Under the pieces are notes generated by a model, which had not been told where the DNA came from, did no database searches, and saw nothing but the letters and a program-made list of their open reading frames with translations. Positions 1-36,874 of a DNA stretch of 36,874 bases are shown piece by piece. Source of the DNA: Roseomonas aerilata DSM 19363. GTDB taxonomy: Bacteria; Pseudomonadota; Alphaproteobacteria; Acetobacterales; Acetobacteraceae. Position numbers and translations under genes: made by a program. The stretch spans positions 1-36,874 of the forward strand of contig NZ_JONP01000034.1 of NCBI RefSeq assembly GCF_000711725.1, given 5' to 3'. Every line of letters begins with the position of its first letter. Within the stretch, counting starts at the first letter, position 1.

Positions 1-226
1 CCCGCCGCATCCACTCGGCCGTATCGCCTTCGCCGCCATCCAGGGGCAAGGCTTCGCACGTCACCGGCAGGTGCCCCAGCGCCGCCCACTCCACGGCCGT
101 CGCCTGGGCATCGGCGTCCACCAGATGGACCTTCCGCCCCTGCGCGAGCTGGCACGCCAGGTTTACGGCCAGCGTGGACTTGCCCACGCCTCCCTTGAGG
201 TTCCCGACAGCGATTATGCCAGTCAT
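1..226 (-). CDS. parA: ParA partition ATPase, N-terminal part (split by window ends)
   Basis: This is the N-terminal 75 residues of a ParA/MipZ-type ATPase that positions and segregates low-copy plasmids. The deviant Walker A motif KGGVGKST lies at residues 11-18, followed by NLACQLA and the beta-strand HLVDADAQA. The ATG is at 226. The frame runs off the left edge after EWMRR, and the C-terminal half is at the right edge (36433-36874), so the molecule is circular and was opened inside this gene. Joining the two edges directly leaves the frames out of register, so a few bases appear to be missing at the junction. It lies downstream of the XRE gene on the same strand, with a dyad (271-284) in the gap. 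Confidence 0.9.
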
Positions 227-270
227 TGGATCACCCCTGCATCAGGCCACAAGATCATCGGGCAAGCGAA

Positions 271-284
271 TTGATGATCCATCA
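271..284. promoter_or_regulatory. Dyad TTGATGATCCATCA, copy 1 (xre-parA gap)
   Basis: The sequence TTGATGATCCATCA contains the inverted repeat TGATG-ATC-CATCA. It lies 45 bases upstream of the parA start. The same 14 bases occur at 30842-30855, and a near-perfect version is at 36058-36072. A further half site (TTGATGA on the minus strand) covers the XRE stop at 316-310. A partition operator or centromere-like site is the most economical reading. Confidence 0.55.
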
Positions 285-313
285 CAAACGGCTTTCATCC
301 AGTCGCGTGTTCA

Positions 314-616
314 TCAAGCCTCCTTGGTCGCCCTAGCAGCCGCGCCGCTCGCCTCCCGCATTCGGACACCAGCCCCGCCGCCGTTCTCCGGGATCAACAC
401 GACCCCGGCGCTTTCCAAGGCGTTCCGCAGCGCAGCCAGGATCGGCAATCGAAACCGCAGCACCCCAGACTCCCCCTCCGCACGCCGAATGGTAGCAATT
501 CCAACACCAGAACGGTCTGCAAGATCCTGCGCCGACCACCCAAGCAAAGCCCGAGCAGCCCGTAGCTGCGGCCCCCGAAGTGGCCCTAGTGATATTTTTT
601 CGCTCGATTGATCCAA
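314..616 (-). CDS. XRE-family helix-turn-helix regulator of the partition cassette
   Basis: A 100-residue protein with a Cro/C1-type HTH at about residues 17-42 (LRAARALLGWSAQDLADRSGVGIATIRRAE), followed by a dimerisation-like tail ending in ENGGGAGVRMRE. The start is TTG 616. An in-frame TAG at 622-620 rules out any start further upstream, and an AGG lies 8 bases before the TTG. It is the first gene of the xre-parA-parB-like transcription unit and is divergent from the 693-2903 operon. Repeats of ATTGATCC and its inverse (607-642) lie over its start, so autoregulation is likely. Similar small XRE genes often sit beside parA on alphaproteobacterial plasmids. The regulatory role is inferred. 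Confidence 0.8.
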   Translation of the reverse strand: MDQSSEKISLGPLRGPQLRAARALLGWSAQDLADRSGVGIATIRRAEGESGVLRFRLPILAALRNALESAGVVLIPENGGGAGVRMREASGAAARATKEA

Positions 617-642
617 AACCTATTGATCCTTTCACGATCAAC
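607..642. promoter_or_regulatory. Repeated ATTGATCC boxes at the xre start (candidate operator)
   Basis: ATTGATCC occurs at 607-614 and again at 622-629, 15 bases apart, and the inverse GATCAAC is at 636-642. The boxes cover the TTG start and leader of the XRE gene and lie in the divergent gap before the gene at 693. This spacing on one DNA face is what a dimeric HTH regulator would use. Binding by the XRE protein is inference. Confidence 0.5.
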
Positions 643-692
643 GTATAGCTTTCATATCAGAAAGCGCGATCGACGCAAGGGAAACTGCCCCG

Positions 693-1085
693 ATGCTCTC
701 CCACCACCCCCGCCTGAACCCTGCCGTCGCCTCCGCCGCCGAGCTGTTCACGGACGGGCGGGTGACGGATGCGGTCCTGCAGGGCATCGCCTCCATGCGC
801 GGCCTGCCCCTCTACATCGAGCCGGGTGCCGCCCCGACCCCGGGCGAGCGTGCCGCCGCTGGAGAGCGCGAATTGATCGGCGCCATGTCCGCCCACCGCG
901 TGGAAACCGCCCTCTACGCCACCGCTTGCCGTCGCCTTGGCACGGCGAACCAGCGCCCGGCCGCTGATCGCCGCGCTGCCCAGGCCGCTGCCATGGGCGC
1001 CCTGAACCGGACCCGTATCACCCTGCGCAAGACCGAGCGCCGTCTCGCCGCAGCGCAGGCTGCGCTGGCCTCCCTGGCGATCTGA
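693..1085 (+). CDS. Unknown 130-residue protein, first gene of small-gene operon
   Basis: A protein of unknown function. The first half (AVASAAELFTDGRVTDAVLQGIASM) and the second half (ALNRTRITLRKTERRLAAAQAALASLAI) are predicted largely helical, with an alanine- and arginine-rich C-terminus. There is no signal peptide or membrane segment and no motif I recognise. It is divergent from the XRE gene, so its promoter probably lies in 617-692 beside the ATTGATCC boxes. It is followed 7 bases later by the next gene. High-GC codon use matches the neighbours and supports a real gene. Confidence 0.65.
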   Translation: MLSHHPRLNPAVASAAELFTDGRVTDAVLQGIASMRGLPLYIEPGAAPTPGERAAAGERELIGAMSAHRVETALYATACRRLGTANQRPAADRRAAQAAAMGALNRTRITLRKTERRLAAAQAALASLAI

Positions 1086-1092
1086 GGCCGTC

Positions 1093-1269
1093 ATGCTCAC
1101 CGTGGCCGCCGCTCTGGACGCCGCCCTCCGTGAGATCGACGCGACCGCGGACATGGACACCGCCAGCTTTGACACGATGAGCGCGTCCTGCCTGCGCTCT
1201 CTTCTCGTCGGGATGGTGGAGCAGGCCCGCGAGATCCGCGCCGGCCTCCTAAGCGGGATCGCGCGCTGA
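1093..1269 (+). CDS. Unknown 58-residue protein
   Basis: A short open frame from ATG 1093 (MLTVAAALDAALREIDATAD) to TGA 1267-1269, whose stop overlaps the ATG of the following gene in the arrangement TGATG. That coupling, the position inside a tight same-strand series and the helical, acidic/alanine-rich composition support it as a gene. The function is unknown. Confidence 0.55.
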   Translation: MLTVAAALDAALREIDATADMDTASFDTMSASCLRSLLVGMVEQAREIRAGLLSGIAR

Positions 1270-1583
1270 TGCGCCCGCAGACGGAGCGCCAGGCCAAAAG
1301 ATCCGCTCCCCAGGTGGAGACGCTGATCCTCCTGGGGAGTGACGGCCGCCACGCCCTGCTTGGCCGACATGCCGAACCGGACGCGGCCGAACTAGCGAAC
1401 GTCGCCACCGCCCTGCGTGCCAAGGGCCTCGGCGGCTGGGTTGTTCGCATGACGGGCGATTACTGGCACCAGCGCCGCCCCGTGCGGCTGCAGGTCATCA
1501 AGGAAGCGACACCCAGCGCCGTGCCCTTCGTGCAGGCCGCGGCCGCTTTCCAGGCTATCCGCAGCGGGGCCCTGGCCTCCTGA
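1269..1583 (+). CDS. Unknown 104-residue protein
   Basis: It starts at ATG 1269 overlapping the previous stop (TGATG). The sequence has an early strand-like segment, VETLILLGSDGRHALLGRH, then a helix DAAELANVATALRAKGLGGWVVRMTGDYW, and ends VQAAAAFQAIRSGALAS. It has the look of a small alpha/beta protein. There is no catalytic motif, signal peptide or membrane segment. It belongs to the 693-2903 operon, and I do not recognise the family. Confidence 0.6.
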   Translation: MRPQTERQAKRSAPQVETLILLGSDGRHALLGRHAEPDAAELANVATALRAKGLGGWVVRMTGDYWHQRRPVRLQVIKEATPSAVPFVQAAAAFQAIRSGALAS

Positions 1584-1687
1584 CAGATCCCGAGCCCGGC
1601 GGGTCATCCGGGCAAAGCGGCCGAGCGGGCGCGCCAGCGAAGCATTCCCGCCCGGCCTTAACAGCCACACCAGCTCAGGAGGCCAGA

Positions 1688-2080
1688 ATGGCATCCGCGA
1701 TCCATAGCACCCTGCAGGCCGAGGGCAGAAGAAGAGGCGCGGGCTTTATCCCCGCCGTGATGACGCCTGAGCTGCGGGCCGAGATCCGCAACAGGGCAGA
1801 AAACCTCATGGACGAGGCGCGCGCCGCCCTGGATGGCGCGACCTACCTCATCAACCTTCTGGACGCCGCCGATCGTCCGGTTATCGACCTCGAGCCAAAC
1901 GCGGACGGCGAGGCCGAGCCGGACGAGGCAAGCGCCCAGCCCGTCACCCTCTCCCCCGACCGCGTGCCGGTCCTCACCTACCGCCCGAGCGTCCGGCAGC
2001 AGCGCGCCGCCTATCGGTGCAACGGCGATCCCGTCCCCACCAACCTGCGCCGCGGCATGTTCGGGAGTGCTCGGGCATGA
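1688..2080 (+). CDS. Unknown 130-residue protein
   Basis: The ATG at 1688 is preceded by AGGAGG at 1677-1682, a strong ribosome-binding site. The central region PELRAEIRNRAENLMDEARAALDGATYLINLLDAADRP is helical. An acidic stretch follows (NADGEAEPDEASAQ), and then a basic C-terminus (YRPSVRQQRAAYRCNG). Its stop overlaps the next start (ATGA at 2077-2080). The function is unknown; composition suggests a soluble cytoplasmic protein. Confidence 0.6.
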   Translation: MASAIHSTLQAEGRRRGAGFIPAVMTPELRAEIRNRAENLMDEARAALDGATYLINLLDAADRPVIDLEPNADGEAEPDEASAQPVTLSPDRVPVLTYRPSVRQQRAAYRCNGDPVPTNLRRGMFGSARA

Positions 2081-2535
2081 ACCGCACCTTCCGTGCTCTG
2101 CCCCAAGCGCCCCGTGAGGTTCCTCCGCGCAAGCCGTCGCCGTCCGTGGTGGTGGCCGTGAAGGTGCCACCCCGGCGCGGCTTCCTGGGTATCCTGGCAG
2201 CCGTAGCAGTGACGCCAGCGGCAGCGACGATTGCTCCCTCCCCTGACGCTGATCTCATCCGGATCTGCGAGGCGCACCCGGCCATCCTCAAAGCCCTCGA
2301 TAAGCACGGCTCGGGCGAGGACGATTGCCCTTTCTGGCTGGCTTATGTGCGCAGCCGCGACGCCATCCATACCGCCGTCCCCATGACGTTGGCAGGCATG
2401 ATCGCCAAGGCTCGTGCAGCTAAGGCAGAGGCATTCAATTCGGAGAGCGGCACGGAGATCCCGCACGGCACCCCCGGCGAGACCTGGGGCTGGGACATCG
2501 TGAACGACCTTCTGCGTCTGGAGGGCATGCTGTGA
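2077..2535 (+). CDS. Unknown 152-residue protein with Tat-like N-terminus
   Basis: I placed the start at ATG 2077, which overlaps the upstream stop as ATGA; a longer frame from 2017 would overlap the upstream gene by 64 bases. Residues 31-50 read PPRRGFLGILAAVAVTPAAA. This is a twin-arginine motif followed by a hydrophobic stretch and small residues, like a Tat signal or a single membrane anchor. The remainder (ADLIRICEAHPAILKALDKH...GWDIVNDLLRLEGML) is helical. It is followed by a second gene with a comparable N-terminus. An export role is inferred; the function is unknown. Confidence 0.6.
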   Translation: MNRTFRALPQAPREVPPRKPSPSVVVAVKVPPRRGFLGILAAVAVTPAAATIAPSPDADLIRICEAHPAILKALDKHGSGEDDCPFWLAYVRSRDAIHTAVPMTLAGMIAKARAAKAEAFNSESGTEIPHGTPGETWGWDIVNDLLRLEGML

Positions 2536-2903
2536 GCCGCCCGTCCCGCCGCGGGGTTCTGGGCGGCCTTGCTGCTCTGGCCGCCTGCGCCGCCTACATG
2601 ACAATGGAGACCGCCTACAACGCTGCATTCCGCCAGCAGTGTGACGCCGAAGAAGCCGGCAACAAGGCGGAGGAGCGCAGGCTGGACGCCGTACAGCATG
2701 CCCTTGCCGTAGAGCAGGAGGAGCCGCTCGGCGTCATCATCAAGACCATGGCGACTACGCCGGCCGGCAGAGCTGCCAAGGCGGCAGTGGCGATGACGCT
2801 GGTGCAGTCCACACTGGCCGGGGAGCCAATGTCGAAGGAAGACGCGCTGATCTGGAGCTTGGCCGAGGATCTGGCGGGCAAGCCGTTGGTGCCACCGTCC
2901 TGA
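2532..2903 (+). CDS. Unknown 123-residue protein with Tat-like N-terminus
   Basis: It starts at GTG 2532 overlapping the preceding TGA (GTGA). Residues 4-21 (PSRRGVLGGLAALAACAA) form a twin-arginine plus hydrophobic segment, as in the upstream gene. A charged helical region (CDAEEAGNKAEERRLDAVQHALAVEQEE) and a C-terminal helix-rich tail follow. The paired Tat-like N-termini in adjacent genes suggest two related exported or membrane-attached proteins. It is the last gene of the operon; a hairpin follows at 2943-2972. The function is unknown. Confidence 0.6.
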   Translation: MSRPSRRGVLGGLAALAACAAYMTMETAYNAAFRQQCDAEEAGNKAEERRLDAVQHALAVEQEEPLGVIIKTMATTPAGRAAKAAVAMTLVQSTLAGEPMSKEDALIWSLAEDLAGKPLVPPS

Positions 2904-2942
2904 TAGACTGAGGCACTTCTGCGGAAAAGGGAGACAGTTAGA

Positions 2943-2981
2943 AGGGCCGCCGGGTTCACACCGCGCGGCCCTCAGCGTTTT
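2943..2981 (+). terminator. Hairpin terminator between convergent genes
   Basis: AGGGCCGC at 2943-2950 pairs with GCGGCCCT at 2965-2972, giving an 8-bp GC stem with a 14-base loop. CAGCGTTTT follows. It sits between the end of the 693-2903 operon and the stop of the convergent gene at 2986. Confidence 0.6.
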
Positions 2982-2985
2982 GCGG

Positions 2986-3546
2986 CTATCTCTTGCCGAG
3001 CAGCACTGCCAAACAACGGATCATTCCGTGTAAGCCAAGCGGGGCTTTCCCTGACATAGGGAAGACCACTGTGCGCCCGTCTGGATTGCGGATGACGATG
3101 CGTTCGCTAGCAGCGGAGAGCATTCCGAAAGCCTCTCGACCGCCGCTCTCTTCTTCACGGAAATGGGCCATGGAATTTTCAATGGCCTCACCCACCGCTG
3201 TCACTTCGAACGGCTCTCTGCGATCTACACGCGCTTGAAGTCGAACCTTCTGACCGGCTCCGAAGTTCCACCCGGGAACGGTAATCCTTACGGATCTACC
3301 CATACCCTCTACGCAAAGCATTCCTATGGATGCGCCAGGCACAGTGCCGCGGAGTACGGTACCCATGATCAGGACCTGCCAGCGATCGTCTATCTCATCC
3401 GCCCGTTCCTCGTAATACCATTCCATACCTGCATCATCTCGTGCCACTTCTTCGACCGGTTGGCGCGCCGGTTGAGCGTTGGCATTGCCTAGTAGAAGTG
3501 TCGAAATTGGAAGCAGGGCTACCAGGGCAGTGGCGAGGACGTTCAT
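2986..3546 (-). CDS. Secreted protein of unknown function (186 residues)
   Basis: The N-terminus MNVLATALVALLPISTLLLGNANAQP is a clear Sec signal peptide with a likely cut after ANA. The mature part is mostly strand-like (WQVLIMGTVLRGTVPGASIGMLCVEG, VRITVPGW, KVRLQARVDRREPFEVTAVG), as in small periplasmic beta-sandwich proteins that measure or bind something in the envelope. It ends with a GLHGMIRCLAVLLGKR tail. The family pattern (GML-C near the middle and MIRCL near the end) is seen in unknown exported alphaproteobacterial proteins. It stands alone, convergent with the upstream operon. The function is not known. Confidence 0.7.
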   Translation of the reverse strand: MNVLATALVALLPISTLLLGNANAQPARQPVEEVARDDAGMEWYYEERADEIDDRWQVLIMGTVLRGTVPGASIGMLCVEGMGRSVRITVPGWNFGAGQKVRLQARVDRREPFEVTAVGEAIENSMAHFREEESGGREAFGMLSAASERIVIRNPDGRTVVFPMSGKAPLGLHGMIRCLAVLLGKR

Positions 3547-3708
3547 GAAGTGAAGCTATCTGGCCCGTAACGCTAATAGCTAGTCAGAACGTAAGTGTGA
3601 CGGCGCCGAGGACGAGCGCCATCAGACCTGCTCCACGCCGGGCAACGCCATGCGTGTGTCCAAGCCAGCGCCGGAGCGCGCCTGCCCCTACAGTGCTATT
3701 CCAGGTCT

Positions 3709-3924
3709 ATGCCCTCCGACGCACCAACCACACACAAGCCCCGCATCGTGAAGCCTGCCAACGGCGAGAGCGGACCGGTCTACGACTATCGCGGCGCCGT
3801 CATCTTCTCGAACGAGAAGGGCACCGTCTTCAACTTCAGCCTGCAGGGCTTCCCGCACGGGCTTAACGGCTTCTGGGGCGGCATTGGGCATATTAGGGAG
3901 GTGGTTCGCTTGGTCGATGCCTAG
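3709..3924 (+). CDS. Unknown 71-residue protein
   Basis: A small soluble protein read from ATG 3709 (MPSDAPTTHKPRIVKPANGE). It contains the segment YDYRGAVIFSNEKGTVFNFSLQGFPHGLNGFWGGIGHIRE. The aromatic, strand-like middle with coding-like codon use supports a gene. The ribosome-binding site is weak (CAGG 7 bases upstream). No family is recognised. Confidence 0.45.
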   Translation: MPSDAPTTHKPRIVKPANGESGPVYDYRGAVIFSNEKGTVFNFSLQGFPHGLNGFWGGIGHIREVVRLVDA

Positions 3925-4371
3925 CTCGACACAGGGCGCCTACCAGCACCGTATGTGCTCGGGAGGTGAGGGGCGCTGGCTAGGCACCTCCACGTAGCGG
4001 CCAGCGGGTGACGCCTCTCGTTGCAGCGCCTTCAGCTTGACAAAGGCTTGCTCGATTGAGTTTGGGCCGGGCTGAATGGGGAAAGGTAAAAAAGGTCGAT
4101 GCTCGTGCTCCGGATCGCCTCGCGAACACCCGCGACCTTGTGGGCGGGAGGGTAGCCCGAGGCTCAGGTGTGTCGATAAAAGCAGTCCGAACTGGGTGTT
4201 GTTTTTCGGTGGATTGCCTCTTGATGGAAAAAATTACCTGCCATGTTGATTTTTAGGATGCTCAAAGTTGAGGGGAGCCAACCAAAGCGTTAATCGGGTT
4301 ACCTCATGAACTTGGACGAGCTGAGTAAACTTGAGTTCGATTTAACGATAAAAGCCATTTAGGAGAAGACG
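3925..4371. other. Gap with one possible leader peptide
   Basis: I see no convincing gene. GC content falls sharply from about 4170. A possible 18-residue peptide runs from ATG 4306 to TAG 4360-4362 (MNLDELSKLEFDLTIKAI), directly upstream of the AGGAG at 4361-4365 that serves the next gene. It could be a coupled leader peptide or the remnant of a truncated gene. Confidence 0.3.
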
Positions 4372-5406
4372 ATGCTACACCGCATCATCGCAATCGGTGA
4401 TTGGTTTGCGACAGCTGATCGTCTACGCTCTTTGATGTATCTGCAAATTGTATTACCAGGAAAAAACCGACTCATTTGCAATTCGTTGCTGCGTTTACTT
4501 TGCCTTCTGGGCGTCTGTTATCCCTTCAGCGCTCTTGCACAACCTATAGAGCTTAAAACTCTGTCTATCGAACAGGTACGATCGATGTTTCCAAGAGCTT
4601 GGGAGTGGGAGCAGGAGCGGCGCCGGCGCGAACAACAAGCAGGTTACACCATCTCCCATGGTATTCTCAGTTATTGCAGTAATTACGGCAGAACAGTTGA
4701 AAACTACACTATTCGCAGCGATAGGAGAAGGCACTGGCGCTGCCTTCGCCTAAATGGATGCACACCCAGTCAGAGTGCAGAAGGTAATACTTGCCCTGCC
4801 CTGGACGAGCGAATTGTCATATATTTTACGGAACTTTCTTTGCGAGAGGAAGATCGCATTCGGCGGGATTGTTCACTGCGCCTAGCCTCAGGCACAGAAA
4901 TTTCGTTCTGTAATGAAGTGCCTACTGCGGGTATCGACACCCCACTCTGGTATGAGTTGTTCGATCAAGACGGACAGTCTCGTCAGGCGACTGAAATAAA
5001 GAAGAGGCTTGAAGAACTTAAGGAGTTCATCGCGTCTCAGCGGACTTCGGCGGCACCGCCAAGTGTGCCTCGCCTTGCCACACCAACGCCAGCACCAGCG
5101 CCAGCGCCAGCAGCTGTCCCTCGGTCACGAGCTTACCCAAGCAGTTGTATCGGTTTAAGCTATCAACAAACCAGTGCTAGTGCTCGGTCGTCAAACTGGA
5201 GCCACTCAGTTACTTTCACTAATAACTGTGGAGCATGTGTGAAATTTGGTGTTCTGCTAAGACTCAATGATCGGGATCACGGCCAACTAGGAGTAGTCCG
5301 CCTCGAGATCGGTGCCTCCAGCCGCGAAAGCTACCCGTTTTCGTGGGATCCCGGAGCCTCCCTAGTCGCGCACGCTCGCGCGAATGACGTGCAGTCATGC
5401 AATTAG
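4372..5406 (+). CDS. Exported protein of unknown function, Cys-rich with Pro/Ala linker
   Basis: A 344-residue protein. AGGAG at 4361-4365 precedes the ATG by 6 bases. A hydrophobic stretch at residues 39-56 (LLRLLCLLGVCYPFSALAQ) is a Sec signal ending in a cut-like ALA-Q. A second ATG at 4435 (residue 22) would give a more normal signal length. The mature region has a coiled, charged start (WEWEQERRRREQQ) and several Cys. A Pro/Ala linker (PTPAPAPAPAPAAVP) at about residues 240-256 leads to a C-terminal domain with SCIGLSYQQ, NNCGACVKFG and a final SCN. The codon use is AT-richer than its neighbours, which suggests transfer. The function is unknown. Confidence 0.65.
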   Translation: MLHRIIAIGDWFATADRLRSLMYLQIVLPGKNRLICNSLLRLLCLLGVCYPFSALAQPIELKTLSIEQVRSMFPRAWEWEQERRRREQQAGYTISHGILSYCSNYGRTVENYTIRSDRRRHWRCLRLNGCTPSQSAEGNTCPALDERIVIYFTELSLREEDRIRRDCSLRLASGTEISFCNEVPTAGIDTPLWYELFDQDGQSRQATEIKKRLEELKEFIASQRTSAAPPSVPRLATPTPAPAPAPAAVPRSRAYPSSCIGLSYQQTSASARSSNWSHSVTFTNNCGACVKFGVLLRLNDRDHGQLGVVRLEIGASSRESYPFSWDPGASLVAHARANDVQSCN

Positions 5407-5615
5407 ACCCTTAGTGTCCTTCCAAAATTTTCAGCCGACAACAAGGAGTTAGTGCATAAACACAGAACGCTTCCGAACGGACACTTAGTGATTTGCTGGC
5501 GCGAACGAGAAGCGCGGTCATGAAATCTGCAAGCTCGCTGCCTCGCAGCAGCCATCCATCCAAGACCCTTTCGATTTTGGATGGGAGAACGTGAGCGAGT
5601 ACTGCCTTACACGGG

Positions 5616-5909
5616 CTAATTCGCAGGGCAATTTGTGTCTATATTTCCGCAGTTCTCCCGGCAAATTCTCCAACTGTCACTGCCTTCTTGATATTTGTCG
5701 GCACAAGCCGACTGGCAAACTCGTAGAGCTATGATACAATTCTCGCGGTCTGCACTCTGTGTGAGTATCGTGTTTGTCGCGCCAGCCCTGGGCCCGGCCC
5801 AAGGCGCAAAGCTGACAGGACGTGCTTCGTGGGCTGTTACTGCAACACCTGAACAGATACCTGAACAGACAACCGCAATTGCCGCCACCCGCACTAGAAG
5901 CTTCTTCAT
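5616..5909 (-). CDS. Small secreted protein with twin CX3C motif
   Basis: A 97-residue protein starting at ATG 5909 (MKKLLVRVAAIAVVCSGICSGVAVTA). The start is chosen because AAGGAAA precedes it and it begins a classical signal peptide, whereas the longer frame to 6008 adds an atypical N-terminus. The mature C-terminus reads CIIALRVCQSACADKY...WRICRENCGNIDTNC. Two CX3C pairs (CQSAC and CRENC) are flanked by two more cysteines, a pattern that would form a disulfide-linked helical hairpin. It is AT-rich like the preceding gene. The function is unknown; a periplasmic location is inferred. Confidence 0.65.
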   Translation of the reverse strand: MKKLLVRVAAIAVVCSGICSGVAVTAHEARPVSFAPWAGPRAGATNTILTQSADRENCIIALRVCQSACADKYQEGSDSWRICRENCGNIDTNCPAN

Positions 5910-6063
5910 TGAGTTTCCTTTCGATGCAGAGTAAGGGTTTGTGGGGTACGTTGATTCAGGTATTAAGAGTATGCCAATTTGCAAACTTGGAGCCGATTTA
6001 ACAGACATTTTTTACCAAATGTGATTCATGCCGTGCCCTTTAGGCGGGTGCCACGGTAGATGA

Positions 6064-6361
6064 TCAGACGGCTGGAAGTGGTGCGGTACGTCGCTTCCAT
6101 GTTGTTGTCCCTACCGGACCAGCCATGGATCTGGTTAAGATTGGGTAGGGATGAACCCATAAGGTGAATGCATCCCGCAAACCTTTGTTCGGGTGGAGCC
6201 ATCCTAGCGCCGAGGCGCCCTTCTCACCGCCTCGGACCAGGCGCTTGCGCAGATCCGCGTCCGTAGTGTTCGATCAGCAAGCGGATCGAGTAGTCCACAG
6301 ATAGCCGCAGCCGCAGCGGATCATCAGCCACCAGCCTAGATGGTCGCGTGCTGGTGCCCAC
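6064..6361 (-). pseudogene. Possible frameshifted remnant of a small gene
   Basis: From GTG 6361 the frame reads ...DPLRLRLSVDYSIRLLIEHY and soon stops at 6224. Another frame continues coding-like as TDADLRKRLVRGGEKGASALGWLHP to TGA 6064-6066. Putting the two frames together gives a protein-like sequence downstream of the coupled pair 6867-6371, so a single-base change may have broken a third gene of that cluster. This is tentative, because neither part has a recognised family. Confidence 0.3.
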
Positions 6362-6370
6362 GGCCGCCCC

Positions 6371-6547
6371 TCAGCCTCTGGCATTGCTTTGCTGCTGCAG
6401 CCGTCCCGTCACCTCAGCCACAGCGCGGGCCTGGGCCAGCAGCAGACGCCGGCCTTCCTGATCCAGGCCATCCCAGATCGTACCCAGCTCGGCGCGGCCT
6501 GGCGCGTCCCTGACGAGCTCTAGTGAGATGGGGAGAAGGGTCAGCAC
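6371..6547 (-). CDS. Unknown 58-residue protein coupled to the gene upstream
   Basis: It starts at GTG 6547, which overlaps the TGA of the upstream gene (GTGCTGA). It reads LTLLPISLELVRDAPGRAEL, then IWDGLDQEGRRLLLAQARAVAEVTGRLQQQ, a helical segment typical of small cytoplasmic accessory proteins. The overlap and amphipathic helix support translation. No function is recognised. The pair resembles small Rhodospirillales genes of unknown role. Confidence 0.5.
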   Translation of the reverse strand: MLTLLPISLELVRDAPGRAELGTIWDGLDQEGRRLLLAQARAVAEVTGRLQQQSNARG

Positions 6548-6867
6548 CGCGCCTCTCCTTTCACCGGAAGCTCGAAGAGGTCGGGCTGGCAGGCGGTGCG
6601 TGCCTGCCGATCGCGCAGCGCCTGGGCCGGCCCCCAGAGCCAGTCGCCCTCCTCTATCGCGAGCGAGGCAATCATGTCGAGGACCGCGCGCGTGGAGCCC
6701 TGCCGCGCGCCGCCGGCAGCGACATAGGCCACAACCGCGCGCTCGAGGCAGGCTGCGGCGTCCAACCCCTGGCCGGCGGCCTCACGGTACGTAATTCCGA
6801 CTGCGCGGAGTTGGGAAGCGGGCCAGGATGTACAGGGTTTGGGTTTGTAGAGGTGGTCGTAGCTCAT
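6541..6867 (-). CDS. Unknown 108-residue protein
   Basis: It begins MSYDHLYKPKPCTSWPASQL at ATG 6867. A helical core (YREAAGQGLDAAACLERAVVAYVAAGG) is followed by STRAVLDMIASLAIEEGDWLWGPAQALRDRQA and a basic C-terminus. Its stop is overlapped by the next start (6547), so the two form a small operon. It has no signal peptide or membrane helix. The family is unknown, but codon use and coupling argue for a genuine gene. Confidence 0.55.
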   Translation of the reverse strand: MSYDHLYKPKPCTSWPASQLRAVGITYREAAGQGLDAAACLERAVVAYVAAGGARQGSTRAVLDMIASLAIEEGDWLWGPAQALRDRQARTACQPDLFELPVKGEARC

Positions 6868-7259
6868 GCGAGGCTTCCCGATGCTGCCCTCGAGGCGAGG
6901 GTTGGGGGAGGCTAAGTCAGGCGCGAACGATTCGTGAACACCGCGCGCATCGGCATAGGCTCACATCGGCGGGATGGGAGGAGCCGCTCACCTTCGATAA
7001 CTCCCACTTATCGTAAAAAATGGCTTCTCTGGTGATGGACGCTGAGCTGAAACTCAGTGCCACATCAATCCGTTTTTGGCGTAACGCTAGCGGGAGAGTC
7101 CGGAGGTGGGCTCAGCAAGTTGGTCCTCATGGGGTCGCTCCCCTTACGACCATGTCCGCTACGCGCCGATCGCGTGCGGTCCTGCTAAAGGGCTGGCAAA
7201 TCGTCGCCTATAAGCCACAAAAAGCTTGCAAGTCCGGCCGTAGCGGATAAGCTACAGAC
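6868..7259. other. Divergent intergenic region
   Basis: It holds no convincing gene. It separates the minus-strand pair (start 6867) from the plus-strand toxin-antitoxin operon (start 7260). TCCGCTACG at 7155-7163 and its inverse CGTAGCGGA at 7239-7247 form a long-range inverted repeat. The right arm belongs to the dyad just before the toxin gene. Confidence 0.4.
7240..7255. promoter_or_regulatory. Dyad GTAGC-GGATAA-GCTAC before the toxin gene
   Basis: An inverted repeat with 5-bp arms and a 6-base spacer ends 4 bases before the toxin ATG. This type II pair has the toxin gene first, and its antitoxin carries an HTH. Such antitoxins commonly bind a dyad at this place and repress the operon. 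Operator function is inferred from position. Confidence 0.45.
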
Positions 7260-7556
7260 ATGCCGGCAGTTCGACAGACCGACGAATACGCTGCTTGGTT
7301 CCAGGCCCTTCGGGATACCTCGGCCAAGGTGCGAATATTCCGGCGAATTGAGCGCCTGTCTAATGGCCTGATGGGGGACGTGAAGGCCGTTGGTGCCGGC
7401 GTATCGGAAGTGCGGATCGATTGTGGTCCTGGATACCGGGTCTATTTCGCCCAGCGCGGGACGGTGCTGATCGTCTTGTTGTGCGGTGGCGACAAGGACT
7501 CTCAGGACCGCGACATTGCCAGGGCTAAGGCGCTGGCAGCGGATTTGGAGGACTGA
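7260..7556 (+). CDS. HigB/RelE-superfamily toxin (phage Gp49-like)
   Basis: A 98-residue type II toxin, probably a ribosome-dependent mRNA interferase. It has the features of the putative addiction-module killer family: an N-terminal helix (TDEYAAWFQALRD), ARIFRRIERLS-like basic helix (here VRIFRRIERLSNGLMGDVKAVG), VSEVRIDCGPGYRVYFAQRG and VLIVLLCGGDKDSQDRDIARAKALA. The central GPGYRVYF strand and terminal LLCGGDKxxQ motif are diagnostic. The gene precedes its antitoxin, the usual order in the HigBA-like group. The toxin is full length, so the operon is probably active and stabilises the plasmid. Confidence 0.88.
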   Translation: MPAVRQTDEYAAWFQALRDTSAKVRIFRRIERLSNGLMGDVKAVGAGVSEVRIDCGPGYRVYFAQRGTVLIVLLCGGDKDSQDRDIARAKALAADLED

Positions 7557-7589
7557 CGATCCTTCTACAGATTGAACGGAGGACTGATC

Positions 7590-7886
7590 ATGACGACTAA
7601 GACCCGTCCGTGGGATCCGGCCGAAGTACTCGACACTCCCGAGATGCAGGCCGAGTACCTGTCTCTCGTGTTGGCTGATGGTGACCCCTCTGAGGTTGCC
7701 CGCGCGCTTGGCATCGTTGCCCGTGCCCGCGGCATGACTGGTGTTGCCAGAACTGCTGGTGTCAGCCGTGAGAGCCTTTATCGCGCACTGAGTGAGAACG
7801 GGAATCCTGAACTCTCGACGCTTATGCGTGTCATGAGCGGCATGGGGCTGAGGCTTGCGGTGGTGCCAGCAGAGACGGTGGGGTGA
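7590..7886 (+). CDS. HigA-like antitoxin with HTH domain
   Basis: A 98-residue antitoxin partnered with the toxin at 7260. The start is ATG 7590, preceded by GGAGG at 7578-7582. The N-terminus WDPAEVLDTPEMQAEYLSLVLADGDPSEVARALGIVARARG is the toxin-binding part of the putative addiction-module antidote family. The second half (MTGVARTAGVSRESLYRALSENGNPELSTLMRVMSGMGLRL) is a lambda-repressor-type HTH that would bind the promoter dyad. It is separated from the toxin by 33 bases, so the pair is cotranscribed. It neutralises the toxin and represses the operon. Confidence 0.88.
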   Translation: MTTKTRPWDPAEVLDTPEMQAEYLSLVLADGDPSEVARALGIVARARGMTGVARTAGVSRESLYRALSENGNPELSTLMRVMSGMGLRLAVVPAETVG

Positions 7887-7899
7887 AGGCGGGGGTTGT

Positions 7900-7924
7900 A
7901 AGGAGGACAAATTGTCCTCCTTTT
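7900..7924 (+). terminator. Rho-independent terminator of the toxin-antitoxin operon
   Basis: AAGGAGGACAA at 7900-7910 pairs perfectly with TTGTCCTCCTT at 7912-7922 around a single A, and the run continues as TTTT. It lies 13 bases after the antitoxin stop. The near-zero loop means the outermost pairs form the functional stem. It is symmetric enough to act on both strands. Confidence 0.75.
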
Positions 7925-7988
7925 CCGCCGACACCGCCCGCCCGTAGTCCCTAGCCTGTCAGGGTCAATAGCCGGTTGGTTGGGAGGC

Positions 7989-8324
7989 TCAGCCCTCGGT
8001 GGGACGGTCGAAAAACTCGCGACTTGTGACGGTCCAGGCGCCTACCAGCACCGGCTCACCCCTGACAACGCCACGGTTTGCTAGGCACACCTTGAGCGGG
8101 TCCGTCCCAAGGATAGCGACCACGAGATGGTCTCCTTCCTGGTAGTAGCGATCAAGCGGCTTCCCGACCTCTGCAGTAAAGGCCTTGCCGTTGTGTGTGA
8201 ACGAGATCCGAAAAAGCCGCTTCTCGGGTGGGGGCACGTCCTCCCGGATGAACTGCGCTACAGCGCTCAGCACCTTTTCCGCCTGTTCGGGGTTGACCGC
8301 GGCGGGGATGAAGAATGCGACCAT
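7989..8324 (-). CDS. Unknown 111-residue protein
   Basis: It starts at ATG 8324 (MVAFFIPAAVNPEQAEKVLSAVAQFI). A strand-rich centre follows: RLFRISFTHNGKAFTAEVGKPLDRYYQEGDHLVVAILGTDPLKVCL. It ends with GEPVLVGAWTVTSREFFDRP. The pattern is of a small alpha/beta or beta-barrel cytoplasmic protein. An IS element lies 170 bases upstream and may have displaced its promoter. No function is recognised. Confidence 0.6.
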   Translation of the reverse strand: MVAFFIPAAVNPEQAEKVLSAVAQFIREDVPPPEKRLFRISFTHNGKAFTAEVGKPLDRYYQEGDHLVVAILGTDPLKVCLANRGVVRGEPVLVGAWTVTSREFFDRPTEG

Positions 8325-8555
8325 GCCAGACCTTCGCAGGCATCGAGCGCTTCCGGCAACTCTCGGTGTTGCGATCTGGTAATCTGCTTCGGCGGGACGC
8401 TCTCCTCCTCACGGCAGGATCAGCAGGCGCTTCTCCGTCTGTAAGGTCTACCAGCACGGCCAACACCAAGGAGCACTTTCTCATGGCCGTAGAGTGAGGT
8501 GGTCCCCATTCGCCGGACAGTTTGGCGGCTGGGATAAGCTCGGCTCTGGTTCTCG

Positions 8556-9410
8556 TCAGGGCGCCAATCTCTTCATCTCGCCCGCCCCATATTCCTCGTT
8601 GGGCGTGCGCCCAGCCAGGGCAGAGTGGGGACGTCGGGCATTGTAGTAGCCGATCCACCTGGCGAGCCCGGCCCGAAGCTCCGAGCCGGTCTCGAAGGCG
8701 TGCAGATAGACGCACTCGTACTTCAGGCTGCGCCAGAGCCGCTCGATGAACACGTTGTCCATCCAGCGCCCCCGCCCATCCATGGAAACACGCACCCCAG
8801 CGCGTTGCAGCACGCCGGTGAACCGCGGTGAGGTGAACTGGCTGCCCTGGTCGGTATTGAAGATCTCCGGCCGCCCATGCCCGGCCAAAGCCTCCTCCAG
8901 CGCTTCGAGGCAGAACTCCACGTCCATGGTGTTCGACACCCGCCAGGACAGCACCTTGCGGGTTGCCCAGTCCATCACCGCGACCAGGTACAGAAAGCCC
9001 CGGCGCATGGGGATGTAGGTCAAATCGGCGCACCAGACCTGGTTCGGCCGACCGATCGCCAGATCCCGCAGCAGGTAGGGAAAGACCCGGTGCTCAGGAT
9101 GCGGCACCGTGGTCCGCGGCCGCTGGTAGATCGGCGCCAGTCCCATCCTGGCCATCAACCGCCGCACCCGCTTGCGGCCGACAGTGTAGCCCTCCCGGCA
9201 GAGGTGACGCGCCATCTGGCGAGACCCGTACCAGGGCGTCTCCAAGAACTGCGCGTCGATCAGCCGCATCAGCTCCAGGTTCAGCGGCGTCTCGCCCTGG
9301 GACCGGTGGTAGAACCCCGAGCGGCTGATCGAGACCAACTCGCACTGGCGCACCACCGACAAGCTGGGGTGGTCGGGCTCGATCATCTGACGTCGTCGCT
9401 CAAGGCTCAT
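8556..9410 (-). CDS. IS3-family transposase OrfB (DDE integrase)
   Basis: A 284-residue rve-type integrase domain from ATG 9410. The HTH_21 region has the WYGSRQMARHLCREGYTVGRKRVRRLMARMGL signature. The catalytic core has D in VWCADLTYIP, D in IFNTDQGSQF and E in VFIERLWRSLKYE, the complete DDE triad. The tail carries the family's YYNARRPHSALAGRTP motif. Its ATG overlaps the OrfA stop (ATGA). OrfAB fusion normally arises by -1 frameshifting, and a run of six T at the OrfA end (GATTTTTTGG) is a plausible slippage site. It catalyses excision and integration of the element. Confidence 0.93.
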   Translation of the reverse strand: MSLERRRQMIEPDHPSLSVVRQCELVSISRSGFYHRSQGETPLNLELMRLIDAQFLETPWYGSRQMARHLCREGYTVGRKRVRRLMARMGLAPIYQRPRTTVPHPEHRVFPYLLRDLAIGRPNQVWCADLTYIPMRRGFLYLVAVMDWATRKVLSWRVSNTMDVEFCLEALEEALAGHGRPEIFNTDQGSQFTSPRFTGVLQRAGVRVSMDGRGRWMDNVFIERLWRSLKYECVYLHAFETGSELRAGLARWIGYYNARRPHSALAGRTPNEEYGAGEMKRLAP

Positions 9411-9652
9411 CGCCCGGACGCCTTGGCCAAAAAATCCCGCTCCACCACGAGCTGCCCAATCTTGGCGTGCAGCTTCTCGACATCTGCCTCCGCCGCCTTC
9501 GCGCTCTCCTGGGCCGCCGACTTGCCCGAGAACACCCCGGCCATGCCCTCCACGGCCTGGCGCTTCCACTCGCCCACCATCGTCTGGTGAATGCCATGCT
9601 TGGCCGCCAACTGCGCCGTCGTCAGCTCACCCCGCAGCGCCTCCAGCGCCAC
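9407..9652 (-). CDS. IS3-family transposase OrfA (HTH), start uncertain
   Basis: OrfA supplies the DNA-binding helix-turn-helix and leucine zipper of the IS3 transposase. It contains TTAQLAAKHGIHQTMVGEWKRQAVEGMAGVFSG, followed by a heptad-like coiled coil (EADVEKLHAKIGQLVVERDFLAKA). The GTG at 9652 gives 81 residues. In-frame coding continues upstream as GKRTRYSAEFKAKVALEALRG, the normal family N-terminus, but I find no ATG/GTG/TTG there. Translation probably begins between 9652 and about 9720 from a non-standard start, or the true start was lost. Confidence 0.85.
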   Translation of the reverse strand: MALEALRGELTTAQLAAKHGIHQTMVGEWKRQAVEGMAGVFSGKSAAQESAKAAEADVEKLHAKIGQLVVERDFLAKASGR

Positions 9653-9873
9653 CTTCGCCTTGAACTCCGCTGAATACCGCGTCCGTTTCCCGTCATCGGG
9701 TCCGTCCTTCTCAGGGCGAACCGAGCTTATCCGCCTGTCCGAATTCCGGGGACCACCTCAGAGGCAGTCGATCCGTCAGCCTTTTGCAAAAGCGTAGCGT
9801 GTACAGTCGCGATGGCAGCAGCATCAGACCCACCACAAAAAAAGCATAGATGTTTATCCCTATAGCTCTAGGA

Positions 9874-10557
9874 TTAGCTGTCGCGGGAGTTGTCTTCTTT
9901 CATTGTCTGCCGGCGAGACCAATTTACCACGCGAACATTGGTTCGCTTCTCAATCTTACGTGACTCTCTTGAGAGTCTTGAGCCAGCCATAAAGTTCCCC
10001 AAATAATGCAAACCGAGAAGAGTTGTTCCAAACAGATGAAAAAGCATTCCGCAGTAGCCGGCCGCGACGACTAAACGTCCCCATCCGTTAGTGCTCGACA
10101 AAATTTTTCTTAAAATCTCGACTTGTGACGGATTGATAATTGATAAAATCAAACCACCCCCCAAATACATTATAATACTTAGAGCTGACAGGTAAGCAAA
10201 TAGGTATCCAAGAACCTCGCGGCGGGTTGGGAAAATCGGCTCGTCTAAACCATCGAAATGGGGCCGGATTCCGCCCATTGGTCGATCAAGCGCATCGCCT
10301 GGAAAGCCAGCCACAAGCGCAAGTGCAGCCACAAAAAAAGCAGCAAGAATTTGGAGCAGCCCATTAACTTGCTGGATCAAACCAAATTCGTGCGCAAGAT
10401 TGATATCAGGAACGACAAGAAGCACACAGAAGCTAACTCCGAAGCCAACTACGGGAATCCATAGGTTTGTGGTCGTCAGCGTAGCATGACGCAGGGTAAG
10501 CCAACGGGCCCAAGTGAACAGCAGCCGTATAGGTGCGTCCGACCACCACGCCTTCAT
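9874..10557 (-). CDS. Four-TM membrane protein, second gene of an AT-rich two-gene module
   Basis: A 227-residue protein. Its ATG 10557 overlaps the stop of the upstream gene (ATGA), so the two are translated together. Four hydrophobic stretches are visible: about residues 28-52 (NLWIPVVGFGVSFCVLLVV), 65-90 (LLQILAAFFVAALALVAGF), 117-140 (YLFAYLSALSIIMYLGGGLIL) and 160-190 (VVAAGYCGMLFHLFGTTLLGL). The N- and C-termini are basic. The family is not recognised. A cytosolic sensor paired with a small membrane effector is an architecture common in abortive-infection systems. That reading is inference. Confidence 0.7.
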   Translation of the reverse strand: MKAWWSDAPIRLLFTWARWLTLRHATLTTTNLWIPVVGFGVSFCVLLVVPDINLAHEFGLIQQVNGLLQILAAFFVAALALVAGFPGDALDRPMGGIRPHFDGLDEPIFPTRREVLGYLFAYLSALSIIMYLGGGLILSIINPSQVEILRKILSSTNGWGRLVVAAGYCGMLFHLFGTTLLGLHYLGNFMAGSRLSRESRKIEKRTNVRVVNWSRRQTMKEDNSRDS

Positions 10558-11543
10558 TTTTGTGGCCTACCTTCTCTTCCAACCTCACGTACTGCGCCCA
10601 GCATCCGACTAGCAAGACGGTCAACGATAGTCTCACTTGCGTCCGGAAGGTTGCGAAATCCACTGAGGGTCACCGTACGCGTCATTGCACGCTCAAGGAG
10701 ACGTTCAGGCCTCTCTTGAGGCTCAACTTGCGTTGTACCCACTACTTCTGGCGACACTGAATTCCTCCAACGCACACGGAACCGATGCTCAGGGTATTTC
10801 CTTTTCAACCGACGGACGAACGCAACCAGCTCAGTTTGCAACTGCTCTATAGGGCCTTCGCGTACAAGCTTGAGTACGCGTCGTTCACTTATCTCGATAT
10901 AGGGATCGGCATGGTCAGCCACCATCGTCCGACGGGGGATTTGTCGAACAATCTCGATCTGCGCGGGAATCATCTCTCCCTCTTTCATCATCTGGCCAGG
11001 ATGAGCGCTAAGCATCAGCCGCGGAGCTCCTACCTTCTCCTGCCCCTCCGGAGTAATTCCTGTGACCTCTGGAAGATGCTTCTTCAATTCCGCGTCGAAT
11101 AAGCTCTGTATGCGCGTGCGTGATATACCCTCATGGTCCTCTAGCCCTACGCCATACCTCAGAGCAGTAGGGTCAGTATCAAAATCTATAATCATATGGG
11201 CGGAGATGGCCACATCGTCATCATCCGTTTTCTCTGCTGGTCGTAGGCGTCCGCCCGTTCTACTTAAATACATCTGTGCTGCGGTGTTAGGGTCCGCTAA
11301 CGTCCAGAGTATGCACAAATATTTTTCTCGACGACTGACCTTCGCATCCATGAGGTAGAGACGTCTGCGGGAACTGTCTGCTTCGTCGCAGATGTGGTTT
11401 CGAGCAGCTGCGGCAGCCGTAACGGCTTGACATAGCCGCTCAAAGTCCACTGCTTGAAGAGCAGCTAAGGGCGTTCCGTGCGCGCGTGCAACTCCAAGGC
11501 TAAAATCATAAATTTTGACGTCTCGTTCTGTATGATTGGCCAT
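10554..11543 (-). CDS. Soluble protein of unknown function, first gene of the two-gene module
   Basis: A 329-residue protein from ATG 11543 (ANHTERDVKIYDFSLGVARA). A TTG seven codons earlier is an alternative. The N-terminal alpha/beta part includes RLYLMDAKVSRREKYLCILWTLADP. An acidic patch (EKTDDDDVAISAHMIIDFD) precedes a conserved-looking helix, YGVGLEDHEGISRTRIQSLFDAELKKHLPE. The C-terminus is strand-rich with basic residues (LVAFVRRLKRKYPEHRFRVRW). There is no signal peptide or membrane helix. It is coupled to a 4-TM protein, has lower GC than the plasmid backbone, and sits beside an IS, which suggests acquired cargo. No catalytic motif is evident. Confidence 0.7.
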   Translation of the reverse strand: MANHTERDVKIYDFSLGVARAHGTPLAALQAVDFERLCQAVTAAAAARNHICDEADSSRRRLYLMDAKVSRREKYLCILWTLADPNTAAQMYLSRTGGRLRPAEKTDDDDVAISAHMIIDFDTDPTALRYGVGLEDHEGISRTRIQSLFDAELKKHLPEVTGITPEGQEKVGAPRLMLSAHPGQMMKEGEMIPAQIEIVRQIPRRTMVADHADPYIEISERRVLKLVREGPIEQLQTELVAFVRRLKRKYPEHRFRVRWRNSVSPEVVGTTQVEPQERPERLLERAMTRTVTLSGFRNLPDASETIVDRLASRMLGAVREVGREGRPQK

Positions 11544-11891
11544 AGCTCGAATCGTTCTGGACAATGGAGCTTAAGATCACACGAGCGACTGGCCTATGAC
11601 AGAGAAGGAAGCTGTTCAGCAAACTCGGGGCGGCCACGATTGTCGGTCTATATGCCTACCTCGCTGATCATACCATCCAGCAACGGCTTGATCCCCGGTG
11701 GCTCTGGACGCCTACTCCGTCAGAGCCAACAGCCGGTTGGGCGTTTCTCCACGCACAATCGTTGCGGTCCTGCCCCTCGTCTCCAACAGCGGTTCCGCCA
11801 CCCCTTGGGCACGACCGGCGCCGGCAGCCGCGGCTCCTCTTCACTACTCTCCACCCCGCCGCCGATCCGTGCCGATCTGGCCAGCCTCCAC
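11544..11891. other. Intergenic region upstream of the two-gene module
   Basis: It lies between the lpxR-like stop and the start of the two-gene module and has no credible gene on either strand. It should hold the promoter of the module. I see no strong repeat or terminator in it. Confidence 0.35.
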
Positions 11892-12920
11892 TCAGAAGCG
11901 GAAGGAGGCGCTGAAAGCGCCGAAGGACTGGCGACCGCGCTGGCCGTAGAACTCCTCGCTGCGCAGGACCTGGGTGTAGGCAAAACGCACTCCGCGCCAC
12001 AGCACCGCGACACCGGCCTGGGCATCCCCCACGAAGGGGCGCTTGTCCACGCTCGGGCTGTCGCGGAAAGTGTTGCCGTCGAGGAAGATGTCGCGAGCCA
12101 CGGCCCGACCCTCCACCCCGCCGAAGATGTACCAGCCGAACTCCTGTCGCGGCTGAAAGAAGCCAGAACCGGCCAACGCCGGGCGAATGCGAACCGGGCC
12201 CCAATCAGCCTCCAGCCCTTGACCAATTCGCAGCGAGCCGCCAGCCGCGACGTAGGTCTGCACGTTCCCCAGCGCCACCGCCGCCACTGGGATGGCCTCG
12301 GCCTGCACGCCGCCAAGGCTGCCAAGTGGGACGCGCCAGCGTCGCTCCAGCAAGGCGGTTAGCGCCAGCTCATCCTTCAGCTGACGGTCCCAGCCATTGG
12401 CTCTGCGGACGTTGATGAGGTCGTGGTAGTTGTTCTGCACAAACTCGCCGCCTGCTGAGGGGCCGATTACGCCGATCTGCACTTCCAACAGCGTCTGAGT
12501 GCGCTCAGTACTGCGGCTGAGGCTGGCTGCCCCATAGAGATAGCCGGCATACGGGCGATCGCGCGGGTCGGGGACACGCCGGTCCGTATCCTGCGGCGTG
12601 TAGATGTTCTGGCCAAGGGACACGCCCCAGCGCAGATTTCCGGGACCAAGAAGGAAGTCGAGCCGCTCGTCCAGCCCAGCCAGCGGGCGGGGCAGGTTGG
12701 CTGAGGGGGACTGCCATGTGAGCAGCAAGCCATTGGTGTAGTAGCGGTCGCTGCCGCCGAAGAGGTCGTTCTCGACGGTCGCGCTGAGGGTGCCCTGCCA
12801 ATCCGGAAGTTCCTGGCCGGCGCCAGTTCTGACGGGAGTAAGTGCCTGACCCTCCGCCGTGACAGGCGAGGCCAAAGCCAGAAGAAGAGCTAGGGCTGAC
12901 GGCAGAGCAGACTTCGGCAA
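11892..12920 (-). CDS. lpxR: LpxR-family lipid A 3'-O-deacylase (outer-membrane beta-barrel)
   Basis: It removes the 3'-linked acyloxyacyl chain of lipid A at the outer membrane, which reduces endotoxin recognition in the known family. The start TTG 12920 follows AGGAA by 7 bases and begins a signal peptide (LPKSALPSALALLLALASPVTAEGQA); upstream codons also stay open to GTG 13001. About residues 47-67 carry the family signature ATVENDLFGGSDRYYTNGL with the Asn-Asp active-site pair. The NNYHDLIN segment supplies the catalytic His near residue 166, and DRPYAGYLYG is conserved. Strands end in FGAFSASFRF, with the terminal Phe of outer-membrane barrels. The length of 342 residues is normal. Plasmid carriage suggests an accessory envelope trait. 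Confidence 0.88.
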   Translation of the reverse strand: MPKSALPSALALLLALASPVTAEGQALTPVRTGAGQELPDWQGTLSATVENDLFGGSDRYYTNGLLLTWQSPSANLPRPLAGLDERLDFLLGPGNLRWGVSLGQNIYTPQDTDRRVPDPRDRPYAGYLYGAASLSRSTERTQTLLEVQIGVIGPSAGGEFVQNNYHDLINVRRANGWDRQLKDELALTALLERRWRVPLGSLGGVQAEAIPVAAVALGNVQTYVAAGGSLRIGQGLEADWGPVRIRPALAGSGFFQPRQEFGWYIFGGVEGRAVARDIFLDGNTFRDSPSVDKRPFVGDAQAGVAVLWRGVRFAYTQVLRSEEFYGQRGRQSFGAFSASFRF

Positions 12921-13351
12921 AGCAATGTTCCTGGGGTTCGATGGCGGCGTGCTGGTATCGGCGGCCCTCCGATGCGGGAAACCAAGCCTTCGGACAAGCA
13001 CGCTTGAAAACTTTCAGGCAGCCTGCAGCAAAGCCCTCTACCCCCTCATTTTCGGCCCTTTTTGAGGGCGGGAAGTTGCCACGGGGCTCTCACGGCAAAA
13101 TCCCCGCCACCCTACTGGCTGAGGCAGCGGCGACGGACCTACACACCCACCGCGGATCCACTTGCGAACCTGCCGCGCGATCTGGCGAGCCTCGGCGCCT
13201 TCGCGGCTGAAATGCCCGTGGCGGAAGTTGCCGTGCCTCACCGGCTTGGGCGCCTCCACCGGCCGACGCAGTGCGACATAGCGGGCCCAGCCCGAGGGCA
13301 GGTTCCGACCAAACAAGTGGTGTCTCACCCTGAGATTTCGCCGTTCAGTTC
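12921..13351. other. Gap between the lpxR-like gene and the replication operon
   Basis: No convincing gene. The upper part (12921-13001) is an open extension of the lpxR frame and may be 5' leader. The rest is GC-rich with no clear repeat. The replication operon above ends at 13352, so it should contain that operon's terminator and the lpxR promoter, but I could not identify either with confidence. Confidence 0.35.
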
Positions 13352-13603
13352 TCAACCGTCCGGAACGGCGCTGCTACCTTCGTCGTAAAGGTAGAGGGTC
13401 AGCGGCACGGCGAAGGAGGATGCCCAGGCAACAGCGTCAGTCAGCGAAACACCCTTCTGAGTTGCAAAACCGGGCTCTCGATAGTCGTGCGGAGCTTGAT
13501 CGCCCTCGGCAAGCGAGTTGTCGTGCCACGTCGGCTCAGCAATCACGTCGATGCGCTTCCACCGGTAGGGGTTCCCTCGCCGGTCGATGATGTTGAGGAT
13601 CAC
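13352..13603 (-). CDS. Unknown 83-residue protein
   Basis: It begins at GTG 13603 (ILNIIDRRGNPYRWKRIDVIAEPTWHDN). It continues QKGVSLTDAVAWASSFAVPLTLYLYDEGSSA. The strand-turn-strand start and the aromatic, strand-like end suggest a small compact domain. It is the last gene of the long minus-strand operon that carries the primase-helicase protein. The function is unknown. Confidence 0.55.
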   Translation of the reverse strand: MILNIIDRRGNPYRWKRIDVIAEPTWHDNSLAEGDQAPHDYREPGFATQKGVSLTDAVAWASSFAVPLTLYLYDEGSSAVPDG

Positions 13604-13651
13604 GGCGCCTTCACCCGGATCCGGTCAGGGCCGCGCACCTTCGCCATCCCC

Positions 13652-13918
13652 TCAGCAGTCGGCCGGCGGATACAGCGCATCGCCCAGCCCGGCGACAGGC
13701 CCAGCTGCGGCCAGGAAGCGCACCACCGCCGTCGCCACAGCCCGCGGATCCCGCTCTCCCTGGTCTAGCAGCGCCAGGCGCTCAAGCGCAGCCAGCGTGG
13801 ATCGTTCAATCTCTATCGGTACGAGCAACGCGCCCCGACGGCGCCTCTCGCGAAAAGCCTCCTGCCGCTCGCGGTGCCGCTGTAGGCGCTCCGCCTCGAC
13901 CAATTTTTCACTATCCAT
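13652..13918 (-). CDS. Unknown 88-residue basic protein
   Basis: It starts at ATG 13918, 33 bases after the primase-helicase stop. The N-terminal half is a highly charged helix (DSEKLVEAERLQRHRERQEAFRERRRRGAL), followed by VPIEIERSTLAALERLALLDQGERDPRAVATAVVRFLAAAG. The latter resembles a ribbon-helix-helix pattern (a strand VPIEIE and two helices), so it may bind DNA. Its place directly after the replication gene would suit a replication or copy-control accessory. This is inference. Confidence 0.55.
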   Translation of the reverse strand: MDSEKLVEAERLQRHRERQEAFRERRRRGALLVPIEIERSTLAALERLALLDQGERDPRAVATAVVRFLAAAGPVAGLGDALYPPADC

Positions 13919-13950
13919 ATCCGTTAAATCCCTCTGTTTGGGGCCTGTTC

Positions 13951-16900
13951 TCAGGTGATCCAGTCACGGGAGGGACACGATGCGGCCCGGCTCTGTGCAC
14001 GGGGCCAGTCGCCATCATCTCCACGTCCTCCAACGCCTCCTCCGCAGCCTCTGGCACGCGGATAGGGCGAGGAGCGGGGCCCATACCCTCGCCCGAGGGC
14101 GCTACCGGCTCTGGCGGGGACTCTGGCGGGTTGAGGCGGTGGCGTGGGGTTAGGCGGATCCGGCGGTGGCTCAGCCGGCGTCAGCTCGAACGCCTGCACC
14201 CGGCCAATCAGGGCCTCAAGTGCCTCCCGCCCCCGAACCTGCGGGACCACGGCATCGGACCAGCGGCCTCTAAGCCCCTTCCTGTACCGGGCGAGGTGGA
14301 AGGTTTTGAAACCCCCCGACCGCTTATATATACTATATATAAGGCTTTGGGGGGTTTCAAAACGAACCGCAGGGTTCTCCAGGAACCTCTCCGCCGCCTT
14401 GGCCGACCGCCACAGGTCCGGCCGGGCGATCGACATATCCGCTGGGGCGAGGGGCATGGCCCGACCGAACAGCGCAGCCTCCGCCACCGCGACCTGCAGC
14501 CGGTTCGGGCGGTACTGGTTCCAGCTCGGCGCTTCCTGGACGGTGATGGGTAGGGCCAGCGCTGCCAGCACCACCACCCGCACGGGGGCGTCCGCCGCGC
14601 GTCGCACCCCACGAGCGCGTCCGATCGCCTGCAGGACGGCTCCTTCGGTCACGGACCAGCGGTAGGCCTCAACCAGGGGGTCCGAGTGGCGCGGCTGCCG
14701 ATCGATGCTGCGTCCGGCCCCGTCCGCCATGCGGAGGGCGGCAGTGACGGTTGGCCACCAGCTCCCCGGAGCGTCGGGGACGGTCTCCACCGCCTTACCC
14801 CCGATTACCTCGGCCATTCGCTCGCCAGCCAGGCGATGCATGGCAGGGCGGCCGATACAAACCAGCGCCGCCACCTTGGCCCAGCTATTCATGCCGGTGA
14901 CGTTCCCGTGGTGCGCCAGGTGCAGCACCTTGCCGGAGGGCCAGCGCCAAGTGGTCGGGTCGCCCGCCTTCGCGCCTTCCGGCACGGGATTGCAGACAGC
15001 ACCGCGGAACGTTAGCTCGTCCTGCAACAGGATCTCGATGGCGAGCTGCGCGACGGCGAGGACCTCGCCATCGGCGCGCGCCACCTCAACCATCAGCGCA
15101 TCCACCACGTCCCGGAGGTTCGTTTCCTTCTTCAGCCAGGACCGGCCCATCTCCTGATCGGCCACATGCACGACGTGCTGATGAGGGGCGGCAATCTCCG
15201 TGTCCTCCACCTCGAGATCTGGCGCCCAATGCCGCAGCACCTCCGGCCGCCCGGTCGCGTCCAGGAAGAGCATGGGCCCTGCCCACCCATGGTGAATGTC
15301 AGCACGCCAGGCGAAGCGGATAGCGGGCCCGGTGCCCTGGTCGCGGCCGAGATCGGCATCCGGTGCCAGCGAGAGGTTCACGCTGCGCGCGTCGCCCCCT
15401 TCCAGAAACGCTGCGATCATTTCGCCCAACATGGGACGGAGCTTTGAGAAGCCGACTGCAGCTGCATCCTCAAAGGCGGCAAGCGCCTGCGCCCTGCTAG
15501 TCCCTTCCGCAATCTTCACCCGGGGCTTCATCAGCCATTCGTGGGCCGCCCATTCCTTAGCCTGGGCAATGACGTTCGCGATGGCGGCGCCCCCCAGAGC
15601 CTCGCGGAACAACGCACCTTCCGGAAGCTGGGCGAGCGCACTGGCGAACTGCCGGCGGCGGTGTAGCAGCACCTCCCGATCCTGATTGCGGACAGCCCCA
15701 GTTTCCTCCGACTGCAGCGCCGAGAGCGCGAGCTGCACCGTGGAGCTAAGGCCGGCGACGCCCGATCCGGTAATGTCTTCGTCAATGATGACGACCGACG
15801 GTGCGACGGGATGCTTGTGCCCGTCCTTGATCTCGCTCGGCCATGCCCGAAAGGGACGGAGGAACAGCGACTGATGCGGGATAACCCAGACGTCCGCGTT
15901 CTTGCCGGTCCGCGCCTGCAGGAGGTAGGCGCAGCCGGCCGCCAGGGGGCAGGCCACGCATCCGGCAGACGATGCCTGTCCGGCCGCCTTCGCCGCCTTC
16001 GGCAGATCCAGATCCTCGCACATCATGGCGCCGGGCTTGGCCGGGTTGGCTGCCTCCATGCCGCGCCACACCGCCACCTTAAGATGCGGCCACCGCGCTC
16101 GGATATCGGCCGCGACCTGATCGCCAAGAGCATGGCGGGGATGGGCAAACACGGCAGGGCCGCGCCCGACAGACCGGCCGGCGTCCAGCAGGGTCGGCAG
16201 TGCGTCGATCGCGTCGAACGTCTTGCCGCCGCCCACCGTCTTGCGGTGCAGAACCTGGGGGCATTCGCCGGCCGCCACCCGACCAGCAAAGCCCTTCAAC
16301 CTGTCCGCGCTGCGCCGCCCGGCGTCGGAGAGCGGGATTGAATTGTCGGGGTAGGTCGGCGGGATCGGCTGCTCCGCCTTCGCCGCGGCTTCTGCCGCCT
16401 GGGCTGCGCGCTTGTCCTGCTCTCGGCCGACAACCCACGCAATCCGCGCGTCGAGCATCTGCTCGCTGGCATAGCGCCGCATCTCGGCCTGGCTACGCGC
16501 GCCAGGGTCGGCATTCTCAATGCGGGCAGTGATGGCCGCCTTGAGGGCTTCGGTGTCCGGCCCCGGCCAGTTGGTGGAGATGAAAGCGGCGATCGCGCGG
16601 TTGATCGGCTCGTGGAATCCTTCGGCGCCGCCGATCGCGTCCAGCCAGCCGTGAAAGCCCAAGCTGGCTCCGCCGCTCTCGCCCGGCGTCCATGCCGTCC
16701 GGCGCGACGGCTCCGGGATATCCAGCAACGCGGTGTCGCTATCACCCTCAACGAGTATCGTGCGACGCCCAAGAAGCGGATCGCGCAATCCCTCACCGAA
16801 GACGGGACCGGCAGTGTAATGCGGCTGAACAGTCCGCAGGGTCGCGGGGTCCACGAACTTGAAGCCAACGCGGGCATTGATGGCCGCCGCCCAACGGTCC

Positions 16901-17514
16901 AACTGCGCGCCATCTGCCGCCTCTGCCAGCCAGAACCAGACGTGCGCCCCAATGCCGCCGCCCTTCTTTAAGACGCCGCTCCAACGGGGCGGCATGCCGG
17001 CGGCCTGCTCCGCCTCTGCCTGTTCATCGAGACCGGCGCTGGAGCTGAACTGGACGATAGCCGAAACGCTCTCCAGCTCCGGGACATGGGAGGCCACCAG
17101 ATCAACCAGGATCTGCGCCACCTCGCCCGGATCGGAGATCAGGCTGGCGCTGGCGGGGAGCTTGATCCCGTCGAGGTCCAGCATGATCCAATGCAGCGGC
17201 TTGTCATCGAAGTTGCCGCCGTTCTCGGTCTTCATCCGGCGGGTGCTGTTGAGGTCGGTAGAATCGTTAGGGACGCCGCGGATTGCGCACGCGGTCGGAT
17301 CGCGCTCAATCCGCCGAAGAACGGAAAGCAGGTCATGAACCCCGCCCACCGGGGCAAGCTCAACACGGAAGGTGCGCGCGTTCGAGTAGTCGCGCTTCAC
17401 CACAAGTCCGTTGGGCGCGATGCTGAAGGACTTCGCCATCAGCATCTTCCCGACTGTCCGCAGGATCGAGAGGTTTTCGGTCAATCTCTGCCCCCCAATC
17501 GGTCGGGGGGCCAT
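13951..17514 (-). CDS. Fused primase (AEP-like)-helicase plasmid replication protein
   Basis: About 1,187 residues from ATG 17514 (GAGGT 9 bases upstream); TTG 17484, overlapping the upstream stop as TTGA, is an alternative. The N-terminal domain looks like an archaeo-eukaryotic-type primase: LDLDG at about 112-116 (two Asp), GGIGAHVWFWL with His about 191, and FVDPATLRTV with Asp about 222. The second half is a helicase: GGGKT at about 427-431, IIDED at about 575-579, MLFLDATGRPEVL and QAIGRARGVRR (motif VI) near 961. Four Cys (about 498, 518, 521, 527) between Walker A and B recall the Fe-S or zinc insert of XPD/DinG helicases. The C-terminus is Pro-rich. It carries a large palindrome at about residues 1051-1071. 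It would prime and unwind plasmid DNA. Confidence 0.8.
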   Translation of the reverse strand: MAPRPIGGQRLTENLSILRTVGKMLMAKSFSIAPNGLVVKRDYSNARTFRVELAPVGGVHDLLSVLRRIERDPTACAIRGVPNDSTDLNSTRRMKTENGGNFDDKPLHWIMLDLDGIKLPASASLISDPGEVAQILVDLVASHVPELESVSAIVQFSSSAGLDEQAEAEQAAGMPPRWSGVLKKGGGIGAHVWFWLAEAADGAQLDRWAAAINARVGFKFVDPATLRTVQPHYTAGPVFGEGLRDPLLGRRTILVEGDSDTALLDIPEPSRRTAWTPGESGGASLGFHGWLDAIGGAEGFHEPINRAIAAFISTNWPGPDTEALKAAITARIENADPGARSQAEMRRYASEQMLDARIAWVVGREQDKRAAQAAEAAAKAEQPIPPTYPDNSIPLSDAGRRSADRLKGFAGRVAAGECPQVLHRKTVGGGKTFDAIDALPTLLDAGRSVGRGPAVFAHPRHALGDQVAADIRARWPHLKVAVWRGMEAANPAKPGAMMCEDLDLPKAAKAAGQASSAGCVACPLAAGCAYLLQARTGKNADVWVIPHQSLFLRPFRAWPSEIKDGHKHPVAPSVVIIDEDITGSGVAGLSSTVQLALSALQSEETGAVRNQDREVLLHRRRQFASALAQLPEGALFREALGGAAIANVIAQAKEWAAHEWLMKPRVKIAEGTSRAQALAAFEDAAAVGFSKLRPMLGEMIAAFLEGGDARSVNLSLAPDADLGRDQGTGPAIRFAWRADIHHGWAGPMLFLDATGRPEVLRHWAPDLEVEDTEIAAPHQHVVHVADQEMGRSWLKKETNLRDVVDALMVEVARADGEVLAVAQLAIEILLQDELTFRGAVCNPVPEGAKAGDPTTWRWPSGKVLHLAHHGNVTGMNSWAKVAALVCIGRPAMHRLAGERMAEVIGGKAVETVPDAPGSWWPTVTAALRMADGAGRSIDRQPRHSDPLVEAYRWSVTEGAVLQAIGRARGVRRAADAPVRVVVLAALALPITVQEAPSWNQYRPNRLQVAVAEAALFGRAMPLAPADMSIARPDLWRSAKAAERFLENPAVRFETPQSLIYSIYKRSGGFKTFHLARYRKGLRGRWSDAVVPQVRGREALEALIGRVQAFELTPAEPPPDPPNPTPPPQPARVPARAGSALGRGYGPRSSPYPRARGCGGGVGGRGDDGDWPRAQSRAASCPSRDWIT
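14303..14363. repeat. 61-bp concentric palindrome inside the primase-helicase gene
   Basis: Outer arms GTTTTGAAACCCCCC (14303-14317) and GGGGGGTTTCAAAAC (14349-14363) match over 15 bases. Centred on the same base (14333) is an inner perfect palindrome, CTTATATATA-C-TATATATAAG (14323-14343). Only five positions on each side between the two do not pair. The AT-rich core in a GC-rich gene could melt or extrude as a cruciform. Both strands therefore encode similar peptides here. It may be an origin, a primase start site or a regulator-binding dyad. Confidence 0.85.
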
Positions 17515-17750
17515 AGTCGCGATACCTCTGCGGTGGCGGCGTCCAGGGTGGCCGGGGCCAAGGCGAACATGGGCCACAATTGCCCGTTCCGGTCGGGGCG
17601 TTCCGGGCAACGGAGAACCACCCGGCCGGAGGCGTCGCGTCTGGCTTCAATTCCGCGAAGGTGCGCGCCCGGGATACGCACGTCGATAAAGGCGAAGTCG
17701 GGCCGGATGGCCTTGACGGTGATGCGCTCGATCAGCGGAGAAGGGCTCAT
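17481..17750 (-). CDS. Unknown 89-residue protein before the primase-helicase gene
   Basis: It starts at ATG 17750, overlapping the upstream stop (ATGA). It begins MSPSPLIERITVKAIRPDFAFIDVRIPGAHLRGIEARRD and continues GRVVLRCPERPDRNGQLWPMFAL. The first half is strand-rich. The APATLDAATAEVSRLWPPDR end is helical. Sequences with this VxLxCPxxxxxGxxWPxFxL pattern accompany plasmid primase genes, but I know no function. The next gene starts within or over its last codons, so translation is coupled to the replication protein. Confidence 0.6.
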   Translation of the reverse strand: MSPSPLIERITVKAIRPDFAFIDVRIPGAHLRGIEARRDASGRVVLRCPERPDRNGQLWPMFALAPATLDAATAEVSRLWPPDRLGGRD

Positions 17751-17995
17751 GCACGCCCTCCCCCCTGTTTGTGCTGCGCGAGATCCGCGTTCACCTGGGC
17801 CACGACCTGGTGCAGATGCTGCAGCTCGCGAGCCCAACGACCGCAGGCTTCGGCCTTGGCCTTGCACTCGGCCCACAGGCCGGTGGCGCCGTGGCGCCTC
17901 CACTCGAGATCTGCGCGGGCGCGCATCTCCTGTTCACGCCTGGCCCACCGCTCCGGGTGAACATGCGGCAAGAAGACAATGCGAGGGCCGTTCAT
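17747..17995 (-). CDS. Unknown 82-residue helical protein
   Basis: A largely helical, basic protein from ATG 17995 (NGPRIVFLPHVHPERWARREQEMRARADLEW). It continues AECKAKAEACGRWARELQHLHQVVAQVNADLAQHK, probably a coiled coil. Both ends overlap neighbouring genes by ATGA. It sits in the replication operon. No family is recognised. Confidence 0.6.
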   Translation of the reverse strand: MNGPRIVFLPHVHPERWARREQEMRARADLEWRRHGATGLWAECKAKAEACGRWARELQHLHQVVAQVNADLAQHKQGGGRA

Positions 17996-18225
17996 GGCAT
18001 CACCGCCCGCGCCGTTACGGCACGCCCACGCGGGGCCAGTTGGAGGTGGTAGCCCGCCGCCATGAACGGGCTGCCGGCTCGCCAGCAGTGCGCGACGCGG
18101 TGCGTCCGCGTCCCGTCCGAAACCCCCTCAATGCCGTGGGTGTGGTTACGGCGGCAATGCGGGCATTTGAAACGCACAGTCCGGCCGTCCGCGTTTGGGA
18201 CAACCTGGATGGAGGGGGCCGTCAT
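17992..18225 (-). CDS. Small zinc-ribbon-like protein
   Basis: A 77-residue protein from ATG 18225. The sequence TVRFKCPHCRRNHTHGIEGV followed by THRVAHC presents a CPxC pair and later His/Cys ligands. This is the pattern of a one-zinc ribbon that contacts nucleic acid or protein. Similar HxxGxxxGxRxAHC proteins occur in phages and plasmids of alphaproteobacteria. ATGA overlaps join it to both neighbours. The role in the replication operon is unknown. Confidence 0.6.
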   Translation of the reverse strand: MTAPSIQVVPNADGRTVRFKCPHCRRNHTHGIEGVSDGTRTHRVAHCWRAGSPFMAAGYHLQLAPRGRAVTARAVMP

Positions 18226-18401
18226 AGCCGGCGCTCCACCTCTGCCTTCGCGGCGATCGCCAAGGCAATGGAGCCAAACACCCGCAGCATCGGCCGCCTC
18301 TGGGTGGAGCCGGGCTCGGGCGGAACTTCCAGGGCAGCCAACTGCTCCCCAGCCTCGTCCATCGCGTTCGGGACAAGCGTGAGCTTGATCGAGGGGCGCA
18401 T
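18222..18401 (-). CDS. Unknown 59-residue protein
   Basis: From ATG 18401 (MRPSIKLTLVPNAMDEAGEQLAALEVPP), whose A is shared with the upstream TAA (TAATG). It ends RVFGSIALAIAAKAEVERRL-TGA, with the stop overlapping the next start. The perfect chain of overlaps makes it a likely gene even though it is short. It may be a small helical cytoplasmic protein. The function is unknown. Confidence 0.55.
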   Translation of the reverse strand: MRPSIKLTLVPNAMDEAGEQLAALEVPPEPGSTQRRPMLRVFGSIALAIAAKAEVERRL

Positions 18402-18802
18402 TATGCCGCGCCCCCGTCCGGGCCGTTGGCACCTTCTTCCAGACTCGGCTTAGCCATCTGCCCAGTCCATGGGGCGATGGCTCGCCACGCGAGACGGAGG
18501 CCTTGCTCGGCATCCTCCTGCGTTTCGTACGCCAGCAGCGCGATGCCATCGCGCTCAATGGCCGAGACCAGCAGCTTCTCCCCGGTGACGTCAGTCCAGT
18601 TCACCCCGAGAGAGTGAGTCAGGACCACGGAGAAGCCGCTCGGCTGCGCGAGGCTGCCGAAGAACTCGGCAGGTGTAGCGCGGGTCCGGGGAAGGGGGGC
18701 AACCACGACAGCGAAGGGGTAGCCCCCTACGATTTCCGCGTGATTGTCCGAGAGCGCAAAGAGCCGGGCTGCGGTCTCTTCGGGCAAGGTGAAGTCGTGC
18801 AT
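18401..18802 (-). CDS. Unknown 133-residue protein, first gene after the operon leader
   Basis: ATG 18802 follows a strong AAGGAGG at 18816-18810. It begins MHDFTLPEETAARLFALSDNHAEIVGGYPFAVVV. The central VVLTHSLGVNWTDVTGEKLLVSAIERDGIALLAYETQEDAEQGLRLAWRAI looks like an alpha/beta fold with a C-terminal helix. The acidic tail ends in GPDGGAA. The strong ribosome-binding site and the 150-base leader with a hairpin mark it as the start of the primase-helicase unit. The function is unknown. Confidence 0.6.
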   Translation of the reverse strand: MHDFTLPEETAARLFALSDNHAEIVGGYPFAVVVAPLPRTRATPAEFFGSLAQPSGFSVVLTHSLGVNWTDVTGEKLLVSAIERDGIALLAYETQEDAEQGLRLAWRAIAPWTGQMAKPSLEEGANGPDGGAA

Positions 18803-18918
18803 GGTCGCGCCTCCTTAAGAGGCGGCGACGCGGTGCTTGAACACAGAACGATCGACTGCTATTTACCGGGTTGAGAGCGTAGATTTTATGTCGTTGCCCG
18901 AAACCGCAGTCAGATCAG

Positions 18919-18941
18919 CCGCCCGGTTAGCCCCCGGGCGG
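18919..18941. terminator. Hairpin in the leader of the replication operon
   Basis: CCGCCCGG (18919-18926) and CCGGGCGG (18934-18941) form a perfect 8-bp GC stem with a 7-base loop. On the plus strand TTTCTGCGTTTT follows. On the minus strand the hairpin comes just after the stop at 18953 and 117 bases before the gene at 18802. It may end the upstream transcript, attenuate the replication operon, or end an antisense transcript. Confidence 0.5.
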
Positions 18942-18952
18942 TTTCTGCGTTT

Positions 18953-19249
18953 TCAGGCCGCGACCGCCGCCCCGCTGTTGGAGGACGGGGCGCGACGGGC
19001 GCGGGCGGGCTTCGGTGCCGGGAGCGAGAGGTCCAGCGCGACGGCGAAGGCCCGCAGCTTCGGCTCCTGGTTCAGCACGAAAAACCGACCACCGACGCGA
19101 ACAGCCAGTTCAGGGTTTTTGGCAAGCACGCACCGCACCCGGCGGTCACGCACCTTAGCCTTGGCCACGGGGTCGCTTTCGGATTTGGTCAGCTTGAGCA
19201 GGGTCTCTCCGACCGCCGGAAGTGCGATCAGGCCGTCATAATGGGGCAT
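18953..19249 (-). CDS. Unknown 98-residue basic protein
   Basis: It starts at ATG 19249, overlapping the upstream gene by 22 bases. It begins MPHYDGLIALPAVGETLLKLTKSESDPVAKAKVRDRRVRCVLAKNPELAVRVGG. The Arg/Lys-rich middle and the Pro/Ala/Arg tail (LPAPKPARARRAPSSNSG) suggest nucleic-acid binding. The gene precedes a leader hairpin. It could be a regulator of the replication operon, but I see no HTH. The function is unknown. Confidence 0.55.
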   Translation of the reverse strand: MPHYDGLIALPAVGETLLKLTKSESDPVAKAKVRDRRVRCVLAKNPELAVRVGGRFFVLNQEPKLRAFAVALDLSLPAPKPARARRAPSSNSGAAVAA

Positions 19250-20148
19250 TGGAAGGGGGAGCCTTTCGGCGTGAGGGTCGGGGACACCCAGCCGCTCACG
19301 GGAATTCGCAGTTGTGCGAATTTCCCGACTTCCCTATCTTCCGTGGCGCATGACTGCCCGGACGCTCGGGAGAGCGGCTGGTTACTATCACGATCACCAC
19401 GATCGGACGCCTCGGACCCTGGCAGGTCCGAGGCGTTGTCGTTTTCAGTGGTCGTGGGTTCGCCCTCAGGATTGGCGCCTGGCAGCACCTCACCCTCGGG
19501 CGGAAGAAGGCCGCCGTTCCGCTGGGCCATATTCTCGGCCAACAGATCGGCGGCGATAAACACGATCTCGACTTCCAACTTCACCTCAAAGCCCCATGAC
19601 AGCCTTGGAGGTTCGGGAAGAAGCAGGTTCCGCTGGCGGGGGCCAAACTGGTCCATCCCCCAATTGTCGGCATCTCCGGGGAAAGGCACCGAGGCCTCCC
19701 CTCGACCCGCATCAAGTCTGATAAAAAGTCCATTCGAAAACTGGCGGATGGCGGCACGCTCGCCAACGCTCCTCTCAGCAAGCAGTTCGATGAGCGTCGA
19801 TAGCGAGAACAGAAGACCGCTACTGAGAAGCTCATCCGGGATCTGCTTGGTCTCAACGACCTTGCCGACCTCATCGCGAACGTTGCTAAGAACATGGGAG
19901 GCGGTGTGCTTGAGGTTGCCGAGCAGAGCAGCCACCCCCGGTGCGTCAATCGGCTGAATGGCGCCAAATCCGAGGATAGCAACGGCGAAATGGGACGCCT
20001 TCCAGCCAAGACCATCCTTGGGAGGGCGCCCGCGGCCACCACGCGGAACCAGCCCATTCTCGCCAAGATAACGAATGACGGCTTCAGCACGCGCTACGGG
20101 GAACCCGGCGTCAGTCAATGCGGTGCGGAACTCGGGGCCACCGTTCAT
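19228..20148 (-). CDS. Unknown 306-residue protein, winged-HTH-like N-terminus
   Basis: From ATG 20148. Residues 5-48 (EFRTALTDAGFPVARAEAVIRYLGENGLVPRGGRGRPP) have the helix-helix-wing shape of a winged HTH. A regulator-like helical middle follows (ASHVLSNVRDEVGKVVETKQIPDELLSSGLLFSLSTLIELLAE), with VKLEVEIVFIAADLLAE further on. The C-terminal third is low-complexity and acidic/Ser-rich, and encodes an intragenic hairpin (19409-19434). It is the first gene of the minus-strand series with the 98-residue gene overlapping its end. A plasmid-encoded DNA-binding protein is inferred. Confidence 0.6.
   Translation of the reverse strand: MNGGPEFRTALTDAGFPVARAEAVIRYLGENGLVPRGGRGRPPKDGLGWKASHFAVAILGFGAIQPIDAPGVAALLGNLKHTASHVLSNVRDEVGKVVETKQIPDELLSSGLLFSLSTLIELLAERSVGERAAIRQFSNGLFIRLDAGRGEASVPFPGDADNWGMDQFGPRQRNLLLPEPPRLSWGFEVKLEVEIVFIAADLLAENMAQRNGGLLPPEGEVLPGANPEGEPTTTENDNASDLPGSEASDRGDRDSNQPLSRASGQSCATEDREVGKFAQLRIPVSGWVSPTLTPKGSPFQCPIMTA
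19409..19434. repeat. Perfect intragenic hairpin GCCTCGGACC / GGTCCGAGGC
   Basis: A 10-bp perfect inverted repeat with a 6-base loop lies within the coding region of the 306-residue protein. On the plus strand GTTGTCGTTTTC follows, giving it the look of a terminator for antisense transcription. The encoded peptide NDNASDLPGSEASDRG lies in the low-complexity tail, where sequence is free to vary. Confidence 0.6.
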
Positions 20149-20340
20149 AGTCCGAAATTAAGGAAGGTGCGGCAACCGGTCAAGAAGTAATTGCGGCGGG
20201 CCCGAATAAAATTATGGGAGTGTTGCGCCTCCGACTGTTTGGATCTGCTCCTTGTGTCAGAATTCCTCGGGTTCTGGTGACGAACTGGACACGGCGGGTG
20301 GGCGCCCTCTTCACGGATGTTGAGATCGAGGAGAGATAGA
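20149..20340. other. Intergenic gap before the 306-residue gene
   Basis: It separates the stop of the kinase gene (20341) from the start at 20148. No gene was found. It should hold the promoter of the minus-strand replication-associated series. I see no clear repeat. Confidence 0.35.
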
Positions 20341-22182
20341 TCAGGCCATCATAGCTTGGTCGGCGCGGGCCTGGGCGAGGTCGCGTGCGAGCCGGTTGAG
20401 ATCAGCCCTGACGCCGGCAAGCCTCGCCGCTTCGGCAGTGATCATGCCATCGAGCTTGGCAAGCGCAGCACTAATCGTGACCTCCAGAGACTTGCCCTTG
20501 GCCCGGACTGCCGCCAGGGCCGGCGTACTGGCGGCTGGTGTGCCCGCTGCCGCCGGGGCTTTGAAGCCGGCCTCACAGGCCTTTCGCCAAGCGAGGACGC
20601 GCTTGCTCAGGACCGGGCCGAAGCCAGGTACCGCTCCCAGCGCCCTACTGGTGACATCCGCCGCCGTATCTATGCCGGCGCCCTCAAGGGCAGCAATGCG
20701 GACCCGGCCGACTCCTTCAATCGAGGCGGAAGCAATCGGAAAAGCTTCAAGAAAGGTGCGCAAAGCGGCGCTGCTCGCGCGACCCGCGGCACCGGTAATA
20801 ACGTCATCTACCTCTCTGCGCAGGTTGGCGAGGCGATCGCATTGGGAGTCGATCTCACGAGCCAGAGTCGCGATTGCATCCCTATGCAGCACAATTAGCC
20901 AGTTGGCCAACGCAGCTTGGTAAGCACGCGCCGCATTCTCGATGGCGCCGTCTCGCCTTGCGAGTTCCTTCGCCCAGACTCCCTCGCTTATGCCGACGAC
21001 GTTGAGAATACGACCGAAGAAGCCGGGCCGTTCGACGCCCGGCGGAAGTGGCCTGCCGATTACGCCAGACGTGTGATCGCGTTCAGAGGGGGGAGGGCCC
21101 GGCGTCTGGGGCAGCAGCCTTCGCCCGAGTTCGGCGCGTAATTGCGCAGCCAGCGCCAAGAAATCCGGCAATGCAAGCACCGAAGCGCCGCCGCGCGGAG
21201 CGAACATTAACGCTCCGGTGCTCCCCTCGATAACGCAGATTGGGCAGGGCCCTGGCAGATGAGCGTGCTGTGGGTTAGCACGGCAGGAGACGAGTTGCGT
21301 TGCATAGCTGTCGAGGGCCTCAACCCAGGCGCTCACCTTATGGCGGCCTTCAGAATCCCCCCTGGGCCCGAAGGTACGCTCGAACAGCTCGCGCAGACGA
21401 CCGTCAAGAGCGGTGAACGGCAGCGTGTTCGGCGGCTGACAAATCCCACGCGCGGCCGCCTCCGAACTCCAGGCAAAGCGGTGCTGCGCTATCGCCTCGC
21501 CAAGCGAAGGGGGAGCGCCATGCAGCGGCACGCCCGCAAAAGGGTGGCGGTTGAAGAACAACAGCTGGAAAACGAGCACTGCGAGGCCGAAGCAGTCATG
21601 AGTGCGAAAGCGGTGGCGGCCGCGCAGCGCAACTCCTTGCAGCTCCGGCGGCTGATACTGCTCGACGCCAACGTCGCAGGTGAGGACCACCCCGTCGGCC
21701 ACGATTTGAAAGCTGTCGCAATCCACCAGCCCGACAGTCGCGCGCTGGTCCACAAGCGCCAGGCGCTCGTTCACGTCGCCAATCACCGCGCCCGCCGCAT
21801 GGACCGTAGCGAAGGCCCGCGCCAGGTTAGCAGCGACGGCAACTAGAAATCGATAATCAGCCTGCGGAAAGATCTTCTTGCGCTCGGCGGGCGCGCTAAC
21901 AGCATGGAGTTCCCGTCGGTTCTCGAAGCGGGGCATGACGAAGCCCGCAATTCGTGGCCCGTCCTGCACAACAGCGACTGGCCAAGCGGCTCCGGCTGGG
22001 CGCGCTTCCGGTGGCATTGCCGCCATAGCCTGAAGCTTCTGGGCGCGCACCGGGTCTGGAGCGGCATGGTAAATTTTGGCCACATAGCCGGGCATGCTCA
22101 GCAACTCATGCACGGCCCCCTCGGCGCCCTTAGCGATCTCACGGCCGATCTGGAGGGGGTTGCCCAAGACGACCAGCGACAT
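20341..22182 (-). CDS. Protein kinase-helix-hairpin-helix protein (YegI-like)
   Basis: A 613-residue protein whose ATG 22182 overlaps the phosphatase stop (TGATG). The N-terminal region is a kinase-like lobe: a glycine-rich loop (IAKGAEGAVHEL), Lys36 in VAKIYH, a catalytic loop IGDVNERLALVD and a metal motif VDCDSF (Asp154). The Asn normally five residues after the catalytic-loop Asp136 is Leu141. A CPxC pair lies near residue 315. The C-terminal region contains EGVGRVRIAALEGAGIDTAADV followed by GAVPGFGPVLSKRVLAWR, a tandem helix-hairpin-helix that binds DNA. E. coli YegI has a comparable kinase. With a PP2C phosphatase and vWA protein it forms the TerY-P-type triad. Confidence 0.82.
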   Translation of the reverse strand: MSLVVLGNPLQIGREIAKGAEGAVHELLSMPGYVAKIYHAAPDPVRAQKLQAMAAMPPEARPAGAAWPVAVVQDGPRIAGFVMPRFENRRELHAVSAPAERKKIFPQADYRFLVAVAANLARAFATVHAAGAVIGDVNERLALVDQRATVGLVDCDSFQIVADGVVLTCDVGVEQYQPPELQGVALRGRHRFRTHDCFGLAVLVFQLLFFNRHPFAGVPLHGAPPSLGEAIAQHRFAWSSEAAARGICQPPNTLPFTALDGRLRELFERTFGPRGDSEGRHKVSAWVEALDSYATQLVSCRANPQHAHLPGPCPICVIEGSTGALMFAPRGGASVLALPDFLALAAQLRAELGRRLLPQTPGPPPSERDHTSGVIGRPLPPGVERPGFFGRILNVVGISEGVWAKELARRDGAIENAARAYQAALANWLIVLHRDAIATLAREIDSQCDRLANLRREVDDVITGAAGRASSAALRTFLEAFPIASASIEGVGRVRIAALEGAGIDTAADVTSRALGAVPGFGPVLSKRVLAWRKACEAGFKAPAAAGTPAASTPALAAVRAKGKSLEVTISAALAKLDGMITAEAARLAGVRADLNRLARDLAQARADQAMMA

Positions 22183-22988
22183 CAGGTGGCCAATTGCCTA
22201 GAACAGAGGATTAGAGTCTTGTCGTCATCCGTTCGCGCGCAGACCTGGGGTGAGGCGAGGAAGGCCTCCAGCCAAGCCTCATGGATGGTGGCGGTGCCGG
22301 TCCCCGGCGCCGCGCGGAGGCCTGCGAAGACATGCTCGAAAAAGCGTGCATGCGGCTCTCCGGTCGCCATCTTCACGGCCAGATGCTCGATACCGTCCGT
22401 CAGCAACGCAAACTCGGCAATCGGGCCGGCGACGCGAGCGACCGAAATGCGTTGGGCTACGTCGCCACGAGTGACAAAGATCGTTTCATTGGCGAATTCG
22501 CCGCGCTGTGGAGAAAGCGCGAGGCGCCAGACTGCCGTCTCGGCGTCGCGCATGCGATAGACAATCGCTCCATCGCCAATCTGAAGAAAGAAGGCGGCGT
22601 GGTCGGCAACGATCGCGCCCAACATGGTGCAGGCGTAGGCTGAAAGCGGCTCCTCCGACTCCTTGGCAAGCTCGGCTATGCGGGCGCGAACATCCTCAAG
22701 CGTGTCGAGAGCGAAGCCATCATGCAAGAAGTCGAGCGACTGCCCCAGTTGCGCCACCGCCAACTGGGCGCACTCGAAGAAGGTATAACAGGCCTGCCGC
22801 GCGCCGTTGAGCGACCGCTTTGCGCTGCCGGCCCCATCGGCCGCTGCCGCAATGACTACTTCGGAGCCTGACGAGGCAGCCACCAGGTTAACGGCGTGGA
22901 AATCCTGGCACTCGGTGCCAGTGCGCAGATGCGAGGTGCCGATCACGCTGCTGGCGGCGTGGCGCCACCCGGCAGAGCGTTTTGTCAC
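22182..22988 (-). CDS. PP2C-family Ser/Thr phosphatase (YegK-like)
   Basis: A 268-residue PP2C phosphatase from GTG 22988, which overlaps the vWA stop (GTGA). Recognised motifs are [15 protein letters not shown] (metal-binding Asp), [19 protein letters not shown] and the C-terminal [10 protein letters not shown]. All metal ligands are present, so it should be active. It would reverse phosphorylation by the adjacent kinase. Such stand-alone PP2C domains form a triad with a vWA protein and a kinase. It overlaps both neighbours, so it is translated with them in a fixed ratio. Cytosolic. Confidence 0.88.
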
Positions 22989-23671
22989 ACCGAGGCCCAG
23001 CCGGAGGGCGGCGGCAGGGCAACATTGGTGCCTGGCTGCGACTGGGAGACTGCTGCAAGAGACTGCGAGAGCCAGACAAATAGATCACCGAATTTCAAGC
23101 CGTCCAGCTTGATTGGCGCACGCACGGTAATCTCTGCTAGCCGACTCATGTCCGCGCCCTGCACACCTATCGCGAAGAACGCTATGCGCTTGGCATCCTC
23201 CTCGGTCCGCACGCGTTGCGCCGCGTTCTGCCACAGATCTGTCGGGGCACCATCTGTGATGAGGAAGATCCACGGCCGATAGTACGCGATACCATGCGCC
23301 TTATATTCCTCCTTACGGCGAGAAAGGAGATTGAGCGCCGTCTCGATTGCGCGCCCCATCGGCGTGTCCCCGCCAGCAATAAGTTCGGGTGGGTCGAAGC
23401 GATCGGCTGTGACAAAGCCGACATCCGTCGTTACGGGTCCGAAGGATATGATTGAAATCTCGACACGGCGCGCCGCTAGCGCGTCCTGACACAGCTCGTC
23501 CCGCAGGCGCTTTAGGCCGGCATTGAGTTGGCTAAGTGGCTCGCCGGCCATGGAACCGGAGCGATCCAGCAGGAGCACGACGGGGCAGCGCGGGTCGGGG
23601 TTCTCGGCAAAAATGCTAGCGTCTTCGGTAAAGCCGCCGGGGGTGTAGGGCTTCTGCTCAAAATCGCTCAT
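22985..23671 (-). CDS. von Willebrand A domain protein (YegL/TerY-like)
   Basis: A 228-residue stand-alone vWA domain. ATG 23671 is used, with GTG 23674 one codon upstream. The metal-ion-dependent adhesion site is intact: DRSGSM (DxSxS, residues 36-41), the Thr in GGDTPMGRA and Asp in [10 protein letters not shown]. TerY and YegL are of this type and are thought to recruit or present substrates to the kinase and phosphatase. It is first in the triad, so its promoter lies between 23672 and 23848. The surrounding operon supports function. Whether it confers tellurite, stress or phage resistance cannot be told from sequence. Confidence 0.88.
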
Positions 23672-23848
23672 CACTTTGTCCCATGCGTGCTTCGCCGGAT
23701 GTCGGCTGACGCTGCGTTATTTTGTGCTTTTCTTGCAATGGTTTCAATCTGATCTCTGTTGAAGACGCGGCAGATCGCATGCGGCCTACCAAGACGCTGC
23801 GCCTGGGGCACGCTAGTGGCAGTAACCAAGCATGATGGAGGCTGAGGG

Positions 23849-24109
23849 ATGCCAAGGGACGCGATGGCCGAGCTGGGCAACTTCACCGCCACCCTGGAAG
23901 GCATTGACCTGCAGCTGGAGTTCGATCCCGGCGATCCCGCGGCAGTCGACAAGGCCATTGCGAAGATGGAGGCCGTCATCGACGCGGCAGCCGACCCCTA
24001 TCCCGGCAACGAGCTCATCGCCCAGGTGGTGGAGCAACTGAAGGAGCACTACCGCCAAGCTATCCGCGAGGAGTCGCCGGAGGACGACGAGCCGGGCAGT
24101 GAGGCATGA
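23849..24109 (+). CDS. Unknown 86-residue acidic protein
   Basis: From ATG 23849 (PRDAMAELGNFTATLEGIDLQLEFDPGD). It continues AVDKAIAKMEAVIDAAADPYPGNELIAQVVEQLKEHYRQAIREESPEDDEP. It is helical and acidic. It is divergent from the vWA gene. Its TGA overlaps the ATG at 24106 of the following pseudogene (ATGA), so it once formed an operon with the recombinase. The function is unknown. Confidence 0.55.
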   Translation: MPRDAMAELGNFTATLEGIDLQLEFDPGDPAAVDKAIAKMEAVIDAAADPYPGNELIAQVVEQLKEHYRQAIREESPEDDEPGSEA

Positions 24110-24621
24110 CCACCCTCCCCGCTCTCGTCTAGCCGGCGCTGGTCGCGCGGCTCGAGGCGCACGCCCGCGCCGCCCGTGGGGCCCTCATCCGGAGACGGAG
24201 CGCGCCCTGCGGAAGGCGTCGGCCGCCTCTGGCAGGGCGCCGGCGTCCATCGCGCCCAGCAAGACGGACCAGGAAGGTAGGGGCGAGGTCCGCTGGCTGT
24301 CGACACGCACCGTGACCCATCTGCGGCGCTGGCTGGACACGGCCGGAGTCACGGAGGGGCCGATGTTCCGGGCGGTCAACAAGGGCGGGAAGGCCGGCGG
24401 GCCGCTCATGGGGAGCGACGTGCCCACGTCCTCAAGCGCCTCGCAGAGCGCGTTGGGCTGGATCCCGCCCGAAGCAGCGGCCACTCCGCGCGGATCTGCT
24501 GGCGGGGGTGCAGGCATGGTGGTGGAAGTCCCCCACCATGCCGGCCCGCTACGCGGAGTGGCTGGTAGCCGGGCATGGCGCGGTGGCACGCTTCTACGCG
24601 GGAAGCGGAGAGGCGTCATGA
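24106..24621 (+). pseudogene. Decayed tyrosine recombinase
   Basis: The start ATG 24106 encodes TTLPALV and then TAG. The same frame continues PALVARLEAHARAARGAL, the N-terminal helix of a tyrosine recombinase. Another frame gives the catalytic-domain beta-hairpin (SKTDQEGRGEVRWLSTRTVTHLRRWLDTAGV), next VLKRLAERVGLDPAR..GHSAR, and a third frame ends WWKSPTMPARYAEWLVAGHGAVARFYAG with the catalytic Tyr. The core-binding domain between N- and C-terminal pieces is missing. So there are at least one nonsense mutation, two frameshifts and an internal deletion. The gene that follows overlaps its stop. Confidence 0.7.
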
Positions 24622-24824
24622 GTCTGGAAGCGGAGCGGGAGGCCCTGGCGCTGCTGCGGGCCATTCGCGGGGAGCTGGATGCGGGAACTCAGCACTTGCG
24701 GGTGACTGTGGCGACCTGTGACCGGATCGCGGTGCGCATAGTCTCCATGGATGAGCGCTTGGAGGTCATGGCGGGCCGCGTGGAGCGCATTGTGGCGCGC
24801 CTGGGTGAGGAAGCCGGCGCATGA
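24618..24824 (+). CDS. Unknown 68-residue helical protein
   Basis: Starts at ATG 24618 overlapping the pseudogene stop (ATGA). It is almost entirely helical (SLEAEREALALLRAIRGELDAGTQHLRVTVATCDRIAVRIVSMDERLEVMAGRVERIVARLGEE). The heptad pattern suggests a coiled-coil oligomer. It overlaps the next gene by ATGA. The function is unknown. Confidence 0.55.
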   Translation: MSLEAEREALALLRAIRGELDAGTQHLRVTVATCDRIAVRIVSMDERLEVMAGRVERIVARLGEEAGA

Positions 24825-24958
24825 CCCCGACCGAGGTGCGACTGCGGCGCGAGGGATGGTGTTTGGTCATCGTCTCCATCGCGGCCTTCCTCACTGGCAG
24901 TGTCGGCGCGCTGGGCGTCGCGAAGTTGCTGGTCATGACCTACGGGAGGGTGCCGTGA
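24821..24958 (+). CDS. Small single-pass membrane protein (45 residues)
   Basis: From ATG 24821. MTPTEVRLRREGWC precedes a hydrophobic helix (LVIVSIAAFLTGSVGALGVAKLLV), then MTYGRVP. The charged N-terminus and single helix fit an inner-membrane peptide. Overlaps at both ends (ATGA and GTGA) support translation. The function is unknown. Confidence 0.5.
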   Translation: MTPTEVRLRREGWCLVIVSIAAFLTGSVGALGVAKLLVMTYGRVP

Positions 24959-25047
24959 GCCCGCGCGTCGCACAGTGGGTGACGAACACGGCCCTCGGAG
25001 TGGTGTTGGCGTCCATGCTGGTGATGCTGGCAGGGCAAATATGGTGA
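24955..25047 (+). CDS. Very small membrane peptide (30 residues)
   Basis: GTG 24955 overlaps the preceding stop. It reads SPRVAQWVTNTALGVVLASMLVMLAGQIW, one hydrophobic helix. Its TGA (25045-25047) is overlapped by the ATG at 25041. It could be a small regulator of a membrane protein. It is supported only by the chain of overlaps. Confidence 0.4.
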   Translation: MSPRVAQWVTNTALGVVLASMLVMLAGQIW

Positions 25048-25300
25048 CCCCTACTGACAGGATGCTGGAGGGCCCGTCCGGGCGCTGGCCGGATCATGTC
25101 GCGGACCCGTTTGCGATGCGCTGGACGCCTACCGCGCCCGGTTTGGCGATGATCTGCCGCACCTAATCCACGTGGACCTGGGCATAGCCGCACGGGTGAT
25201 GGCCAGGGCGGTGGCTCGCGGCCGACCGATTCGTCCCTACCTGATTTCGCGGCTTTCCGGCGGGTGGCGCGGGCCTCCGCCATCCGGGATCCTGATCTGA
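25041..25300 (+). pseudogene. Frameshifted paralogue of the following gene
   Basis: From ATG 25041 the frame reads VTPTDRMLEGPSGRWPDHVADPF and then drifts to a stop at 25166. A different frame, open from about 25105, gives ALDAYRARFGDDLPHLIHVDLGIAARVMARAVARGRPIRPYLISRLSGGWRG and ends at TGA 25298-25300. That sequence matches the next gene (LSAYCRRFGRDAAPYL..AIKRGRPVRFWLIERLSGGWR). The shift joins the start and the conserved body. The overlapping TGATG with the next ATG suggests the two were an operon of tandem paralogues. Confidence 0.5.
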
Positions 25301-25554
25301 TGCCAGCCCCTTACGATCCCGCGCTGGACTGCTACCCGCCCCCGCTGCCCTCCGAGGCAGTAGCGGTGGCGCTGAGCGCCTACTGCCGCCGTTTCGGCCG
25401 CGACGCCGCGCCATATCTGGGCGGCCAGGACGAAGTGCTGGTGGTGCGCGTCCTGCAAGCAGCGATCAAGCGGGGGCGCCCCGTGCGCTTCTGGCTTATC
25501 GAGCGATTGTCCGGCGGCTGGCGTCGCGATCCCGGTCCGGACGTTTGCCTGTGA
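25300..25554 (+). CDS. Unknown 84-residue protein with a tandem paralogue
   Basis: ATG 25300 overlaps the upstream TGA (TGATG). The core AVAVALSAYCRRFGRDAAPYLGGQDEVLVVRVLQAAIKRGRPVRFWLIERLSGGWR is helical, with Arg/Trp-rich turns. It is closely similar to the upstream frameshifted copy, indicating a duplication. The function is unknown. A small DNA-binding role would fit the basic RGRPVRFW segment, but this is speculative. Confidence 0.55.
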   Translation: MPAPYDPALDCYPPPLPSEAVAVALSAYCRRFGRDAAPYLGGQDEVLVVRVLQAAIKRGRPVRFWLIERLSGGWRRDPGPDVCL

Positions 25555-25727
25555 CGGTGAACCGACTCCGGGGCTGACTTCACGCCGATACCTTGGTGCG
25601 GGCCAGGCTGGAGGTCACATACCTCCAAGTTCCATTGCCAATTACGATATGTATTAGATTTGGTTTGCAACTATAATGCGACATTCGGCTTACGCCGGAA
25701 TTGCAGCCAAAAGTCTGGAATATTGAA

Positions 25728-26075
25728 ATGGCGAAACACCTCCCAAACCTCGACAACTTGTCGGTTCAAGATCTCACCCAGCTGATCCAGGAGGCGGAAG
25801 TTAAGCGCGCGGAGAAGCAGGAAAGCGCTAAGGCTGCGCTGGTTGAAGAAGTCACGGCCAAGGCTGCTCAGCTGGGTCTCAGCCTCGAGGCGCTGCTCGG
25901 CAAACAAGCTGCACCACAGACCAATGTTCGTAAGGTGCGCGGCGATGTGGGGAAGCCGGTTGCTGTGAAGTACCGTGGGCCCGACGATGCTACGTGGACC
26001 GGTCGTGGCCGTATGCCGAAGTGGCTTGCGGAAGCCATTGAGCGGGGCAAGAGCAAGGAAGACTTTGCGGTCTGA
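25728..26075 (+). CDS. H-NS-family nucleoid-associated protein
   Basis: A 115-residue protein. ATG 25728 (AKHLPNLDNLSVQDLTQLIQEAEVKRAEKQE) begins a coiled-coil oligomerisation domain. The C-terminal DNA-binding module is KPVAVKYRGPDDATWTGRGRMPKWLAEAIERGKSKEDFAV, with the TWTGRGRxPKWL core characteristic of alpha- and betaproteobacterial H-NS proteins. It silences AT-rich DNA and often is plasmid-borne, where it limits fitness cost of foreign DNA. It lies in, and adjacent to, AT-rich DNA. Its stop is 118 bases from the end of the convergent membrane-protein gene. Confidence 0.88.
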   Translation: MAKHLPNLDNLSVQDLTQLIQEAEVKRAEKQESAKAALVEEVTAKAAQLGLSLEALLGKQAAPQTNVRKVRGDVGKPVAVKYRGPDDATWTGRGRMPKWLAEAIERGKSKEDFAV

Positions 26076-26192
26076 GAAATACAAAGAGCAGGCAACCTGC
26101 AGCTGGCAAAACATGTGTCTTTTGGGACGTGTGGCGGTTTCAAATAGGATTGAGCCGCCCGACAGTCCTGGTGAATTCTTGCAACTCACAGT

Positions 26193-27035
26193 TCAAATCA
26201 AGACCCTCAAAATTTCGTCTGCGAGTTTGCCTATCAATAGTAGAACACTCAGAAAGCCGAACAGATAAGCATATGGCGATTTGACCTCAGCTTTTGTCGC
26301 GACGTTGGCACTCGTCATAAGGAAGCGACGTACGACATCAGCGAGAGCTTTAGTAACAACAAGGCTCAGAATCACAATCGCCGCCACTGCTGGGAACGAT
26401 AACCCTGGAATAAATGGCGCAATAAAAATCGCAAAAATTATTAATGAGGTACTCTCCTCACGATCTTTAAGGTAAGCTCGATGATCCTCAGGGAGATCAG
26501 CGGGGGGGTCATCAGGCGCAGCCAAAAATTCATGCAGATTTTCCACAACATAGAAAGCCAGCACTGAAGTTATGAAAATAAAAAACGCTGCTCCAATCGA
26601 GGCCAAAAAACTCGGGACTCTGCCTGTGCGCCGTTGCTGAATTTGGACTAAGCTGCGACTTGGCCCGAGAAGCATAGCTGACGTAAATGCCGACATTACT
26701 ATGGAAAAAATGGCGAACGCCGGAATTGCATCAGGATGCTGCACATTGTATCCAAAAAAGAAAGCGCCACCAAAAGAAACGAAGAAAGTGGAAGTAAAAA
26801 CTGCCATGTAGTGCCAAAGGACGTTCTGCAATGTCAACTTAAATTCGGAAATCGTACTCCAAGCCAAAATACTTCCAGGAATATTCGGAATTGTAGTTTC
26901 ATCGAGCCAGCAAAAAAATCTTATTAGTTGCAGCGTTACTTTGTTGCGGTGATCTTTGCTGACGAAGAATTCATCTAGAAACCTCCCTATTCCTACCAGG
27001 GCTCCAGCAGCTGCTAGGACTAAAGGCCAACTCAA
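26193..27035 (-). CDS. Multi-pass membrane protein of unknown function
   Basis: A 280-residue protein from TTG 27035, preceded by AGGAGA with a 10-base gap. Hydrophobic segments occur near residues 3-17, 76-98, 101-125, 144-166, 199-225 and 255-275, so five or six transmembrane helices. A central acidic loop (AAPDDPPADLPEDHRAYLKDREE) faces one side. Low GC content compared with the backbone implies foreign origin. It lies between the H-NS gene and RepA without a partner. There is no transporter or enzyme motif that I recognise. Confidence 0.65.
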   Translation of the reverse strand: MSWPLVLAAAGALVGIGRFLDEFFVSKDHRNKVTLQLIRFFCWLDETTIPNIPGSILAWSTISEFKLTLQNVLWHYMAVFTSTFFVSFGGAFFFGYNVQHPDAIPAFAIFSIVMSAFTSAMLLGPSRSLVQIQQRRTGRVPSFLASIGAAFFIFITSVLAFYVVENLHEFLAAPDDPPADLPEDHRAYLKDREESTSLIIFAIFIAPFIPGLSFPAVAAIVILSLVVTKALADVVRRFLMTSANVATKAEVKSPYAYLFGFLSVLLLIGKLADEILRVLI

Positions 27036-27157
27036 ATATTATCTCTCCTTCTCAAAATAGTTTATTGCGGCATTAGGACAAAGAATTTCATTCTGCGTAA
27101 GCCACGTAACTCGGGGCTAGCGATGTGCCCCTTTGTATGGCGCCGTGCAGCTGCAAA

Positions 27158-27174
27158 CGCCCCCGATTGCACAT
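27158..27174 (+). repeat. Iteron 1 (CGCCCCCGATTGCACAT)
   Basis: An exact copy of the iteron, just after the repA stop codon, in the same direction as the copies upstream of the gene. Iterons are the binding sites of RepA. Confidence 0.85.
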
Positions 27175-27176
27175 GC

Positions 27177-28115
27177 TCACTCAGGAGGCGAAGCTTTGCT
27201 AGGCTCTAGTGCGCCCCCGATTGCACATAGCCCAACCGAGACCAGGCGTTTCCTTACCGGGGGTGGCGACTGCCAAAGGGTCATGCCCCGCCCGTCTGTC
27301 TCAAAGCGGGCATCAGGGTAGGCGGCATGGATCTGCGGGAGGAGGCCGCTGAAGAACTCTCGGAAGCGACGTATCCGGGTGTACCCCTGGCCAAACTGCT
27401 CTTGCAGATTCGCCCACGGGATCAGCTGCGGCTTGCCCTCAGGCATCCGGTGGAGCCGCTGGGCTAGCCAGCAGTAGATGTCGAGCGCCACGGCCGAATG
27501 GGCGAGAGCAGCGATGGCCCGTTCATCGAGCGGGACGGCGAAGCGCTGCAAACTGTCGAAGTAGTCGAGTGAGAGCTTGAGCGTCGACGGCCAAAGGATG
27601 CGCTGGCTCTCATCCTTCTCGAACCAAAGATTGAAGGCGCCCACAACCTTTGTGTCTATCTGAACAGCGCTATCCCCATGACTGATGCCGAGGCGAAACT
27701 GTGCGGCTGCAAGAGCTGTCAGCTGCTCCTTCAGCATCTTTGCCTGGCGACCGTCCTGCGTGCGGCCCATCAGGCGACGGAAGAAGGCGGTCATTGTGTC
27801 TTCGACGGGGATAACCGGTGACTGGCGTCGTACTGCCTCACCATTTAGGTGCATGAGCAGGAGTCGCGCCTTGGGTCCATAGGGAAGCCCAAGCTGCTCG
27901 AAATGACCGGTGCGGGGGTTGAGAGCCTTGCCCGCTTCAACCAGCAACGTCGCTTTGCCCTGCCGACGCTCCCACACCAGCAGGTCGTCCGGTGGACGGG
28001 CTGCCGGAAGCGAAGTTTGAGCCAGGATGGAGTGTTGAAAGGCCAGCTCATCGGCCGGGGTCTCAGCAATGTCGTTGGAGAGGTCGACCAACCGCTGCTG
28101 TATCACGCTAACCAT
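27177..28115 (-). CDS. repA: RepA replication initiator (RepA_C / plasmid-encoded RepA family)
   Basis: A 312-residue initiator from ATG 28115 (a TTG lies one codon earlier). Family features are LLVWERRQGKATLLVEAG, GLPYGPKARLLLMHLNGEAVRRQSPVIPVEDTMTAFFRRLMG, VVGAFNLWFEKDESQRILWPSTLKLSLDYFDSLQRFAVPLDERAI and DIYCWLAQRLHRMPEGKPQLIPWANLQEQFG, all typical of RepA_C. It binds iterons to open the origin; five CGCCCCCGATTGCACAT-like iterons surround it. One iteron (27212-27228) is inside the last codons (LCAIGGAL), another begins 3 bases past the stop. It is probably the main initiator. Confidence 0.9.
   Translation of the reverse strand: MVSVIQQRLVDLSNDIAETPADELAFQHSILAQTSLPAARPPDDLLVWERRQGKATLLVEAGKALNPRTGHFEQLGLPYGPKARLLLMHLNGEAVRRQSPVIPVEDTMTAFFRRLMGRTQDGRQAKMLKEQLTALAAAQFRLGISHGDSAVQIDTKVVGAFNLWFEKDESQRILWPSTLKLSLDYFDSLQRFAVPLDERAIAALAHSAVALDIYCWLAQRLHRMPEGKPQLIPWANLQEQFGQGYTRIRRFREFFSGLLPQIHAAYPDARFETDGRGMTLWQSPPPVRKRLVSVGLCAIGGALEPSKASPPE
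27212..27228 (+). repeat. Iteron 2, inside the repA 3' end
   Basis: An exact match to iteron 1, 54 bases away. It overlaps repA codons near the C-terminus (VGLCAIGGAL), so its sequence serves both as code and as a candidate RepA-binding site. Confidence 0.85.
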
Positions 28116-28237
28116 CAAGGCCCCCGCCCACCCTCAATGCACTCTTACTCATGATTACGATTCCCACCAGCAGGATTAGTGCACAGGGACGGGGGCGCCA
28201 ACTACAGGGTAGCTAGAGGAATCTACTAATAGGCTTG

Positions 28238-28254
28238 CGCCCCCGATTACACAT
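28238..28254 (+). repeat. Iteron 3 (CGCCCCCGATTACACAT)
   Basis: One base different from the consensus (A for G). First of three iterons upstream of repA, spaced 33 and 23 bases start to start from the next two. Confidence 0.85.
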
Positions 28255-28270
28255 GATCTTGGGCGGTTGT

Positions 28271-28287
28271 CGCCCCCGATTGCACAC
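28271..28287 (+). repeat. Iteron 4 (CGCCCCCGATTGCACAC)
   Basis: Differs only in the last base. Part of the origin-proximal cluster. Confidence 0.85.
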
Positions 28288-28293
28288 GAAGGC

Positions 28294-28310
28294 CGCCCCC
28301 GATTGCGCGT
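28294..28310 (+). repeat. Iteron 5 (CGCCCCCGATTGCGCGT)
   Basis: The most diverged copy, with the conserved core CGCCCCCGATTGC intact. It lies 12 bases from a DnaA-box-like sequence. Confidence 0.8.
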
Positions 28311-28322
28311 GGATACTTTGAC

Positions 28323-28331
28323 TTATCCAGA
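28323..28331 (+). promoter_or_regulatory. DnaA-box-like site TTATCCAGA
   Basis: One base from the strict consensus TTATCCACA and placed 12 bases after iteron 5. Host DnaA commonly binds beside iterons to help open the origin. A single short site is weak alone; the context makes it plausible. Confidence 0.5.
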
Positions 28332-28758
28332 CAGCGCAGGTCAGACATCGTTCTTGAATCCTGTGCGTCCGACTTGTTCGCGGAGTCCCAGCATTCCCAG
28401 TCGTAAGTCCGCAACGTCGGCAGCCGCACAGCCAAGTGCCTTGGGTTTCTCCTTGCTTCTTGGCCCCAGTACGTATGATTGCTAGCGCGTCCGTAGCCTC
28501 CCCTTAATTGTAACGGTCCGCTTTTCTGCTTCGCTCATGGCCTTACCTCCGCTTGGATCACCGCCGATGAGCCGGCTCAGCATTCCACGGGCGCCGATTT
28601 TCAGGTTAGGCCGAAGAGCCTCGTTGTGGGGGCGTCGAGCACGGTTGACGCGGGGGCTTCCACGGAGAAAGGACAAGCCGGCCGGGAAGTATCATTACAA
28701 AATCGACTAGAAAATCGCAGCCAGCTAGGTATCAGTGCGGTAGTGCACGGAGACACGC

Positions 28759-29868
28759 ATGAGGCAGTTGGTTTTCGCGATCTCGGCTGGCCTCATCATG
28801 GCCGGGCAAGCAGTTGCAGCGGAAGCTTCCAATGACCGGTGGCAGCTGCACCGCAATATCGACCCAATTACCGATGAAGCGAGGGTGTCGATCACTCTTG
28901 CGGCCGACAGAGAGCTAGGCCTACGGGGCGAACCCGCCCTAATCGGGTTCAAGTGCGCTGGGAAGTACCCAGATTTTGGTATCGTCTGGCCTTCCAGCCT
29001 GCTTCGAAGGCGGGGCGAGAACGATGACACCGCAAGCGTCACTTGGCGCTTCGACAGCAAGCCTCCTGAGGAAGCGCTTTGGTCTGTCTTGCCCAGACGA
29101 AACATCTCATTTAGCCCGGATCCCGGAGCGATACTGGCGGAGGCAATGAATGCCGATCGGCTTGTAGTCCGTGCGACCTCATACGCGGGGGAGCAGATGA
29201 CGGCGACCTTCAATCTGGAAGGCTTGTCTGACGCTATAGAGCCAGTGCGGTCGGCCTGTGACTGGACCCAGATGGTGCTACGGGCTTCAGAGTTACCACC
29301 AGCAGTGACCTCGTTCCAACCAGAAGCCTTCCTGCCAAGCCCGGATCCTACTCCACTTTCGCTTCCGACCCAGGAAGCGAGCGGCCTGCCGAGGCCTGGA
29401 GGCGCGCCGCTCAGACAGCCGGCAAGCGATCCTAGCTCCGTGGCGAATACCTTGGAGCGGTTACGGGCGGTGCAAGCGGAGGCGCGGCAGGTGGTGCGCG
29501 CCCGCTCCTCCTCAGCGCCGGCGATGCCAGCCTCCCGCGGCGAGGGAGGGGGCAGTGAACTCCTGACCGCAGGCGAGGTGCGAGGCATCGCGGACAAAAT
29601 CAGTCAGTGCTGGAAATTAGATGCCGGCATTCCGGGACTGGCGGGCATCGTGGTGGAGCTGCGCGTGGAGGCTGACGCCCAAGGCTTTGTGCGCGTGGTG
29701 CGGCCAGCCGGCAGCGTGCCATCCGAACCTAACGCGAGGACTGTTTTTGAGGCCGCACGCCAAGCACTGATGGACCCCCGATGCTCTCCACTGCCCTTCC
29801 CACGCGAGAAGCTAACGGCGGTCAACAGGGCCACTTTCCGCTTCAACCCGCGCGGGTTGTCTCGCTGA
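28759..29868 (+). CDS. Exported VasI-like / TolA-C-like fusion protein
   Basis: A 369-residue protein with a signal peptide (RQLVFAISAGLIMAGQAVAAEA). The N-terminal domain has the VasI-like pattern: NDRWQLHRNIDPITDEARVSITLAA, IGFKCAGKYPDFGIVWPS, TWRFDSKPPEEALW, ATFNLEGLSDAIEPVRSACDW, with two Cys. A Pro/Ser linker follows at about residues 190-265. The C-terminus (ISQCWKLDAGIPGLAGIVVELRVEADAQGFVRVV ... ARTVFEAARQALMDPRCSPLPFPREKL) has the fold signature of the TolA/TonB C-terminal domain. The combination would reach across the periplasm and contact an envelope protein. A single-gene fusion of this kind is unusual; the function is unknown. Confidence 0.65.
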   Translation: MRQLVFAISAGLIMAGQAVAAEASNDRWQLHRNIDPITDEARVSITLAADRELGLRGEPALIGFKCAGKYPDFGIVWPSSLLRRRGENDDTASVTWRFDSKPPEEALWSVLPRRNISFSPDPGAILAEAMNADRLVVRATSYAGEQMTATFNLEGLSDAIEPVRSACDWTQMVLRASELPPAVTSFQPEAFLPSPDPTPLSLPTQEASGLPRPGGAPLRQPASDPSSVANTLERLRAVQAEARQVVRARSSSAPAMPASRGEGGGSELLTAGEVRGIADKISQCWKLDAGIPGLAGIVVELRVEADAQGFVRVVRPAGSVPSEPNARTVFEAARQALMDPRCSPLPFPREKLTAVNRATFRFNPRGLSR

Positions 29869-30093
29869 TGCTGAGGCCGGCAACAAGCCCAGACAGCGCC
29901 CGCTACATCATCTTGGATAATGGCGCCCAGCCGCGAGCGGCATACATCATTGATCAGTAGAGTGAGCCGCCAGTTGTGACCTCCCCCGCTGGAAGCGGGC
30001 GGTCCGTGCCATCCGAGGCCGCCGGCACAAGCTGCAGGGCGCCGCCCACGCGGCCCGATCGTGGACCTGCGACAAGGCCCCCCCCTTTTGACG
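29869..30093. other. Intergenic region between two exported-protein genes
   Basis: No gene is supported here. The stop of the VasI-like gene and the start of the next exported protein are 225 bases apart. There is no strong terminator that I can see. Confidence 0.35.
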
Positions 30094-30660
30094 ATGGAGA
30101 ACACCGCCATGACTTCCGAACGGGCCGCCGTTTCCACTGTTGGATTTCTGGCTTCGGTCCTCGTGCTCCTGGCCAAAGCCCTGCCCACCGCGCGCGGCCT
30201 GCTCTCCTACGCACTCGCCATCCTTCTGCTTGGGGTTGGCAGCACAACCCAGGCGCAAGCCCAGCGGCAGCGAGACCGGCTGCCACCGATCGTTCAACAT
30301 ATCCGATCCGAGATTCGCGAGTCCTGCGGAAGCGCCACGTTTCGTGCCGGCTTCATCAAGCAGGCGAATTTCAGTCCTGACGGCAAGCCCGACTATATTC
30401 TCGACTATAGGGCAGTGGACTGTGCCGCCGGAGCGTCTTGGTTCTGCGGCTCGGGGGGGTGCTCCGTGGATGTCGTCATCTCGGAGGGCGAAACCTACCG
30501 CAAGACCAGCTTCAACTTTCGGCAGTTCCGACTGATTTCACAGCCGACTGGAGACATCCTCAGTGTTGCCCTGCATGGCTCAGCGTGCGGCCGTATGGGC
30601 GCGGGTGAGTGCGAGCAGCTGTATTTCTGGCGCCGCGGCCGGTTCAGTTCTCAAAACTGA
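30094..30660 (+). CDS. Exported protein of unknown function
   Basis: From ATG 30094 (ENTAMTSERAAVSTV), or ATG 30109. A basic N-terminus leads into the hydrophobic SYALAILLLGVGSTTQAQA, a signal peptide or anchor. The mature part (IRESCGSATFRAGFIKQANFSPDGKPDYILDYRAVDCAAGASWFCGSGGCSVDVVIS) has six or so Cys and a strand-rich layout with conserved DGKPDYILDY. It ends YFWRRGRFSSQN. Proteins of this type occur as secreted unknowns in Acetobacteraceae; I do not know the role. It follows the VasI-like gene and shares its direction. Confidence 0.65.
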   Translation: MENTAMTSERAAVSTVGFLASVLVLLAKALPTARGLLSYALAILLLGVGSTTQAQAQRQRDRLPPIVQHIRSEIRESCGSATFRAGFIKQANFSPDGKPDYILDYRAVDCAAGASWFCGSGGCSVDVVISEGETYRKTSFNFRQFRLISQPTGDILSVALHGSACGRMGAGECEQLYFWRRGRFSSQN

Positions 30661-30841
30661 TTGCTTACGTCAGTAGAAATCGAACGACGATGGAGAACGA
30701 GCTCGAGCCCAGCTGCCGCGGTGCCCACCCATTGTACCAGGATGGAGCAGTCCACCGGCATGCCCTGGCGCCCGATAGCCCCGCACAGCCTCTGCAGCCA
30801 TCATTTGCAGTTGGAGAGAAGTGACGTTATCTCTAACTAAA

Positions 30842-30855
30842 TTGATGATCCATCA
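30842..30855. promoter_or_regulatory. Dyad TTGATGATCCATCA, copy 2 (recombinase leader)
   Basis: Identical over 14 bases to copy 1 (271-284). It ends at the first base of the recombinase ribosome-binding site AGGAG (30855-30859). Binding there would block translation initiation or transcription of the recombinase. Confidence 0.55.
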
Positions 30856-30868
30856 GGAGCCGTGCTCG

Positions 30869-31795
30869 ATGGCTAAACAGTCCGTGCCAGTGATGAAGAT
30901 GGCTCCCAGCAATGCTGCAGGGGTGGTCGTCGCCTCCGTCCCAGCCCTCCCCGCCTCGCCCGTCCAGGCGACCAGCGACGATCACCTCATCCAGCTCTGG
31001 CTGCATGAACGGTCGCGCCACACGGTTCGGGCTTACGAGGCCGACGCCCGCGCCTTCCTCTCTCACGCCGCCAAGCCCCTGCAGGCCGTGACGCTGGGCG
31101 ACGTGCAGGCCTATGGCGGTAGCCTCGTCCACCTCGCCACCGCCACCCGCGCCAGGCGCCTCGGCGCGGTCAAGTCGCTCGTTGCCTTCGGCCACCGGCT
31201 CGGCTACCTCGCCTTCAACGTCGGCGCCTCCATCCGCCTCCCGGCAATCAAGGCGACGCTTGCGGAGCGGATTATAGGGGAGGGGGACGTGCTGGCCCTC
31301 CTTGCGCTCGAGCGGCAGCCCCGGGACAAGGCGTTGCTCTCCCTGCTCTACCGAGGCGGTCTCCGGATCTCGGAAGCGGTCGGGCTTCGCTGGCGGGATC
31401 TCGCCCTGCGATCGGACGAGGGCGGGCAGATCACCGTGTTCGGCAAGGGCGGCAAAACCCGGACGGTCCTCCTCTCCGCTAAGACGTGGAGCTTGCTGGA
31501 GACGATCCGGCCGAACACGGCCGCCTCTGATGCCCCGGTCTTCCTCTCCCGCGAGGGCAACCCCCTCAGCCCGCAGCAGGCCCACAACGTGGTGAAGCGT
31601 GCCGCGGCCCGCGCCGGCATCTCCCCTGCCCTCTCCGCCCACTGGCTCCGTCACGCGCACGCCAGCCACTCGCTCGACCGCGGCGCCAAGATCCACGTCG
31701 TCCAGGCGACTCTGGGACACTCGAACGTAGCCACCACGAGCCGGTACCTGCACGCGCGGCCGACGGAGAGCTCGTCGCTCTTTCTCCCTGAGTAG
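30869..31795 (+). CDS. Tyrosine recombinase (XerC/D-like)
   Basis: A 308-residue site-specific recombinase from ATG 30869; AGGAG is 9 bases upstream. A SAM-like core-binding domain (HLIQLWLHERSRHTVRAYEADARAFL...ATATRARRLGAVKSLVAFGHRLGYLAFNVG) is followed by the catalytic domain: Arg in YRGGLRISEAVGLRW, Lys in KGGKTR, HxxR in HWLRHAHASH, His in LGHSNVATT and nucleophile Tyr in TSRYLHA. All six catalytic positions are present. It may resolve plasmid multimers. The dyad shared with the partition cassette covers its leader, which is unusual. Confidence 0.92.
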   Translation: MAKQSVPVMKMAPSNAAGVVVASVPALPASPVQATSDDHLIQLWLHERSRHTVRAYEADARAFLSHAAKPLQAVTLGDVQAYGGSLVHLATATRARRLGAVKSLVAFGHRLGYLAFNVGASIRLPAIKATLAERIIGEGDVLALLALERQPRDKALLSLLYRGGLRISEAVGLRWRDLALRSDEGGQITVFGKGGKTRTVLLSAKTWSLLETIRPNTAASDAPVFLSREGNPLSPQQAHNVVKRAAARAGISPALSAHWLRHAHASHSLDRGAKIHVVQATLGHSNVATTSRYLHARPTESSSLFLPE

Positions 31796-31807
31796 GAGGC
31801 ACAGACC

Positions 31808-32092
31808 ATGAAGTTGACTAAGCAGCAGGCGCTGGCGATTGGAGCCAACATCGAGGCCCGCGCTGCCGAATACACCAATGATCCGGCTAAGGGCTACGCC
31901 GCCGGCTATCGCCCTGACCCTGGGCTGCGCATGTCGGTTCAGGAGATTGGCCGGCCGCGGCAGTCAGGCAGCAGCCGTTCCGACTACGTGGCTTGGCTCT
32001 ATGGCATCGCGCAAAAAGACCTGCCCGCAGACATGTGGCGAATTGACGAGGGCATGAACCGCAGTGATCTCGTGATCTTCACCCAAGAGTAG
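31808..32092 (+). CDS. Unknown 94-residue protein
   Basis: From ATG 31808, 13 bases after the recombinase stop. It reads KLTKQQALAIGANIEARAAEYTNDPAKGYAAGYRPDPGLRMSVQEIGRPRQSGSSRSDYVAWLYGIAQKDLPADMWRIDEGMNRSDLVIF. Soluble, helical, with a compact C-terminal segment. It is cotranscribed with the recombinase. The family is not recognised. Confidence 0.6.
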   Translation: MKLTKQQALAIGANIEARAAEYTNDPAKGYAAGYRPDPGLRMSVQEIGRPRQSGSSRSDYVAWLYGIAQKDLPADMWRIDEGMNRSDLVIFTQE

Positions 32093-32101
32093 GGCGCACC
32101 G

Positions 32102-32380
32102 ATGCCGCGGTTCAGCATTGCTTCCGAGAGGGTCATTGAACTCTGCGCCCAAGCGCGGAAAGAGCTTGAAAGGCGAAAGCCTCAGCCTCGGGCGGGGATG
32201 GTCCTGCACTACGAGGTGCAGGCCTATTTCCCCGAGGACGCAGAGCTCAAACTGTACGCGCTCGAGCACGCCGCCAAGCAGGCTATTAAACTCGCAGGGC
32301 AAGGACAGTCACAAGTTCTGATTGATCAGGCGGACGAGGCAATCCTTCTCGACTTACTTCCTCACGCCAAAAAGGCTTAG
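32102..32380 (+). CDS. Unknown 92-residue protein
   Basis: From ATG 32102. It begins PRFSIASERVIELCAQARKELERRKPQPRAGMVLHYEVQAYFPEDAELKLYALEHAAKQAIKLAGQ. The strand VLHYEVQAYF and two helices make a small compact fold. It lies 9 bases after the previous gene. The function is unknown. Confidence 0.55.
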   Translation: MPRFSIASERVIELCAQARKELERRKPQPRAGMVLHYEVQAYFPEDAELKLYALEHAAKQAIKLAGQGQSQVLIDQADEAILLDLLPHAKKA

Positions 32381-32429
32381 CAGCCTGCGCGAGGCCAGAG
32401 AGGAGTGGCCGGGTTGAAGGTGTCGTCTC

Positions 32430-33215
32430 GTGGGTGAAGCCAAGCGCAAGCAGCGAAGCCGCAAGCTAATCCTCGAAGAGGACCCTTGGTGCTGCTACTG
32501 CGGCGCTCCTGCAACCACGACGGACCACTGCCCGCCGCGCGCGATTTTCGACAACCGAATCTGGCCAGAAGGGCACGAGTTTCCATGTTGCGCCCCGTGT
32601 AATGAAGCTGGCCGGCGAAGCGAGCAGGTCGCCGCCGCGATCCTTAGCGTGTCCCTTGTGAGCGATGCCCCGGACGAGCCCTGGCAGCGGACGGTTAAAA
32701 GTTTGAAGGTCAACCGTCCGGACATTTGGGACGAGTGGCAGGAAGGCTCCCGCAATGACCAGCGTCGGCTCTTCCGTGAGAAGTTCGGCCTGAAGCTGGG
32801 TGACCTACTTCGACAACAGCAATACGGCATAATCCAGCTCGGCCCACATTCTACAAAAGCTCTCGAAGACGTACTTGGAAGGCTTGGCCAAGCACTATTT
32901 TACAAGCACGCTGGTAGACGTTGCACTGGCCGTGTTTGGGTACTCCGGGTGGACATGCTGAATATTGAGGGTGCTCTCGACAAAATTCAGAGGTCCGTCC
33001 CACTTCTTGCTGCATCAACCCGCAGTAATGTCGACCTCTCTGATCAATTCCAGTATCGCTACAATGTCAGCCCCAGCGATGGGATCTTCGCCGCAGTGGT
33101 GAAAATCCGAGAGCAGTTTGGCGCAATGATCGTGGTGATGGACGAGCCTCACGCAACGGCTTTTGCCGATATGCCTGCAGGGCAACGCATGAAGGTGCGG
33201 GAATGTCCGCCTTGA
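32430..33215 (+). CDS. HNH endonuclease-like protein
   Basis: A 261-residue protein from GTG 32430 (GEAKRKQRSRKLILEEDPWCCYCGAPATTTDHCPPRAIF). The CxxC pair, the DHCPPRAIF segment with the nuclease His, and CCAPCNE form the zinc-bound beta-beta-alpha metal fold of HNH-type nucleases. The remaining 190 residues (DIWDEWQEGSRNDQRRLFREKFGLKLGDLL... and a strand-rich C-terminus) are probably a specificity or oligomerisation domain that I cannot place. It may be a defence or accessory nuclease; the target is not inferable. The start of the 33203 frame overlaps its end. Confidence 0.7.
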   Translation: MGEAKRKQRSRKLILEEDPWCCYCGAPATTTDHCPPRAIFDNRIWPEGHEFPCCAPCNEAGRRSEQVAAAILSVSLVSDAPDEPWQRTVKSLKVNRPDIWDEWQEGSRNDQRRLFREKFGLKLGDLLRQQQYGIIQLGPHSTKALEDVLGRLGQALFYKHAGRRCTGRVWVLRVDMLNIEGALDKIQRSVPLLAASTRSNVDLSDQFQYRYNVSPSDGIFAAVVKIREQFGAMIVVMDEPHATAFADMPAGQRMKVRECPP

Positions 33216-33412
33216 CCGCCGAAGAGCCCGAGCCCGTCCGCCGCGGTCGCGAGGCCTCGCCTCTCAACAGAGTGGGACTGCGAGGCTTCATCCTATTAGG
33301 AGACAGCAGAGAGACAGCGAAGGGACAAGCTGGCCACGAATTAGCGACAAAGCCGGACAGAGTCGGACATTCCACAGAGGCACTTAGTTCTCCACAGACC
33401 ATTGCATCCTAG
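33203..33412 (+). pseudogene. Partial copy of the gene at 34511
   Basis: ATG 33203 overlaps the HNH stop. The first residues SALTAEEPEPVRRGREA match the start of the protein at 34511 (AAVGDDEPVRRGRET), including the nucleotide stretch GAGCCCGTCCGCCG. Beyond this the sequence loses coding character before the stop at 33412. This suggests a truncated duplicate. Confidence 0.4.
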
Positions 33413-33440
33413 AAGGATGCAGTGAGTAGGTGATCAGGAG

Positions 33441-33734
33441 ATGGAAGCGGCGCTGTGGCTCGGTTCTATGAGAGAAGGCAAGGTTAGGGTGACGCAGACA
33501 CAAAGGGCGGACCGTCTGCAGGCGATCCGCCTGAAAATGGCAATCGGGCGGAGGCTGGACGAGCAAGGCGTTACCTCACCGGCCGCGATCGGTGCTGCCC
33601 TGAATCTCCCTGCGGCAGAAGCGGTCGGCCTGCTGAGTTGAAAGCGACTGCGCGACGGCGACCTGACGCAGCTCGAGGCCGCTGCACTGCGACTGGGCTT
33701 ATTGGTGCCGGATGAGACTGGCGCGGCGCGATGA
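33441..33734 (+). pseudogene. HTH-like gene with an in-frame stop codon
   Basis: From ATG 33441 the frame encodes RVTQTQRADRLQAIRLKMAIGRRLDEQGVTSPAAIGAALNLPAAEAVGLLS, then TGA at 33639-33641. Without any frame change it continues [30 protein letters not shown] to TGA 33732-33734. The whole 97-residue product resembles a small XRE/Cro-like HTH ([15 protein letters not shown] is the second half of the motif). The simplest explanation is a nonsense mutation, probably TGG to TGA. Recoding is much less likely. Confidence 0.5.
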
Positions 33735-33818
33735 CGCGGTTCTACGAGGGACTGCTTGATTGACTATGCGAGGGAGCTTGTTTGTGGACAACGCGGCGGC
33801 GAGGGTGGGGCTGTAGCC

Positions 33819-34202
33819 ATGGCGGGCACTCCTGACGGCTTTACCCTGATCCCAGCTCCGGACGAGCCAGCGAATGCCGGCCGACACATTCCCCTCCCTA
33901 CCTCACGCGCGGCGTCCGCGCTGGCGCGCGGCGCGGCGCTCCAGGGGCGGCGAGGAACGGGCATGGGCGGTATCTTGGGCGGGCCCTTCGCTGGTCCCCT
34001 GCCCGAGATTCTTGGTGCCCTCCTGCCCTACGTGACTGGCGCTGCTGGCGGGGCTGCTACGGTCGCGGTCGCGTGGCTCAACGCCAGAGGCGGACGGCGC
34101 GTGAAGGTGAAAGATGGGGACTTCGAGGCGGAGGCGGGCACGGTAGCGGATCTGGAGAGGGTGATGGCGCTCGCGAAGGACCGCCACCGCCCGCCCACGT
34201 AG
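33819..34202 (+). CDS. Unknown protein with one hydrophobic segment (127 residues)
   Basis: ATG 33819 starts AGTPDGFTLIPAPDEPANAG; a TTG at 33756 gives a longer alternative. The middle (GGILGGPFAGPLPEILGALLPYVTGAAGGAATVAVAWLNA) is a hydrophobic, Gly/Ala-rich membrane segment. A basic linker (RGGRRVKVK) and a C-terminal DGDFEAEAGTVADLERVMALAKDR follow. That end resembles the small strand-helix tail found in effector-associated small domains. It may be membrane-bound. The function is unknown. Confidence 0.5.
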   Translation: MAGTPDGFTLIPAPDEPANAGRHIPLPTSRAASALARGAALQGRRGTGMGGILGGPFAGPLPEILGALLPYVTGAAGGAATVAVAWLNARGGRRVKVKDGDFEAEAGTVADLERVMALAKDRHRPPT

Positions 34203-34257
34203 GCGCCCTTCGCCGCCTATCGAGGAAGACTGCCGTAATGCAAAGCATGAGGACCGC

Positions 34258-34458
34258 ATGATGCCGATGCCCATCGAGGACGTGACCGTTGACCACCAAC
34301 GCCAGCATTCTGGGGTCGTGGCGGTGGACCCCAGGGCTACAGCGCAGAAGTGCTTCGCAGCCGCTGGATGGCGCCTTTCGGCTCCCCAGATCGCCCCGTC
34401 CCCGTCACTCCACCAGCGCTGGAGGTGGCTGTCGCCAGCCTGGGCGATGCAGCTCTAG
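34258..34458 (+). CDS. Doubtful 66-residue open frame
   Basis: ATG 34258 begins MPMPIEDVTVDHQRQHSGVVAVDPRATAQK, a plausible strand-like start, but the last 25 residues have shadow-like composition. The frame from 34368 takes over as coding-like after about 34345, so this may be the 5' end of a gene broken by a frameshift. Coupled to a tiny upstream frame by ATGATG. Confidence 0.3.
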   Translation: MMPMPIEDVTVDHQRQHSGVVAVDPRATAQKCFAAAGWRLSAPQIAPSPSLHQRWRWLSPAWAMQL

Positions 34459-34511
34459 AGCCGGTGCGAACGCACCTCGCGCTGCTGGAGGAGGAAATGC
34501 GGCGAGAATGA
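34368..34511 (+). CDS. Unknown 47-residue protein
   Basis: From ATG 34368, APFGSPDRPVPVTPPALEVAVASLGDAALEPVRTHLALLEEEMRRE, with a helical acidic end. Its TGA overlaps the ATG at 34511 (TGATG). Coding continues open upstream as GGPQGYSAEVLRSRW, so it may be the 3' part of a longer gene (compare 34258-34458). Confidence 0.4.
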   Translation: MAPFGSPDRPVPVTPPALEVAVASLGDAALEPVRTHLALLEEEMRRE

Positions 34512-34768
34512 TGGCTGCCGTCGGAGACGATGAGCCCGTCCGCCGTGGTCGCGAGACCCTGGCTCGTGCCGTGGGCGAGTTCGCGGATCCGGCGCGGCAA
34601 TGGGAGCTCGTCGCTCGCTGGCAGCTTTGCGCGGCGTGCGGCCGTCCTCCTCCAAGGACATACCGATCGCGTCATCAGGAGGCGAGGTCGCGAGTTACGG
34701 GGATCTTTCAGGCGTTCGGGCGGCTCTTGCCGACAAGCCCCAGTTCGGCCGGAGGGACGATGTGGTGA
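34511..34768 (+). CDS. Unknown 85-residue protein with CxxC
   Basis: ATG 34511 overlaps the previous stop. It starts AAVGDDEPVRRGRETLARAVGEFADPARQWELVARWQLCAACGRPPPRT. The CAACG pair suggests a thiol or zinc site. It ends at 34768, overlapping the 3' end of the convergent gene by 61 bases. A second EPVRRGRE start is found at 33203. The function is unknown. Confidence 0.45.
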   Translation: MAAVGDDEPVRRGRETLARAVGEFADPARQWELVARWQLCAACGRPPPRTYRSRHQEARSRVTGIFQAFGRLLPTSPSSAGGTMW

Positions 34769-35286
34769 CTGCCGTCCGGCTCGACGGCTATGAAGCGCAC
34801 GCGGTACTTCTCCGCCTGCTCCTCGCTGAGGAGGTAGCCGACCCCCACGGGATTACCCATCCGCTCATGGGCGTTCACCCGGTGAATGCCGTCAATTAGC
34901 CAGCCGACCCCGCCCTGCATCCGCAGCAGGAGCGGCTTGGCGAGGATGTCCGGCCGGTTCATAAAATGTTGGACCTTTGCCTCGTCGAAGTCGGCGTCCG
35001 AGTTCGCCGCGTAGAGCTTCGCCATGTCCAGCGTGACCAACCTGCCGACCTTGTCAGCTATGCAGTCCGCCAGCGCCCGCGTCACGTTCCAGGTGCCCCA
35101 CTCGTTGCTCATGGTCTCCTCGCCTTCATCGGCGCCAGAGACGACCAGGACGGGATATCCGGCAGCGTTCGCCTTCGCGACTGCCTCTTTCACTTTGCCT
35201 GGGGGTGGCCGGAGGACTTCCATCTCCTCACCCTTTTCGAGCGCTTCTCTCTTCAAGCGTTCGAGCTTCCTCTTCTTTTCCCCCAC
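34708..35286 (-). CDS. Protein with ParB-like DGxHR motif
   Basis: A 192-residue protein from GTG 35286 (GEKKRKLERLKREALEKGEEMEVLRPPPGKVKEA). It contains LDMAKLYAAN, FDEAKVQHFMNRPDILAKPLLLRMQGGVGWLIDGIHRVNAHERMGNPVGVGYLLSEEQAEKYRVRFI. The segment LLLRMQGGVGWLIDGIHRVNAHE parallels the ParB/Srx nuclease-like core (…DGxHRxxA…), in which the Arg and His bind nucleotide. There is no HTH. It may be a CTP- or ATP-using accessory, distinct from the partition gene. It is alone on this strand. Confidence 0.55.
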   Translation of the reverse strand: MGEKKRKLERLKREALEKGEEMEVLRPPPGKVKEAVAKANAAGYPVLVVSGADEGEETMSNEWGTWNVTRALADCIADKVGRLVTLDMAKLYAANSDADFDEAKVQHFMNRPDILAKPLLLRMQGGVGWLIDGIHRVNAHERMGNPVGVGYLLSEEQAEKYRVRFIAVEPDGSHHIVPPAELGLVGKSRPNA

Positions 35287-35675
35287 CGTAAGTCGGTCCT
35301 CTCGCTGGTCGCGTCGCAGCGGCCTTTTAGCACATGGTGGGAGCCGGCATGCAGCGCGCCGGCCCGTGCTCGAGGCAGCGGCGCTTGGTGGCCGACCTCG
35401 CGCCGGTTCTCTCGCCTATCCTGGGCTGAGGCGCTGGCGAGGTTCCAGTGCCGGAGGTGCGGCGCCCTTGCTGATACCGTGGAACTGGCCGGGCCGCCCG
35501 CGACGCCCGGCCATGGTGGGGTGTGGCTGCTGCTGCTGCGTGGGGCGGGGGAATGGCGAAACTCCGTGCGGTATGGGGGACCTCTCGACACCTTCTGCCC
35601 TTGCCCCGGCGGGGCATCGGGGGCGGGTGCGTGTGGTTCGCGACTGGCCCTGGAGCTATGCGCCCCGGCTGCCGC
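35287..35675. other. Gap with remnants of a zinc-ribbon-like protein
   Basis: On the plus strand one frame reads RPVLEAAALGGRPRAGSLAYPGLRRWR (about 35365-35445). The next frame continues ALARFQCRRCGALADTVELAGPPATPGHGGVWLLLLRGAGEWR (about 35433-35560). Together they look like a small zinc-ribbon protein broken by a frameshift, without a clear start. Nothing else is supported. Confidence 0.3.
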
Positions 35676-35819
35676 TTAGTTCACGAAGGCTGCCAGAGCA
35701 GTACGAACGGCGACCGCGCTGGTCGCCGTGAGCGTCACCGCCGCCGCGACCTTGCCAACGGCCACAGCGACTGCGCCAACGGTCGCGGCGATCTCGCGCG
35801 TGGTCCTCAGAATGCCCAT
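35676..35819 (-). CDS. Small hydrophobic protein (47 residues)
   Basis: From ATG 35819: GILRTTREIAATVGAVAVAVGKVAAAVTLTATSAVAVRTALAAFVN. The Ala/Val-rich stretch would form one or two membrane or amphipathic helices. A longer frame to 35909 adds an unlikely N-terminus. It may be a membrane peptide. Confidence is limited by low complexity. Confidence 0.35.
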   Translation of the reverse strand: MGILRTTREIAATVGAVAVAVGKVAAAVTLTATSAVAVRTALAAFVN

Positions 35820-36113
35820 GGGTTCAACTCCTGGGGCACGGCCCCACATGGTTGTTCCAGGCGCTAGTCGGCTTTTTGCCCCTGTTTTTGGGGAGGGGGC
35901 GTCGGACATGAAGCGGCTCCTGCGTTTGGAGCTTGTTCACGTATCGCCATTTTCAGCAGGCCCCGCTGCACGCACGAATTCCCCCGAGACTCTGGGCTAC
36001 TCCCCATGTCGCCCACCGGTTGCAAGCCACTTGGCTCTGTTGTGACGGCCTCAAGAATTGATGATTCATCAAACATGGGGTCTGTCAGCCAGGCAGTCCA
36101 TTAAGAGGGGTAG
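35820..36113. other. Region downstream of the partition cassette
   Basis: No gene recognised. It contains dyad copy 3 (36058-36072). It lies between the end of the ParB-like gene (36114) and the small gene at 35819. There is no clear terminator. Confidence 0.35.
36058..36072. promoter_or_regulatory. Dyad TTGATGATTCATCAA, copy 3 (downstream of the partition genes)
   Basis: TTGATGA and TCATCAA form a perfect 7-1-7 palindrome, the best version of the element. Copies 1 and 2 (271 and 30842) share its left half and ATYCATCA core. It lies 42 bases after the ParB-like stop. Candidate centromere or operator. Confidence 0.6.
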
Positions 36114-36446
36114 TCACCGCTCCGCGTCGCGCTCCAGCTTCTCCCGGTTTTCCAGCACCAGATCCACAAGCACGGCCGAGACAGAGGGGCGCCCGCCCTC
36201 ACGCCCGGCCCGCTCCACCGCCACTCGCCGCAGCAGCATGAGCACGTCCTTGGGCACATGGATGGCCGTGGTCACATAGTCCGCGGTTGGCGTCGCAGGC
36301 GGTTCGGGGGCCGGGAGCACTACAGGCGCCGGGGCCGGTGCGGGGGCAGGTTCGGGCGCCCCCGGCGGCACGGCAGCCCCTTCAGCCGCAACCCGCTCGC
36401 TCGCCGCCTTAGCCGCCGCGATCAGGCTGCCTTTACGTCCTGCCAC
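36114..36446 (-). CDS. Small ParB-like centromere-binding / ribbon-helix-helix-type protein
   Basis: A 110-residue protein that starts at GTG 36446, overlapping the last 14 bases of parA. Such overlap is typical of the second gene of a partition cassette. The N-terminus is basic and alanine-rich (AGRKGSLIAAAKAASERVA), followed by a flexible Pro/Ala linker at about residues 34-62. The C-terminal segment is YVTTAIHVPKDVLMLLRRVAVERA...PSVSAVLVDLVLENREKL. A short strand (TTAIHVP) followed by two helices is the expected ribbon-helix-helix pattern. The likely role is binding a plasmid centromere and stimulating ParA. The family is inferred from order, size and secondary-structure pattern, not from a recognised signature. 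The dyad at 36058-36072 lies 42 bases beyond its stop. Confidence 0.7.
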   Translation of the reverse strand: MAGRKGSLIAAAKAASERVAAEGAAVPPGAPEPAPAPAPAPVVLPAPEPPATPTADYVTTAIHVPKDVLMLLRRVAVERAGREGGRPSVSAVLVDLVLENREKLERDAER

Positions 36447-36874
36447 TCTTCTTCTCCCTCCGCACCACGCGCTCAACTACGGCCGCCAGGGATGCAATTT
36501 CCTGGTGTCCCACCGAACGAGGCGCGAAGGCCCCAACCCATTCCCCGGCCGTCGCGCTGTCCACGAAAGCCGCCCGCATCCCTACCGCAGGCGCCACTGG
36601 CTCGCCCATCTCGTGCAAGGCCGCCTCGATTTCTCGGCCGGTAGAGGTGCGCCGGTCCACCCTGGAGGGGATCAGCAGCGCGGCCGGCCTTCCGGCCCCT
36701 CTCGCCTCCCTGGCTTCCCGAAGCAGATCCAGCGCCTTTGCCGCGGCGCGAAGATCCAGGCCGGAAGGGGAGACCGGGACAAGGAACAGGTCCGCCACGA
36801 TCAGCGCCGCGGCCGTCGCCTCGCCCGTGTTCGGCGGCAAGTCGATCACCACGAGGTCCGCATTAGCCCCCTGC
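36433..36874 (-). CDS. parA: ParA partition ATPase, C-terminal part (split by window ends)
   Basis: C-terminal half of the ParA ATPase whose N-terminus is at 1-226. The reading frame is open to the right edge and continues as GANADLVVIDLPPNTG, the Walker B-like strand, then the switch-like VPVSPSGLDL and the typical PSRVDRRTSTGREIEAAL segment of short plasmid ParA proteins. It ends SGRT-TAA at 36433. The next gene starts at GTG 36446 inside its last codons, so the two are translationally coupled. Directly abutting the edges gives a frame offset (two bases plus a multiple of three missing), consistent with an imperfectly closed circular contig rather than a natural pseudogene. The two parts together account for a normal-length protein. 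Confidence 0.9.
   Translation of the reverse strand, partial: QGANADLVVIDLPPNTGEATAAALIVADLFLVPVSPSGLDLRAAAKALDLLREAREARGAGRPAALLIPSRVDRRTSTGREIEAALHEMGEPVAPAVGMRAAFVDSATAGEWVGAFAPRSVGHQEIASLAAVVERVVRREKKSGRT

What the first reader, a model, noticed from the sequence alone, without database searches (positions are those of the whole stretch)
14303..14363. 61-bp concentric palindrome embedded in the primase-helicase gene
Two inverted repeats share one centre: outer 15-bp arms with a run of six C/G, and an inner 10-bp AT-rich palindrome. 50 of the 60 flanking bases pair by arm design. It interrupts the base composition of a GC-rich gene and lies in the coding region of a primase-helicase. It could be an origin with a built-in melting core, a primase start signal, or a dyad for a regulator.
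Basis: partly seen in the sequence, partly recalled or inferred. Interest (0 to 1): 0.75.

Follow-up and report, generated by a model that had tools for sequence, protein, structure and literature searches.

The report
Palindrome origin hidden in replication gene
A 60-letter mirror-image DNA element sits inside a replication gene of bacterial plasmids and prophages and is kept, letter pair by letter pair, while the protein it encodes there changes, so it is probably the place where copying of these DNAs starts.

Summary
The 61-bp palindrome is real, at the stated place, and well above chance. It is not a local oddity. The gene (13951-17610, minus strand) belongs to a nearly unannotated primase-helicase family of Pseudomonadota plasmids and prophages. 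In most relatives examined, many at 25-40% protein identity, a dyad of up to about 70 bp sits at the homologous spot: a variable linker between two conserved segments near the C-terminus. Its letters differ between lineages while the arms stay complementary; half-sites are synonymously constrained, the short spacers are not, and reading phase varies. Mismatches show no coding-strand bias. So the conserved object is a duplex DNA dyad, not the peptide and probably not an RNA hairpin. In one relative the linker is short and a similar dyad lies about 300 bp past the gene; two prophage-like elements carry a second copy. Telomere-resolvase genes were not found. Best reading: initiator-binding site and probable replication origin of this Rep family, embedded in its own gene, as oriV is in repC and ori-lambda in O. 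Binding and replication are inferred, not shown. The nearest relative has a weaker dyad, a minority lack it, GC skew gives no support, and the contig also carries a RepA_C gene.

The parts
14303..14363 (.). 61-bp dyad (palindrome), proposed initiator-binding site / origin
   Evidence: homologous dyads
14303..14317 (.). outer half-site, left (15 bp)
   Evidence: fully complementary to 14349-14363
14349..14363 (.). outer half-site, right (15 bp)
14323..14332 (.). inner AT-rich half-site, left (10 bp)
14334..14343 (.). inner AT-rich half-site, right (10 bp)
14318..14322 (.). 5-bp spacer, left (1 of 5 positions pairs); the matching spacer is 14344-14348
   Evidence: the zone 14-16 bp from the centre is the second variable zone in 26 distinct dyads
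13951..17610 (-). rep gene: primase-like N-terminus plus helicase-like module and C-terminal region (1219 aa; true start uncertain)
   Evidence: homology
14152..15351 (-). 400-aa C-terminal module used as query; the dyad encodes the linker between its conserved 'LW..A' and 'Y[RQ]..G' segments
27177..28118 (-). second replication-type gene on the same contig (RepA_C, PF04796)

Best explanation
The palindrome is a cis-acting duplex-DNA site that probably serves as the replication origin (initiator-binding dyad with an AT-rich melting core) of a family of primase-helicase Rep replicons. It is built as outer half-site, short spacer, AT-rich inner half-site, a centre, then the mirror image. I infer that two or more Rep protomers bind the inverted half-sites in a symmetric complex, that the AT-rich middle opens, and that the helicase and primase modules then load. 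The site is parked in the stretch of the rep gene that encodes a variable interdomain linker, so initiator and origin travel as one cassette. SHOWN here by comparison: position, symmetry, covariation, synonymous constraint, absence of strand bias, and one case of separation from the gene. INFERRED: Rep binding, melting, initiation.
For: (1) Family search: 38 of 397 genomes match. 33 matches were held as loci, one of them the window itself; 31 read through the linker: 23 (22 without the window) have a dyad scoring >=13 there, 4 score 9-12, 1 has the inner dyad only, 3 have none. Other palindromes in the 45 rep genes compared do not exceed 15; about 10 unrelated ones >=13 occur in 551,415 bp. 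(2) Wider relatives: pSR-5 19 and pCMU02 17, Bradyrhizobium 26, Rhodovastum 16, Loktanella 16, and weaker ones in Agrobacterium pAt2, Roseivivax, R. mucosa, Falsihalocynthiibacter; two viral-collection contigs, L108 and L111, in a rep frame; 8 of 8 readable class-level frames >=9; one genome outside the class 24. (3) Where a Tyr anchor was found automatically, the centre is mostly 37-48 nt upstream of it (two at 62-64), with varying codon phase and peptide. (4) In 12 close relatives third codon positions are invariant 5 of 5 in inner half-sites (entropy 0.0) and 0.49 in outer ones, versus 0.74 in the 5-nt spacers and 1.11 and 0.80 in the flanks; the centre is intermediate, 0.40. (5) L057 and L058 have identical spacers and centre but differ by two mirrored changes in both outer arms, at the cost of T/S and R/H replacements. 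(6) Mismatches on the coding strand: G.T 21 and A.C 20 in 26 dyads; 35 and 40 of 203 in 42 dyads: no RNA-strand bias. (7) In G413 and G221 a second copy about 2 kb away keeps the 12-bp and 8-bp half-sites exactly and differs in spacers and centre. (8) In G638 the rep linker is short and a dyad (score 13, AT core) lies 297 bp past the stop codon. (9) pCMU02, p546-7 and pSR-5 (the latter seen to 50,000 of 53,768 bp) list no other Rep in their incomplete gene tables. (10) The central 22 bp average 73% AT over 42 dyads, minimum 45%.
Against: No binding or replication data. The nearest relative, G001, keeps the site but its dyad is degraded (score 9); overall identity there (47 of 61) is no higher than in the flanks (94 of 120, 92 of 120), although third positions are (17 of 21 against 24 of 39 and 24 of 40). 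Some relatives lack it in the gene (L055, L076, L077, Komagataeibacter, Microvirga), A. fabrum is weak (7) and M. radiotolerans has a short GC-rich one of another design. The window contig also has a RepA_C gene, so this Rep may not be its only replicon. No exact extra half-site was found outside the dyads in the elements probed, so no iteron array. Cumulative GC skew does not turn at the dyad: minimum near 18.6 kb in the window (not known to be circular) and 18.5 kb in the 19.1-kb circle, against dyads at about 14.3 kb. The dyad of G638 is overlapped by mechanical ORFs, so 'non-coding' is not proven. The structure model is unusable (mean pLDDT 40.5).
Confidence: 0.62

Rival explanations
1. 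Operator or partition site: the dyad is bound by Rep or another plasmid protein to repress rep, set copy number, or act as a centromere, without being the start of replication.
For: A duplex dyad with no strand bias fits any dimeric binder. A second copy away from the rep linker in two elements. A ParA family gene on pCMU02, an AAA ATPase gene on p546-7, a sub-threshold ParA-like match in the window.
Against: A place deep inside the gene near its 3' end is odd for a repressor; apart from the second copies no exact extra half-site was seen in the elements probed.
Confidence: 0.17
2. Site-specific recombination or resolution site: an inner core of inverted half-sites around an asymmetric centre for the tyrosine recombinase encoded on several of these elements, with outer accessory arms.
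For: The centre is often asymmetric between inverted inner arms. Integrase or tyrosine recombinase genes are on the window (30821-31795), p546-7, pCMU02 and an R. mucosa plasmid.
Against: The rep frame runs through the site in nearly all copies; the dyad goes with the Rep module and was not shown to follow one recombinase. The hairpin-telomere version is disfavoured: no ResT/TelK domain in 27 genomes searched and no fixed symmetric centre.
Confidence: 0.08
3. RNA hairpin in rep mRNA controlling translation, processing or decay.
For: The transcript could fold into a strong hairpin; it lies within the message.
Against: Equal numbers of G.T and A.C mismatches; a dyad past the rep stop codon in G638; in G413 a second copy outside every ORF of 120 aa or more; no Rfam match in the window.
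Confidence: 0.05
4. Packaging site (pac/cos-like) of the prophages, left over in plasmids.
For: In G413 the second copy lies just upstream of genes that I read as terminase subunits (not tested with profiles); a terminase small subunit is annotated next to rep in R. mucosa plasmids.
Against: Strong dyads are also present in pCMU02 and pSR-5, which list no terminase.
Confidence: 0.04
5. In-frame mobile palindromic repeat (Rickettsia RPE-like) inserted in a tolerant linker.
For: It encodes a variable linker; palindromic elements inserted in genes are known (recalled).
Against: No second copy in the window's own genome; the same site over great divergence with unrelated letters; arms co-vary instead of decaying.
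Confidence: 0.02

Closest known systems
oriV inside repC of repABC plasmids (Alphaproteobacteria)
   Same: Origin lies within the coding sequence of the initiator; an AT-rich region is needed, shown by silent recoding; the initiator acts in cis (PMC3155836, passages seen).
   Different: Different protein family (no RepC match in Pfam scans); that paper says the AT-rich region's place in repC is not conserved, whereas this dyad is position-conserved and co-varying.
ori-lambda inside gene O
   Same: Origin in the middle of the initiator gene (PMC3985674, passages seen).
   Different: Lambda uses four 19-bp iterons bound by O; here one long quadripartite dyad in a primase-helicase gene.
Herpes simplex oriS and its origin-binding protein
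   Same: Inverted boxes around an AT-rich spacer bound by a dimeric SF2 helicase (PMC12543377, passages seen). Works-like comparison only.
   Different: No homology shown; location of oriS outside the helicase gene is recalled.
N15-type RepA linear phage-plasmids
   Same: Large replication protein; N15 RepA is stated to act only in cis (PMC3155836, passage); an origin within N15 repA is recalled, not looked up.
   Different: N15 and PY54 repA contain no palindrome scoring >=10; in the 20-kb stretches scanned the best palindrome lies beside the protelomerase gene.
pRN1 orf904 plasmid (Sulfolobus)
   Same: Primase-helicase plasmid needing a 100-bp stem-loop at its putative origin (PMC3869888, abstract and passages seen).
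   Different: Stem-loop lies 3' of the gene; rolling-circle mode proposed there.

Membership tests
repABC / RepC-oriV | RepC-family initiator | tested here: not met
   No Pfam family for the window protein at E<=1; five related replication proteins and a primase gave Toprim_3, DUF7146, weak DEAD or ResIII and one weak stray match, no RepC.
repABC / RepC-oriV | origin inside initiator gene | tested here: inconclusive
   Conserved dyad inside the gene; replication not tested.
N15-type telomere phage-plasmid | telomere resolvase (PF16684) | tested here: not met
   0 of 27 genomes at E<=0.001; among 14 control genomes the search rang in 1, Synechococcus elongatus.
N15-type telomere phage-plasmid | symmetric centre of the telomere palindrome (recalled as a requirement) | tested here: not met
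   Centre is mismatched in 10-16 of 26 dyads at positions 1-3.
N15-type telomere phage-plasmid | comparable palindrome within repA | tested here: not met
   None scoring >=10 in N15 or PY54 repA.
UL9/OBP-type origin | inverted boxes flanking an AT-rich core | tested here: met
   (formal resemblance only)
UL9/OBP-type origin | SF2 helicase homologous to OBP | tested here: inconclusive
   Only the N-terminal part matches phrog_3712 'replication origin binding'; the DEAD match of a relative is below cut-off.
lambda-type in-gene origin | direct iterons | tested here: not met
   Arms of 14 elements found exactly only in their dyads, or in the second dyad of G413 and G221; some matches with 2-3 mismatches elsewhere; the probe used for G001 was poor.
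RPE-like mobile palindrome | many dispersed copies | tested here: not met
   No second copy in 6.43 Mb.
Structured RNA family | match to an Rfam model | tested here: not met
   0 matches at gathering score in the window.
Replication origin (any) | supports autonomous replication with Rep | not testable with these tools
   Needs bench work.

The most novel reading that the evidence does not exclude
Self-encoding origin: the dyad encodes the very turn of the initiator's C-terminal DNA-binding domain that reads the dyad, so site and reader are one stretch of DNA and must change together. That would explain why outer arms differ freely between lineages yet hardly ever between the two arms, and would let new origin specificities arise in one step. 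The short linker in G638, with its dyad outside the gene, speaks against it; the structure model could not decide.
Probability: 0.07. Interest if true: 0.92.

Novelty: new variant of a known kind. Interest (0 to 1): 0.72.

Why it matters
If right, a widespread and nearly unannotated group of plasmids and prophages in Alphaproteobacteria and beyond gets a replicon type, a simple computational origin finder (best dyad about 44 nt upstream of a conserved Tyr codon) and perhaps an incompatibility code readable from half-sites. It is also a clean natural case of DNA-level selection overriding protein sequence inside a gene, with many co-varying examples. The listings of nine literature searches showed no paper on this element; only titles and abstract starts were seen for most, and most subscription papers are not in that library.

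Tried and rejected
Telomere resolution: disfavoured (the gene runs through the site). RNA hairpin: disfavoured. Mobile palindromic repeat: disfavoured. GC-skew support for an origin: looked for in two replicons, not found. Iterons: not found. The 'replication origin binding' gene of one T5-like phage: no palindrome >=9 in it. A DNA pattern for the GGGG-type dyad gave four viral contigs with no Rep-type dyad among their top three palindromes. Peptide-pattern scans of the viral and genome collections found no relative or only the query's own contig. tblastn of the G413 helicase against phage records: no match. Structure prediction: mean pLDDT 40.5, unusable; a second job for the C-terminal part was not accepted, so the winged-helix idea is untested and no fold search was run.

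Limits: the palindrome finder reports the best dyad per region, so the share of paired bases is inflated by selection; I rely on position, score against base rate, covariation and synonymous constraint. The shuffles keep base composition only. The covariation count (66 further pair types against shuffle mean 38.9, maximum 48, in 23 dyads under 75% identity) has the same caveat and includes the atypical M. radiotolerans palindrome. The 45 genes include near-duplicates (L059/L060; L072/p546-7) and the window. Placement at the linker was judged by eye from the translations; in L136 a stronger palindrome (12) lies elsewhere. Rows without a locus and the records of H30 and H43 were not examined; L056 and L075 were dropped because they end before the linker, the p1-AD2 gene likewise, L137 because its frame is broken; L133, L138 and L140 repeat loci already counted. 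PLSDB gene tables are incomplete, so 'no other Rep' is weak.

Full report
What was checked. The palindrome at 14303-14363 is as described: 15-bp outer arms, 5-bp spacers with one pairing position, 10-bp AT-rich inner arms, one central base. It scores 18 in a simple arm score; the next palindrome in the window scores 12 and ten shuffles reach 9-12. The gene around it is on the minus strand, 13951-17610, 1219 codons. Its N-terminus matches phage primase families; no Pfam family matches.

Related sequences. A same-genus genome, G001, has the module (81% identity over 399 of 400 query residues) with a same-length peptide and a degraded dyad. A search of 397 family genomes found the module in 38. 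Thirty-three matches were held as loci, the window's own among them; two end before the region of interest. Of the 31 left, 23 carry a dyad scoring 13 or more in the homologous place, 4 score 9-12, one (L072, contig as long as plasmid p546-7 and with the same dyad) has only the inner dyad, and three (L055, L076, L077) have none. The letters differ widely: GAGGAGTGTGAC..GTCACACTCCTC, GAGGTTGGGGAC..GTCCCCAACCTC, GATTTCGGGGAC..GTCCCCGAAATC, GTTTTGAAACCCCCC..GGGGGGTTTCAAAAC and others.

Further out, plasmids of Skermanella (pSR-5) and Methylorubrum (pCMU02) have dyads scoring 19 and 17 in their rep genes; Bradyrhizobium pCB82_1 scores 26, Rhodovastum 16, Loktanella 16, Agrobacterium pAt2 11, Roseivivax 10, R. 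mucosa p6 10, Falsihalocynthiibacter 9; Agrobacterium fabrum is weak (7), Microvirga and Komagataeibacter have none in the gene, and M. radiotolerans has an atypical 26-bp GC-rich one. A pattern made from one dyad class found three viral-collection contigs, one of them the G413 contig itself by length. In a class-wide sample 10 of 385 genomes matched, our own included; 8 other frames could be read through the linker and all 8 have a dyad of 9 or more there (25, 17, 13, 11, 11, 10, 9, 9). In a phylum-wide sample 6 of 398 matched, our own and one already seen included: one from another class scores 24, one from another class is imperfect (8), one broken gene scores 9, and one (G638) has none in the gene.

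What is conserved. The protein alignment puts the dyads between a conserved helix-like segment (LW..A) and a conserved segment (Y[RQ]..G) near the C-terminus (by eye for the plasmids). Where a Tyr anchor was found automatically, the centre is mostly 37-48 nt upstream of it, with two frames at 62-64 nt; in the window's own frame the automatic anchor fell inside the dyad. Codon phase of the centre differs between lineages. By distance from the centre, positions 1-6 and 14-16 are often mismatched while 7-13 and 17 onward are mostly paired: two half-sites per arm separated by looser zones. In two related elements, G413 (also listed as a viral contig) and G221, a second copy about 2 kb away keeps both half-sites exactly and differs in spacers and centre. 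In G413 it falls outside every ORF of 120 aa or more; for G221 this is not settled.

Selection acts on DNA. In 12 close relatives, third codon positions are invariant in inner half-sites (5 of 5) and slow in outer half-sites (0.49), but more variable in the 5-nt spacers (0.74) and flanks (1.11, 0.80); the centre is intermediate (0.40). L057 and L058 share spacers and centre yet differ by mirrored changes in both outer arms, changing amino acids while keeping symmetry. Template-switch homogenisation alone should also even out the spacers, which stay asymmetric (inference). G.T and A.C mismatches are equally common (21 and 20 in 26 dyads; 35 and 40 in 42), so the coding-strand RNA is not favoured. 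Base rate: 15 palindromes of 13 or more outside the listed linkers in 551,415 bp, five of which are second, displaced or newly added copies of this same element.

Natural experiment. In G638 the rep protein has a short linker and no dyad; instead a 54-bp dyad with an AT core lies 297 bp after the stop codon and is the best palindrome in 14 kb. It is one case, score 13, and mechanical ORFs overlap it, but it fits a separable cis element.

Mechanism. Best-supported: the initiator-binding dyad and probable origin of this Rep family, with an AT-rich middle (73% AT over the central 22 bp on average). In-gene origins are known: oriV in repC (PMC3155836, passages) and ori-lambda in O (PMC3985674, passages). 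Inverted boxes around an AT spacer bound by an SF2 helicase are known from HSV oriS (PMC12543377, passages), and a primase-helicase plasmid that needs a stem-loop from pRN1 (PMC3869888, abstract and passages). By the features tested the element is not a member of any of these. Direct evidence of binding or initiation is absent, GC skew gives no support, and the window contig carries another replication-type gene, so confidence in 'origin' is 0.62, while I regard 'conserved duplex-DNA element' as close to certain.

Noticed in passing
window 27177-28118 and 36433-36873: RepA_C-type replication gene (PF04796, 9e-15) and a sub-threshold ParA-like frame: the contig is plasmid-like and may carry two replicons.
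   Followed up: partly
window 11892-13001: LpxR outer-membrane lipid A deacylase homologue (PF09982, E 2.8e-103) near the rep gene.
   Followed up: no
window 20341-23674: Adjacent minus-strand genes for a kinase-like protein (sub-threshold), a PP2C phosphatase and a VWA protein.
   Followed up: no
L126 1642-6410: In R. mucosa plasmid p1-AD2 an IS21-type element follows directly after a shortened rep gene (1642-4122) that ends before the linker.
   Followed up: no
L093 8300-11775, L043 7000-10350, window 13951-17610: The same helicase/C-terminal module is preceded by a separate Toprim primase gene in G413, fused to a Toprim primase in p546-7, and fused to a different primase-like domain in the window.
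   Followed up: partly
L092 (G076:C35): Contig with 127-bp identical ends, so probably a 19,133-bp circle, carrying this rep and dyad.
   Followed up: partly
NZ_CP015609.1 (hits H27, H30): A plasmid labelled Bacillus safensis carries a rep like the Roseomonas mucosa one; perhaps a mislabelled or contaminated record.
   Followed up: no
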